Made by a program: the position numbers and the translations under genes. A stretch of 64,000 nt of DNA from positions 85,021-149,020 of the forward strand of contig MCGT01000046.1 of assembly GCA_002104935.1 (NCBI GenBank), given 5' to 3'. A model generated the notes under the pieces. That model did no database searches, was not told where the DNA came from, and saw nothing but the letters and a program-made list of their open reading frames with translations. Shown in pieces: positions 1-64,000 of the stretch. Position 1 is the stretch's first letter; every line of letters begins with the position of its first letter. Source of the DNA: Hesseltinella vesiculosa (lineage: Eukaryota; Mucoromycota; Mucoromycetes; Mucorales; Cunninghamellaceae).

Positions 1-216
1 CTAAAGCTTGTTTTTGGTTGTTTTTTTTATTTATTCAATGTAAAGCTAACGGGTTGGGATATTCACAAACGAGGAAGTTCATATGTATGTACATATACCT
101 TTCAAGGAAGAGGAGAGGAGGAAAAAAAAAAAAGAAGAGAATTATGGGATGATAAACAAATGGGGTGGAATCAAATGGAATAAGAGGGGGATTTTTTTTG
201 GAGCAAACCGTGTTGC

Positions 217-573
217 TTATTTGGAAGAGGTGTACTTGGTGACGGCCTTGGTACCTTCAGAGACGGCGTGCTTGGCCAATTCACCAGGGAGGATCAAACG
301 AACAGCAGTTTGGATTTCACGGGAAGAGATGGTGGAACGCTTGTTGTAGGCAGCCAACTTGGAAGCTTCAGTGGCAATGCGTTCAAAGATGTCGTTGACA
401 AAGGAGTTCAAGATGGACATGGCCTTGTTGGAGATACCAGTATCAGGGTGGACTTGCTTCAACACCTTGTAGATGTAGGAGGAGTAGGTTTCCTTGCGGG
501 TGGCCTTTCTCTTCTTGTCGCCCTTGGCCTTCTTTTCGGTCGTCTTAGCAGGAGCTTTACCAGCGGGAGCCAT
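217..573 (-). CDS. H2B: Core histone H2B
   Basis: Histone H2B, 118 aa, one exon read leftward from the ATG at 573 to the TAA at 217. A short Lys/Ala-rich tail (about residues 1-27) precedes the histone fold, which contains the H2B block [20 protein letters not shown] and ends [13 protein letters not shown]. The C-terminal helix keeps the lysine region that is ubiquitinated in other fungi (family knowledge). It dimerises with H2A in the nucleosome. It is divergent to the H2A gene at 1057, with 483 bp between the start codons, so a shared, cell-cycle-controlled promoter is likely. A TATA-like element lies about 80 bp upstream of the ATG. The length is slightly below the yeast protein because the tail is short. 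Identity is certain. Confidence 0.98.
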
Positions 574-651
574 TGTTAATGATTTGTGTTATTGTGAAGA
601 AAAAAGAAAAGAAAAAAAAGAAAGAGGGAAAAATGAGCTTTTTTAACTTTT

Positions 652-979
652 TTTATATACGGAGATTTGAGACTGGCAAAAAAAAAAAAAAAAAAAAAAA
701 ACACTGGAAAAAAAAAATCGCGAGCCCAGCCAAAAACGGTGTTTTTTCATCCTAGCAAAACGTTTGCAAATTGTTATGTAAAACGCGAAAATGACACGAA
801 CTATCGCGCAAACTCTACATTTTCTATTGATTTGTATAAAAAAACGAAAAAAAACTAACTTTTTTTTTTTTTTCTATCTTCAAGGCTTCTTGAGGATGAA
901 AAAAAAAAAAAAAAAAGTGTCAACTGACAAATTTTTTCATTGTCCGCCGGTCTTGGGCGGGAAGGAGGTTAGTATAAAA
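652..979. promoter_or_regulatory. Divergent H2B/H2A promoter
   Basis: The intergenic region carries a TATA-like box for each gene at mirrored distances. TATATAAA lies on the minus strand at 652-659, about 80 bp before the H2B ATG. TATAAAA lies on the plus strand at 973-979, about 84 bp before the H2A ATG. Between them, CGCGAAA at 784-790 matches the SCB (CRCGAAA) recognised by the yeast G1/S factor SBF (known family motif). The same heptamer occurs in the H4/H3 promoter. Its function here is inferred. The rest is dominated by A and T homopolymers. Confidence 0.55.
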
Positions 980-1056
980 AAAGGGCAGGTGAGTTTCAAC
1001 AGCCATTTTTTTTTTCCTTTCTTCAACTCTTTTTCTTTTAACAACTCATAACAATC

Positions 1057-1449
1057 ATGTCTGGTGGTAAATCTGGTGGTAAATCTGCAGCTGGTGCCAA
1101 GTCGCAAACCCGTTCTTCCAAGGCCGGTCTTCAATTCCCTGTTGGTCGTATCCATCGTCACTTGCGTAATGGCAACTATGCTCAACGTATCGGTGCTGGT
1201 GCTCCTGTTTACTTGGCTGCCGTGCTTGAATACTTGACTGCTGAAATCCTCGAATTGGCTGGTAACGCTGCCCGTGACAACAAGAAGTCCCGTATCATCC
1301 CCCGTCACTTGCAATTGGCCATCCGTAACGATGAAGAATTGAACAAGTTGCTTGGCCATGTCACCATCGCTCAAGGTGGTGTCCTCCCTAACATCCATGC
1401 CAACCTCTTGCCCTCCAAGTCCAAGAAGGGTGCTTCTCAAGAACTTTAA
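1057..1449 (+). CDS. H2A: Core histone H2A with C-terminal SQEL (H2A.X-type)
   Basis: Histone H2A, 130 aa, one exon. The tail is Gly/Ser/Lys-rich (about residues 1-18), and the fold contains the H2A hallmark [20 protein letters not shown] and the acidic-patch region around residues 56-92. The last four residues are SQEL, the SQ[E/D]-hydrophobic motif phosphorylated by ATM/ATR-type kinases at DNA breaks. As in yeast, the canonical fungal H2A therefore also serves as H2A.X (family knowledge). The gene is divergent to H2B and convergent to H4. The start is fixed by the conserved MSGGK beginning and a TATAAAA 84 bp upstream. Confidence 0.98.
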
Positions 1450-2154
1450 ATTTCTCCATTTTTTTTTCCCTTTCAGTATCCCCCCTTTACCCCCCCTCCT
1501 CAAGTTATTTTTTTTTCATACGGTGATCACCCACTTACCTCATCCCTGCCTTCCAAGCACCAAACTCTCTCGTCTCTTTTACTATACATATCTCTGCGAC
1601 CCCTATATCTGCTTTATGTACATAGCGTCAAAAAATACATAATAAAAATCCCCTCTACGCTACCGCTTTTTAGTGGCAAGTTCATCTCAAAAAAAAAAAT
1701 GAAAACTTCAAAGTCGTCCAAAAGTCCCTTGTGTCTCGCAACTTTTTTTTTTCAAAAAATCCTCTGTAAAAAGCCCTCCAGCCTCTCTGGGACTCCCCTT
1801 TCCGCTTTTTGTGGCGCTGGATAGCACGGTTCACATGATCCTTTTGAGACAGAGTCCATCAAAAAAATGAGAGTGAAAACAAAAAGTCAACGAAAAAAAA
1901 TAGGGCGACAAGTCCAGCAAAACAAGAATAAAAGACTATTTTTTGAACGTCAAAGAAAATAGGGACGATTTATTCACTTGTTTTTTTGAAATTGTTATTT
2001 CTTATGTACAGAATATCAATGCTTTCCTAGCCATTAGGAGAAAAAAAAAAAAAGAGGGAGCTTTGGGGGATATGAGTTAGAGAGAAGAGAGTAAAAAAAG
2101 ATATGAAGGGGGTGATCATGGGTTGTTTTGGATTTAGAGAAGGCGGAAAAGAGC
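1450..2154. other. Intergenic, convergent 3' ends of H2A and H4
   Basis: About 700 bp of AT-rich sequence with many A and T homopolymers between the stop codons of H2A (plus) and H4 (minus). AATAAAA-like polyadenylation words occur at about 1640 and 1928. No gene, RNA or repeat was recognised. Confidence 0.6.
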
Positions 2155-2541
<387 letters not shown>

Positions 2542-2622
2542 TGTTATAAGTTGTTATTGAAGTGGGAAAAAAAAAATGTAAAGAAAAAGGAGAGCAAGAG
2601 GCGCTTTTTTGGCCTCCTCACT

Positions 2623-3085
2623 TTTTATAACCCATGGGACTCCGCCCCACCCCCGACGAAAAAAAAAATAGTCTGGAAAAAAAAAAAATTGCAGCTGAAA
2701 AAAAAAAAAAAAACGCGGTCCTCTGAAAAAAAAAAACTTGTAGTTTTTTTTTCATGATTTCCGTGGTCACACTCCTCTTTTTGGAAAGTATTTTTTATGG
2801 CTTGATGACTTTTTTGGACATATTTCCTTTTACTTGCTTTTGTTTGGTAATAAACATTATCCATCGTTGCCTCTTGTATACCAGAAAGCCTCTCCTTGGC
2901 ACATGCCTATTTCAAAGCAAAGTCTCGTGACAAAACCTAACCAGTATCCTGTGTATGGATTTCAGAGTCAGATAATGAAGACAAAAAAAAAAAAAAAACG
3001 CGAAAAGAAAAAAGGAAAAAAAAACATAGTCTCCTTCTGTGACACCGACAATCTTTTTTTTTTTTTTGGGTTCACAGCTTAAAAA
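2623..3085. promoter_or_regulatory. Divergent H4/H3 promoter
   Basis: TATAAAA on the minus strand at 2623-2629 serves H4. A weaker TTAAAAA at about 3079-3085 lies at the equivalent distance before H3. CGCGAAA at 2999-3005, directly after a long A run, repeats the SBF-like heptamer of the H2B/H2A promoter. This arrangement fits co-ordinated S-phase expression of the four histones. The elements are seen in the sequence; their function is inferred. Confidence 0.5.
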
Positions 3086-3099
3086 CGGAGTGTTGGTGA

Positions 3100-3567
<468 letters not shown>

Positions 3568-5131
3568 GTTTTTTTTTTTTATTTTTCATCATAACATATC
3601 CCCCTCTTTTTCCCATCTAATCCCTTTCCACTCTGTACAGTTTTCTCCTCATTTTTTCCTTCCTCCCTCATCAAGCTTCCTTTCACTTGTTTGTACCTAT
3701 TCCACAAAGGCTAGCAACATAAAATAAATCAAAAAAAAAATGAGCAAAAAAATACTCTTGTGTGAAAAAAAAAAAAAAAAGGTGCGTCTGTCTCCGTGTC
3801 AAATTTGAAAAAAAAAAAAAAAAAAAAACTCGCGTTCCAGCAAGTGGCAAAGTCCCTCGGAAAATAAATATTTTCAATGCCAAGCCATTGGCAAGGTTCC
3901 ACCGCCTTTTGATTAAACTGGTCAGGTGGAATACCATGTGATTCATGAATGGCAAAGCAAGTTCCATGATGACAATGAAAAGAGCAAGAAGCAGCAATTT
4001 TTTTTTGACTGTGCCTCGAGAAGTATTTTTTTTTATGCGCGTGACCCTCGTGGCCGCCAGAAACGGCAATTGGACAGATCTGCCGGAGTTACCTAATGTG
4101 GTAGCTCATGGCTTCTACATGACCAACTGTGCTTCCCATCTTTCACTTTCAATAGACATGCAATGTAAACGATGGACATCGTTGAGATTCATTCATTTTT
4201 TATATTCTCGTTCTTTTTTTTTTTTTTTTTTTTACGTGACGAACCCATGATGGATCACTACAACTTGTTTGATTTCGTTTTCTTGCTTGGTTCCTGTCAA
4301 CACCGCGCCTCACCCACTTTTTTTTTTTTTTTTTCCTCTTTTTTCATCGATGCTCGATATCACATTACCTGGCAGCTGACATCCTTGAATATACCGGCAA
4401 ATGTTGTCACCTGGACGAATCGAACTGGATGGCTTAATGACGTGAACGGGGCAATGTAGTCGTTTGCTTGTAAGGGTCCTTTGGTGTATGCTCTATCGCC
4501 ACCTTCTTATGTGAGAGCTTGTGCTTGACAACACTATCTCTGTAATATAATAACTGTATGAGATTCATTATCTCGGCTCCCTCCCCCTCCTTTTTTTTTT
4601 TTGGTTGGGAGGTGTCAAGCAGGATTGCATGCTGGTCGGAATTGCCGGTGGTCGCACTAAAAAATAAAGAAAAGGCGGTCATTTGTCTGATCTGCGCGTT
4701 AAAACCTTGGCGTATAGACCGCACGTCAATGACACAACCACTATAGAAAAGTCCTGCTCATGATGGCTCGTTCCTTGGAAAAGAAACGCTTCGAACCACA
4801 TCGGCAATCGGGTATACTATTACACCGAAAAATAGAGCCAAGGATAAGCCGTTTTTTCGCTGAACGGATCCGCCCCTCAACGCCAAGGGTACGGAAGGAG
4901 CATGCCGACGAGGACAGTCTGGTTCGATGCCTCGCAATGTGGCGGTTTGGCCAAAAAAAGCCACCCCACAGCGGAAACATCTTTCCCCAGCAGCAGCTGT
5001 TGTCAGCGCCCTGGGATGTGAATGGGCAAGCCCCCACTGTCACAAGAGCCGACCAGCTCTGCCCTGTCGACAGCCGTGGTTATTTCTTTTTGACATAGGC
5101 AGGCAGGTAGGGCATCGCGTCGCCGCTGCAC

Positions 5132-5163
<32 letters not shown>

Positions 5164-5246
5164 GCGTGCATCCATTTTTTTATTTGCCCGCTCCCTCTTT
5201 TTTCCTTCTTTTTTGTTCACACCATTGATCTTGATTAGTTGCATGG
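3568..5246. other. Intergenic: H3 3' end and RecQ upstream region
   Basis: About 1.7 kb without a recognisable gene. It contains repeated T and A homopolymers, including an uninterrupted run of 30 T at 5133-5162, about 85 bp before the RecQ start. Short open frames on both strands have no recognisable protein features. No tRNA or repeat family was seen. Confidence 0.6.
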
Positions 5247-8200
5247 ATGAAGGTGAATCATGAGCAGCATTTAGCTTGGTACCACCAGGCCATCCAACCT
5301 CATCTGTTCGGTCAAAGAAAGACCTACACTCGGTATGATCCTACCAAACCAACCGTGTTGACGAAACGGCCAGTGAAGCGCCCTATTACCGATCTTGTTG
5401 AGCCAGATGACGACAATGATACCCCACCAAACTCTGGACAATTCAACCAAAACGGCTCCACCATGAAACGGTCAAGAATGGATGAGCCTTGGCCCAACCA
5501 CACCGGCGACTTGACCCCTTTTTACCCATCTCCACAAGCGCGCGTTCAGCCTCCACCATCCGCCTCGCCTCACTTCCCGCTTGCCCATTCCCCCATCTCC
5601 ATTATAGACGATGACGATGAATTCCTGGGCGATGACGATGATATAGACTTTGCAAGCATGGACATTGATCAACTCCCTTCCTCTTCATTCAACCACCGCA
5701 CACCGATACCCACCACGTCTTCCTCATCCAACCGCCCCAACCGCCAGCGACCCTACCAGCCGGAGCCTATTGATTTGGAGGATGACATGTTTGATGACAG
5801 CTTGGTAAGGGATCCGGATGCTGCGTACCTTTCCTCTTCTCTGACCGACCCCTATGTTTTTCTCATAGATCGATGATGACAATGATAGCTTTATGAATCC
5901 GCCGTCATTGCTTCCTGTCCCAGCCGATAGACCGTCTTCTGACGACCTGGAAAGCCAGTTGGCTGACCTGAAGAAAAAGGAAAGCGAGATCCGTGCCACC
6001 ATGGGTGCCAAGCTGGCCGATGGCACCTACGATCCTCTGCAAATCACTGCCTGGGGCAAAGAGCTGTGAGTCCTTTTTTTTTTTTTTTTTTCTCCCCTCT
6101 TGTTGGCATTCACCACTGACTCTTTTTTCTCTCTCCCTCCCTCCCTACGCCCATCAGCGGAGATATCCAAGAAAAAGTCAAGTCTTTGGAACAAGCCAAG
6201 AAAGATCAGCCATTCAACGGGGATCAGATCGTCACACCAGCCCCAGCTCCATCAGCCACTACCAATCGTTCCTTGTATTTTAGTCGCAATAACAACGAAC
6301 CACCTGCACCACCACAGCCCGAGTATCCTTGGTCCAGCGAAGTGCGCCGTGTGCTCCGTCAAGTTTTCAAGCTGCAGGAATTCCGGCGCAACCAGCTCGA
6401 GGTCATCAATGCCACTCTGAATGGCGAAGACACATTTGTGCTGATGCCCACAGGTGGTGGAAAGAGCCTGTGCTACCAATTGCCTGCTTATGTTCAGCAA
6501 GGCAACCATGGTCACTTGCATCCTGGCGGTGTGACCCTGGTGGTGTCGCCTCTGTTGTCCTTGATGGAAGATCAGGTGCGCCACCTCCAAAACCTGGGCA
6601 TCCATGCAAAACTAATCAACGGCACCCTGGGCATCCATGAACGCCGCGAAGTGCTACAGCTGCTCGAAGCCTCGCCCCCACGCCTCCAGCTCATGTACGT
6701 CACGCCCGAAATGTTGACCCGGTCTAGCCATTTCAAGCGCATCATCGAGGGCCTCCATAGCCGCGGCCACCTGGCCCGCTTTGTCATTGACGAAGCCCAT
6801 TGTGTATCGCACTGGGGCCATGATTTTCGACCTGACTACAAAGACCTTGGCTCGCTCAAGCAACAATACCCAAACGTCCCCATGATCGCCCTGACCGCTA
6901 CAGCGAATCACCGAGTGCAAAAGGACATCACCACCAATCTCCACATGGAGAACAGCAAATGCTTCAAGCAAAGCTTTAACCGCCCCAACCTCAAGTAACG
7001 TCCTTCTTGGAAACAGAAAGCAGCGACTCACTCTCTTTCCTCCCCTCTCCCTCTCTTTCTTGTATTTTTTTTAGATATGACGTGATCAACAGTATGCCTC
7101 GGCTGACAGACCGCGTCACAGATATTTATCGATTCATCAACGCAAACTACCGGCACGAATGCGGGATCATCTATTGCGTGACGCGAAAGCAATGCGAAGA
7201 ACTTGCAGGCAAACTGCGTGAGCTCAGCATTGATGCGATCCACTATCACGCAGCACTCACACCAGAGGAGCGGTCGACAACCCAGCTGGACTGGCAGCAG
7301 GGTAAGACCAAGGTGATTGTGGCCACCATCGCGTTTGGCATGGGTATCGACAAGCCCGATGTGCGGTTCGTCATTCACTATACGATGCCCAGCTCTGTCG
7401 AAGGCTACTATCAAGAGACAGGACGTGCCGGTCGCGACGGCATGGAAGCGTCTTGTCGCATGTACTACAGTTTCGGGGATCGACGACTTCACGAAACGCT
7501 GATCAACAACAGCGAAGGTCCTGTGCAGCAAAAGAAACAGCAGCACGAAAATCTCAAGTTCATGGTGCAGTATTGCGAAAACCGCGAGGATTGCCGTCGC
7601 AAGCAAGTGCTGGCTTACTTTGGCGAGTCGTTTGATGCGCATCAATGCCGTCAGCAACCTCAAACCATGTGCGATGTTTGTCACAAGAATGATGGCCGTC
7701 CCGTGCAGAAAACCGACGTCTCCCAAGGCGCCAGGACGCTGCTGCAGTTGGTTCAGGCGGTTGTGGCCGCCGCCGAACGTGTATCATTGGTGCAGCTGGC
7801 CGAAGTCTTCCGAGGCTCGGCCAAGCAAGAGTACATTCGTCGAAACTTCCATACGCTCGCTGGCTACAAGATGGGCAAGGACTGGTCTACCGACGATGTC
7901 ACTCGCCTCGCCCAACATCTACTCATCATCCAAGCCCTGGAAGAATACAGTGTCGTCAACAACCGCGGTTTCACCAATGCCTATGTCACTCTAGGCCCTC
8001 GCGCCGATAGCATTCTCCAAGGTTGTGAACGCGTCGAACTCAGTGGTGAATTTGGCAGGGTAAAAAAAAAAAAAAAATAGAAGAGGGCACGGTGAAAGAT
8101 CTGACTTTTTTTTTTTAGCCCATCCCATCTCGCGCACCTAATACCAACCAACAGAATCCACGTCAACGACAGAACAACCGTAATGGTTATCAAGCAAACC

Positions 8201-8733
8201 AACACGCTTATCAACAGTCTTACCAACAAAACCAACACACCATCCGCCTTCAAAACTATCGGTATTCATCTACCACAGCCCCTTCACCCTCCCATGGCCA
8301 CAGTCAAGGCAGCAACGCTAGAAATCCATCCACCCCATCCCGTCTGTCGGCGCTGGCACCTTCAACCCGACCCAGCACGCCTTCCTACACCTATTCCGAT
8401 TCTCATCGCTCGTCCTTGTCCGACCCGAATCGAAGGATACAAATGCAATGTTTGCTGGAGATGCAAGAATGCCGGAAAAAAGTAAACCCCGGAAAAGAGA
8501 GCAGCGATTGGACAGAGGGTTTTAACCGTGGCTTTTAGGTGTGTAGTCAATTTCGATTCCAGGATGTCACCAATATATTCCCTGATAATGACCTGAAAAA
8601 ACTAGCTCATCGTATGCCTGCGACCGAGCGAGCGTTTTGTGATCTGATGGGCATCAACCAAGAAAAATTCAAGCGCCATGGCACCTATTTCCTGGATATC
8701 TGCAAAAAATATGCTGCTCAGTTGACTCACTAA
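5247..8733 (+). CDS. SGS1: RecQ-family DNA helicase, BLM/Sgs1 type
   Basis: Predicted 1,044-aa 3'-5' DNA helicase for recombination intermediates and stalled forks; BLM/Sgs1 orthologues act with Top3-Rmi1 (family knowledge). Six exons: 5247-5804, 5869-6065, 6158-6994, 7075-8059, 8119-8481, 8539-8733. The first ~290 residues are acidic and low-complexity. The helicase core has Walker A TGGGKS near residue 351, DEAH near 463 ([19 protein letters not shown]) and the late motif [10 protein letters not shown]. Then come the RecQ zinc site (Cys-rich, ending MCDVC), a winged-helix region, a Gln/Ser/Pro-rich linker and a C-terminal HRDC domain, which marks the BLM class. An out-of-frame ATG at 5243 overlaps the chosen start and stops after six codons, so the true start is slightly uncertain. 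Confidence 0.93.
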
Positions 8734-9683
8734 GATCTCCTTGCCAATACCATCCGCCCTCCATGGCTGGGCCATTAATAAAGCGTCTTTGCAAGATTTG
8801 GTTCGTTGGGTGTTCTGGGAAAATTTTTTTTTTTTCATTACTTTGCCACTTTGTCATTTTTTTTTTTTTTTTTGTGGAGGCGTGATGTAATCTGAAAGGA
8901 CCCATGAAATGAAGATGTCGTCTGATTTGTTCTACCTTGGTCCAAAGTTCTGGAGAGTTTTGAAGGCTCCATGGATCTCACACTTTTTTTTTTCTTTATC
9001 CTATCTAAACTGCCTTTTTCGCAACAAGAATTCCCACAGGAAAAAAGAATGCCAATGGCAATAAGCTTCCCCACAAATTCCAAATTATCCCAAGCTGGGA
9101 AAACGGGCGAGTGACCCCACCCCCTCTTCACCTCTAGTGTTTTACCCAAATCGAGTGCATCCCTACCTGCGTCCATCGAGTGGGATCACATCCAACTTTC
9201 TTGGTTCCTGTTCGAAAACGCAAGGTGAGGATTTGTCAAGGAGGATTCTAGAATCACTCATCATCCATGTATTAAGGTTCATAGGCTTTTCGTACCACTT
9301 TTTCGTAACGGGGTTTGCTTGGCGAATGATTCACCAGTCCCTCCATTTGCTTTTGGCATGCTCCGAGGCAGGGTATTAATTTCCTTTCCTATTTTCTCTT
9401 TCCTTTCATTTCTCGCCCTTGACAAACATTTCAAAAAAAAAAAGGGGAATGGAAACATGGAAAGCATGTGACGTCTAAGCATTTGCTTTGATTTCTCACC
9501 AGTGTTGAACCTTAGAGGGGAAAACATCTGCTTTTGGAAGATTAGCCAATTGAGTTGGCGGGGAATTCAAAGCGGTGCAGAATCAATGAAATTTATGCAC
9601 CATGAAAAAAAAAGGAGGATTTTCTCTTCTTTTCTTTCTCTTCTTCTTTTTCTTTCCATCCTGTTATCTTGCCTCTCTTTGTC
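8734..9683. other. Intergenic between RecQ and Jen-type transporter
   Basis: About 950 bp, tandem genes on either side. Contains A/T homopolymers and short non-conserved frames only. It should hold the RecQ terminator and the transporter promoter; no specific site was recognised. Confidence 0.6.
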
Positions 9684-11850
9684 ATGTCAGAAGAAGCACC
9701 AAAAGTCGAGGTGGCTCATCATGAACAACTCACCGAAGAGAAACCTGGCTATCTTAAAAGCGTTTGGTTGGACTGGAAGCAATCCACCATCAAGAAACCA
9801 GAGAAACCTGTCAGCATATGGAAAATCCTCAAAAGCCTCAATCGTCGTCAATGGCTCACGTTCATTGCAGGTATAAAGTCATTATATTTAGACACAAACA
9901 AACAAATCTCACTTGGGAAGTTTTCTTTAGCTTTCCTTGGTTGGACCTTGGATGCCTTTGATTATTTCTCAGTCACTCTCACTACTACGCAAATCGGTAA
10001 CAGATAACGAATCCTTTTTTGTTACCTGCTGATCCTTTTTGTTCATGGTGATCTATAGCTGAAGAATTTGGAGTGACGGTGGCGCAAGTGACCAGTACGC
10101 CTACAAAAATGGAAGATTTTTTTTTTTTTTCTTTGTCTAACCCTACCCATTTTTCTTTGTTCACCCAAATTAGGCGCGATCACTACCACACTGGTACAGT
10201 CTGAGAAAATAGGATGCCGCTTACTTTTTTTTTTTTTTAGATGCTTCGATCTGTGGGTGCTCTTATTTTTGGTAAAAAACCTATGCATAGGGAGAATCCG
10301 AAGATGCAGTGGCTGATCTTTATTTGTTGCGTAGGTGCTCTTGCCGATAGGTTCGGTCGACGCTGGCCTTTGATTATCGATATCATTTTGTTCTCTCTGA
10401 TTAATATGGCCAGTGGGTTTGCTCCCAACTTGCAAACCTTTGTTGGTCTTCGAGCAGTCTTTGGCATTTGCATGGGTAAAAAAAAAAAAAAGAAATGACT
10501 GGCATTATGCAATAATCGTGTAACTCAGCACCCTTTTTTCCTTTTTAGGTGGCGAATGGGTATGACACTTATTACCTTCTTTATGACTGCCATGACAGAA
10601 GGACCCATCTTTTTCTTTTTTATTTCAGGGCTTGGGTGCCAGTTTAGCTTTGGAAACGTTACCAGTGGAAGCTCGAGGCCTCTTTTCTGGGATTTTCCAA
10701 GAAGGTTATGCTTGTGGTTACTTGTTGGCTGTGCTGGTCAGTTATGCTATTTTGAGTAATGGAGCGTCCTGGCGTATTCTGTATTGGGTGGGATCTGCGT
10801 TTGCCCTGCTCGCTATTTTTATCCGCTTCTTTGTACCTGAATCCGACGTGTATTTGGAACAACAAAAAGCCCGCAAGGTGCTGAGCCGGTCGGTGTGGCA
10901 AGAAGCTTGGTTGGCCGTCAAACACCATTGGGCTCGCTTAGTCTACATGGTGGTATTGATGTCCTTTTTCAATTTCTTCTCGCACGGTTCGCAAGATTTG
11001 TACCCAACCTTCCTGACCGCCCAGCTGGGTTACTCCCAGTCGCAAAAGACCGTCACCGCTGTCATTTACAACGTCGGGGCCATTGTCGGTGGCATCCTCT
11101 TTGGTTACCTGTCCAACTATCTCGGCCGACGTTTCATCATGGCTGTCTGTGCCATCGGTGCTGGTGCATTTGTAAGCTTGTTGCCTTGCCACCTTTCTTG
11201 TTCCTCACTTTTTCCCTCTTCCACAGATCCCCCTGTGGGCCTTTGGCCCCTCGATCCAATCCCTTCAGTTTGGTGCCTTTATGATGCAATTCTTTGTGCA
11301 AGGAGGGTGGGGGGTTGTACCGGCCTACTTGAATGAAATCTCGCCTCCTGCTTTCCGCGGTCTGCTGCCTGGCCTGGCCTATCAATTGGGTAACTTGGTA
11401 AGCAAAGCAAAAAGCACCGTTGCCCATGACCTCTAACCATTTTTTTTTTTTCATCTTTTCAGGTGAGCGCTGCCAGTGCCCAAATTGAAGCCACCATCTC
11501 GGAGCACTACCCCGTCACCAGTCCTACCGGCAAACAAGTGAACGACTATGCCTTGACCCAAGCCATCTTTATGGGTTGTGTATGTGGTTGTCTCTTGATC
11601 ACCGGTAAAAAAAAATGAACCGTTGTCTTTTCCTAGCTCATCCTTTTTTCCCCAAGTGATCTTTGGCATGGAAATGCGCAACCGTGACTTTATGGAGGAT
11701 TTGATCGAGGACGAACATGGCAAGAATGCAATCGGGATCCAAGACATCGAGACAGACCAGGTGGAAGCTGGTCAAGCTGGGGCTAGCGGTGAAAAGGAAG
11801 GGGTGGATGCCATTGAAGACAAGCACGATGTCTCCGACCCTGCCAAATAA
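9684..11850 (+). CDS. JEN1: Jen-family monocarboxylate/dicarboxylate:H+ symporter (MFS)
   Basis: Predicted 513-aa plasma-membrane permease of the Jen family (lactate, pyruvate or dicarboxylate uptake in other fungi). The key evidence is NFFSHGSQDLYPT at residues 279-291, matching the Jen signature NxxS/THxS/TQDxxxT, plus the MFS loop LADRFGRRWP and GGEWGLGASLALE. About 12 hydrophobic segments and charged cytosolic ends. Eleven exons: 9684-9870, 9931-9996, 10059-10094, 10174-10193, 10241-10271, 10335-10475, 10549-10559, 10629-11171, 11227-11397, 11463-11604, 11657-11850. Exons of 36, 20, 31 and 11 nt are required to keep frame and family sequence. The start at 9684 (MSEEAPK) is the first in-frame ATG. 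The exact substrate cannot be told from sequence. Confidence 0.92.
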
Positions 11851-12323
11851 AAAAAATTGGCTATTCCTCACCATACCGACCCTTTTCTGTATTCTATACT
11901 AATGCCCTGTCATTTGAAATAAATCTAAACTGTAATCTTGCTCGCATGGCTACCCCCCTGATTTACACAAGGAAAAAATGAGTGAACACCTGCCGTTCAT
12001 TGTCTCTTCCCCCTTTTTTCTTCGTTCCCCTTCTGTTTGACCACCGCAGCGACATCGACTGGCCAATGCCGACGATGCCCTTCCATCATTCGCGGCGCAG
12101 ACGTCATGGCGTCATGCCAGAAAGCTTGTGACCATGCACAAGAGCCTCTGATTTTTTGGTCTTTCCGCCATCGTTTATTTTGAGCCGTGAATAATTTTTT
12201 TTAGGAGCTCTATTTTTTTTTTTTTTTTTTGCTTCCCCTTTTTATTCACGCTCCTTCTCATCACTCTCAGCTACCTCGACCTATCCCACCCTCATCCCAT
12301 ACCAAACTATCTGTCCATTGTCT
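11851..12323. other. Intergenic before the F-box cluster
   Basis: About 470 bp. An AATAAA-like word near 11918 probably belongs to the transporter 3' end. A 17-nt T run lies about 100 bp before the next ATG. No gene seen. Confidence 0.6.
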
Positions 12324-14138
12324 ATGACTATACCCTGTGCATCAGACGCTGTTCATCACAGTCCTATTTCTGCCCTGCCTTTCGTTTTACTGGAAACCAT
12401 TGCTTTGATTTCGGACACGTGGGATCGAAAACAGCTTCGCCTGGTGAATCGCCTGTGGCAAGAAGTGACGACGCCACTGCTGTTTGAAGTCATTACGCTG
12501 TCAAAGTACAACTACCGTTACCCGAGGATCTATGTCGAACACCGGGTCGTGCCCTTGGCGTCATCGCTGACGTTTCTACAGCACATGGAGCAGCAGTCCA
12601 ATCCAGCAACCGCCATTACATGCCACGCAAAGTCAATCAGGGTAGAGCGCTACGACATGGACGTAAAAGAGGTCATACGGCTGCTTCAAATCTGCCCTAG
12701 AGTCGAGTCTGTGACAATGGAAAGTATGGTGTTCATGCGAGAATTGCCCCCCAAGGGCGGGCTGTCGTTTCATCCCTTCGTTTACGATAGATTGCTGGCC
12801 AAGATCGAGCCTTTGTTTCGTGGACCGGCCAGCATCCGGAAGCTGAAACTGAAAGGCTATATCGCTGATCTGATGGGTCCAATCATGCTTGACGTACTGC
12901 CTCGCCTCTCTGACCTGCACACTCTCGAACTCGACTGCCTTCATTGGAGTAACTCTAGCAATGATATCTGGCCTCCCATCGTTGCAGCCATCCACCAGCA
13001 TTGTCCTAGCTTGGTTGCTCTGACCTGTTACTATTCCCGTGATGATTACTTTGACGAGATGGATCGTTGGCATACACAACAGAGAAATGGCGACAGCCCG
13101 AAAGTAGCCATCGCACCTTGGACGTCCATCAAGGATCTCTCCATCTTGCTCACAGACGGGACACGCGATGCCTTCAAAATTGGCCAGTTTGTTACCTATG
13201 TTGCAGTCAAGTTCCCCTCTCTCACATCTTTGACTCTGACCGTTGCCTGTGATGCAACAGGAAGTAGGCCTTGGGTGGATCTCCCACAAGGCTCATTCCA
13301 GAAGCTGACGTCCTTAAAACTGGTTTGCAACCAAGGGTTTGCCGACTGCCTGACCGTCTTTGACCGCCTTGCGCCTTCAGCACTGAAGCATCTCACATCC
13401 TTGGAACTCGAAGTTGATGAAGAAGAAGTCGATGTGGCCCACATTCTCTCTCTCTTTCCATCCCTGCAGCATTTGGGCCTTGATTCTGATGGTCGGATGA
13501 CATGCGACACATCTGATGCAAAACCTCCTTCCCATACGCTCACTTCATTAGCCATAGGAAAGCACCTGTACCACGGCTCTCACGAAAGCAGCACACTAGA
13601 AACAATCGTACGGATGTGCCCTTCGATCCAGCACTTCTTTCTCACTTTGGATTGCTGGGCGCTGACCAACCATGTCGGTGGTATTGTCGACGGCGTACTG
13701 GTAGACAAGTTGCAGCAGCGTATAGATAAAGTGTTACCTGCTTTGTCGAATGGACAGCTAAAGCCAATGGTCGTTGCCTTGCCTCATGCCAACAGCCTGG
13801 CCAGTCTTGGTATCGCCTGCCGTTACAATTTTATCGACTCTCCTGGATTGATCATCCTTGCCTCGTTACCCTCCAAGAAGACAGACTCCGCTGGCATCCA
13901 GTCGACGGTGCTTAAATCCTGGTATATTGAAAGGCCCGATGTGGACAGGCCACCTATAGCGCGACCTTGGGGAATCCATTCGCCGCCAGCCTTGGACGCC
14001 TTGGCCAATTGGGACATGGATCTGGAAGGTTTGACGCCCGCTCACAACGTTGACCGCCTCGATTTTATTGGTGTTATCTTCTTGCCTTCTTTACCAAACC
14101 GTGTTTATTTCGAAATGGAGGGCGTCCCAATGCAGTAA
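12324..14138 (+). CDS. F-box/LRR-like protein, subfamily A (copy A1)
   Basis: Intronless gene, 604 aa. An F-box-like motif sits at about residues 15-58 (LPFVLLETI, then KQLRLVNRLWQEVTTPLLF). It is followed by repeated Leu-rich blocks such as LKLKGYIADL, LHTLELDCLHW and LTSLTLTVA, arranged like degenerate leucine-rich repeats. F-box proteins recruit substrates to SCF ubiquitin ligases through Skp1 (family knowledge); the target here is unknown. The C-terminus, FIGVIFLPSLPNRVYFEMEG, is shared with copies A2 and A3 downstream. The start is the first ATG of the frame, just ahead of the F-box. It opens a run of five related plus-strand genes. Confidence 0.85.
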   Translation: MTIPCASDAVHHSPISALPFVLLETIALISDTWDRKQLRLVNRLWQEVTTPLLFEVITLSKYNYRYPRIYVEHRVVPLASSLTFLQHMEQQSNPATAITCHAKSIRVERYDMDVKEVIRLLQICPRVESVTMESMVFMRELPPKGGLSFHPFVYDRLLAKIEPLFRGPASIRKLKLKGYIADLMGPIMLDVLPRLSDLHTLELDCLHWSNSSNDIWPPIVAAIHQHCPSLVALTCYYSRDDYFDEMDRWHTQQRNGDSPKVAIAPWTSIKDLSILLTDGTRDAFKIGQFVTYVAVKFPSLTSLTLTVACDATGSRPWVDLPQGSFQKLTSLKLVCNQGFADCLTVFDRLAPSALKHLTSLELEVDEEEVDVAHILSLFPSLQHLGLDSDGRMTCDTSDAKPPSHTLTSLAIGKHLYHGSHESSTLETIVRMCPSIQHFFLTLDCWALTNHVGGIVDGVLVDKLQQRIDKVLPALSNGQLKPMVVALPHANSLASLGIACRYNFIDSPGLIILASLPSKKTDSAGIQSTVLKSWYIERPDVDRPPIARPWGIHSPPALDALANWDMDLEGLTPAHNVDRLDFIGVIFLPSLPNRVYFEMEGVPMQ

Positions 14139-14473
14139 AAAAAAAGTCGATGGCTGATTGTTCTTGGTAATGTGTGATCCTATAGCAACCAAGCTCCTTC
14201 GATTCCCCCCCCCCCTTTTTTTTTTTTTTTTTACGATCATAGTGGAGCGCACGGCCAGGGGACATTGGGTAGGGATTTGTTTGATGGCAAGCGGTTCCTG
14301 AAATGTACCAGTGTGTTCCTTTCTTGCGATCCATCAAGTTAAGGCTCGCCCCAGTGATGTGTCTGTAATCGTCGGTTTTTTGTTACATTAGAAAAGAATC
14401 GCTCAATTAGGGAAGGCGCCCCCACCGTTTTTTTTTCTTCCTCTGTTGTTCCACAATTTCAAAGTATTGCTCA
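14139..14473. other. Short intergenic spacer A1-B1
   Basis: 335 bp with a C10 tract directly followed by a long T run (about 14206-14232). No gene seen. Confidence 0.5.
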
Positions 14474-16348
14474 ATGACCAGCGATTCTTCCATGGAATGT
14501 GCCTCTCGTCTTGCTACATTGCCACATGAATTGCTCGACACCATCACGACTTACTTGGATGCACCGCAGCAAAAGCAATTGCGGCGTGTCAACCGCTGCT
14601 TCCTGCATCTGGTCACCCCAACGTTATTTGCATCCCTTGGTCTAGTCTACAGCAATCGCTACGATCCCCTTGTGAGTGAAGCTGAGCAAGAGCTCTTACA
14701 GACATCCTTTCTTGCCTTTCTGCAGCATCTCGAACGGCAGCATTCATTTTGCCCTGCCATGTCAGTCGCTCGCCATGTGCGTTCGATCAAAATGAATCGT
14801 GGCGATCTGTCCATCCAAGACTTGTGTCGGTTCCTGCAGGTCTGCCCTGACGTCAACACTCTTGTTCTGCACTCATTCGTCTTCTCAGAGTCGTACCGCC
14901 GCCTGAGCAGTGCCAAGCAGAGTCGCCTTGACAGCCACACAACGGAGCTACATGCGCATTTGAAAGAAAATCTGCGCCCATTATTCGATAGCCGCCCCAA
15001 CATCAAAACGCTGAAGCTGATCGACGCCGCATTCCAACCACTGCTCTACGACATCATCCACAGCATTTTGCCGCACCTCTCACATCTGCGCAGCCTTGAC
15101 CTTGGCGTGCGAGAATCCTCGATTCGTGATGACAGCAGCATAGGCTTCCCGCCCAGCCTGGCTCAGCTCCAAAGCTGTTGTCCTCAGCTGGAGTCCCTCA
15201 TCTACCCCGTCACTCGGCAGGAATATGGCTCGATTTACCAGTGGAAAGACGAGAAAAAGAAAGGCACCGACCCTGACGCTGTGATAGAGCCTTGGACAAC
15301 GGTCACTGATCTCTGGATGATGGACCCTTCCAATAATTTCACCGTGGGAACGCTTGGTAGCTTTGCTGCATTCACCAGTGTTAAATTCCCTCGTGTCAAG
15401 TCTTTTGGCACGCGTTTCGAAATAGATTATGATCAGGTAGAACCAGTTGGCTTGAATCAAGCATGGATGGACCCCTCTCTGGCTTCATTCCTGCAACTGG
15501 AAGCCCTGGACCTTCAAGTGGATGGGTGTGTACGAGCTGCCTTGCTTGTTTTTAACCATTTTACCTCCACAGAGCCCCGAGCACTCAAATCGCTGACGAT
15601 CCATCTTGATGATGGCGACAATAGCTTTGATTTTTTGGACGTCCTGTCACAATTCTCATCCATCCAACATCTACGCACGGAAGGTAGTGGAGGCATCTCA
15701 GCCGCAGTGACCAACGATACGTATTTGGTCTGTAATTCGCTGACAAGCATCAACATGGCCAGATCTTGGCCTGTATATCATCAGCATAGCGATGCTGCCT
15801 TGTTGGCCATCGGGAAGCTCTGCCCCCAGCTCCAGCACCTCAAATTCACTCTTGGACCATGGGAAGCTTCGACCAAAAAGGAGAACAGCGTGGCCTTCAC
15901 CATCAAGGAGTATGCGCTAGACCAGATGAATTTGGTATCCCGCTGCATTTTACCCCAGCCAAAGGTGATAGCGCTGCCCGACTTCAATAACCTGTCCAGC
16001 CTCGATATCGACAGCTTTGAAGACCACGATGTGCCTGGCTTACTCTTTGTCGCTGAGGTCGAGTGCAGCTCATCCTCCTTGGGCCACACTGCAACGAAAG
16101 CATGGTACATTGAGCCTGCCCTAGCTGAAGGCCAGCCAAGAAAGATCCGACGTCTGGGCAACGGCAACCATCCAGAGCTGGACGGCTTGGATGACATCGG
16201 CCACTGGGACGAGACTGCAGCTGTCTCTGACTCAAACGACTCCGACACCTCATCAGAGACGCCTACCTTTGAAGGCTTTGTGAATGTCATTGTTATGCAA
16301 AAGCTCCCCAAGAACCTGTATTTTAACTCCCAGAAGCTCTCTATGTGA
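14474..16348 (+). CDS. F-box/LRR-like protein, subfamily B (copy B1)
   Basis: Intronless, 624 aa. The F-box is at about residues 16-60 (LPHELLDTITTYLDAPQQKQ then LRRVNRCFLHLVTPTLF). LRR-like Leu-rich segments follow (RSLDLGV, LEALDLQVDG, LKSLTIHLDDG). It ends with VNVIVMQKLPKNLYFNSQKL, shared with B2 at 25391 but different from subfamily A. The family-wide core CPQLESL/CPSLQ segments and the KAWYIE box near the C-terminus are present, so A and B are related. Probable SCF substrate receptor; the target is unknown. An AATAAA at about 16362 fits the polyadenylation signal. Confidence 0.85.
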   Translation: MTSDSSMECASRLATLPHELLDTITTYLDAPQQKQLRRVNRCFLHLVTPTLFASLGLVYSNRYDPLVSEAEQELLQTSFLAFLQHLERQHSFCPAMSVARHVRSIKMNRGDLSIQDLCRFLQVCPDVNTLVLHSFVFSESYRRLSSAKQSRLDSHTTELHAHLKENLRPLFDSRPNIKTLKLIDAAFQPLLYDIIHSILPHLSHLRSLDLGVRESSIRDDSSIGFPPSLAQLQSCCPQLESLIYPVTRQEYGSIYQWKDEKKKGTDPDAVIEPWTTVTDLWMMDPSNNFTVGTLGSFAAFTSVKFPRVKSFGTRFEIDYDQVEPVGLNQAWMDPSLASFLQLEALDLQVDGCVRAALLVFNHFTSTEPRALKSLTIHLDDGDNSFDFLDVLSQFSSIQHLRTEGSGGISAAVTNDTYLVCNSLTSINMARSWPVYHQHSDAALLAIGKLCPQLQHLKFTLGPWEASTKKENSVAFTIKEYALDQMNLVSRCILPQPKVIALPDFNNLSSLDIDSFEDHDVPGLLFVAEVECSSSSLGHTATKAWYIEPALAEGQPRKIRRLGNGNHPELDGLDDIGHWDETAAVSDSNDSDTSSETPTFEGFVNVIVMQKLPKNLYFNSQKLSM

Positions 16349-16610
16349 TGTGCAACTTTTACAATAAACCATTTTATGATTGGCTATGTTCGGCTATTAC
16401 TGCCATTTAATCCTTGGTTCTGGGGGTTTTTTTTAATTTTTTTAATTTTCAAATGTACTGATGTGCACAGAGAGGAGATACATGTTGTCATGAGATTGAA
16501 AAAAAAAGACTAGATGCTTTTATTTTATTTTTGATTTGCACTATGATGTTTGGTCAGCTCGCTTGGGGGGTCCCCCGACAAAAATCGGGATTTTTTTTCA
16601 TATTTTAAGC

Positions 16611-16790
16611 TAGTGACTTTTCTTTGAAACCATAAATAGAAGATATATTTCGTAGGTGGCAGCCCAATTTTCAGAAGGATTGAATAACAATTGCGAGGTT
16701 TTACCAATGACGACAGGTGAAAGGTACAATTCCTGATTTGGATGAAAAAGGTCAACAGAAAAAATGGCAGAGCGAATGACGGGGGCAAAA
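16611..16790 (+). repeat. Dispersed repeat, copy 1
   Basis: This stretch aligns by eye, in the same orientation, with 24147-24305. Shared words include ctttgaaacca, agaagatatatttgtaggtgg (with one C/T change), attttcagaa, gacgacaggtgaaagg and aaaaaatggcagag. Differences are mostly transitions and small indels. No coding potential or terminal repeats were recognised. The two copies flank F-box genes A2 and A3. Class unknown; a MITE-like or decayed transposon end is possible. Confidence 0.7.
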
Positions 16791-17319
16791 ACGACTGTCT
16801 AACTGGTCAATGTAGAATCGTTTTATCGAAGCAATGGACCCTAAATACTTTTGCCATCCTTTATCTGATAAGCCGAATAAAAGGACATTTTTCCTCCCAC
16901 TTTTTTCTCTTCAATTCGTTCTGGGCTATTGGTTTGACCTGGCAGTCCTCTGGTTTGCAATGCTTGGCGCTTGGAAAAACGAGTAAACGACGGTAAACAG
17001 ATGATAAAACTATAATACCGTCTACTGACATCTTTGCCTCACTTAGGGCCTTTTATTTAGTAAATGCCCTCCGGCGACGGCGTACAAAAGTACAGATGAT
17101 TCGAAAAAAAAAAAAAACCAGAGGCGCAATCACTCTCCTAGAAAAAATCTGAAAGGAAAAATGCTGCACAAAAAAATAACTGCTCAAGTTCACTTGGATT
17201 AAGCCTGGGAATGTTGTTTTAAGGACAGAGTGCACTCGTATCGAAAAAAATTGGTCTCCAGGACACGCGTGAGAAGCATCAAAGCCTGAAAAAGCAAATG
17301 CGGGGACAGAAGTCCTCCG

Positions 17320-17646
17320 CGCGCCCGGGTTTGAAAAAACGTCCATATTTAGACATAGCAAGAAAAGTGTCGATTTTAAGCAAATACTTGCCTTCAATGG
17401 GAATTTAAATAATTGTGAGCGATATATTTTTCTTTATATGGGTGGTGGATTTTTTGAAAATATACTTTCTAAAAAAGTATAATTGCCACTTTTTTAGAAA
17501 GTATATTTTCAAAAAATCCACCACCCATATAAAGAAAAATATATCGCTCACAATTATTTAAATTCCCATTGAAGGCAAGTATTTGCTTAAAATCGACACT
17601 TTTCTTGCTATGTCTAAATATGGACGTTTTTTCAAACCCGGGCGCG
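17320..17646. repeat. Perfect 159-bp inverted repeat with 9-nt loop (fold-back)
   Basis: Arms 17320-17478 and 17488-17646 are exact reverse complements; the loop is ATAATTGCC. Pairing was followed base by base at the inner end, where it breaks at 17479/17487, and at the outer end, where it breaks at 17319/17647. The intervening words were matched throughout. The arms begin CGCGCCCGGGTTTGAAAAAA. It could be a fold-back or MITE-type element, a hairpin-RNA source, or an assembly artefact. No target-site duplication was evident. Confidence 0.9.
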
Positions 17647-17762
17647 ATGACCTGTTTTTACCCCCGTGGTGCTTCATCCGATTTTGACTTTTTTTTTTTA
17701 CGCGTGTTGCGACGATTTTATAGACTAAATCACCAATTTTTTTTTTTCAAAATGAACGCAAT

Positions 17763-17830
17763 CTGTTCGCAAAACAACGTGCCCTGGCTTAAGCAACACA
17801 TTTGTTCGTAAAGCAGCGTGCCCTAGCTTA
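17763..17830 (+). repeat. 29-bp imperfect tandem pair
   Basis: Units at 17763-17791 and 17802-17830 (centre ttcg-aaa-c-gtgccct-gctta) differ at five positions, all transitions. No further units were seen. Confidence 0.7.
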
Positions 17831-17846
17831 TAAAATTGATTTTGAG

Positions 17847-17896
17847 TTTTTTTTTTTTTTTTTTTTTTTGGGGGGGGGGTGGTGGGGGTGGGGGGT
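17847..17896 (+). repeat. Poly-T followed by G-rich run
   Basis: About 23 T followed by ten G, then G5 and G6 blocks separated by single T or TGGT. This has G-quadruplex potential on the plus strand. It may also be a slippage or sequencing-prone site. Confidence 0.6.
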
Positions 17897-18830
17897 GGCA
17901 GCATTTGTCGCTTTTTTTTTCTGTGCACTGTCATGCTATTGACTTGAGCACAGGTTTCAGAAACTATGCTTGCTTTTGTTTGGAGGGGAGTGTTTCAGTT
18001 TCCATTTTCCCATGGATGTTTGTCGGTTGTCATGGCGACCTCCTTTCTAGCTTTCTTCTTCAAGGCCATTTTCCGGACAGCCTCTCTTTTTCAATTTTTT
18101 TTTCCCTTTCGTTTCCATCATCTTCATCCAACGCACTCTATCACAAATACGAGTATGTGGTGAAGAAGATGTGGCATCTGACTAACCCTCATGTTTCTCG
18201 GCCGTCGTTTATTTCACGCCCGCTCCTGGCTGCAGCTGACAATGCTTCTTTATTTTTTACCTTTCGATCAAGCTGGATGCTTCCATTTTTGCAAAATGCA
18301 GTCAAGAGACACGTGCCTTGAAGCGTATACACAATATGTTATGGGGGAGGGGGGCTCTCCAAAGTTGGATTTTTTTGGTGATTTGAAGGCGCGCGTACGG
18401 CGTGAAAGAAAAAGCGAATGTAAGAAAAAAAAATTATTGAACAAAAATAAACTAAAAACGTGTGCAAAAAGATTTTATTTTCAAAAAGTTCCAACTTGGC
18501 CTAGTTGAAGGTTCAACAAGGGCTTCAGTGTCTCCAACACAAAAAACACAGCCAAAAGGTCCACATTTGGTATCCAATGTTTTTGATGAAAATGGCCAGG
18601 GTATCCTCAGGGATTTTGAAAATAGAAAATGCATCATAGATCAATTTTGAACGGATGGATCCCGTTCAGAATTCGTATGGGTACAGAAACGGACAAATGC
18701 TGATGTAGGTGAAAAGGTCTCATCGATTGAACAAAGGTGACCAGCCAACGTTTGAAGGTTCACGATTTACGATCTCCGATCCCCCCGCTAAAAAAAACTT
18801 GAAAAACGACAGAAAGGCGGTTGACAGCTA

Positions 18831-19090
18831 AAAATCGAAAAGCAAGCCAAAATCGACTTCCATCGATCGGCTCCAAACTTGGAATGGTGGTAGTAGATGT
18901 TGATTGGTGACCGTAGTAGGCATCTTTGCTTTGATGGATGACTCAAAGACGAGCTGGATGTGAGGAAAGTCAGAGTTGCGCAGGATCATCTCCAGGATTT
19001 CCCAACATTTCCCTGGGCTTGTACAAAGAAATCATGGACAATATCCGTATATCCTGTGTCCAGATAGGTCCCCTTAAAATATACCGAAAT
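18831..19090 (-). pseudogene. Frameshifted protein remnant, possibly F-box/LRR-related
   Basis: Read leftward, two overlapping frames give protein-like sequence without a start. The first contains YLDTGYTDIVHDFFVQAQGN. About one codon after GNVGK it continues only in another frame with WEILEMILRN, SDFPHIQLVFESSIKAKM and LLPPFQVWSRSMEVDFG, then stops near 18832. The LE.I...P.IQ..F spacing faintly resembles the C-terminal Leu-rich part of the neighbouring F-box proteins, but the match is weak. The frame break and missing start argue for a decayed gene. It is antisense to the cluster. Confidence 0.35.
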
Positions 19091-19586
19091 TCATAGAAAA
19101 AAAAGCAGGGCAAGTCCTACACATTCTTAAATTACTACGGCAGGAAATGTTTCCCAGCTTTGGACACATTTCCTTGCTCAGGGCAGGAAGTTCTAGTTTG
19201 AAAGTAGTTTTCCTAGACCTGCGCCGTTGGGTCAGGGATTCCTAGGGGGCCTTGGCTTTTTGTAACATTGTGCAGTGGGGATGTTGAATAAGTTGCGGGG
19301 ATTTTTTTTCCGTTTTGAAAAATAAAAGAAAGGTACTGTTGAACGTTTTTATGTGAATTAATCAACGTGAAATATTGCAAGGGTGTCCAGATTCACAATA
19401 GACGATGATACAAATAAAGTCGATCGCGCGAAGATCACCCAGCGAACGCTTGGTCGCTTCTGTTTTGACAAGTCGAAATCCTCAGCTAAAAAAACCTGGC
19501 TGCCCTTCCATTTGAACAACGCCACGACTGCGCCCCGCCGTCTGGTGGGGTTTCCTTTCTTTCTCATTCTTATTTATTTTTTCCCA

Positions 19587-21311
19587 ATGGTTATGACAGA
19601 AACTAATGATTCCATGTCCATATGGTGCTCTAATATATGTGGCTTACCCATTGAATTGCTTGATTTCATCGTGCGCTGTTTGTCCAAAAAGGATCAAAAG
19701 CAATTGCGTCAGACCAACTTACGCCTTTGCCAACTTGTCACTCCTCTTTTGTTTAAATCTGTTGCTCTGATTGAATCCAACTGGCCATCAACACAGATGA
19801 TACCATGTCAATCATTTCTACGTAGCGTAACGAGGATGCCACTGGAGAGCCGAGCAATGCCATTGGCTGAGCATGTCAAGTCTTTAAGAGTAAAGCAGCG
19901 CGCTGGGCCATCGGTTCAACTGTTGAGCCAACTCCTTCAAGTATGCCCAAATATCTCCAGTCTCACTATACCTAGCCATATACTGACAGAATCCTGTAAT
20001 ATAGTTGAAGGTTCAGCTAGCCTTCGAGCTGTACCACAAGAGCAGGATCGCGCGCTAGCAGCCCACCTTGGGCCATTGCTTGATGGGCAGCCCGGGATTA
20101 CCAAGTTGATGTTGACTGGCCAGTTTGACCAAAGATCAGTTGGAGCCTTTATTGCTTTGGTACCTAAGCTAATTCACCTTCGTTCTCTTGAAGTGGGAGT
20201 TGCCATTCCTGTCTTTCTACTTCAACAGCATTGCCCACAGCTGCAAACCCTGGTGTGTCACCAAGTCCTTGATGATTATCATCTTGTCGAGAGCAAGCAA
20301 CGAGAAAAAGGCAAGTTGAATCGTGTGATGCAGCCGTGGACATCCCTCACCGAACTTTCTACAAGATTTTTAACAAATAACAAAGTCAGCATCAACACGT
20401 TTCTTGCTTACCTCTGTATCAAATTACCGTCCTTGGCGATACTGCACCTCTTTTACGATGGATTCCACACGGTGTTAATGAATACCTCCTTTGGCGTCAC
20501 ATTTCAGCATCTCCGCAACTTGACGTTCACTTGTGAATTTGAAACCGAGGAAGCTCTGTCAGTCATCAGTCAATTCGGACCCAATCTCACATCCTTGACC
20601 CTTAATCTTGGCGATCAAGATGTGGATATGGCGCCCGTTCTCAAGGCCTTCCTGTCGCTTCAGCATCTTTGTATTTACAATGAAGGCTTACTGACATGTG
20701 ACATCACGCCCGAAGCCAATTTAACTCCTATGAATGCACTCAGGTCTTTGGATATCAGTGAGAGGTACATCATGCCTCCCACACACAGCAGTGGTGTTCT
20801 TGAAAATATTTCTACTCTGTGCCCCTCGCTGAACCGCCTTGGTATTGTGTTCGAAGATTGGGTGCTTCATGAACCGCGTGAACGCATAAAAGAAGTCAGC
20901 GGCTTGAACTGTTTTTATGATCGACTGGACAAAGTGGTAGCTCACTCGCCTAGTCCACCAACACTGATGCTTGCCAGCTTGCCTCATTCCAACCTGTGCA
21001 ACCTTAGTGTGTCATTTTGCAAGTGCCCCGAAGCCCCTGGCCTTATTATGCTTGTCTCTGCCGACAAACTGACTGTGCTCAAGGCGTGGTACATTGGTTC
21101 TCCAGATGACGACCAGCACTTTGATGTGAGGCTGTGGGGAAATAATACACCGCCAGCCCTGGAAGCATTGGTGAATTGGGAGTTTGAGCTGGCTGACACT
21201 GTGCCCGCTCCTCACGACGATGCTCACAACCTTGGATATGTTGGTATAATCATTTTACCTCTGCTACCTCAGCAGTTTTATCTTGAGTCAAAGAATATGC
21301 CAATGAAATGA
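19587..21311 (+). CDS. F-box/LRR-like protein, subfamily A (copy A2)
   Basis: Intronless, 574 aa from the first in-frame ATG (19587; a second at 19593 is equally possible). The F-box is near residues 17-60 (LPIELLDFIVRCLSKKDQKQ, then LRQTNLRLCQLVTPLLF). The Leu-rich repeat-like body includes FLSLQHLCIYNEGLLTCDIT, nearly identical to A3, and ends VGIIILPLLPQQFYLESKNM. The frame stays open about 200 nt upstream of the ATG. An AATAAA about 10 nt past the stop fits polyadenylation. Probable SCF substrate receptor of unknown target. Confidence 0.83.
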   Translation: MVMTETNDSMSIWCSNICGLPIELLDFIVRCLSKKDQKQLRQTNLRLCQLVTPLLFKSVALIESNWPSTQMIPCQSFLRSVTRMPLESRAMPLAEHVKSLRVKQRAGPSVQLLSQLLQVCPNISSLTIPSHILTESCNIVEGSASLRAVPQEQDRALAAHLGPLLDGQPGITKLMLTGQFDQRSVGAFIALVPKLIHLRSLEVGVAIPVFLLQQHCPQLQTLVCHQVLDDYHLVESKQREKGKLNRVMQPWTSLTELSTRFLTNNKVSINTFLAYLCIKLPSLAILHLFYDGFHTVLMNTSFGVTFQHLRNLTFTCEFETEEALSVISQFGPNLTSLTLNLGDQDVDMAPVLKAFLSLQHLCIYNEGLLTCDITPEANLTPMNALRSLDISERYIMPPTHSSGVLENISTLCPSLNRLGIVFEDWVLHEPRERIKEVSGLNCFYDRLDKVVAHSPSPPTLMLASLPHSNLCNLSVSFCKCPEAPGLIMLVSADKLTVLKAWYIGSPDDDQHFDVRLWGNNTPPALEALVNWEFELADTVPAPHDDAHNLGYVGIIILPLLPQQFYLESKNMPMK

Positions 21312-21609
21312 TGCTATGTTCAATAAAAAAGGGTCTGACATGTGTGGCCCGTTCATCTTTACCGTCCTGGGTACTTTTTGAATTCTTGAATGGAAGCTAT
21401 ACCTCTTTCGATTACGCCCAATGGCCATATTCCCACAACGGTGAAGGACTCGATGCTTATCAATGTTAGACGCCAATCGCACTCTCACACTCTAATAAAA
21501 CTGTCAGGTTCTTCCAATCCGCGGGATTATTTAATTCTATTTTTTTTTTTTTTTTTGACTCTTGCAGTCTCTTTCCGTCATCTTACCCTCTGGCTTATAC
21601 CCATTTTAC

Positions 21610-23385
21610 ATGGCAGCATCCTGCGATCCAATAACCAGATGTCGCTCCACTGTTTCTGATTTACCTCTTGAATTGCTTGATGCCATTGTGTGCTGCCTAT
21701 TTGCTCGAGATCAGAAGCAATTGCGACTTACTTGCAGCCGACTGAATGACATTGTCACTCCACGCCTGTTCGAATCGCTTGATCTCACTTGCTCACCCGG
21801 CGAACTCCCTTCACAAATGAAATCTTGTCAGTATTTTTTACAGCACATGAAGACCCTGCCGTTGTCCCAGTCCCAGTCATCCTTTGCTCGCCATGTCAAG
21901 TCCATCACTGCACAAGAGTCTGGCCTCTCGATGGCAATGATTCACCAACTTCTCGAGATCTGTCCAAGTGCCACCAGTCTGTCAATACCAAGCTTTGTGC
22001 TGGCTGAGGCATGGTACGCTATCGAAGATGAATTTGCAGTTCAAGCATTGCCATTCTCCCAGGAAATCAGAGACGCCTTGTCAGCCCAATTTCAGCCTTT
22101 ACTTGGAGGACGGTCGGGGATCACCAGACTGGAACTGACCGGTTCGATGGATCGTTTATTGCATGGTGCCTTTCACGGTTTGGTACCTCACCTGCACCAT
22201 ATCCGCTACCTTGTTGTACTCGTTGACATACCTGTTATCGACCTCCAGCGTCATTGTCCTTTACTGGAATATCTGGAATGCGAAAGAATCAGTGACGATT
22301 TCCCTCTTGTTGAACGCTGGCACGTAGAAAAACAAAGGGGCGGTTGTTTTAATGATATTTTGTGGCCTTGGACATCTCTCAGGTACCTCTCAACCGGATT
22401 TACTGCTGAAACTCAAGAAGGACTAGGTCAATACATTTTCTATCTCTGCATCAAGTTTCCGTCGCTAATGACCTTGGATTTCCAGCTGCACTATGGAGGA
22501 TCTGATGAAATCCTGGACACAAGCCGTTTAGTAGACCTCTCTTCACATGCGACTTTCAAGTACCTCAACTCTATGACGATCGCCTGCGGACGAGGATCGG
22601 ACGAATGCCTGGCTCTTTTCAGCCATTTTGCGCCCTGCCTCACCGCGCTGCACCTCCACTTTGGAGAGCACGATGTAGATGTGTCTGACATCCTCCAATC
22701 CTTCCCGGCTTTGCAGCATTTATGTATCTATAATGAAGGCTTACTGACCTGTGATGTCCTCGATCCCGAAGCACCTACACATGCACTCAAGTCCTTGGAT
22801 ATTGGGGAAAGGTACACAATGCCTCCTTCGCATGATGGTGCCACCTTGGAAACCATATCGACCCTTTGCCCCTCATTGCAGCGTCTTCTTATTGTCTATG
22901 ACGACTGGGTTATGAATGATGAGCCACCTGAATGTATAGCAGAAAATGGCCTGTTGGGAAACTTACAAAAACGGCTGGACAATGTACTCGCTCTTATGCC
23001 AAACCCGCCCAAACCGATGATCGCTGCTTTACCCTGCTCCAATCTGTCCCACCTCGGTATTTCCTTTTGTCAAGGCATTTCTGAAACACCTGGCCTGATT
23101 ATGTTTGCCGAGATCCCCGACAAAACAACCGATACCACCAGCGTCGATTCGAAGGTGCTCAAGGCATGGTATATCGACAAGCAGGATGGCCAAGAAGCTT
23201 TGGACGTAAGGCCGTGGAGTGTCAACACGCCGCTGGCCCTGGAAGCCCTGGTCAACTGGGATATAGACATGGACAGTGTCGTGCCTGTAGACAAAGATTA
23301 CTGCCTTGGATTTGTTGGTATCATTTTTGTACCCTCCCTACCTAGAGAATTTTACTTAGAATGGCAATGTATTCCTATGAAATAG
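21610..23385 (+). CDS. F-box/LRR-like protein, subfamily A (copy A3)
   Basis: Intronless, 591 aa from the ATG at 21610. F-box LPLELLDAIVCCLFARDQKQ followed by LRLTCSRLNDIVTPRLF at about residues 18-60. Leu-rich repeat-like segments follow, with FPALQHLCIYNEGLLTCDVL and RYTMPPSH shared almost word for word with A2. It ends VGIIFVPSLPREFYLEWQCI. A2 and A3 lie head to tail, 298 bp apart, and look like the most recent duplication of the cluster. Function as for the other copies: probable SCF adaptor, substrate unknown. Confidence 0.85.
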   Translation: MAASCDPITRCRSTVSDLPLELLDAIVCCLFARDQKQLRLTCSRLNDIVTPRLFESLDLTCSPGELPSQMKSCQYFLQHMKTLPLSQSQSSFARHVKSITAQESGLSMAMIHQLLEICPSATSLSIPSFVLAEAWYAIEDEFAVQALPFSQEIRDALSAQFQPLLGGRSGITRLELTGSMDRLLHGAFHGLVPHLHHIRYLVVLVDIPVIDLQRHCPLLEYLECERISDDFPLVERWHVEKQRGGCFNDILWPWTSLRYLSTGFTAETQEGLGQYIFYLCIKFPSLMTLDFQLHYGGSDEILDTSRLVDLSSHATFKYLNSMTIACGRGSDECLALFSHFAPCLTALHLHFGEHDVDVSDILQSFPALQHLCIYNEGLLTCDVLDPEAPTHALKSLDIGERYTMPPSHDGATLETISTLCPSLQRLLIVYDDWVMNDEPPECIAENGLLGNLQKRLDNVLALMPNPPKPMIAALPCSNLSHLGISFCQGISETPGLIMFAEIPDKTTDTTSVDSKVLKAWYIDKQDGQEALDVRPWSVNTPLALEALVNWDIDMDSVVPVDKDYCLGFVGIIFVPSLPREFYLEWQCIPMK

Positions 23386-24146
23386 ACATTTGGGGACAAG
23401 TTATAAAAAGTACATTACGAAAGTTCATAACTTGTAGGATGCCAATTCCAAATTTGCAGTGTCACTTAGAGCCCCCCCTCCCCCTCCCACAAAAAAAAAA
23501 AACGTCGTGATTCTCGAGTGTGCTTTACTTTGAATGAACAAGTTACATGTGGTTTCTACCAGATATCGGCCGTCATTTAGAAGCAGCACGATTATTTTTT
23601 TTTTTTTTCAATCGAACGAACTGCTAAATCATTTCAAGTGCGCGAAAATGTAGGATCAAGTGTGCGCGAATAGCTTTTTCGTGCATGTTTACCAGCCTCT
23701 AGCTCTGCCTTCTGCTGCCCAAGAGAGATATAATTTTAATCACGATCACTTTTTATCATTTTGAAACAGTATAAAAAATTTGGCGCGAATTGACTTGTGC
23801 AGTTTTGCACTTTGGGCTTTTATCAGGTCGCAGCGTTGGTTTTTTTTTTTTTTGAAATGGCGTGCAGGAAGCAAAAAACTTAAACATTGCCATCCCAGAA
23901 TGGCAGTGCGCAGAAAAAAAAACGCGCTCAATACAGGCGATATTACTCTAGCTATAAAATCCCTCGTAGAGCATCATACGACGCCTTCCGAGCCAGATAT
24001 AAGCAAAAAAAAAAAAAAAAAATACGGCGGCGACGACAAGCAGAAAAAAAAAAATTGCAAGCTTTTTATTCGCTGACCGCTTAGCTGAGCCTTGACTGGT
24101 GGCCAAGCTTAGAATTGTGAAAACATCGACTTTTTGATCTAGGTTA

Positions 24147-24305
24147 CTTTCTTTGAAACCACAGACAGAAGATATATTTTGTAGGTGGTAGCCTGATTTT
24201 CAGAAAACTTTCACCCATGACGACGGGTGAAAGGCGCATTTCCCGATTTGGAAGAAAAAGGTCAATACAAAAAATGGCAGAGTGAGCGAATGACGAGAGG
24301 TAAAA
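24147..24305 (+). repeat. Dispersed repeat, copy 2
   Basis: Second copy of the repeat at 16611-16790, same orientation, shortened by a few small deletions in its middle. It shares ctttgaaacca, agaagatatattt, tagcc, gattttcagaa, gtgaaagg and aaaaaatggcagag. Copies 1 and 2 bracket F-box genes A2 and A3. Confidence 0.7.
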
Positions 24306-24448
24306 AGGAACGCAGGACTGTTCGACGTAGAGGAATGGTGAATGAGAAATGCATAGTTTACGAGAGTTGTACAATGACTGGTTAAGGAGATATGGCTAGG
24401 ATAGCCTGTGGGCTTGTAAGCGGAAATGAGCCAAGGTAAGCCTTACCA

Positions 24449-24762
24449 CTGACTCTGTGCTGCCGACGTGACCAGCCTCACCCGCGCTGACCGCCGCTCC
24501 TGCCTCTGACTCTGTGCTGCCGTCCTCACCAGCCTCTGCCACTCCAACATCATCCCTCCTTCACGTCATCCCTCCTCCACCTCCTGCTTTGAATGATATG
24601 CTATTTGCAGAGGAGTTCCGTGATGCCGCCCTGTCCATAGGAAAGCGAATGTCGTGGCGAAAGTGTTTCGATGAAGGTCGCGCAGCTGGTCACTTCCAAG
24701 GCTTCAAAACTGAAAAGTCATTGAAGAACACGTTCAACGTGTGGAATAAAAAACCGCATTGA
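24449..24762 (+). other. Small Pro-rich open frame after a 17-bp direct repeat; possible gene remnant
   Basis: The 17-mer ctgactctgtgctgccg occurs at 24449-24465 and 24506-24522, 57 nt (19 codons) apart. The frame open from about 24469 reads a Pro/Ala/Ser-rich stretch, then MLFAEEFRDAALSIGKRMSW and a charged tail ending FNVWNKKPH at 24762. The first ATG is at 24598. The helical, charged end looks protein-like, but no family was recognised and no start context is convincing. It could be the last exon of a decayed transposon or duplicated gene. Confidence 0.3.
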
Positions 24763-25390
24763 TGCCAATGTCATCCTGGCATTTACTAAAATGTAGCTGA
24801 AGAAAGTGAAAACTAGAAAAGTAGGTTGTTATGACAACCTAGTACAAATATCAAATTTGGAAGCAGAGTCGTGACCTTGGCTGGTAATGGAGAACCACAA
24901 ACATGAGCAAATTTTCTTAGCCAGGAAACTTGTCCATTTCTTTTTTTTTGCTCCTGTCGTCACTTCTCCATCTGAGATAGGGTTCAGCTGTTCAGGTATA
25001 TAAGAGTTAATGGGCGAGAGGCGCGGCTGGATCGTCTCGGTGAGTGTTGCTCTTCTTGGCTGGTCTAATCTGCTCCTGTTGCAACTGCTTGGCTGCGCCA
25101 TTAGGCCATGTTTTTCATCTCTGATTTGATCCATGCCGACCAGGTGGCCGAACACTGAGGACAGACACTACTTTGGCATCCAATGTTCTCACCTTCCCTA
25201 GTACTTCTCAGTTTTTGAGATGGCAATCTCATAACGGCCATTTATAGTGTTTGTGTTTGCGTAATGTCCTTTATTTAATTCGACTCAGAATGAGTCGTGT
25301 TGTCAAGCGGACGGAAGCAGCGGATTTTTTTTTTTTTTTAAAAAAAAAACTGGCTGCGCATTCTCTTTCTTTCTCACTCCATTATTGCTT

Positions 25391-27202
25391 ATGACAAGCC
25401 CTTCTTCCATTGAATGTGAGGCCCATATCAGCTCATTGCCACAAGAATTACTAGAGAGCATATTGCTTTCTTCGGATAAACAACAACAAAAGCAATTGCG
25501 ATGTGTCAACCGTCGTTTCCATGATTTGGTCACGCCTCATTTATTTCAATCCATTACTCTCAATGTGGAGGCCAATGCAATGAACATCATTCCGTCATCA
25601 CCTTGCTTGGCTTTATTATTGTACCTTGAACAGCAACAAAAAGCATGCGCAGGCGTATCTGTGGCTCGGCATGTGCGCTCCATCAAGGCCGGACATGTTG
25701 ATCTTTCATTGGAAGACTTGACTAGGTTTCTACGCGTCTGTCCCGGTGTCACCGACCTAGCCCTGTTCGCTTCATTCCTCACTGAATCCTTCAACGGTCG
25801 GCAAGAGCAGATCAATTCTTCCAGTTTCCCAGCGGACAGACAGCAAGCAGTGTCGTCAGAAGACCACCTTCAAGTGATATTTGGTGGATGCTCGAGCATC
25901 AGAAATCTACAGCTTATGGACCCCCAGCTCTGTCAACAGGTCATCAATGTGATGCACAGAATGCTACCCTATCTGTCTCATCTAAACTCTCTCGACCTTG
26001 GTTTGTGCGTGCCAATGCCTGAACAGTCCTTTGACGCCGAACTATGCAACCTTGCCAGTCTTCAGAGCCACTGCCCTCATTTAACGTCTCTGGCTTTCCC
26101 TGTCGCTCGTGCCGAGTATGGGCTGATCGACACTTGGCAAGAAAGCAAAAAAAAGGGCGGCGACTTTGACAGTGTGATCCGACCGTGGACGACTGTCACT
26201 GATTTTTGGCTGGTGGGTCACTCTGATTTGACATCAGGAGCTAAACTTGGCCGCATCATCGCCTTTGTCTGCGTCAAGTTTCCTCGTCTCACGTCCCTCA
26301 CATTAGATTTAAATTGTCCTTTCGCGTTGGAAGACACCGCCGCCTTGAAGCAAACGTTGATGGATCCCTCTTTGGGCTGCTTTCGTCATCTCGAAACCTT
26401 GAAATTGGAGTGTTATGGAAGCATTGGTGTAGCCCAGCATGTCCTTGGTCATTTTACCTCGATAGAGCCAAGAAAACTCAAGTCATTGACTCTCAAGTTT
26501 CATGTCGATGTAGGCGGGTTTGATTTTCTGGAGACAGTGTCTCAATTCCCAGCCTTGGAGAGCCTTCACACAGAAGGCATTGGCCAATTGGAAGCTGACT
26601 TGGAGAACGATGTAGCTGCATGCTCTCTTGCCCGAATCGATATCTCCAGCTCATGGCCGGTTGGCAGCAGCAACACATTGGACGCCATTGGACGACTTAG
26701 CCCTTCGCTGCAATATCTCAAGATTAACATTGGGGCGTGGGGAACTACCATTCTCAGCGGAACAGACAATGAAACCTTTAGGCTCAAAGACTTTGCTCTT
26801 GGCCGGCTGAATTTGGCTGCTCCTTGCAGCTATACCAGCCCAAGAACGATTTCGCTGGCCCACTTCAACCATCTCTCCCGTCTCGATATCGTCGACTATG
26901 GAAGCCAGCAAACGCCTGGACTGCTCTTCCTTGCAGAAGTTTCGTACGACACCACCTTGATGACACTCAAATCGTGGTTCATCGAAAAAGACCAATCTGG
27001 CAAAACCTGCTCGATCAGATGCCTGGGGAACAGCACACCACCAGAGCTGGATGCTTTCGCCAATTGGTTCGATCCTTGCGAATGTGACGATGACTCGGTC
27101 ACCTCAGACCCTCCCTCCTTTGACGGCTTTATGCGCGTCATTGTCATGCATTCACTTCCTGAGCATATCTACTACGATTCCTTAAAAGCCCCTTCTAAAT
27201 AA
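25391..27202 (+). CDS. F-box/LRR-like protein, subfamily B (copy B2)
   Basis: Intronless, 603 aa. F-box LPQELLESILLSSDKQQQKQ with LRCVNRRFHDLVTPHLF at about residues 13-57. The body is Leu-rich and repeat-like (LNSLDLGLCV, LTSLTLDLN, LETLKLECYG). The end, MRVIVMHSLPEHIYYDSLKA, matches B1 in pattern. B1 and B2 also share ARHVRSIK and PWTTVTD blocks that distinguish them from subfamily A. Last gene of the tandem cluster. Probable SCF substrate receptor of unknown target. Confidence 0.85.
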   Translation: MTSPSSIECEAHISSLPQELLESILLSSDKQQQKQLRCVNRRFHDLVTPHLFQSITLNVEANAMNIIPSSPCLALLLYLEQQQKACAGVSVARHVRSIKAGHVDLSLEDLTRFLRVCPGVTDLALFASFLTESFNGRQEQINSSSFPADRQQAVSSEDHLQVIFGGCSSIRNLQLMDPQLCQQVINVMHRMLPYLSHLNSLDLGLCVPMPEQSFDAELCNLASLQSHCPHLTSLAFPVARAEYGLIDTWQESKKKGGDFDSVIRPWTTVTDFWLVGHSDLTSGAKLGRIIAFVCVKFPRLTSLTLDLNCPFALEDTAALKQTLMDPSLGCFRHLETLKLECYGSIGVAQHVLGHFTSIEPRKLKSLTLKFHVDVGGFDFLETVSQFPALESLHTEGIGQLEADLENDVAACSLARIDISSSWPVGSSNTLDAIGRLSPSLQYLKINIGAWGTTILSGTDNETFRLKDFALGRLNLAAPCSYTSPRTISLAHFNHLSRLDIVDYGSQQTPGLLFLAEVSYDTTLMTLKSWFIEKDQSGKTCSIRCLGNSTPPELDAFANWFDPCECDDDSVTSDPPSFDGFMRVIVMHSLPEHIYYDSLKAPSK

Positions 27203-27541
27203 AATACCAGGCTAGTTGTTGATATAAAAAACGGCTGCTCCCTTGGAAGATCATAGATCATGCGTTAATATATCCTCAGGCTATTGATACTACATTTGGC
27301 AGCATTGTAGCTAAACCATTGTGACAGCCAAAATAGAAAAGTAGCGGTCTTCAGATCTTACTGTGTCTAGCCTATGCCTACTGTAATCAAAGCACAAAAA
27401 GAGCACTTCCGCTTTTCGTAACGAGGCGACGGCGGATTTTGAATAGCGAATTGGCTGGTGAATTTTTTTTTCTTCTTCTCTTCTCTTTGTCTCAACATCA
27501 AGATTATTTGTTTATTTTAATAATCCCAACAGCTAGTGGTG

Positions 27542-28738
27542 ATGCAGAATGAAAACGCCTATACTGACCTGGAACGATTGAAAGATACTTGGGTTGAGCC
27601 TCTGAGGAGTGAGCTTTCCAAGGCATTTTACCATTTTTTCAAGCCTGACAATCTATTCCACACCGATTCACCCTGCCATATGATGCCACTTTTCCTTTGT
27701 AAGTATTAGCAATAATAATTGTCATGTTACTGTGCTCACTCTAGCTTTATATTCTTGTTGAAAAAACAGGTGTGCCATTGTCGACAGCTGATTTCGGGAT
27801 ATACATTCAAACCAATCATGCTCAGCAACTGGCGCAAATCCTTGCAACCACCATCAACCTGCCATCGGCGCCGGCCATTCCTCATCATTTGGTGGTGCCA
27901 TCGTCTGCGTTGGAGAGCAACATGACCACATTCCATATGCGCTCCGGCAGGGACTTCCTCAACCTGAAAAAAAAAGTCAAACAAGCCAAAAAACAGCGAG
28001 AGCGTCACGTAAATGCATACGAATCCTGGGATCGCGCCTCGCGATTACTGGCAGCCCGGCAGTACGTCTTTATCAGCCTGGACATTGAGGCTTACGAAGC
28101 TGACCACTCGATTCTACTGGAAATCGGATGGTCCATGTATGACAGTCGCCTAGATCGGTACATGGATCAGCACTATATGATCGATCAATACCGGCACCTG
28201 GCCAACGGCAAGTACGTATCAGACGAACGCCTGCACTTCCAGTTCGGGACTTCGGTTTGGAGCAGCCTCAAGCAAGCGCTGGAGGAATTGTACAAGGATA
28301 TGGCGTGGGCTACTCAGCGGGACGGCTCGTTTGTTCTCGTTGGTCATGGTTTAGACAGTGATTTGCGCTATTTGGGAAAAGCCGGCTTCAAATGGCCGGC
28401 TGTGCAAGCCGGTCATTCACTCAGCGTGGACTTTTCTTACCCACTTGCGACCCATGGTGTGACTAAGGTTGAGGACAGTGCTGTGCGAACGATCATCAAC
28501 ACCGAAACTCTCTATGGCGTCCACAAGAACGATCTCCTGCAACCTTCGTCCCTCGGCAAATGTCTGGTAGATTTAGATATACCGTATCGTCATTTGCACA
28601 ATGCTGGTAAGACCAATTTCTCTGTCGCATAAAAAAAAAAGCGAAGGTGGTTCTCATCCTGTGTTTATTTGTCCTGTAGGAAATGATGCGCATTATACCA
28701 TGGCTCTGATGAAGCTTCTGTTGGACCTTTCCACTTAA
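27542..28738 (+). CDS. Gfd2/YDR514C-like protein with DEDDh exonuclease fold
   Basis: 350 aa in three exons: 27542-27698, 27770-28606, 28680-28738. The C-terminal two thirds has the Gfd2/YDR514C ribonuclease-H-like fold with all DEDDh residues: D157 and E159 in SLDIEAYE, D248/D250 in HGLDSDLRYL, and H-x4-D in HNAGND at about 329-334. This resembles an active 3'-5' exonuclease site. Yeast Gfd2 is linked genetically to mRNA export, but a catalytic role is not established (family knowledge). A Lys/Arg-rich helix lies at about residues 118-135. The start at 27542 is the first ATG of the spliced frame. Convergent with eL34, 130 bp apart. Confidence 0.85.
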
Positions 28739-28868
28739 CTCTCTTAAAAAAAACAAATGTCTGTCCATCCCTCAATCTCTCCAAAATAATATAAAAAATG
28801 ATTGAAGTGGATTTTTATAAAAAAAAAGGTTGCACCGATCCAAGAATTTAACAAAAAGCAAGAGATGC

Positions 28869-29356
28869 TTAGTTCTTGTTGCCCTTGAGGACACGCTTAA
28901 CGATCTTTTGTTCTTCGATCAAGAAAGCGCGCAAGATACGGCTGCGGACACAGGTGGCGCAACGAGAACCACCATAGGCACGGGTGACGTTCTTTTGGGT
29001 CTTGGTCACAGTGGCGAATTGGCGAGGTCGGAGAGCCTTAACCTGTGGGAAGAAGGTGCAAAGAAAAGAACGTGAGCAGAGTATTTCGTTTTTCCCCCCC
29101 TTCCGTCAGCATCTACATACACCAGCCAAGTTGTTACCACAGTCACCGCAACGGGGAGCCTTGACGGGCTTCTTTTGGTATTGGTAGACGAGCTTGGAGC
29201 CTGAAAAATGTCATGGTGAGTGATTTCATTGTTGATCGAGAGTGTTGATTCTGAATGGAAGGCGAACGAGAACTTACCAGGGGTCTTGACGATCTTGACA
29301 CGGTTGGAACGGGTGTTGTAAGAAAGACGACGACGGTAAGTAACTCTTTGAACCAT
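28869..29356 (-). CDS. RPL34: 60S ribosomal protein eL34
   Basis: Cytosolic large-subunit protein, 110 aa, three exons on the minus strand: 29278-29356, 29121-29200, 28869-29042. It starts [18 protein letters not shown] and carries the eL34 zinc-ribbon cysteines (CGDCG ... CATC) and the signature [17 protein letters not shown]. Introns are short. A CATC tetranucleotide run (about 29409-29434) lies just upstream of the ATG in the leader or an upstream intron. Divergent to the RbfA-like gene at 29720. Confidence 0.96.
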
Positions 29357-29408
29357 GATCTAACAATGGCAATGTTAAAAAAAAATAGGTGAGCTTCAAA
29401 CGTCTTTA

Positions 29409-29434
29409 TCCATCCATCCAGCCATCCATCCATC
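29409..29434. repeat. CATC microsatellite upstream of eL34
   Basis: Interrupted (CATC)n tract, about six units with one GCC change, between eL34 and the RbfA-like gene. Confidence 0.7.
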
Positions 29435-29719
29435 GTCGACAATGCCATCATAGCAACTGAATCCATTGTTGTCATTTCCTCGCATGCAATCGTTCCTGAT
29501 GTAGCCTGTTGAACCTACCTACCAAGTATTTACACGAGCAAAGGTCGTAAATGAGAGGGAGAAGAAGAAGAAGAAAAAAAGCCGCCTTCCGCTGCCTAAA
29601 AAAAAAAACGAAGAAGCCCGCTTGCTGACCACCTTGCTGATTGGCCGAAATTTGTACGTCTTCTTTTTTTTTTTTTCCTTCTCCTTTCGTCTTTGCATCC
29701 ACTGCATCCACTGCATACT

Positions 29720-30420
29720 ATGTTTCGACGGTTTACCACAGCCGTCAATCATGTTGCTCATGTAAAGAAAGCAAGAAAACCTCAGTTGGATCATGTCAGT
29801 GATATTATGATTCCTGGCCAAAGCCTGCATTATTTCCGCCCGCACAAAGTTAAGACTGCCCATGCGATCTTGCCTCATGTACGACCGACGAAAAGAATGA
29901 TATGATTTCCAGCTCACTTGGTATTCTAATCTTGAATAGGAGCAACATTTGGAAGTACATAAGGAATCGTCACGACCAATGTATGAATACGAAGCTGCTC
30001 CAACACTATCGCAGGAACGCATGGCCAGCCGGATCCACCGTGCATTGTCCACCGTTTACGCCGTTGAGCCATTGCCATCACCGCTCATTACCCAAGCGTA
30101 TTTATCATTGCTAGACGTCAAAGTGTCAAGGAATCTACGCAAATGTCATGTCTTTTACGAGCCTCTGTCGACCAGCAAAGCCGAGAGGGTAATAGCTGGT
30201 TTTGCAGCTGAGGCTTTGCTTCATTTTCATTTTTTTTTTTTTTCGCTGGCAGGGACATGTTCATCGGGCCCTAATAGAACATCAAGACCTGCTGAACAAA
30301 CTGATCAAGCAACACGCCCAGCTACGTAAACCTATCATGGTGAAATTCATATCTGATACCCAAACCAAAGAGCTGAAAGCGATTTACGATCAGTTGGAAA
30401 AGGAGCTTGGGCCTCAGTGA
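29720..30420 (+). CDS. RBFA: Ribosome-binding factor A-like, probably mitochondrial
   Basis: 191 aa, exons 29720-29878, 29940-30188 and 30253-30420. After a basic, acid-free start (MFRRFTTAVNHVAHVKKARK) typical of a mitochondrial presequence comes an RbfA-type KH-like domain from about residue 70. It reads ERMASRIHRALSTVYAVE, then the strand TQAYLSLLDVKVSRNLRKCH and HVHRALIEHQDLLNKLIKQH. RbfA helps mature the 3' end and platform of small-subunit rRNA; here the organellar small subunit is the likely target (inference). Divergence is high, as usual for mitochondrial RbfA proteins. Confidence 0.75.
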
Positions 30421-30520
30421 CCCACGCCTTGCCAAACGTGGCATGCCATTAAAATCTAGAATGTTTTATTTATTTTTTTGAGGGGATGTTTATGTATACA
30501 ATTTTCAATAAGTACAACTT

Positions 30521-31859
30521 TCAAGTGTATAGAGGGTCGGAGGCTGCGAGTCCAAAACCAATGCGTCGATTGCCATAGTCAAACACCTGTGGGCGGAAAA
30601 TAAAAAATTCAGATGCTAGAAGTGAACTTTTTGTTTTGGGCCTTACCGTGTAGTAGTGGCGCATGAAAACGTCACCGAGGATCCAAGTTTTTTCTTCATA
30701 GTCAAGAGATTGTCCCGAGATACCAGAGAGACACATGGTTTTGGAGGGCTGGAGCTGGCTGAGCACGTATTGGTTGCCGGGCAAGACCAACTCGACCCCG
30801 TCTTCCAATTCGAAAATCAAGGGTGGCAGCAAGGAGGCAGCATTACAAGGGACAGACCAGGTCGAGTCCCCATTGTCGACTGCACCGTCGATGGCTCCAT
30901 GGATTTTTTCTGCGTCTTCGGGCGTGACAATGATCAAAGTGGTGCCGCTGTCGACGATGGCTCGGCGGTTGCCCATTTTGGCCATGTTTCCCAAGCGGAT
31001 CTTTTGTAGCTGGATAGCCCAGTATTCGGTATCAACCAAGGGGGTAAACATCATGGGACCAGAGAAGCGAGACAGGTCCATGCCACCAAAGTCAATTTCA
31101 CCGCCTCGCGACTGGATGTACATGGCGAACAGCGGGGAATCAAGCATTCGGCTGCTCATCATGGAGTAAAATGGAGGTGGATGGTGGGAGCTGGAGAGGG
31201 AGGCAAGCCCCAAACCAAAGATTCCGTCAAAAGGCGTGCCCATGAAGTCGTTTGAGATGGCGATGGCTTCACCCACGACCTGATCTTCCAATTCCAAGCC
31301 AGCTACTTGAATCGTGTCACGGTTCAGTACAGCTCGGATGTGGCCTGTGCCATAGTTGACATCCATAAACACTTGCTCGTCGTCGTCGTCCTCGTCTTCC
31401 AAACCCAACGGCTCGTGACTAGCCGACAGTCTTCTGTTATAATTTTGATGATGCTGACAGCTGTTTGATTCGCATGTAGATGACACCACCCAAACGTCAG
31501 CACTGCCTGTGTCAAACACGACTTGGAATGGCTGCGGTGGCTCTCCAATATGGATCTCACCATAATAACCTACCAGCCAAAATAGTAGAAGATGCATGAA
31601 CATTGGTTTTTTTTTGTTTTGCTTTGTTAGCCTTACCACTTCCGTGCTGATAGCTCACCTGGGGTACTTTAGAGATGGCATAGGATTGACCCAAGGGTGA
31701 CGACTCGGTTTTCAATTTGATTTTTAGAGGCGCGGAGTTGGAATGCGCGGAGTTATTGGTAGGTTGATCTGGGAATGGTCTTGCGTGGGTCGTGGTGGTA
31801 GTGACGAGAATGGATACCAGCATCCAGGGATAACTAAATTGTTTCAAAGCGAGCATCAT
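30521..31859 (-). CDS. Secreted pepsin-like aspartic protease (family A1)
   Basis: 403 aa, exons on the minus strand 31637-31859, 30647-31569, 30521-30586. An N-terminal signal peptide (LKQFSYPWMLVSILVTTTTT) is followed by a short propeptide ending near the QVSYQHGSG sequence. The bilobed protease has active-site D94 (VFDTGSADVW), the flap tyrosine in NYGTGH (about 147) and D281 (AIVDSGTT). An acidic Asp/Glu run (EDEDDDDEQ, about 131-139) sits before the flap, where pepsins have a short loop. It is predicted to be secreted or vacuolar. The start is the first ATG ahead of the hydrophobic core; a second Met follows immediately. Confidence 0.92.
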
Positions 31860-32911
31860 GGCTTTCAATTTTTTTATTTTTATCGAGTCTCGCTTCCAAA
31901 AAAAGTGTGATGTGGTTGGTGTTATTTTAGTCTTCTCCACTGCCAGGTGTTGAAGGAAAAAAAGAAAGAGATAAAAAAAAAATAAGCAACAAAAAGAGCT
32001 CGTAAACGGGAAAGACCATTGTCTGTGGCGCGATGAAAATTATTAAAGTGGAGGTCAAAAAGACCCTAGGGTAGATTGATGCACATGGCTTTTCATTGTC
32101 TTCTTCCAGACAATCAATACAAGCCTGTCCAATGTTTGTTTCATTGGTTTTTTCTCGGCATAATGAAAACCAACAAAAAAAAAAAAAGAAAAAAAAAAGG
32201 GAGTCCCCACAACTGGTCAAAGGGTCCAAGGTGGACGGGGAGAAGGTCCAAGCTCCGTGACCCCTGACGATTGCCCTTGAAATGTCCATGCACGTTCGGA
32301 TGGCCAGGCCCCCTTTCACCCCATTGAAATCCAACTGGTGCTCATCTAATCATCAATTACATCCTGACTATTTGTTCTTTTACTTTTTTTTTTTTTTTTT
32401 TTTGTTTTTGTTTGTCATTTGTAGATTGACAAACTCCCAGGCAGGAAGAAGAGGACAAACAAATGAATATTTTTTAATTGATCTACGGGCGCTGGATCCG
32501 TTTGAATTTTGAGTTCACTAGCTTTCTTTCTCCCATTTGCTTGCTTGCCATGTTTTTTTTATCCCCTGGGAGGTTATTTTTTTCCCGCCTGATTACAGAA
32601 AGCCCTGACAAGCTCAACCGAAAAAAGTTTCAATTGTTTTTTTTATTGAAATGGAATGTCATGAGAGTTGGTGCAAGTACAATAATTAGAGAAAAAAAAA
32701 GTAAAGGGTAGAGGGCAGTGAATAATAGGTAGGAAAACAAGTATGAAAAAAGGAAAACTACACTACAAAGAGACTATATAAAAAAAAGAGGGCGAATGCG
32801 TATTTACGATGGGAAAGTGTCAAGTGTACAAAAAAAAAAAGTGGATAAGAGTGGAGGGGGATAGGGATGGATCCAGATGGAGAGAAAAAAAAAACGGTGG
32901 GATGTTTTTTT
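31860..32911. other. Intergenic upstream of the aspartic protease
   Basis: About 1.05 kb between two minus-strand genes; A/T homopolymers and no recognisable gene. Should hold the protease promoter and the GT2 terminator. Confidence 0.55.
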
Positions 32912-34876
32912 TTACACAGCTTCATCGTCTTCGAAGAATTTTTCAGATACGATGTATTGATCGGCGGGTCGATAGAGGCGTTTGATGCAGGCAATGGTGG
33001 AGGGGATGGTCATGAACATCCAGGCAGCGATAGGCAGGGAGATGTAATCAAAGACGTTCTTCCAAGTGCGAGAGTCGGTGCGAGCCTTGTGGTACATTTC
33101 TCGGTCGACAAAGCGATGCAGGTTTTCGTAAATGGCCAAGGTACCAAACAAAGGAAGAGGCAAGAAGACGGTGATGATCTTGACAATGTTCCACAAGGTG
33201 GCGTAAAAGTCCGAGGTGAGGATAGGGTTGTCGGCAGGCTCGATGATGGCAACCATAGGGTGGGGAGGGAATAAGATGAATTGGGTCAGAGGCACAGCAG
33301 CAAACATCAACCAGCCAGAAGTGCAAGGAATCATGTGGGCTTCGAGCACCTTGATGCACATCAGCAGCTTGTCGAACCAAAAGGTGGGCGAGGCATACAG
33401 GCTGGCTTTTTTGTCATGTTGCAGGAGGACGCCTTGTTTGCCATTGGGCAGGTCCTTGATGCCGGCAGCGCTGCGCAGACAATAGGACACGTCGGCCACA
33501 CCGTTGTAATGGCGTTTGGCCTGAACATAACGAGCATACATATTGGACATGTAGCCATTGGTTTGAACGTTGGTCAAGTTGATGGGGACAAAGATAGGAG
33601 CACAGCGGGCCAAGCCGTCGGTCTTGAAGAAACACTTCAGCATCATATGCATGTCTTCACCCACGGAGTCGGCGTCGGTATCCCAGTATCCTACACGCTC
33701 GGCGAGGACCATGGACAGAGAATAGGTTGAGCAAGGGAAAGCAATGCCACGGCTGTTGCTGAGGTTAGACATGACCATGGCAGACCAAGTGATGTCGGTC
33801 ATTCGAACGGCGGCAGGCACTTCGTGAGCGTTTCTTGAGAAGAAAATGGGAGGAGCAAACAACAAAAAGTAAGGGTCTTCGGCTTGATTGAATGATCTTT
33901 CAACCTGCACAAAACCAAAAAAAAAAAAAAAGGTTAAGCACACGTTTTTTTTTTTTTAGCTTTTTTTTTTTTTTTTTTACCTCTTTGATGTACAGTTCCG
34001 AAATGGAGGAATCGGAATCGGAGACGGTCAAGATCACACGACGACGATCTACACCATGTTGAATCAATTCAGCACAACCAGAACGAGCAGCCCAGGCAAC
34101 GTTGGAGCCTTTGCCACGGGATTCACCAGGGATATCTGAAGGATGGGCAGTGATGATGAAGTGCAAAAAACTATCCTTGAAGTAATTAGCGAGGTTGGCA
34201 GCCTTGGCTTCATGACCAGTTTCAGAGGCTTCCATAGCAAGGATGATGATGTAGTTGGTTTGAGCATTTCTTAAAAAAAAAAAAGGTTAGGGAATCGTAC
34301 GGTTACATTTCAGGAGAAAGGAGGCGGGAAAAAAGGCGAGGGGCCCGCGCAGAAAAAAAAAAAAAAGGAGATAGGGCACAGATGGGAACAGAGACAATGG
34401 AACTAAAACAAGGATGCAGGTTCTTACCTATGGTTTGCAAGGCGCTTGATGGTATCCCTTAAGAGAGCTTCAGGTTCCGCATAGTTCGGCACGATAAAGG
34501 CATGGAAGAAATGGCCATCATCATAAAGGTTTAAGCTTGTTTCCATATCATCAAGGCGTTCATCTTCTTCGTGGGTGGGATAACGTTCACGAGTGGGAGT
34601 GGGAGATGGTGAGGCAGGTGTGGAAGCATTAGGGGTCTTGTCTTGGTTGCGTTCGTTTTGGTTCCATCGGATAATCGTTTTCTTGATTCGACTAGCAGTG
34701 ATCCAGAACTTGAAGACGTGATTGATTTGTGAGTAGAGGAAGCTGGTAAAGTAGACCAACAAAAACATCAGGTAAAAACGAGGTATCAATAAAGGTCCCA
34801 AAGGTAGAAGTAGAATAGACACAATAGCTGCCATGGGGGCCACCAGTTCAAATGGATATGTCAACAATGAGGGCAT
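32912..34876 (-). CDS. Membrane glycosyltransferase, GT2-like
   Basis: 576 aa, exons 34428-34876, 33981-34269 and 32912-33904 on the minus strand. Two hydrophobic N-terminal segments (about residues 8-50), then a GT-A domain with the sugar-nucleotide DxD motif SDSDS (233-237), the acceptor-site VGEDMHM (E329, D330) and several C-terminal membrane spans (about 400-560). The expected processive-synthase motif QxxRW reads Q374-AKRH, with His for Trp. The layout resembles chitin/hyaluronan-type synthases, but the product cannot be told. The start at 34876 is the first ATG of the frame. Divergent to the rhodanese gene. Confidence 0.83.
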
Positions 34877-35679
34877 CTTTTTCAAGTTTTTCTTAAAACA
34901 ATGTCAATGGGGTAAAATACTATAATCAGGGGTTTAAAAAAAACCAACGCTATCAAAAACAGACCTTGTTGGATGAAGTGAAAAAAAGGTACAAAATGGA
35001 AATTAACTAAATGGTAATGATATGTGTATTAAAATAAAAAGAAAAAGGTAGTCAAAGTGAAAGAAGCCTTTTTACAAGTCTAAAAGGAAAATAAAGGGGG
35101 AGGGGGAAGCCAACAAGGAAAACAAAGAGGAAAAAGAGAAAGAAAAAGAATCCTTGGCACCTTGTGTTTTTTTTTTTTTTTTTTGTTGTTGCCATGAGGA
35201 TTGGGGCTCCGCCAAAAAAAGGCTGATCACCGAAGCAGATGGATGTGACACAACCACGGCAACTCCTCCCCTTCCCCCCCAAGCGTGTACGAACAATCGT
35301 TTCTAGACCAATAAAAATTTCCATGACAAATTAAAAAAGATGGTGTTCTTTAAGCCATGAAACATTTGTAACCCATCTCTCCACATGAAATTTTTTTTTT
35401 TTGACTCTGCATATCGCCCATTTTTTTGCCTGCATGTGACTTGCTTTCCGCTTGTCTTTTTACCATGCAGTTCATCTTAGGGATCGCTTTCTCTTATGGT
35501 GTCTTTTTTAGTTCTTTATCAGTTGTTCGAACCGGCGCAAAAATGGCTCATTGTCGATCCAATAGATCAAATTTGCTGAGCTCAACCTCATGTTGGACCT
35601 AAAAAAGATCGCGAGTGACTGGGTGCTTATTTTTCTTGCGGTTTGTTATTTTTCACCTATCCATTTTTAGAACCGACTC

Positions 35680-35712
<33 letters not shown>

Positions 35713-35725
35713 CTTACCTTGAACA
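34877..35725. other. Divergent intergenic region GT2 / rhodanese
   Basis: About 850 bp with A/T homopolymers, including a run of more than 20 T ending about 20 bp before the rhodanese start. No gene recognised. Confidence 0.55.
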
Positions 35726-36300
35726 ATGTCATTCAGTGCACCTTTTGTTGACAGTGAAGAACTAGCTGCTTTGGTCCGAGATAAAAGTAAAGTGAGTGGT
35801 CAAGATTACCTTGTCATTGATGTCCGTGGCGATGATTTTGAGGTAAAATAGTATAATAATAATACGGAGGTGTCCACGAGGTTATCTCATTTTTTTTTTT
35901 TTTTTTTTACTCATAGGGGGGTCATATTCCAGGTGTTGTGAATATTCCTGCTTCAAAATTGATGGACTCAGCATCCGATGTGATCCAAAAATATTCAAAA
36001 GTCCCCGTTGTGTATTTCCATTGTGCTCTTTCTCAAGTCAGAGGTAAAATTTTGAATGAAATGGACCAGCAAAATAGGGATGTTTTGAGTTTTTCTTGTG
36101 GGGAAAAAACTGAATTTTTTGTCATAGGACCAAAATGTGCTAGGATCTATAATGAATACAAGGCATTGCAAGGCATTGAAGATGAGCAGCAGGTCAAGGT
36201 GTTACGCGGTGGGTTTGAAGGGTGGCAAGAAAAATATCGAAATCAGAAGGATCTCCTAGAAGACTATGATGAAGAACGATGGGACAATGGTTTTCTTTGA
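35726..36300 (+). CDS. Cdc25/Arr2-type rhodanese phosphatase or arsenate reductase
   Basis: 138 aa, exons 35726-35842, 35917-36043 and 36128-36300. A single rhodanese domain: VIDVRGDDFEGGHIPGVVNI, then the active-site loop HCALSQVRGPKCA with nucleophile C75, and LRGGFEGWQ. The loop is that of small fungal Ych1/Ibp1 and Arr2 proteins, which act as tyrosine phosphatases or arsenate reductases (family knowledge). Sequence alone does not separate these roles. The last intron splits the active-site loop directly after the Arg codon. Confidence 0.88.
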
Positions 36301-37852
36301 AAAATGCTTTGCATGATACCCAGTAGAATCTCACATGTTTGTTGCTGTGCAAAATGTGCCAATAAATACCAAATTCTTCCGAATTAGGAACGAGGATCGG
36401 TGGGTTCATGCAAACTTTTTTGTGAGGACGGCAATGTGACCATTTCCGAATCTTGTCATGTTTGCCGTCATCATTTTGCAGTCTTGTTTTTCTGTCATTC
36501 CAGTCCGCCTTTGCAGTTTTCTTTTTGTCCAAGTTTTTTGATTTCTCAAAGAGAAATTTTTTTATTGTAACCTCAAACAAAAAGCCAGCCCACTTGTTGG
36601 ACCTTCTCAAGGTGTCACAGCTCACCCCATCAAAGTTTCGTGCGACTGTAACACAATGCACTGCCCCGTCCTCAAAGTTCCAAAAGCATTCGATCCGGCG
36701 TCCGTTTCCAAACCCAACATGCGTATCCGCACAAACATGGTTAAAAAAACCCGCCACCTCAAATGGCTTTCGGCCTGGGAACTCGATCCTTTTTATTTAT
36801 CCATGAACCTGTTTATGTGCCACGAAACCGTTGGCGCTTTTCACTGAGAAAATCCCACTTTTTGAACAGTGATGTCAATTTTTTTTAACATTCATGTTCC
36901 ATCGGTGTGCACCTCCTTGATTTTTCCAGTTTTATTTTGATGTCATCTGTCAGTTGCTCATCACATGAGGCTAACTTTCTTCATTGAAATGTGCCTGGTC
37001 TTTGTCTTTTTCATTGGATAAATCAGCATCCCGCTTTTTATCCTTTCTACTTCCTCCGTCTTGAGCTTAATTTCAAGGGCAATCAATTTATCCGTTGCCT
37101 TCCATCACGGAACAAAGTCTTCCCCGTCACTTTTTAGGCCACACTGGGGAAAAAAACTGACCACTGAGAATCAAGTGAGCACGTTGCTGCCCAATGTTTG
37201 CTTCATGCAGCCATTTCAAAACAAGGACACGTTCAAAATGAGATCCAACCTGCGTCTTTCGCAATGCAGCCACAACTTGAGCAAAAAAAAAAAAAAATGC
37301 GAAGGCTTTCGTTCTCTTTCGACAAGAAAGCTCAATCAGGTTTGGCCCTCAATAATTTTGTAGTAATCTTGAAAGCATCCAGCAAGGAACATTCATGATG
37401 ACCTCGAAGGACATCGGTAAACTTGATGAAACGAAGCCTAGCTAGGAGCAAACGTGCATACAATCAATGCAGCTGTAGTTCATTGGCTACCTACTTTTTT
37501 TTTTTTTACAATTCATGGATCCTGCTTTTACTGTATTTTTGGTGGGAGGACACCTTTCTGATTGGCTGCAAACGGCAGCAATAAGTGATGATCTTCACGA
37601 CAGCTGTGCACTGCGCCTGCAGTATTGCCATGCCTTGTACTTGATTGGTCAGCGTGAAGGGATCCAGTTGCCCCTGTTTTTTTCCGATGATGCCTCATCT
37701 GAACGGCTAGGCATGTCAGGCAGTAACGGACACTTTCATGACCAAAGGCCCAGACGCTACATCCAAGCTGAGAGCTGCTCATGGATAAAAATAATATTTA
37801 CTTAAAAAGTGGGGTTTGAGTATAGGGTAAGAAAAAGGATAGGGGGGAGGGA
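36301..37852. other. Gene-free convergent gap
   Basis: About 1.55 kb between convergent genes. Several open frames exist on both strands, but none has a recognisable motif, splice pattern or codon pattern. No repeat or RNA gene recognised. Confidence 0.55.
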
Positions 37853-39382
37853 TCAAGGGTTCCAGGGATCATCGGCAACTTGCGAGAGCGTTTCAATATC
37901 ACCTTGCTCATTGACAACGACAATGTCTTCCAATCGAATGCCAAATTCATGGGGAACATAGACACCAGGCTCGACAGAAAAGGTGAAGCCTGGCAGCAAA
38001 TGACAATCGACATTGCCTTGGTTCATATAAGGATCTTCATGCATTTCCAAACCAATGCCGTGGCCAAGTCGATGGGTGAAGTAGGGGCCAAAACCGGCGT
38101 TTTCAATGATATGGCGTGCTGTTAAATCCACTTGCGCACAGCTGTTTCCTTTTTTCATCGTGTCGATGACGGCTTGCTGAGCATTTTTGACCGATTGCCA
38201 GGCATCCAGCAGCGTCTGGTTGGTCTTGATCGTGTGGTCAGCGTCACCAGCAGCGAAAAAGGTGCGCGTCAAATCCGATTGGTAACCATAGAAGCTGCCA
38301 CCAGTGTCAATAAGGATCAGGCTGCCGGGCTGAACAACGTTTTCATGGGCTGGGTTGCCGTGAGGGAGCGCAGCATTCTCATCCACTAGCGCAACCACCC
38401 ATGTTTCTTCGAGACCGCCGTGAGCCAAAGCTTCAGTCATCATGGCTGCCACCTCCGACTCTTTTAATCCAGGCTTGACATAAGGGTGGACTTTCTGTAC
38501 CGCAAAGTGGGTCACCCGGGCTGCACAGCGCATCAGATCAACTTCCACAGGTGTTTTGACCATGCGCAATTGCTGGATCGCCTGCGAAGCAACGGCAGTT
38601 GCCAGAGAGCTCGAGGCTGGGATCGCGTCGCTGATCCCTTTTGCAACAAAGAGGCGAGTGGTGGCTTCCACGTAGACCTTGGTTTTGCTCTGCCCAGCGC
38701 GGCGCTGCTTGCTTTCGAGGACGCTGAGGATGGTTTCGTAGGGTGACTCGTGTTCGATCCAGGTCACCACTTCCACGGGCACATCTGAGGGCAGCTTTGC
38801 CTTGATCAGTTGCTCTTGAGCGCGGGTAGCTTCAAACATAGGCGTGACAATGGTCATGGCTACCCCCGTAGCGCTGGTGTCGTCCAAGCTGTAGATGATG
38901 ACAAACGGTCTTTCTGTGCGACTCCAGCCGATGTTGGCAAAGTACAGCATGGTGGCCGAGGGCTCCATAACATAGGCAAAGGCGTCGTCATCGTTTTGAA
39001 GCGTGCGAGCCAAGTTTTCATGACGCTTGACAAAGTCTTGGGGTGCAACCATGTGAATGTTATCGGCGCAGTGCTGTGAATAGGTGCGAATGGCGTGCAT
39101 GTCCTTGTTCCAGTTTTGGCTAACATCCTTTGGATCATTTTGAAGGAGCATTTGCAATAGCCATACACCTCCAATCAAAGTAATCAACAATCCAATGACG
39201 GTGAGGACTCGAACCAGCTGTCGAAAAAGCCGTGAGTTTACATTTACTTCTGCTGTTGCCGTCCGCTCAGAGATGATTCTATATTATCTGTTTTCTTTTC
39301 TTACCATTGTCTTTTGCGTCAAGCGATTCCAATGATTTTTCTTGGGACCATTGTGCGTTAATAAAGGCACTGCTTCATTCAT
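37853..39382 (-). CDS. Membrane-anchored M24 metallopeptidase (Xaa-Pro dipeptidase-like)
   Basis: 480 aa in two exons on the minus strand: 39305-39382 (26 codons) and 37853-39217. A hydrophobic segment at about residues 28-47 (VLTVIGLLITLIGGVWLLQM) predicts a type II membrane anchor. Then come a creatinase-like N-domain and a pita-bread peptidase with all five metal ligands: D330 (LIDTGG), D341 (SDLTRT), H412 (HRLGHGIG), E442 (VEPGVY) and E456 (RLED). It should cleave X-Pro dipeptides or N-terminal X-Pro bonds. Most fungal prolidases are soluble, so the anchor is notable. Convergent gap on its left; CSC1 on its right. Confidence 0.9.
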
Positions 39383-39856
39383 GGTGAATTTCAGTACTTA
39401 AGAAGCCAGTAAAAAAAAAGGGAAGTTTAGAAAAAATCACACGCTTTTTTTTTTTAAACCGCCTATTTTGTTTTTTCCTCCGCCACGCAATTGTCAGTTT
39501 GGTCGTGTGTGTTTTAGCCTGTTCACATTTCATCTAGTGGCAGTTCGAAATCCTGAAGATTGTCTAGGATTTGGATTTCTATTGAGTTATTCTGAAAGTT
39601 GTGCTGTTACTGTAATATTATGCTCGGTCAGTCTTGAGTATGTGATCTGGCCAGACCTTGCTTACTGGCAAAAGCTTTTTTTTTTCTTTGACAGTGAATC
39701 CAAAAGTAATACAAAGTTTTCTGAATAGTCTTCACTGACCAACCCGAAATTTTCAGTAACATTATCATTGATTATTTATTTCACCTAACCATCCGTCTAA
39801 TTAGCTTAAAAGTGCTGCGCAGCATTTTTTTTTTTTTGAAAAGGGAAGCCCAAGAA

Positions 39857-42800
39857 TCAAAGATTTGGAGGATCATCGTGCAGATAGGTTAAGGTTTGAC
39901 GAACCCTTTGGTGATCGTCAGGATCGGCGTGGATATTGTAGGGCATCTGCGAGGACGTGCGGATGAATTCGGTATTACTGCGCTGGAGGAGGTGGGGATG
40001 TTGTCCTGCAGCACCAGGTTGCAGGGTGGTTGATCTGGTCAATGAATGAGGTGGCTGTTCAATACGGCTTTGGCGCCATTGATCCATGTGTCGGATCCAA
40101 TTGCCCTGGCGCTCGAGATTCCTTGAGGCTGCGAGGGAATGACGGCGGCGGCGAGTGGACGGCGAATACGGCGTACTGGCTTCTACCTGGGGCAGATGCT
40201 GAGCAGCCCGAGACCGGTTGGGTAGCCGGGGCTGGGAAGGTCGTCGAAGCAAAGCGGCCATGGAGTCCTGGCGTGCAGGAGGGGCAATGCGTGTGGTGTG
40301 AGCACGGTGGAGCTCGTTGACAGGGAAATCGTTGTCATCAGATGAAGGAGGTGGGAGAGGAACAGCAAACATGACATGCAAACTTGGCGCAGAATGGCGG
40401 CGGGATCGTCTAGGCAAGGTGGAAGTGGGCGAGGCAGGATGGGGTGGAGGGTCCATCAGCGAAAGCTCGGATGGAAGGCCATCATACAGATCCACCAGCT
40501 GAGAAATAATGCCCTTTCTTTCCATAGGCTGCCAGTCGACCGAGGACGAGTCACTTGGTCGGCGGGCATGATAGTCCCCTCGTTGCGCCTGGCCATGGTA
40601 CGCATCAGCTGCGTCTGCAAAGGGGTTATCTTGTTCTTCTACTTGAACCCGTTCATCAAAGGCACACCAGGGACGCTCATTGTTGTTGAACCCAGTCTTG
40701 GCAAGCGCATTGTCTTTTTCATCCATGGTATCGTCATCCGATAGGTCGTCGAAATCGAGCAGGCCATCGTCGTTCAATTCTTCCTCGTTCAACGCGCAGA
40801 AGTCAATGCCGATATCATCGCTAATATGCAAATGATGGGAGTTGCTTGTGCTAACAACCTTGGTTTCCAAGCATATATCGCCAGCCCGTGACATATACGC
40901 TGGCGTGCTATGGACTTGCTGTGGCTGATGATAAACCATGGGCAGCAAGTGCTTGACATCGTCATGGACCGTGGGGCGTGCAAGCTTGTGGAAGACAGCA
41001 GGATCTCTGAACCTGTTCTTCAACGACGATACCTTGACTTGGGCAGTCTCCAGTTGAGGACGACGTGCAGGCTGGTCATCAAACGGCGAGCTGGAAGGCG
41101 AGGGTTGAAGGGCTGCAGGTACGCCATATTCAAGCCAAGTGTGTTCATCCTTGATGATGTCAAGGTCAGAGAGGCGCTTGCGAGAGAACCACAGAAAGGC
41201 AAGCGTCAGAAACGGCAAGGGGATCAGGCAGTAGGCTTGGAGGTTCCCGCCTTTGAGATGCAGCATAATGATCATGATGATATGGAACAAGATCATGCCA
41301 AAGCCAAAGGAGTAAAAGAGCACTGGCCACATTTTGCCCCCGCTTTCCATCTTGGTCACATAGATATACATCAAGGTGTACTTGTACACCATGGAGGCAA
41401 TGGAAAAGTAGAGCAAGGTAAATGGTAGGATAAGGGGTGCCATGACGGAGTACAACAGAGCAATGGTGAAGAAAAAGACGAGGATACTGTAAGCTTGTGC
41501 GTAGTCAAAGGGAGGAGGCTGCGAGTATTCGTGCAGCTGCCGAGGTGATGGGCGGGTAAGCCATTTCTTGATGAGAAGTGTAACGAGAGGAACCAGCTGG
41601 CAAAGCTCCATGGTCAGGCCCAGGCCGTGAGTGCAAACATAGTTGATCCAAAAGGTAGACACATCCGAGATGTTTTGGGCCACTTGCACAATGTACTGCT
41701 CAAGATTGTCGCTACCTGGAGGTAACGAGCCGTCTTGAATGAGCGCCCGCACTTGTCCAAAGATGCCAACAAACAGGTTGACCAAGGTAAAGACGAGCAG
41801 GTTATTGAAAATGAAAAAAATATAGAGCTTGAGGTACACTTTTCCGTCGACAGTAGTATGGGTGCGGTAGCCTTGCTGCTTGGAGATGAAACGGAAGAGC
41901 AAAGGCAGAAGCATAAAAAACAAGGCCATGACGATGGGCGAGAGCCAGGACTGGATGATGCCCATCAAGGGTTGGTGACTAGAAATAAAGTCGTTTGCGT
42001 TGGGTAAGAAACGGATGATGTTGACGATGTTGGAGGTAGCAGACAGAGCACCGATGGGAAGCATCCACGCGAAGACAAACACCCAGTACACGGTGCGGCC
42101 AGCCCAGCGTTTGATGCGACGCGCCGCAGGCTCAAGGCCCAAGTTGGCCCAAATCAAATCGTGCGGATCAGGTGATGGGCGGGCGTCGATCAAACTATCG
42201 TCGCTGTGTTGTTGGTGTTTGTGCATGCTGTTCAGGGCCGAGATAGCGCCTTGGGCTTGCTTGATCTTATCGAAAGACACCCAACCAAAGTGTCCGGGCT
42301 GGTCGTCTTTGGTGTCGTGGGAACGTGTTTTCCCGTTGCCACGCGAATGACCACGACGGAGGGTATTGATCTCTTGCTCGATGTCGCGGACTTGCTTTGT
42401 GTAATACTCAATCACATCGACTTTTTGGCCACCGATGCCCAGGAATCCACCAATCCTCATGGTTGGCCGCTGCTTCATCTTTTTGCCGTCTAGGCCAGAA
42501 TTGAAAAAATGTGAGCCGATCGATCATCTTCAGGTGGGTGACCATGTCCTCATGTTACCATTTAAATAGGATGCTAGCGCAATTTCCAAATGCCGGACGG
42601 CAAGCTGATGTTCTTCATAAAGGTCTGTTAATTTGCTGTTGACGCGGCCCAAGAGACATTCTTTATAGGAGAAACCGAGCTGGATCAAGAGCTGGGCCCA
42701 GTCCTCCATGTCCTTGTCAGTGCGGATGGATTTCGGCAAGTGGCTGATCAGGATAGTCTTTGCATTGTCGTCTGTCTGTGTTCGAAAGTAGCGTTCACGA

Positions 42801-43516
42801 AGGCGTCGGTATTGATTGGTGAACCAAAACAAGGCGAAGATCAGGACCAGGGAAAAAAACCAAGTGGCAGCAAAAGGTGCCCAGTACCAGAGAAGATTTG
42901 GGTTCGTCACGAGTTTTCCATTAGCATAGTTGATTCCCGAGATGGAGAGGAATTCAATCCCGGGAGAAGGCGGCCAGACACTAAAGCCATGTTTCAATGT
43001 TGAATAAGAATGAAGAAGAATAAAGAAGCCGCGACTTCTTTTTTTTCTTTTTTTTTTTTTTTTTTTTTACCTAGTGTTCATGGTGGCAACGATATTTACA
43101 GGCACCAAGGCTCCTAAGCCAATGATGGTCATGATCCATAGTAAAGTGCGAATTAAGCGTAGGAATTTGATGAATAGTACGGCGTCGTAACCTACGCGGG
43201 GTAAGAGGTAGTCGTCTCTGACAGTCCACAATGGTTTGATCCAAGAATACCATTGTTGGCTGAGTGTCGGGGGTCGAGCGCTTGCAGAAAAAAAAATGAA
43301 TTCTGATTGTTCTCTTTTCATGTGCCCCTACCTTTCATCAGAATATTTTGACTTGGGGGCATAGATCAGGATATTACGAGGCCGTAGAAGGCAAAAGCCC
43401 ACCATCACGGCAATAGCAATTGCCAAATTCAGGCCAATTTGCGTGGCCATGGCTTTGATGTTGAGCTCAGAATCCTGACTTTTTTGATCCTGAAAGGATA
43501 CATAGATCCCACCCAT
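39857..43516 (-). CDS. CSC1: Calcium-permeable stress-gated cation channel, CSC1/OSCA/TMEM63 family
   Basis: 1,149 aa, exons on the minus strand 43332-43516, 43071-43280, 42559-42980 and 39857-42489. N-terminal spans (LNLAIAIAVMVGFCLL and LLWIMTIIGLGALVPVNIVA). The cytosolic PHM7-type domain contains TILISHLPKSIRTDKDMEDW and GWVSFDKIKQAQ. The 7-TM core runs from about residue 390 to 720 (ANLGLEPAARRIKRWAGRTV, FIFNNLLVFTLVNLF, YCLIPLPFLTLAFLWF). A disordered Ser/Pro/Arg-rich tail of about 400 residues follows, longer than in yeast Csc1, with acidic DFDDLSDDDTMDEKDN. The start is the first ATG before the first span. Ion selectivity is inferred from family. Confidence 0.92.
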
Positions 43517-44393
43517 GATTAAAAAAACAGTCCAGAAAATAAAAAGGAGAGAAGAAGAAAGAAAAAAGGACGTCCAGGTAATCTATTTTTTAATTACTGC
43601 GCTGTCTTATTTTGGACGTAGCGATGGTTACGCAACGGCAAAAATGAAACTACCTCGCTGTCCTGACACTTCCAAACCCCACCATGTCAAAAAAATGTGC
43701 CATTGTTTGGAGCTAGTTTCTCTCATTAAACCAAAAGGGAGCCATTGTAGCATTGAATTGGCACTAATTTTATTCAATTTGATTGCTTTATGAAGCATGG
43801 CGGCCACAATGGTACAAAAATTAGCATGTCATTACTCTGTGTAACCTTCCCTCCCACCCTTGTTTCCTAATTGGAAAAGAAATCAGGGTCACCACTTTGA
43901 GCCTCTTTTTTTTTTTTTTTCCTGGTTGTCAAGGCTCTCTACCTTTTTAGCAACCGCCTTCCTAGCGCCAATGCTCGCTGTGGTTATGTAAGGAGTAGAT
44001 GTCAACGCATCTGAGAGTCGTTTTTTATCGACCAGAGTCGGCCCATTACCCGCGAAGCATGGTAATTTTGTTCGAAAATCAGGTCGGGACATTGAGAAAA
44101 GAGCTTTGTTGCCAAGCACAGAAGCTTGCTTGGGTCAGCTCCTGTACAGGTTAGGCCAAAAAAAAAAAAAAAAAAAAAAAAAGAAAACGAGTGTGACCAA
44201 TTTTGCTGATCATTAGAGGGAGGGCGTAATAGCATAGGTTGGCTGAAGATCGAGAGTGGCAATGCCATGGCCAGGCCATCTACAAAGTTGACCCAAAAGA
44301 AATGTGAAGCAAGGCTGTGGAAAGGGCGTTTTATTGATATCAGAGAAGGTCGTGTCTAAAAGAGGGAGGGCATGTATGTGGTGAGGTTCTTGC
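43517..44393. other. Intergenic upstream of CSC1
   Basis: About 880 bp between two minus-strand genes, with a T run at about 43907-43920 and an A run of over 20 at about 44158-44181. Short frames only; no gene recognised. Confidence 0.55.
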
Positions 44394-45647
44394 CTATAAA
44401 ATGCGATAAGAGCGATGTTCGATTTCTTGGATCACTTTGGATCGCAGTCCACGAATAAATGGCGACACTGGGAACTCGATTGCATTGCTATGATGAAGAA
44501 ATATGAGCACGCTTTGTCACGAGAAAACCCGGCTTCCGGCTTACCTTCCATCGTTGGTATATATCGTTTCGACCGGGAGCAGCAAACGAGAAGTGCTTGC
44601 CAGAAAGCAGCCTTCCCATTTCCCGGCGCGAGCATCCTGGTACGTTGGAAACACCCATTCAATGTCAATGGCATCTCGGCCGCAGATGCCCATGATGATT
44701 TTCATGACCGTCCCCAACAGCACATGTTCCAGCGAGGCACACTGAATAATATATTCAGACCGATCCAATTCATCCGAGCGCCGGCGACGGACCGCCATAA
44801 AATTGGACGACATGCCTTCGTAAATCTGGTTCTGGTCGTCTATCAGGATCACTTCGTTAACGTCATGAGCCTTGTCCTTTTCCAGCTGCAATCGGTCTCG
44901 CACCCATTGTGTGTCCTTGACAGATGGCATTGTTCGAGCCTTGTTGACCATCTGGATTTTTGCACGGTCCTCCGAAGGCTGATGAAGCTCGGTCACGTGA
45001 CTAGCAAAGCAAGGCTGTTGAGCCTAGCGAGTTTTTAGCAGTGAGTGTTGGTTGCCTCCATGGCTCTCCCTATTTGATGCTACCTGGTGATCATAAGTGA
45101 CCAAAACAACAGTTTTTGCTTCGGTCGCTTGAGGCTGGTGCTCATAAAAAGCAGACAAGCTTTGTCGCAGCAACGGGATCAGCTTTTCTTCAAAGGCGTC
45201 GCGGTCACGGAAGGATTCCAATTGATGGGCAACGTGGTCGGTTTCTTCTTCTTTCCCTGGTTCCGCAAACTTCATCAGCGAGACCGAGTTGACCACTCGC
45301 TTCATGTGTGCATCTAGCTCGACAATCGACTTGCGATTCACCGTGCGCATGCCCGTGTAAGCAGCTGCATGGATGAATAGTGGGGAAGAACAATAACAAT
45401 AAATGAATAAAAGGTCAGAGGCGCCCGTTGCCATGTCCAAGATTCCTACCTCGAGGGTAGCTGCAAATAAAGTCATTGAAGGATAAGGATGTTTCCTTGA
45501 TGGTATACTTGGCATTGGCCGAAGGCTCGCTGGCATTCACCTGTTCTACAACAACTTTTTTTTGTCGCACAGTGATCAAAAAAAAAAAAAAAAAAGGTGA
45601 GGGGCACTGAGGGCAAGGGCACGTTTCCACAGCTTACTTGAGGTCAT
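44394..45647 (-). CDS. Class IV aminotransferase-like protein
   Basis: 322 aa, five exons on the minus strand: 45638-45647 (only 10 nt, Met-Thr-Ser-), 45450-45554, 45084-45364, 44545-45023, 44394-44487. The fold-type IV PLP pattern is visible: SYPRAAYTGMRTVN with the early Arg, ARTMPSVKDTQWVRDR with the likely PLP-binding Lys, then VILIDDQNQIYEGMSSNFMA, the EG..SNF phosphate-binding segment. The family includes branched-chain and D-amino-acid aminotransferases and aminodeoxychorismate lyase. This divergent eukaryotic branch has no certain substrate. The first splice site is inferred from frame alone and is the weakest point. Divergent to the Ert1/AcuK gene. Confidence 0.8.
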
Positions 45648-46403
45648 GATAGATCGCTTCAGGTAAGAAGAGGATGGACGAAAGCGTGCACAGTAAAAAT
45701 GTTGAACGGGCAAGCGAATCAATTTGATGTTCTTGAAAATGCTGGAGCAAAAAAAAAAGTACAAAAAGAGGGGTTAAAAAAAAAGGTCGGCAGATGCCGA
45801 CTTTATAGTGTTGGTCCACACCATGCCCTTGGCTACCGTGAAAGGGCCATGAAAAGAGATTTGTCATGGGCCAGCCCTGTACGCCCGGGCCATGAATTGG
45901 GATCGCGGGAAACTGGAAGCAAATGCTGGGTGTCATTGACAAACAGCGAGGGCACGGAGGGAAAATGTCAAAAAACGGTCGTTCCAGCTGGTCCGAAAGC
46001 ACGGTCCTGGCTGGTCAGGGCAGCTCCTCGCATCTTTGCAACAAAAATAGCGCAACCAGCCAGAAAGACGAATGTGATATTGTCACTAAACCCACTAAAT
46101 CAATGCTCGTTTCATTGGAGAACACAGGCGCCACTTCTTTGTTCACCGCCATCGACGCCTAGCCTTTTTACTCCCGTCCACGCCATCCCCCGAGTCTTGA
46201 CCACGCCTGCTTCCTTTTTTTTTTAGATAGAGCATCCTTTTGGAATAGGTTATCGTATGGCATTTTTGCAGGTAAAAATATTGTTCGGTTAGGGTTTGAG
46301 AGAGAAACAATCTGATTGGAGGCTGATGTTTCTTTTTTCCAGTTGTGGGCCGTTCACATCTCCTTTTCATTTTCTTCACACTTTTTTACTCAACTTATTT
46401 TCC
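45648..46403. other. Divergent intergenic region, aminotransferase / Ert1-AcuK
   Basis: 756 bp, no gene seen. Probable bidirectional promoter region; no specific operator recognised. Confidence 0.5.
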
Positions 46404-48251
46404 ATGGCCGATCCAAGCCAAGCTATGGAGAATAATCCTGTCGAACCAAATAAACCACCTAATCCAGCGCTGGCAGGCGAAAGTATAAATGATACAAACA
46501 ATGATGCCAAAAAGAAACGCACAGGTCCTAAACGACGAAAAGTCACTCATGGTAACATTGTTTATTTTTCAAAACAAATGCTATTCATTTTTTGATATTT
46601 AATTTACTTTCTTCAACTGCTTATAGCATGTGTGTATTGTCGAAGATCCCACATGACCTGCGATGATGGTAAGAAATAAAAATAAATTGCTCGTTTTGTG
46701 AATGGATGCGCTAATCCCCCCCCCCCCTCGCTACAACACGTTTTGCAGGTCGCCCTTGCCAGCGATGCATCAAACGAAGCATTGGCCACCTCTGTCACGA
46801 TGAGCCAAAGCAATCTGGCAACCCCCAAACACAAAAATCACGAGTTAGCAACAACAATAACACAAGCACTGCAAGCATCGCCTCCAGCACAGCCACCACA
46901 TCCGCCGGCTATGCCAGTGCTCTTTCACAAGGACGTAAGCCAAGACAGGTGCGTGCTTTGGTTTCACAGTGAATGATATATCCTTGTTTATTCTAGCTTT
47001 TGGCGGTAACAGCAACCTTGGTGGCCTCCCGCTGCAATTCTTTGGTCAAATGGGGACTGGCCAATTAACATTTGCCAGTGAGCATATGGGCAATGAAATC
47101 TCGGTGATCAGGTAAACACCCACGAAAGCCTCTTGTATCTATGATCTGATCACTTTATGTTCCAAGTGATTTTTTGGATTCATTGGGCAATGACGCCAAC
47201 GCCATGTATGGCCAGCAGCAAGCTCTTGCCAGCAATCAGAACAATACCAATGCCAGCAACAATGCCTCTGTCAACACTGCCGAGAAATTTTTCTTGACAG
47301 CCGCCGACCCCTCCGATGGTAAGCTGGAGGACCGTTTGACCGAGGTCATCAATGCCAAATATGAGGCCGGTTTCCTCAAACCTTACAATTACGTCAACGG
47401 TTATGCCAGATTGCAGAAATACATGGATAACAAGCAAGTTCTAGCATTTGGAAAGATAGAAAGAAAAAAGCTCATGGCGTATTCCCTTTTGATAGTATGA
47501 CAGCATCGAGTCGACAGCGTATTTTAAATGTCATGGGCACATTTCGACCTGCTTTCCGATCCGTCGCCCAATCATTGACCGATATTGATTTGATTCTGGT
47601 GGAAGAGGCCTTTGAGCGGCTATTGCTGGTATGAAGAGAGGAACAACAACAGGGAAGAGGCACACCGCTGACTCTTCTTTTTTAACCGCATAGGATTACG
47701 ATCGCGTGTTTAGTTCCATGGGTATCCCAGCTTGCTTATGGCGCCGTACAGGTGAAATTTACAAAGGGAATAAGGAATTCGCATCTCTGGTCAATGTTCC
47801 AATTGAAACGTTAAGAGAGGTAGCATTTCCAGCCTTTCAAAAATGGCGGGGCTAATCTGTTTTTTCAATAGGGTCGCCTCTGTATTTACGAATTGATGGC
47901 CGAAGAGTCTGCTGTGAATTACTGGGAGGTAGGTTAAAAACTTGCAGACACATCGATGGGTAAAATGATTGACGTGAACCCCTTCCACTTCTGTGATAGA
48001 AATACGGCAATATCGCTTTTGATCCTGGTCAGAAAGCCGTGCTGACCTCTTGCTTGTTGAAAAACCCAGACCCAGACAACACCAACGTGATTTCTTGCTG
48101 CTTCTCATTTACAATTCGTCGTGACAAGTACAATATTCCTGTAAGTGATCCCCCCCTTTTTTTTTTTTTTTTCGATGGTCAGCCATGATCTCACCAGGTT
48201 TTCTTTCAGACGGTCATCGTGGGCAACTTTTTACCAGTGCAACTTCAGTAG
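46404..48251 (+). CDS. ERT1: Zn2Cys6 transcription factor, Ert1/Rds2/AcuK family (gluconeogenesis regulator)
   Basis: 418 aa, ten exons: 46404-46551, 46627-46668, 46749-46934, 46997-47111, 47167-47433, 47496-47628, 47694-47819, 47872-47928, 48000-48140, 48210-48251. The Zn cluster, Cys residues 51, 54, 61, 67, 70 and 79 (CVYCRRSHMTC...GHLC), follows a basic KKKRTGPKRRKVTH. Family hallmarks are EVINAKYEAGFLKPYNYVNG, SVAQSLTDIDLILVEEAFER and a C-terminal PAS-like part (ACLWRRTGEIYKGNKEF, FTIRRDKYNIP, VGNFLP). Orthologues switch on gluconeogenic genes on ethanol or acetate (family knowledge). Exon 5 appears to end at a GC donor (AA|gcaagt). The window also encodes a Jen-type carboxylate transporter, a plausible but untested target. 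Confidence 0.92.
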
Positions 48252-48443
48252 CCCAAGTGTATTATTATCCATTCAATCCACCTCGTACAAACACAGTTTT
48301 TTCATCTCTTTTTTTTTTTTTTTGTTTATCGTTATTGTAGACAGATGAATCTGGTAGTAAATTTTGATCACAAAAAAAAAAAAAAAAATAGACGGACAGG
48401 TCCACTGGATTTTATTGAGGGGAAGGCAAGGAATCGAGGAGCA

Positions 48444-49624
48444 TCACTTTTTTCGGGTAGCCTTCATCTTTGCTGAGCAGGTAGCACAATACCATTTGCC
48501 TTTGGGCACTGTTTTAAGATTGACACAAGCTAAATGGAACCATTCCAGATCACACTGAGAAAGCCGGGAAAAAAAAAGCAAGGGGTAAGTCTCCTGGTTC
48601 AGGGCATACTACTGCAGAGGCTTACATCGTCATTGTCACACCCCACCATTTCACCAAAGGATACTTGCTGACAATAACAGTAAACAGGTTCGCTAGGATC
48701 AACAGCATCAGAAGCCGTCCTATCAGAAAAAAACGTGAGCTGGGTTTTGCGAGGTTGGGTCATTCGAAGTACGTTTTGCGGTTGATGCCGTTCTTGCTGG
48801 CTGTGGCCTTGCCTTTATCTTTGCTGTCTTTAGATTTTTGATCTTTGCTTGCTTTCGACGTTGCTTCGTCTTTGGTAGTTTTTCGTTCTAAAAAAAAACG
48901 TAAGTTCAACCAGGCGCAAGTGGTGTAAGAAGCGTCCGCCTTCCAAGGAACCTACTTTTCGATGATGGGTCTTTAAAGAGCAAGAGTGAGTGATGTTTTC
49001 CCCTTTTCCTTCAGCAGATACATACCTCGCTTATCGGTTTTTTCTTTTCTATCTTGACGTTTCAAATGAGCAATGGCACGATCGCGAATTTCAATGTTTT
49101 CCTTGAGAAATCGAGAAGAAGGGGTCATGCCAGGGAGGCTAGTGATACGATCGGGCCAGCCATTGTGATCCTCTTCAAACTTGACCAAGTCAGCATCCAG
49201 GCGGTTGCAGTGGCGTTGTACGGCATCAAATGTTGCTTTGGCTAGAGTGACTTTTTCTTCGCCTCGCTGTAAGGCTTCGGTCAAGAGCATGGCAAAATGT
49301 CGTAACCGTTCGTTTCGAGCAGTGGCATCATATTCTTGAATGTGGTCAATAAGATCAATGGCTTTCTTGGATGTGGTTTCGACAAGTTCTGCGATGCAAA
49401 AGAAAAGGGATGACAGTGAGCATTCAAGACGAGTTCTTCACGATGGTTGAAACCTTGAGAGTATCCGTCCAATTCTCGCAGCAGAGTAAAGTTGCGTTGT
49501 AATTCAATAGGTAGTGACTCGATGGCTACGGGGAAAGAGAACGCTGAGGCTCAGATCACCTCAATGTTGGTCACTTACTGTCAATATAATCGTCCAAGTA
49601 AACTAAACCGTCAGCAGACTTCAT
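48444..49624 (-). CDS. ING-family PHD-finger protein (H3K4me3 reader)
   Basis: 271 aa, seven exons on the minus strand: 49579-49624, 49454-49525, 49026-49388, 48956-48970 (15 nt), 48773-48887, 48626-48719, 48444-48554. The N-terminal ING helix domain contains [20 protein letters not shown] and [11 protein letters not shown] Lys/Ser/Thr-rich linker leads to a C-terminal PHD finger (about 218-261). It begins [19 protein letters not shown], continues EWFHLACV and ends GKWYCATC, giving Cys4-His-Cys3. ING proteins target HAT or HDAC complexes to H3K4me3 (family knowledge). Which complex (NuA4, NuA3 or Rpd3L) cannot be decided here. Divergent to the first Fanzor gene. Confidence 0.92.
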
Positions 49625-50229
49625 GTTGATCAAAAGGAGGAGCAAAAGCAAATGGTTGAAAATGTGAAGGATTTTGAAACGCAGATTCTCACACCACGGG
49701 AAATGCGAAATGGTGAGCCAATTAAAAACGCAGTAATATTGAAAATACTAAAGTGAGGAAGCGCGATTAAACCAACAAGACGAGGTACAAAAATACCATG
49801 AAGATTAGCACTGGTTCATGAAGGCGCCGTGAATGGAGAAAAGAAAAAGTGAGAGTTGCTGCATGCACTTTTCCTTTTTAAGTTCGCATTCAATGGGTTA
49901 TATTTATCATCAATACAAAAATGAATACTTTCCACTTCAAACCCGTTCAAGTTACCAAACTGGATATTCGTCGTTTGACTTTTCATCTCGTGATCTGGAA
50001 GTATCATGCCCCACTTATTCCTTGTATTCTTGAAGGTTGAAAAGGTAGTAAATAAACAAATCCTTCCTACAGACTTTGCAGGAGAGAGAGAGAGAGAGGC
50101 AGAGGGTGCCAGAGACAAGAAAAACAACGAGCGGGGTTAATTGAAAAGGGCGTGCCGCGTTCAAAGAGTTCTTTTTCTTTCTATTACTTTTTTTTTACAG
50201 CCTTGCTTCAGCATTTACTTACATTTAAA
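49625..50229. other. Divergent intergenic region, ING / Fanzor-1
   Basis: 605 bp. Contains a short GA repeat (about 50082-50097) and no recognised gene. No inverted terminal repeats were seen bordering the Fanzor gene. Confidence 0.5.
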
Positions 50230-53200
50230 ATGGGGCGTCATATAAGAAGAAGGCAATTACGAATAGATGCAAATAAGACTTGGTTGTATAACTTGAAAAT
50301 GAGAAAATATTACATTCTCAAAGGTTTGACCTTGTTTGTTTATTTTTTAAAACGCGTTGCTTCATGATCTCATTCTCTTCCATTAGGTTTAAAGTGTACA
50401 TTGTGCCATGGATTAGGGCACAAGCGAGCAGATTGTCCATTCAACCGTTAGTATTGATCGCCCCTACATTGCCAGTTTCTAACATTTACTTTAAAGGTGG
50501 CAAACGGAAGTCCAAAACCCAGCTCAAAAGGGCCAACAAGCTTCTACGTAAGGCTGGCTCCATGGCCCGCAGGGAAAAGCAAAAGAACCCTGATGGAAAA
50601 AAAAGGGCCAAAAAATTCAAGTTGAAGGATCTCCAGTCTCTCTTGCTTGGTACCAATTTCAAAACCCGTGTTCGCAAGATATCTCTTTGTAATGCTCTTA
50701 ACATGACCCAAGACAATATCCAAGACCAACGCCAAGCAAAGATGGACGTCCAAGAAACCATCCTCCTATGGGTCGATCACATCCGCTATGTCTCAATCTG
50801 CGCCCAGTCGTTCTTCAGCTATTATGTTCTGCATGTCATGTCTGAGGGTTCTGTGGTCAACGATACTGTATTCTGTAAAGATTTTTTCTATGGGATCTGC
50901 CAACTGGTGACTGGCAAGGCTGTGACCTCCCCCAACTCGAACATACCTGATCCTACAGCAATGTATCACCATTACCAGTCTCTCTTGGGTGACTGCCGCT
51001 TCGAACTATATTGGATCAAGGGTGCTAGTAACATGATTTCTGAAATGGCGGATGAGTTAGCCCAAATCAATCTCTTGGCTGTGACTGAACGTTTTGAAGA
51101 AAAGTGTATCAAGTATATTCGCTTTCGCTTGGTCAACACCCTCAAGGATCAGCTGTCTGAAGGCCAGGTCAGTAAGAAAGAGAGAGAAAGTAAGAAGGCG
51201 CGAGTTGCTCACTTTTTTTTTTTTTTTTGACATAGGAAATGCCAAAGTCCGGTTATATTATGAACGCATGCCAGAATATTTACGACACTGTCACCCGTCA
51301 AGAAAAAGTTGAGCCACTGTCAGAAAATAGCCCTGATCTCTTGCGAACGATCGTCTCAACATTTATCTCAACCCTGAACTTTGGTCCAAGTCCAGTTACG
51401 CTGAAGGAACTTACTGCAAGCCCCGGAACATATTTGCAAGTACTTTACCGACTATTGCAAGAAATGGAACAAGGCAACGACCTGGAACCATCTGAGATTG
51501 GGCATGGCGATGTGCATGATCAAATGGACACAATCACCATGAAGCTCTTACTATCATCTAACATGGACTATCAGGTGCTGCCTCGTCGCTGTCGCCAAAG
51601 AGTATTCAAGGGCATGATGCAATTGCTGGAGCACCCAGACAATCCAATTGACATCCCCTGGAGTCTACCGGAAGAATTTAAGACCTGGCTGTCAGATCTC
51701 GTCCTTGGCCTTCGTGTAAAGTTGGCAAACTCCAAGGCGAAACTGGCTGGCACTGACATATCAGCAGACCTTTGCTTCTCCTCCTCCACCATGAGGCAAT
51801 CCAAGTCAACAGCCCTCTTTTCCCTTGTGCCGACTTTGTCCTTTCGTCGCCGGTTTATCACTTTGGATGCCTACTCATTTCGGTCAATTCTCAAGCAAGC
51901 CGGTATAAACGTGACTGTGCCGTCAGGTGTCAATACTCATCCTTATACCCGCCTTGCTCGCGATGCCACTCTCTTTTTCACCTACCTGGACTTTCAGAAG
52001 GCTCGTCTTCGAAAATGGTAACCGAGTAACATTGTGAAAATGGCAGGAATCGTGACTGATTTTTTTTTAGTACTGCCGCACTTTTGCATTATCCAACGCT
52101 CACTGAAACTGACAGCGACAGTGATGATGACGCTGATGGTGCTGATCCCGATGTTGACAACGGTGATGCCGAAGATGATAGTGGCAGTGTTACTGATGGA
52201 GATGCTAATGACATCGGCAACCCTGCTGGCGGCTCTGATGGTGCTCACAATACCCCATCGGAGGGCGAAAGCGACGATGGTGATCAAGATCAAGGCAGAT
52301 TTACTGACGAGACAACACGCCAGGACGATGGCAGCGATACTCAATTGAGTGAAATCGATAGTAGCGATGAAGAGGAAAATGATGACCCTGCCTCCTTGGT
52401 ATTTTCCAACCGTGTTCGCACTGATGGGCTTCAATTGGAATTTATCTATGGCAAGCGCGCACCCCAAATTGAACTTCCTGATCTCGAAATGGACGACTTG
52501 CATGGTGAACCACAAGAACGTATGCAGCTGTATGGAGTCGATCCAGGACATAGTGAGCTTTACACATCTGCTCAAGAAGACAAGCACCTCCCGGGAAATG
52601 ATCGCACTGCCCCTGGCACTGAGCACAGCAGCAACAGCACCAACGGTTGGCATGGTCGGTACATGCGATTCTCGAATAATGAATGGCTATCTCTCTCTGG
52701 TCGACATGGGCGCTCATGCAATCGCAAACGTTGGCTCAAAGATTCTGGCATGGAGGAGATTCTCACGCGCATACCACCAGCAAAAACTAGCCATCCTGAC
52801 CGCTTCATTCAGCGCACCATCTACGTATTCCAACACCTTGATGATATCACCGAACATTTTGCTGATGACTATAGCCTGCATCGGTTCCTGGACTATTGTG
52901 GGGACAAGAAGATGTGCGCAGAAGTCGTCAACCACTTCGTCCATGGTGGTAACAAGTACAAACACCAGAAGGAAGACTATGATAGGTATGCACTACACAA
53001 AAAAAGGTGTGACGCCTGGACTAACTTTTTTTATAGCCGCAAACTTCCAGTGATTGCCTATGGTGGTGCATTGTTTGCGCAAACCCGTAGAGGGAAAAAG
53101 TCCACTCGCTCCGGAAAAGTGTACAAAGCACTCAAAATAGCGGAAAAGCAAGGGTTACTTCTTGTTACAAAAACAAATGAATACAACACAAGCAAGGTAA

Positions 53201-53552
53201 ATCATGAGGAGAGGGAGAAATGAAGCGCAAAATGACCTTTTTTTTCTATCTCATTTTTTTACAGGTCTGTCTAATGTGTGATGAAAAAGACCTTGAACAC
53301 AAGACCGTCGGTGACCCATTCCTGCGAGGTGCAAGCATGTCTTTGTGGTCGGTTCTACAATGCCAACACTGTAAAATCAACTGGGACAGGGACAAGCTTG
53401 CGGCTTGGAATATGTTGCGTCTTGGCAAGACTGCCCTCCAAGGATTGCCTCGCCCAGCGTTGTTCTGCCCACCACGATCCACCTCCACCGACCAATCATC
53501 ACCACACCAACAAAATTCAGCAGTTGCTTCTTCGTCTCGGGACCCTCACTAA
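50230..53552 (+). CDS. Fanzor-type (TnpB-like) RNA-guided nuclease homologue, Fanzor-1
   Basis: 989 aa, seven exons: 50230-50323, 50387-50446, 50497-51167, 51236-52017, 52071-52985, 53037-53196, 53265-53552. A zinc knuckle CTLCHGLGHKRADC (C35, C38, H43, C48) starts the protein. A basic helix region and a long helical part (about 60-535) follow, then an acidic stretch (about 545-640) and the C-terminal nuclease: GVDPGHSELYTS (D693), the NEYNTSK glutamate (E889), zinc ribbon CLMC...CQHC (896-930) and DRDKLAAWNM (D937). This is the RuvC layout of Fanzor proteins, with Glu in the NE-x-x-TS box rather than the usual RuvC-II place. Relatives cut DNA guided by an RNA from the gene's 3' region; activity here is inferred. 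No premature stop. A 51-nt intron (52986-53036) is in frame and could be retained. Confidence 0.9.
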
Positions 53553-53722
53553 TGAATATCTTTACCTCGCTGGCCAAAAAACCAGCTTATTCACGTAAGC
53601 CTGAGGCAGAATTTGAAGAGGAAATGCTGATTTTTTTTTTTTTGGCAGGTTTCTGTGGAAAAAAGTCTTTTTTGGCTTTGTTTTTTTTTTTTTTTTTTTC
53701 CTTCTTCACCTTTGGTAGCATC

Positions 53723-56117
53723 ATGGAGATACCAGATCCTCTTGAAGACTTTGAATCTTTCCAGAAATCATTGTTTCGATCACTTGTTTCAGCAAGCAAT
53801 GCTGCCAACAGCATTCCTTTTGCCGAAATTGGCTTCTTTCGATCACTTGATCGAGAATTTGCCAACGATCTGGACCTGGCGAGCGCTACGATCTTGTCCA
53901 CCGCCAACAAACTCACGAACCATACTGCCCTGGAACTTGGAATGCAAGACAGTGAGGTTTCCATTGAAGACATTGACGATATAAACGATCGCTTCTTTGG
54001 TGTGATTGATGTCGTAGACAGCTTATACGAGCGCGTGGTTAGTTCATAGTTCATCCCCTCTTTCTTCCTCCTCCGTTTTCTTCAGTTTGCATTAGTGACG
54101 ACGATAGACTAATTTTTTTTTGTCCCAATCTCTCTTTTTAATAGGATCTTACTTTGGACGAACTTGCCGGCCGAGCAAAAAACACCAATGTCAGCGATTT
54201 TGCCACCAATCGAGGCTTGACCAAACTATCGACAACGACGGAAAATGGCAGCCGCCTCGAATACAAGCTGTTGCATGCCAATATTGTTCGCCCTCAATTG
54301 AAATTCAAGGATAAGGTCGACAATTCTCTGACCACGCCCTTTGTCTTGAAGATCCATGACAAGCCCAATGCCCAAGTGCCACTGTCATTGCCCTCTGCCG
54401 GAGAACTGGCGGCCAACCCTTATACCTATGAAATCGAACATCTCAACTACCCTGGCCACCTCTTCCAATCCCGTGAGCCCGTGTCCTACTCCTCCTTTGA
54501 CAAGACACAAGCAGCCTGGATTGACACCGAAGAGGAGCTCGACAAGCTCGTTGCTGAGCTTGCATCCGTGCAAGAAATTGCTGTGGATTTGGAACACCAT
54601 GATTACCGCAGTTTCCAAGGCTTCACTTGTTTGATGCAGCTCTCCACCCGCGAAAACGATTATGTCATCGACACGTTAGCGCTGCGCGACGTCCTATGGA
54701 AACTCAACCAAGCTTTTACGGACCCCAACATCGTCAAGGTAATATCAGTGTTATTTTGTTTCTTTGAATGGCATCGAAAGGGCATAAATTTATGCTGATC
54801 ATTTCTTCTCACCTCAGGTGTTCCACGGTGCAACCAGCGATATCATTTGGCTGCAGCAAGATTTTGGATTGTACATTGTCGATTTGTTTGATACTTATGA
54901 TGCCACCAAGGTCCTGGACTTTCCCAAGCACAGCCTTGCTTACCTATTAGAAAAATACTGCCAGGTCCTAGCCGACAAAAAGTACCAATTGGCAGACTGG
55001 CGCATTCGGTAAATGCCAAGCCTTAGACAAAAATATATCTCTGACCAGCTTTTTTCTATGTAGACCTCTCACCGAAGAAATGCTCAGCTATGCTCGGTCA
55101 GATACGCATTATCTGCTGTATATTTACGACTGTCTCCGTGAAGAACTACTTGCCAAGTCCAACGACAACAACAACTTGCTGCACGCCGTCCTACACCGCT
55201 CCAGTGTCACAAGCGCGTCTACCCATCAAAAGGAAGTGTACGATGCTGACGAAGGCCTCGGCCCCAACGGCTGGAGCGGTCTTTTGCGAAAGCGTAAATA
55301 CCCTATGAACCACCAGCAGATGGCTGTCTTCAAGGTGATTCATCAATGGCGGGACTCGATGGCCCGACAGGAAGATGAATCGCCCCGCTACATTCTCCCC
55401 AACCACATGTTATTTTCCATGGTCGAACGCATGCCAGACGACTCTGCCACTGTTGTTGGCTGCTGTAACCCTTGTCCTCCATGTGTGCGCATGCATGCCC
55501 AGCCTTTGGCCATGGCCATCCAGCGCGCCAAAACCGAAGCTTTGTATAAACCTACAACCCACGCGACTACCCCAGCCCAACCTGCTCGTGCCCCTGAATC
55601 TTCCCTACCCGTCTCTACCTCTCAAAAGCCAAAGGAGGTCAAGCACGTTGACCCAGACGTATTCGACTTGACCAAAGTCCAGCATCACCGTCAACAGCTC
55701 GTCCACCAGTTTGGCTCTGGCCGTTCCAGCTTATTCGATACCAATGCCCGGTCCACTCACACTACCCAGCCCACAAATGACGAATCCTCCGCCTTGGCGG
55801 TAGCTCGACACATCCGTGCTACTTTAACCGTACGACTCCCAGTCGAGGACCTACGCATCAAGGCTGTCTACGATGCTGCTCAGCTGCAAGCTCAACAAAA
55901 CAATGCCCAAAACAGCGAAAACGCCGATGACGAACATGTCTTCGTTTCCAAAGAAAAGCGATCCACGAAGAAAAAGAGCAAAAAGCAAACCGCCAACAAC
56001 AAAGACACCGATGGTTCAAAGAAAGCAGGCCACAAGCGAACCGTACAAGATGACAACGATGATGTGTTGATCATCAAGGACTTTGGGGGCCGCAAGAAAA
56101 AGTCGAAGCGCGCTTGA
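53723..56117 (+). CDS. RRP6: Nuclear exosome 3'-5' exoribonuclease Rrp6/EXOSC10
   Basis: 717 aa, exons 53723-54037, 54145-54738, 54818-55008 and 55064-56117. An N-terminal PMC2NT-type helical region (cofactor Rrp47 binding in yeast) precedes the DEDDy exonuclease: D253 and E255 ([20 protein letters not shown]), D311 ([14 protein letters not shown]), Y376 and D380 ([14 protein letters not shown]). An HRDC domain follows at about 430-505 ([20 protein letters not shown]), then a Lys-rich, probably nuclear-localising tail. All catalytic residues are present and the length is typical for fungi. It processes and degrades nuclear RNAs with the exosome. It starts only 170 bp after Fanzor-1, on the same strand. 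Confidence 0.96.
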
Positions 56118-56486
56118 TCATCATCCACGCCACCTCCAGCCTACTTTCCACGCACATTCCCTGAATCCTTTACGCTCTCTCTGCTTTATCCTTTTTTGTT
56201 TTTTCTGTTTTTACAAATACTATTGTATTGATTTGCATTTTCATCCTTCATTCTAGTCAATAAACTTTTTGGAAAAAAAAACAATGCAACCTGCCCATTG
56301 TGTAACAAGAAAGAAGGAACAAAAAAGAGGGTCTTGTGACACGCCCGAAACATATTTTTTAAAAAAGGGGCCTTTCCCCAGTTTTGTTTTCCCTCGTTCT
56401 TCCCACTTTTTTCTTTTGTGTTTTGTTGAGTTTGCGCTCTACTTGTATCATTATTTATTTTGTAGACTGTCATAGAGGATCTTTGG
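56118..56486. other. Intergenic RRP6 / F-box gene 6
   Basis: About 370 bp; an AATAAA near 56259 probably ends RRP6. No gene seen. Confidence 0.5.
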
Positions 56487-58484
56487 ATGCCTTTACAATT
56501 ATTGGATCTACCAAACGAACTCTTTTTGTTAATATGCCAGCACCTGACGACGGAGGAGTGCAAGCTGCTTCGCACGCTCCAGCGGCGGTGGGGCCTACTT
56601 TTACGACCGGCTATTTTCAGAGAACTGTCGCTGGTGCTGTACCGTCCATTGCCACCGTCTTTGACACCTTATATGATCAACCCTGTTGTCAGCAAGCTGG
56701 TTGCCACCATGAACCAATGGCGCGCTAGTAGCAACGGCACCGGCACCTTGGCTCCAGTCAACGTGGGTCACTACCTCCACGAAATTACACTTTTGGACGC
56801 CACCATCAATCTCAAGCACCTGTGCCAGTTGGTAGCACAATGTGACCAGCTTGTCACATTGACCGTCAGTTACAACGCCTTGTATTTGATCAACTGGAAG
56901 CTTCTTGGTCGCATGCACTGGCTCTTGACCTTGCCACGCCCACACACCAACGTCGAAATCGATCCTTGCCTACCCTTCTTTTTTCAGCTCCTTGGCCAGC
57001 AGCACCTTCAGCACCTGACCCTCCGAGACGGCATGACTAATCATTCGCTCCTGGCCACCACCATCCTACCTCATCTGCCGCACCTGCGGCAATTAGATAT
57101 GAAGGGCATTGATATCCACGAAGTCAACCTTGATTTTCTCACCCTGGTCCAGCAGCATTGCCCCCTCCTCGAAGTCCTCACATGCCCCACTGGCGTCCGC
57201 TATGACCACCATCACGTGCCGATCCAGATCGACCAATTCAATGGCATCCCATCCCTTGACGATCGCCAGGGCCGGCTCTTGGCCTGGACCCAGTCCGTCA
57301 CCCCTTGGACAACCTTAAAGCGCCTCGACCTGCGCACCCTGGAGGAATTTGATTCATGGGTGCTGTTCTTTATATTTTTGCGCACCAAAATGCCTGTCCT
57401 AACACACTTGCATTGGCAGAACATAGCCTACCGAGACCCCATCCTGGTCCACCCATCTTCCACAGCCTCCTTCTTGGCCACCGCAGACACACCTTACCAA
57501 CCGCAGCCTGCCGTGCCGGCCTCTTTCATCAGAACCCATTACTCTTTTCAGCATCTGCAATCCTTTCATGCTCAAGATATACCCCTGTACCCATATTTGC
57601 AGCTCATGTCAGCCTCACCGTTGATGGTCAGGATGCATCTTCAAGTCTGTCCTTTTGTCGACCAGCAACCGCCTTTTTATTACTTCCCTTTGTCTTCGCC
57701 TTCATCCTTTTTTCCGGCGCACCGTCTTTTGCATCGATTGGTTTACTTGCACCTGGACCTGGAACCTTTGGCAATTCAACAATGGCTTGCTTCGCTCGAA
57801 CCAGGCAACAACTACCTTACCCAGCTGATCATCCATGCCCGCACCAGCATCTCCCATCAGCGGCTCTACCCCTTCACTTCGTCTGACACCATGCATCCAC
57901 CCATGGAGCCTATCCATCTAGACAAGCTTCTCAGTCATTGTCCCTTGCTACGCCGGCTACATATCCATCGCCAGCAAGTCCTCTTCGCCGACCAAAGCCT
58001 CCAGACTGGCCGCCACTCACTACGAGAGCTGACGTTCTCGTATGTGCAACTAGCCGACTCGCTTGTTCTTGTGGGGTTGTCTCGTCAATGTCCCAAGCTC
58101 TCAGTCGTCCGCATCCGACATGTTCACATCAAGGACCCTTCCCTCCCGTTCCCAAACGACTGGGTGCCACCTGGTCTTCTCTCACTTTGGCCACGAGTGC
58201 TTTTTGTTGCCATGCCCAGCAGCCATTTAGTGTCGCTGGTTCTCGATGGCTATTTACCGGAGCAAGTGGCTATGTATGAACGACACACTTGGACGCATGC
58301 CTGGCGTCTGGAGCCCACATCCTATGTACCCAAGACCATCCTGAAAGACGATACCCTTTTACAATCCCTGCGCGCCCCGCCGTCCTCTCTCCCCTCAACA
58401 CTCACCAACTGTCCTCTACTAGCCATCATCTCCAACCAAATATGCTCGTTTAGAATAGCCCATTTCAAACTGATCCAACCATAA
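56487..58484 (+). CDS. F-box/LRR-like protein, sixth copy (separate subfamily)
   Basis: Intronless, 665 aa. The F-box is at the very start (LDLPNELFLLICQHLTTEEC, residues 6-25, then FRELSLVLYRPL). Leu-rich repeats follow, more regular than in the 12-27 kb cluster: LQHLTLRDGMTN, LRQLDMKGIDIHEVNLDFL, LKRLDLRTLEEF, LRELTFSYVQLADSL. It lacks the C-terminal boxes shared by the clustered A and B copies, so it is an older or different branch. Probable SCF substrate receptor. Convergent with Fanzor-2, about 800 bp away. Confidence 0.83.
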   Translation: MPLQLLDLPNELFLLICQHLTTEECKLLRTLQRRWGLLLRPAIFRELSLVLYRPLPPSLTPYMINPVVSKLVATMNQWRASSNGTGTLAPVNVGHYLHEITLLDATINLKHLCQLVAQCDQLVTLTVSYNALYLINWKLLGRMHWLLTLPRPHTNVEIDPCLPFFFQLLGQQHLQHLTLRDGMTNHSLLATTILPHLPHLRQLDMKGIDIHEVNLDFLTLVQQHCPLLEVLTCPTGVRYDHHHVPIQIDQFNGIPSLDDRQGRLLAWTQSVTPWTTLKRLDLRTLEEFDSWVLFFIFLRTKMPVLTHLHWQNIAYRDPILVHPSSTASFLATADTPYQPQPAVPASFIRTHYSFQHLQSFHAQDIPLYPYLQLMSASPLMVRMHLQVCPFVDQQPPFYYFPLSSPSSFFPAHRLLHRLVYLHLDLEPLAIQQWLASLEPGNNYLTQLIIHARTSISHQRLYPFTSSDTMHPPMEPIHLDKLLSHCPLLRRLHIHRQQVLFADQSLQTGRHSLRELTFSYVQLADSLVLVGLSRQCPKLSVVRIRHVHIKDPSLPFPNDWVPPGLLSLWPRVLFVAMPSSHLVSLVLDGYLPEQVAMYERHTWTHAWRLEPTSYVPKTILKDDTLLQSLRAPPSSLPSTLTNCPLLAIISNQICSFRIAHFKLIQP

Positions 58485-59282
58485 ATCAATGACCTGAATT
58501 TTAATCAAGGTCATTTCTCATCATTTTTCACCGGTGTGTCAAATTTGGCGTGGATTTATTTAGAGCCTTTTGACCAGATGGTCCGAGGGTCCCTCCTTGA
58601 CGAAAATGGCTGATTTTTCTTTTCTTTTTAACTGGTGAATGGGAGGTGCCAGAACAAAAGTGATCAAAGGTAGGCTCATTTTATTGACATTCTCTGATGA
58701 GCCTAGTTTATATTGAAAAGCCGTGCTTTTAGCCAGATCTCCAACAGGGTATCCTTGAGAGTGATTTCCTTGGCTTGTATTTTTTTTTTAAAAAATAAAA
58801 AGAAAAGGCATAAATCACTTTTGAGGTCAATTTAAAAATTTCACATAAAAGTGAGTCCTTATGATAGGCATTGATGCTGATACACTTTATTCACAAAGTA
58901 ATGTCGTAAGTGACAGAAACAAAATGTCACAAAAAGATCTGATAAAAATAGAAATATGAGGGGTAAGTTTAGTATAGAGTGGCGAATACCAGACCGCTTA
59001 CCAAATATCCCAACGCAAAGTCAAATATGGGATGACGCGAAAAAAGCAAAAGTTGCAGGGATACCGAGAATGAAGCAACAAAAAAAAAAAGAGGAAATTG
59101 GTCAGCACACTGTATCTTTCATGGATTTGCGTTGAGAGAAGTTACCCTATAGAATAATAAAAAATGAGTGGGTATTTTGTTGACTCCGCGCTTTTTCATG
59201 ACTTACTAGAGGACCAACAATAATCACCAGGAGCATTGCTATCTACTCTGTTGATAGTGTAAGCACAAAACCTTTTTGGGTT
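58485..59282. other. Gene-free region 3' of Fanzor-2, possible guide-RNA zone
   Basis: About 800 AT-rich bp between the stop codons of F-box gene 6 and Fanzor-2. On the minus strand it is the Fanzor-2 3' flank, where related systems encode their guide RNA. The complementary nonamers tttgcgttg (about 59126) and caacgcaaa (about 59016) could pair over about 100 nt. No conserved RNA was recognised, so this is only a candidate. Confidence 0.3.
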
Positions 59283-62200
59283 TCAATGGCGACAAAACAC
59301 AGCTGGCCGATCCAGGTGCTCTTGTTCACGCAAGCCCAAGTGGAGGATGTTGGTGGCGGCTGACTTATCTCGGTTCACGTTTGTCCTGCACACCCGGCAA
59401 TACTTGACAGCCCAAAGACCAAACGTAGCGTTCGTCAGTGGATCCAGTGCTCTTTTCGTGGATAATGATCGGTGATGGCAGAAGCAGCAAACCTACAACC
59501 AGAGATAATTGTGAGCCCACATTTTTTTTACCGTCCATGTCTTGCCACTATTACCTTGCTGGTGTACGCTTCGTTCACCACACAAACAAGCAGACGGCCC
59601 TCCTTTTCGGCTGCCTTCAGTTTCGGGATGATCGACATACGGGTTTTTTTCCCTTGGCGAGTGAAACCAAAGACACCTGATCCAAGCATAAGCAATGGTA
59701 TATTTGGACGCTCATCCTCGCCGTCTTCGTCGCCCTCGTCGTTCTCGTCGTCGTCCACATCCACACCCCTCCTAAAAATATAAATGAGCAATATTGCTCC
59801 ATTGCACTTACGCACCCCCACACCTCTAGCTTACCTAGCCTTGCTTTTCCTGTATTTCCTACCGCCTGATACAAAGATGTTCACAGCTTCATCCAGTATC
59901 TTCTGCTTGCTGACATACGCAAGAAAGCGATCGTTGGTAAATGCACTTCCGTAGAAATTTGTCAGGGAAGGCAGGCAAAGGCATAGTTGACGGCAATAGG
60001 CCATCCACCTTGGAACAGAGACGGTTTTCTTGGTCGGTAGGCTTGACATGATAGGATTGATGCCACGTTGCTCGGCGTTGTTCTGGCGTGTGTATCGTCG
60101 GCGCATGTGCCCGATGCGATGGTAAAATTCAGGATTTGTGAGTCGGAGGCATTGACGATTGGTATCCATTGACGTAAAAAGCACCGAGTGTCCAGGGTCC
60201 ACACCCATAGGCTTAAAAACTTCCATGTCTTCATCATCCAGATCGCTCATCACCAAGTCAGGGAGTAATTCGGCAGCTTTCTTCGAACAAATGAATTCAA
60301 CTGTATGACCGTCCGTTCGAATCAAGTTGGTGAACGCGATATCGGTTTCTTCAGGAGGGAGATCTGTGTTGTAAGTGCCTAGTGTGTCAAAGCTATCGAC
60401 AAAAAAGAGTAAAAAGTCTGCACTAACCACTTTTTTTTTTCCTTGCCACTTCCAAACTTACACTTTGCTAAGGTTCGCTTTTTTGAAGTTGAGCGTCTTC
60501 CAAAACACTAAGAACTTCTTCCCGACTTGCTGGAGGTCAGATTCTTGCTGAGTGTGTTCTCCAAGCTGGGTTAAAAACAGCTGGTCGTCAACTAGCCTTG
60601 GTTGCACCCCGGCTTGAGAGAATACTCGGGACCAGCATTGATGATCCATAGTGATGAACTTGCGTGTAAAGCGGAGGGTTGGAAGGAGGGTGTACATTTT
60701 TGTGGCTTGATAGAGCGAGGCTGACTGGGATTTGAAACAGAGCGACGGATCGATCATGTCATTGCCTTGCAGGTATTGGTGGGACATCGATAGTTGAAAG
60801 CGTGTCGTCCTAATCAAGGCTGTGATGGCTTGGCGCATATCGTCTTCCATACGGGGACCAAAGTTCAGTGGGAGGGCCGGGCTATTCATGAATTTATGCG
60901 TGGCACGCTGAACCTGTGCTTTTTGTCGTCGTCCAAGATCGTCAAATCCATCCACTGCGCTCAACAGTTCACGACAGTATTGGGAATCAGCTTCGTCAAC
61001 AATGACCCATTCGGATGGCTGGTCAGTTTGTGCTGTGCTGTGTGCTTCCATTTCCTCTTTTAAAAAAAAATGAGTCATCTTCTTGCAGACTAGGCTCTAT
61101 GTATATTTACCTAGGAACTTGTACATCACTGGGAGGTATTCATAAAACTTGGCTGTCAAGTTTTCAAAAGTTACTGGTTGTGGACCAAGGGAAGTTGTCT
61201 CCAGAACTGTGGCTACAGCTCGCTCCCAAGATTGGCGAGCATAGGCTGGCTCATTGGCGGGGTCTTCACCAGATAGCTTGGAATAGACATAGTTCACCAA
61301 TTTCTTGAGCTCCTTCTTTTTTGGTTTGTCCTGCATCATCCATATATATATACAAGTATATTAGAGATCGTCACTCCTGTACTCCTCTTTTTTCCCACTT
61401 ACAGTCCGAGAGATCAAGGTACGCAATTTAAATGCTATGTATGCCTTGCAGCGAGGCTCAAATGCCTCGGTAAGGCAGTTCTTGATTGTTGTTGCCAGAG
61501 TCTTGGCCATATGCGCATAGCATTGCGAGTACCCGGGAAGGGGGTCAACAGTTGGAAGACCGGCAGCGTCGAATTGTTCCACATAGGCTTGGAAAGCAGT
61601 CGCGGTGTCCTGAGGCAAGTTGGGGTTGGTGTTCGTGACCTGCTTGCCGATGACAAGTTGCATCACCCCGTACACGTACCCTTGCATGCCAAGCGTTGGA
61701 GGGATTGGTTCGCCGGCACTGAGCATCTTGAGCACATGGTGTTGGACAAAGAGCATGGCCTTGATGGACACGTTGCGCACATGATCGACTACGCGTTCAA
61801 CCTCCCGGATAACCTTGATTTTTGCGGAAAGCCGCTGGCGCCGGGTTCGACCAAAACAAGTCAGCGTTCGCTTCAACGTACATCGTCGCACAAAGCTATG
61901 GTGCCTTGGACCAAGGACGTTATTGACAATATCATCCATGCTGGTCTTGTGTGCATGGCACAGGTGGCTTGCCGTGTTGCCATGGTGCAGACAGCCATCA
62001 TTGGTGCCATCGGGAAGGATGCAGCGTTGACAGCGTGGAACATCAGGGTTGACTTGCTCCAAACGAAGCCGCTCTTGTCCAGCGGCCCTACCTTGTCTAT
62101 TCTGCTGCCGAACCATGGCTGCCGTTGGAACCCCGAAATAGCCTGCAGTAAAAAAAAAAAAAAAATTAGATCAGGCACTCTTCAGATTGACTTACGATTG

Positions 62201-62424
62201 AAAGGACAGAGACGAGATCTTGCATTATTATGGTTTGATCCACCGCATCTTGGGCAAGGTACTCTTCCTGTATGTTTTGAAATGAAGCATTTGTTCAGCT
62301 CATCTAGTTTTGTTGTTTTACTGCGCCTATTACCTCTTTGCTCTTCTTCTTCGCGTCGTTGTATTTTCCTTCTTTTCAAACTTTCCAAGTATATTCGCTG
62401 CTCCTGTACGGTGTCCATATTCAT
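59283..62424 (-). CDS. Fanzor-type (TnpB-like) RNA-guided nuclease homologue, Fanzor-2
   Basis: 922 aa, seven exons on the minus strand: 62196-62424, 61403-62142, 61111-61330, 60462-61056, 59835-60392, 59555-59771, 59283-59492. A basic, Glu/Arg-rich N-terminus leads to a Cys/His cluster CPRCGGSNHNNARSRLC (57-73). A second Cys/His-rich patch follows (RCQRCILPDG...LCHAHK). The helical body shares TLRFTRKFITMD and LGPQPVTFENLTAK with Fanzor-1. Nuclease end: GVDPGHSVLFTS (D660), an acidic insert (VDVDDDENDEGDEDGEDE), NEAYTSK (E848), CCFC...CRVC ribbon (855-888) and NRDKSAATNIL (D895). All presumed catalytic residues are intact. Five introns match Fanzor-1 in place and phase. Two start Mets are possible (62424, 62418). 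Confidence 0.9.
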
Positions 62425-63061
62425 CAGTAGAGGGTAAGATGAGGAATAGTAAAAATCGAAAAAGTACTAGCAGAGATGACAGGGATTGGGAAGTGGAAAA
62501 AAAAGGTGAAAGAAGAGGAAAACGTGAAACAAAAAAAAAAACTAGAAAGGGGCGAGGCGTGGGTTGTGATTTTCACCTTTTTTTTTGTGCCCATGGGCTT
62601 TTCCTCTGCATCTTTTTACGAGCGGTGGACACTGAACCTCGTTGATTATTTAGTTCGACCATCTGAAATTCATAGACGGTTGCAGCTCCCCTTCAGCTGC
62701 TTCGCTATTTCTGTGTCTCCACCGAGCCTTCGCTAATCACGGTAAGCAAATCAGAGTCAGAATGTGGTTTCAAAAAAAAAAAAAAAAAAAAGAATGTGGT
62801 TCATTTTGCACTGCGATGGCCAGGTAAAAGTCTAATAGGCTCACTCTCCTGAAATTGAAATATCGCACACGGCAGCAGATCGCCTGCTCATATGCTTATG
62901 GCGATTAGGCTCCTCACATGGCCTCAGCCCGTGTTGGCGCGCGAAACCCCACCCTGAGTCTATCCCAGAGTTTGTCCAACACCTCTACTCCAGAATTGGT
63001 CAGTTCCTGCAAAAGATACTGCCCAGAGATTCATGCGAAGTCGTCCCTCGGTGCTCGAACG
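62425..63061. other. Spacer between Fanzor-2 and Fanzor-3
   Basis: 637 bp between two minus-strand Fanzor genes. It contains the Fanzor-2 promoter region and the Fanzor-3 3' flank. The word agaatgtggtt is repeated on either side of an A20 run (about 62760-62802). Also a possible guide-RNA position for Fanzor-3. No terminal inverted repeat was found. Confidence 0.4.
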
Positions 63062-64000
63062 TCAAACGCCCCACCTAATGGCTCGACGTAATCGACTTTT
63101 ACGCCTAAGAATCCAGAACATGTTGGCAGCGGCGGACACGTCTCGATCCCACACCATTTGGCAAGTGGTGCAGAACTTCAAGGCAAAGATCGACGACTGA
63201 TCTTGCGTGCGCACGGGCGACAGTTGCCCACCACAGGTGCTGCAGTTCTAGTTTGGATAAGCAAATTAGATATGCCCACCACGCTCTTATTTTTTTTTTT
63301 TGGCCATCTTACCTGGCTGGTCCAGAACTCGTTGGTGTGGGCAACCATGCACAACGCCTGGTGCTGTCGTTTGATCAAGTGCTGTCTGATGTTGTTCGTT
63401 CTGCCCACTGCGTGCCCACGAAAATGTTGGGCATCTCGACCAACCATGGCATCACCGAACGAGATCAGTGGCAGGCCATCCACTGTTTGTTGGGAGCCGT
63501 GATATGGCAACTTGCTGGCTCGCATGCGGCTAGAGTATACATAAAAAGGAGCATGAGATAACGCAAATAGCCCATTTTTGTATTACGTTGGTTGCTGAGG
63601 GGGTCGAGGTATTTTTGTTGGAGTGACACGAGATGGTGTTCCAAGGCTCCAATTTCGGTGTTAATGGCAGCTGTAGCTGTACCATGTCGATCTAGTGCAT
63701 GGTTCATTTCTCGAGCAAATTGGTGCTGGCCTTCTTCGGGTCGAGTTTCAGGGTGCATACCAAGTGGCTGGTCCAAGGTTATGCGCTTCATCTGGTCATC
63801 AACTCATCATGTCGTTCGCTCAAGCGCCGAAGATTTTCCAAGCGTGATTTCGTCTTGCTATACTCATCCTTGATTTGCAACAAACGAGCATGCCATTTTC
63901 GTTGCATCTGTCGCTTTCGTTGCTTCCGATTTTTCCTTGTCTTACGCTTGTCTCGGCAACGTCGGGTGTACTTGCGAGATCCAGTGGTGATGATATTGGC
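63062..64000 (-). CDS. Fanzor-type (TnpB-like) protein, Fanzor-3, 5' part beyond the window, possibly frameshifted
   Basis: The C-terminal part of a third Fanzor homologue; its 5' part lies beyond 64000. The last two exons are clear. 63313-63518 encodes LPLISFGDAMVGRD, VGRTNNIRQHLIKRQHQALC and the NEFWTSQ box with the catalytic-type Glu. 63062-63247 encodes NCSTCGGQL, FCTTC and VWDRDVSAAANMFWIL, then a basic end and stop. The intron after TSQ is at the same place and phase as in the other two genes. Upstream, 63794-64000 reads a very basic, helical stretch (YTRRCRDKRKTRKNRKQRKR) that stops, and 63587-63791 continues in another frame (MKRITLDQPLGMHPETRPEE). No convincing intron explains that shift, so this copy may be damaged, or the base call wrong. 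An intron of 68 nt (63519-63586) with a weak acceptor would join the later parts. Confidence 0.75.

Follow-up and report, generated by a model that had tools for sequence, protein, structure and literature searches.

A multi-copy gene of probable Fanzor1 type with an N-terminal CCHC exon in Hesseltinella vesiculosa

The window, the whole stretch of 64,000 nucleotides of Hesseltinella vesiculosa contig MCGT01000046.1 that was analysed, contains a Fanzor gene (FzA, 50230–53552, forward strand) whose seven exons and six introns are predictions and whose spliced frame encodes 989 aa without internal stops. The features described in the initial annotation, namely the CCHC motif, D693, E889, the two CxxC pairs, D937 and the 989-aa open spliced frame, were all recovered in place. 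A second Fanzor gene (FzB) and the 3′ part of a third (FzC) lie on the reverse strand. The features are, by position:

49686–53652 (+): FzA mobile element, a copy without its right end; the alignment of copies breaks sharply at 49686/49687 and at 53652
49686–49720 (+): left end, TTCTC followed by variable bases and CACGGGAAATG; with the right ends found in other copies it makes an inverted repeat that is weak and imperfect
50230–50323 (+): FzA exon 1, residues 1–31, phase 1 at its end
50324–50386 (+): FzA intron 1, with an altered 5′ splice site in the window copy
50387–50446 (+): FzA exon 2, 60 nt, phase 1-1, coding for the putative zinc knuckle CTLCHGLGHKRADC (residues 35–48)
50497–51167 (+): FzA exon 3, REC/WED region by position
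51236–52017 (+): FzA exon 4, REC/WED region by position
52071–52985 (+): FzA exon 5, acidic linker (about residues 541–660), then RuvC-I
52540–52542 (+): codon of D693, within GVDPGHS (RuvC-I; the motif starts at 691)
53037–53196 (+): FzA exon 6, with TNEYNTSK at its end
53179–53181 (+): codon of E889, the relocated (alternative) catalytic Glu, within NEYNTSK
53265–53552 (+): FzA exon 7, zinc ribbon C896/C899/C927/C930, RuvC-III, C-terminal tail and stop
53391–53393 (+): codon of D937, within DRDKLAAWN (RuvC-III; the motif starts at 935)
53495–53652 (+): candidate guide-RNA scaffold, incomplete; a stem pairs the end of the coding sequence with the 3′ non-coding part
53652–53653 (no strand): junction of the missing right end, 86 bp being absent
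58877–64000 (−): tandem element of FzC and FzB, truncated where the contig stops; its right end lies at 58877
59283–62424 (−): FzB, second Fanzor gene, 922 aa, with the knuckle CPRCGGSNHNNARSRLCPF
62424–62196, 62142–61403, 61330–61111, 61056–60462, 60392–59835, 59771–59555 and 59492–59283 (−): predicted exons of FzB
63062–64000 (−): FzC, third Fanzor gene, 3′ part, cut by the contig end; TNEFWTSQ...CSTC...CTTC...DRD

The initial annotation had called FzA a Fanzor, and this identity is borne out by a match to PF07282, by profile matches in the PDB and by the published fingerprint. At RuvC-I, FzA carries the DPG tripeptide that serves as the criterion for Fanzor proteins (PMC10711439), here within GVDPGHS at 691, and the alternative catalytic glutamate lies in the arrangement ExxxxxxCxxC (E889, C896, C899), in agreement with the relocated residue that had been proposed. 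The Fanzor fingerprint, published (PMC3627910) as D-X(125,275)-[TS][TS]-X-X-C4 zinc finger-X(5,50)-RD, is matched by D693, T892 S893, C896/C899/C927/C930 and R936 D937, and a relaxed form of it arose in none of 20,000 shuffles of the FzA protein. FzA falls outside a narrower search pattern that places 120–160 residues between DPG and E and 12–18 between the CxxC pairs (PMC10711439), its distances of 193 and 27, respectively, both being too long. PF07282 (Cas12f1-like TNB) was matched with 30.1 bits against a cut-off of 26.3.

Profiles of FzA and its relatives, run against 177,635 PDB sequences, led to Fanzor, TnpB and Cas12 chains. The RuvC-I profile (A3) had a sole match among these sequences, the Spizellomyces Fanzor1 (E = 7e-7), and the C-terminal profile (A2) matched the TnpB-like protein L79 (1.1e-7), the Guillardia Fanzor1 (1e-5) and the Spizellomyces Fanzor1 (0.008); the former profile thus leads to Fanzor1 only and the latter to both Fanzor1 and Fanzor2/TnpB. 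In a weak pairwise alignment (E = 0.89) with L79, a mimivirus protein, E889 and D937 stand opposite the matching E and D. Significance was reached with the wider profiles only, PDB searches with one or two sequences giving nothing significant. In the protein database, none of 8000 candidates scored with the single FzA protein had E ≤0.001 and none of 6089 scored with the FzA/FzB alignment had E ≤10; because both searches were empty, we infer that the database searched held no close fungal relatives. A scan of viral contigs found no relatives of FzA. On present sequence evidence FzA is of the Fanzor1 type, and we count against this its length of 989 aa, which exceeds the 600–700 aa usual for Fanzor1 (PMC11423790).

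The FzA element is about 4 kb long and present in 17 copies in the genome, six of them with open exons; the other 11 carry shifts, stops or deletions, some of these being covered only in part. The flanks of the right end differed among all 14 copies compared. The inverted-repeat score was reached by 6–22 of 300 shuffles in the seven copies tested. By eye, no target-site duplication, the 9-bp type of MuDR elements included, was established among 11 copies compared on either side; in one of them (C3), four bases (ACAG) occur close to both ends and were taken as chance, not as a duplication. Helitron1 elements are marked by 5′ TC, a 3′ CTRR and a hairpin, and Helitron2 elements by asymmetric repeats with two hairpins; here, the left end has TCTC and the right end TGTC rather than CTRR, and the genome holds a single Helitron_like_N match. 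The Resolvase (serine recombinase) family, the mark of an IS607-type Fanzor2 element, had no match in the genome. No second gene was seen in the FzA element, and the genome-wide searches for Resolvase and Helitron_like_N identified no transposase for it.

Purifying selection on the FzA protein is evident from comparison of the copies, the ratio of replacement to silent changes being 0.29 for the six open copies and 0.35 for all 17. By region, the ratio is 0.163 for residues 1–80, 0.159 for residues 661–960 (RuvC) and 1.08 for the acidic linker (0.84 when counted by distinct variants); by distinct variants, the N-terminus differs from the linker with P = 0.018 and RuvC with P = 0.0007. Wherever a copy covers the key residues, these are conserved. 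The ratio is 0.49 for changes confined to single copies but 0.30 for those that copies share; for this reason, and because of the linker value by distinct variants, the constraint on the present copies is weaker.

The initial annotation had further described the gene as intact. This is true of the coding parts of the window copy, where all seven exons are open and the key residues retained, but not of the rest: the 86-bp right end, present in 15 of the 16 copies whose 3′ side is covered, is absent here alone, and at the start of intron 1 an 11-nt deletion, unique among 15 copies compared, has altered the 5′ splice site, the intron starting with GTTTGA instead of GTAAAT or GTACAT. Both losses, together with the decay seen in 11 of 17 copies, favour the reading that the window FzA is already a pseudogene, with wrong splicing at intron 1, no guide RNA and a selection signal that stems from the ancestors of the copies rather than from this one; the open exons, the retained residues and the GT and AG still bounding intron 1 argue the other way, and we place this alternative slightly below an even chance.

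The candidate scaffold at the 3′ end of FzA has a folding z of −2.27 (matched in stability by 2 of 200 shuffles), and the 3′ end has the lowest z of 49 folding windows along the element. In FzB, the lowest of 44 folding windows adjoins the right end; the signal is small (z −1.9), and the very last folding window gives −0.92. Since the Spizellomyces guide RNA ends at the right end of its element plus flank (PMC10432273), and this end is missing here, no guide RNA is expected to be produced from the window locus itself; if the protein is made, its guide RNAs must come from other copies, and the window copy could work only in trans. Two further lines of argument for a guide RNA were rejected. An overlapping RNA had been sought in silent-site constraint, the last 29 codons having 0 of 23 silent against 10 of 64 replacement variant sites, and was discarded because total variation there is not lowered; conservation of the 3′ non-coding part was discarded, the introns being equally conserved. 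The 14 would-be guides matched only their own sites in the sequences analysed.

At the N-terminus, residues 35–48 have the spacing CX2CX4HX4C of a CCHC knuckle, a string that arose in 13 of 50,000 shuffles of the FzA protein. No Pfam zinc-knuckle family exceeded its cut-off for the FzA N-terminus (best zf-C2H2_10, E = 0.0017, 18.5 bits against 26.2) and the FzC N-terminus reached zf-CCHC_6 with E = 0.11 and 12.8 bits, below the cut-off of 22; the name zinc knuckle therefore draws on the motif and on the fact that it is conserved. Against solved structures, the N-terminal profile matched no Fanzor and gave two TFIIE matches (E = 0.17 and 0.21). FzB has CCHC and CPFNR in common with FzA at 33% identity, the knuckle spacing in FzB and FzC being CX2CX4HX7C, and among some 140 Fanzor-like places in the genome there are several Fanzor families with zinc knuckles. 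The knuckle had been regarded as an unusual extra module. A CCHC motif is indeed present at the N-terminus, but the genome has it again in two distant Fanzor families, and it looks like a conserved exon of the lineage rather than a one-off fusion. The N-terminal piece probably binds zinc and is kept by selection. Exon 2 can be skipped in frame because it is of phase 1-1. In the open-licence literature we found no paper joining Fanzor to zinc knuckle, CCHC or Mucoromycota, nor one joining TnpB to zinc knuckle, which is weak evidence of novelty.

CCHC knuckles bind RNA or DNA. The knuckle of FzA might accordingly grip DNA, holding the element ends or the target and aiding transposition or integration, for which the absence of another gene in the element, the unmatched Resolvase family and the lone Helitron_like_N match would leave room. 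The present data do not discriminate between the two, and in solved Fanzor1 structures the WED+REC lobe touches guide RNA and motif duplex alike (PMC11423790); we regard a role on DNA as unlikely, with an appreciable chance of being right. That FzA is a domesticated, immobile host gene derived from a Fanzor would accord with purifying selection and with its place between two host-like genes, but is largely refuted by the existence of 17 copies that share sharp ends and lie at unrelated sites in differing flanks, and is very improbable. A Fanzor2, or contamination by a bacterial TnpB, could be read from L79 as the top C-terminal match and is just as improbable in view of the six predicted introns, the 989 aa, the Fanzor1-only RuvC-I match and the lack of a Resolvase family match in the genome.

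We therefore consider it likely that FzA is a Fanzor1 RuvC nuclease, related to TnpB and carried by a short element of fungal type, that would be RNA-guided, with the knuckle as a nucleic-acid grip and the window copy acting in trans only. The Fanzor1 protein would bind RNA from the last part of its own element, the 3′ end of which would extend into host DNA and serve as the guide, and the nuclease would cut guide-matching DNA adjoining a short motif, which would favour retention or spread of the element. The knuckle would act together with the WED/REC lobe and would most probably hold the scaffold RNA, and the window copy, if translated at all, would be supplied with guide RNAs by other copies.

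Some Cas12f proteins, which are prokaryotic CRISPR effectors, have an N-terminal zinc finger and, like FzA, join a TnpB-family RuvC effector to an extra N-terminal zinc motif, the spacing and context being different. Spizellomyces punctatus Fanzor1 (SpuFz1, PDB 8gkh) has the same RuvC parts by profile and likewise occurs as one Fanzor gene per short multi-copy element, with 42 loci holding full or partial genes (PMC10432273). Whereas SpuFz1 (PMC3627910) has 633 aa in a single open frame, with putative TA duplications and inverted repeats of 33 bp, FzA has 989 aa, seven predicted exons, a CCHC exon, an acidic linker and no established duplication. Parasitella parasitica PpFz1 (PDB 9cf0; weak profile match, E = 0.36) is another fungal Fanzor1 whose extra module is specific to its lineage, in this case a RuvC insertion of ~100 aa that binds cyclophilin instead of an N-terminal CCHC; the word "zinc" is absent from the main text of that report (PMC11423790). 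The Mucor, Rhizopus and Phycomyces Fanzor1 elements (MCi, ROr, PBl) are similarly fungal and multi-copy, some without their own transposase, but are described (PMC3627910) either with MuDR-like repeats and 9-bp duplications or with duplications of 11–12 bp or 6 bp, where none was established for FzA; they were compared by description and may carry a knuckle.

A more far-reaching reading, which we consider improbable, is that a Fanzor lineage acquired a knuckle exon, with a single knuckle in FzA and in FzB and two knuckles in FzC, and requires it for RNA-guided work, that skipping of the FzA exon yields two protein forms, that splicing and guide-RNA making exclude each other, the guide stem covering an intron of the same transcript, and that some elements, with two such nucleases in tandem, would be two-enzyme mobile elements. 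Little can be learnt about the natural accessory parts of Fanzors, the RNA-guided nucleases of eukaryotes, from the few structures solved so far. This genome would offer a natural set for studying the role of the N-terminus and the making of guide RNA in intron-bearing genes, and would be equally apt for asking how the nuclease serves an element that has no evident transposase.

Three Fanzor features lie in the window:

50230–53552, plus strand: FzA, seven predicted exons, 989 aa
62424–59283, minus strand: FzB, second Fanzor, 922 aa, 33% identical to FzA
58877–64000, minus strand: element carrying FzB and a third Fanzor, FzC, cut by the contig end

The seven-exon model reads 50230–53552 as 989 aa without a stop, and all motifs listed in the initial annotation lie at their claimed positions in this reading. 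Shuffling the FzA protein reproduced the CCHC string in 13 of 50,000 cases and a relaxed Fanzor fingerprint in none of 20,000. FzA matches Pfam PF07282 above its cut-off. Searching the PDB with the single FzA sequence gave no match, and the sole match of a two-sequence profile, Spizellomyces Fanzor1, was not significant (E 2.3). The clear PDB result came from widening the profiles with further relatives in this genome: a RuvC-I profile of four sequences (A3) had one match among 177,635 PDB sequences at E up to 10, again Spizellomyces Fanzor1 (7e-7), aligned downstream of the DPG motif, and a C-terminal profile of seven sequences (A2) had 35 matches at the same threshold. Those with E < 0.01, 24 in number, are named as TnpB-like, Cas12 or Fanzor chains, among which we take LaTranC and an AI-designed RNA-guided nuclease to belong. 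FzA also carries both the DPG plus alternative Glu that defines Fanzors in PMC10711439 and the long C-terminal motif described in PMC3627910, with spacings (193 and 27 residues) that exceed the search pattern in the methods of PMC10711439. Pfam, the A2 and A3 profiles and these two published rules together bear out the Fanzor identity; RNA-guided cutting by FzA would be a mechanism carried over from the family.

The knuckle, regarded in the initial annotation as an unusual extra module, is present in FzA but recurs in FzB and FzC. The N-terminus reads CPRCGGSNHNNARSRLCPFNR in FzB versus CTLCHGLGHKRADCPFNR in FzA, and FzC has two such motifs (CX2CX4HX7C) in a copy on contig C12. In this copy (C12:457000–462000), the frame from the REC part to RuvC-I is not continuous in our reading. 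According to the predicted models, the FzA knuckle is the sole content of a 60-nt exon and the first FzC knuckle that of an 87-nt exon, both flanked by phase-1 introns, and in FzB an intron directly follows the knuckle; this layout suggests that a single modular exon was inherited. FzD, a fourth family (contig C2, 1298 aa in the model), has no knuckle at the corresponding place and shows another N-terminal Cys/His pattern, CPTC ... HRCPSH; its RuvC part carries a long insertion of low complexity. Since none of the Pfam knuckle families reaches its cut-off, the knuckle is presumed to bind zinc.

Selection on FzA was assessed by the ratio of replacement to silent changes, which is 0.35 when all 17 copies are compared with one another (136 pairs) and 0.29 when only the six open copies are (15 pairs). 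By part, the all-pairs ratio is 0.163 for residues 1–80, 0.392 for 81–540, 1.079 for the acidic linker (541–660) and 0.159 for 661–960, while the tail (961–989) has no silent changes. Because pairs are not independent, each distinct variant was counted once in a second tally, which gave 0.225 for residues 1–80 (13 silent, 11 replacement), 0.838 for the linker (13 and 41), 0.21 for 661–893 (39 and 30) and 0.347 for 894–960 (7 and 9). In this tally, both the N-terminus (P 0.018) and RuvC (661–960; P 0.0007) differ from the linker and not from each other (P 1.0). The similar ratios of residues 1–80 and 661–960 indicate that constraint on the N-terminus is close to that on the nuclease core, the drifting linker serving as an inner control. 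Variants in two or more copies have a ratio of 0.30 versus 0.49 for single-copy variants, which indicates weaker constraint on recent changes.

The 17 copies of the FzA element in the genome (27.05 Mb, 85 contigs) mostly show 90–99% identity within an aligned stretch, less where stretches are short or broken, and share the extent from 49686/49687 to 53652. In an initial set of 14 other copies, the sequence past 53652 is common for a further 86 bases, up to a final GTGTC, and differs from there on. This right end occurs 15 times genome-wide, always at an FzA copy; it is present in 15 of 16 testable copies (C25 was left out, its contig stopping too early) and missing in the window copy. The left end shows TCTC in all 13 readable copies (49686–49696 in the window; three copies without anchor and one cut by its contig not included), followed by four unusually changeable bases; this TCTC could be a target or TAM motif or belong to the element itself. 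Diverged left-end matches outside the 17 copies, at C34:291532, C45:785640 and C39:166812, are possibly relics. Comparing 11 copies with both flanks established no target-site duplication; in copy C3 the four bases ACAG stand close to either end. An imperfect inverted repeat between the element ends is weak, its score being reached by 6–22 of 300 shuffles in the seven copies tested. Searches for the Resolvase and Helitron_like_N families identified no transposase gene for the element, the former having no match and the latter one match in the whole genome. The window copy lies between an ING-domain gene (minus strand) and a 3′–5′ exonuclease-domain gene (plus strand) that presumably resembles RRP6.

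FzC and FzB stand in tandem within a single, sharply bounded repeat unit, about 8.2 kb long in one copy. Its left end is common to two copies on C12 and its right end, at 58877, to three copies including that of the window. By match positions the pair recurs elsewhere in five groups, on C12 (twice), C13, C7 and C62; seven had been flagged, and C64 and C1 were dropped because their rows do not match both genes closely. Clustering 264 rows (family-search rows with E up to 1e-3 plus 20 of the 82 FzA-copy rows) gave 143 Fanzor-like places, fragments included, at a gap of up to 4 kb and 171 at up to 2.5 kb. Fifteen of the 143 begin no more than 4 kb from the start of a contig, which may reflect subtelomeric places or assembly breaks at repeats.

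Fungal Fanzor1 elements are already known (PMC3627910; PMC10432273), and PMC11423790 describes a Parasitella Fanzor1 whose extra module is a cyclophilin-binding insertion. FzA, a probable Fanzor1, likewise carries an extra module, its knuckle. No report of a knuckle in Fanzor or TnpB was found in searches of an open-licence library, and the knuckle may be a new addition to a known kind of protein.

The claim that the window copy is intact holds for its coding part. Its exons, like those of five other copies, are without shifts or stops, whereas the remaining 11 of 17 are disrupted by shifts, stops or deletions (in addition, four of these are partly missing from the comparison or cut by a contig end). 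Key residues are unchanged wherever covered: the four knuckle ligands in 15/15 copies, D693 in 16/16, and E889, the four ribbon cysteines and D937 in 17/17. However, the right end is not the only loss of the window copy: 11 nt are gone from the 5′ splice site of intron 1, where it has GTTTGA and the 14 other copies with this stretch have GTAAAT or GTACAT.

Folding gives modest signals of a putative 3′ guide RNA. In the window copy, the terminal 158 nt fold with z −2.27 (2/200 shuffles as good), and the lowest z of 49 windows along the element is that of the 3′-most (−2.42, 40 shuffles each); in the FzA stem, a predicted 3′ intron pairs with the end of the coding sequence. For FzB, 44 windows were folded: the one with the lowest z (−1.9, 59064–58905) adjoins the right end, and the very last gives −0.92. 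Silent-site constraint in the last coding stretch and extra 3′ non-coding conservation, both expected, are absent among FzA copies.

The Spizellomyces guide RNA comprises about 75 nt to the right end plus 14–15 nt of flank (PMC10432273). If this arrangement applies, the window locus, with its right end absent, could not make a proper guide RNA of its own, and its protein, if produced, would rely on other copies. Two intron-like stretches follow the FzA stop codon, in 53553–53652 and in the right ends of other copies. Of 14 copies compared for the latter, 13 have GTAAGT, 12 have TACTAAC and 13 have TAG or CAG four bases short of the element end, so that splicing could carry transcripts nearly to the flank.
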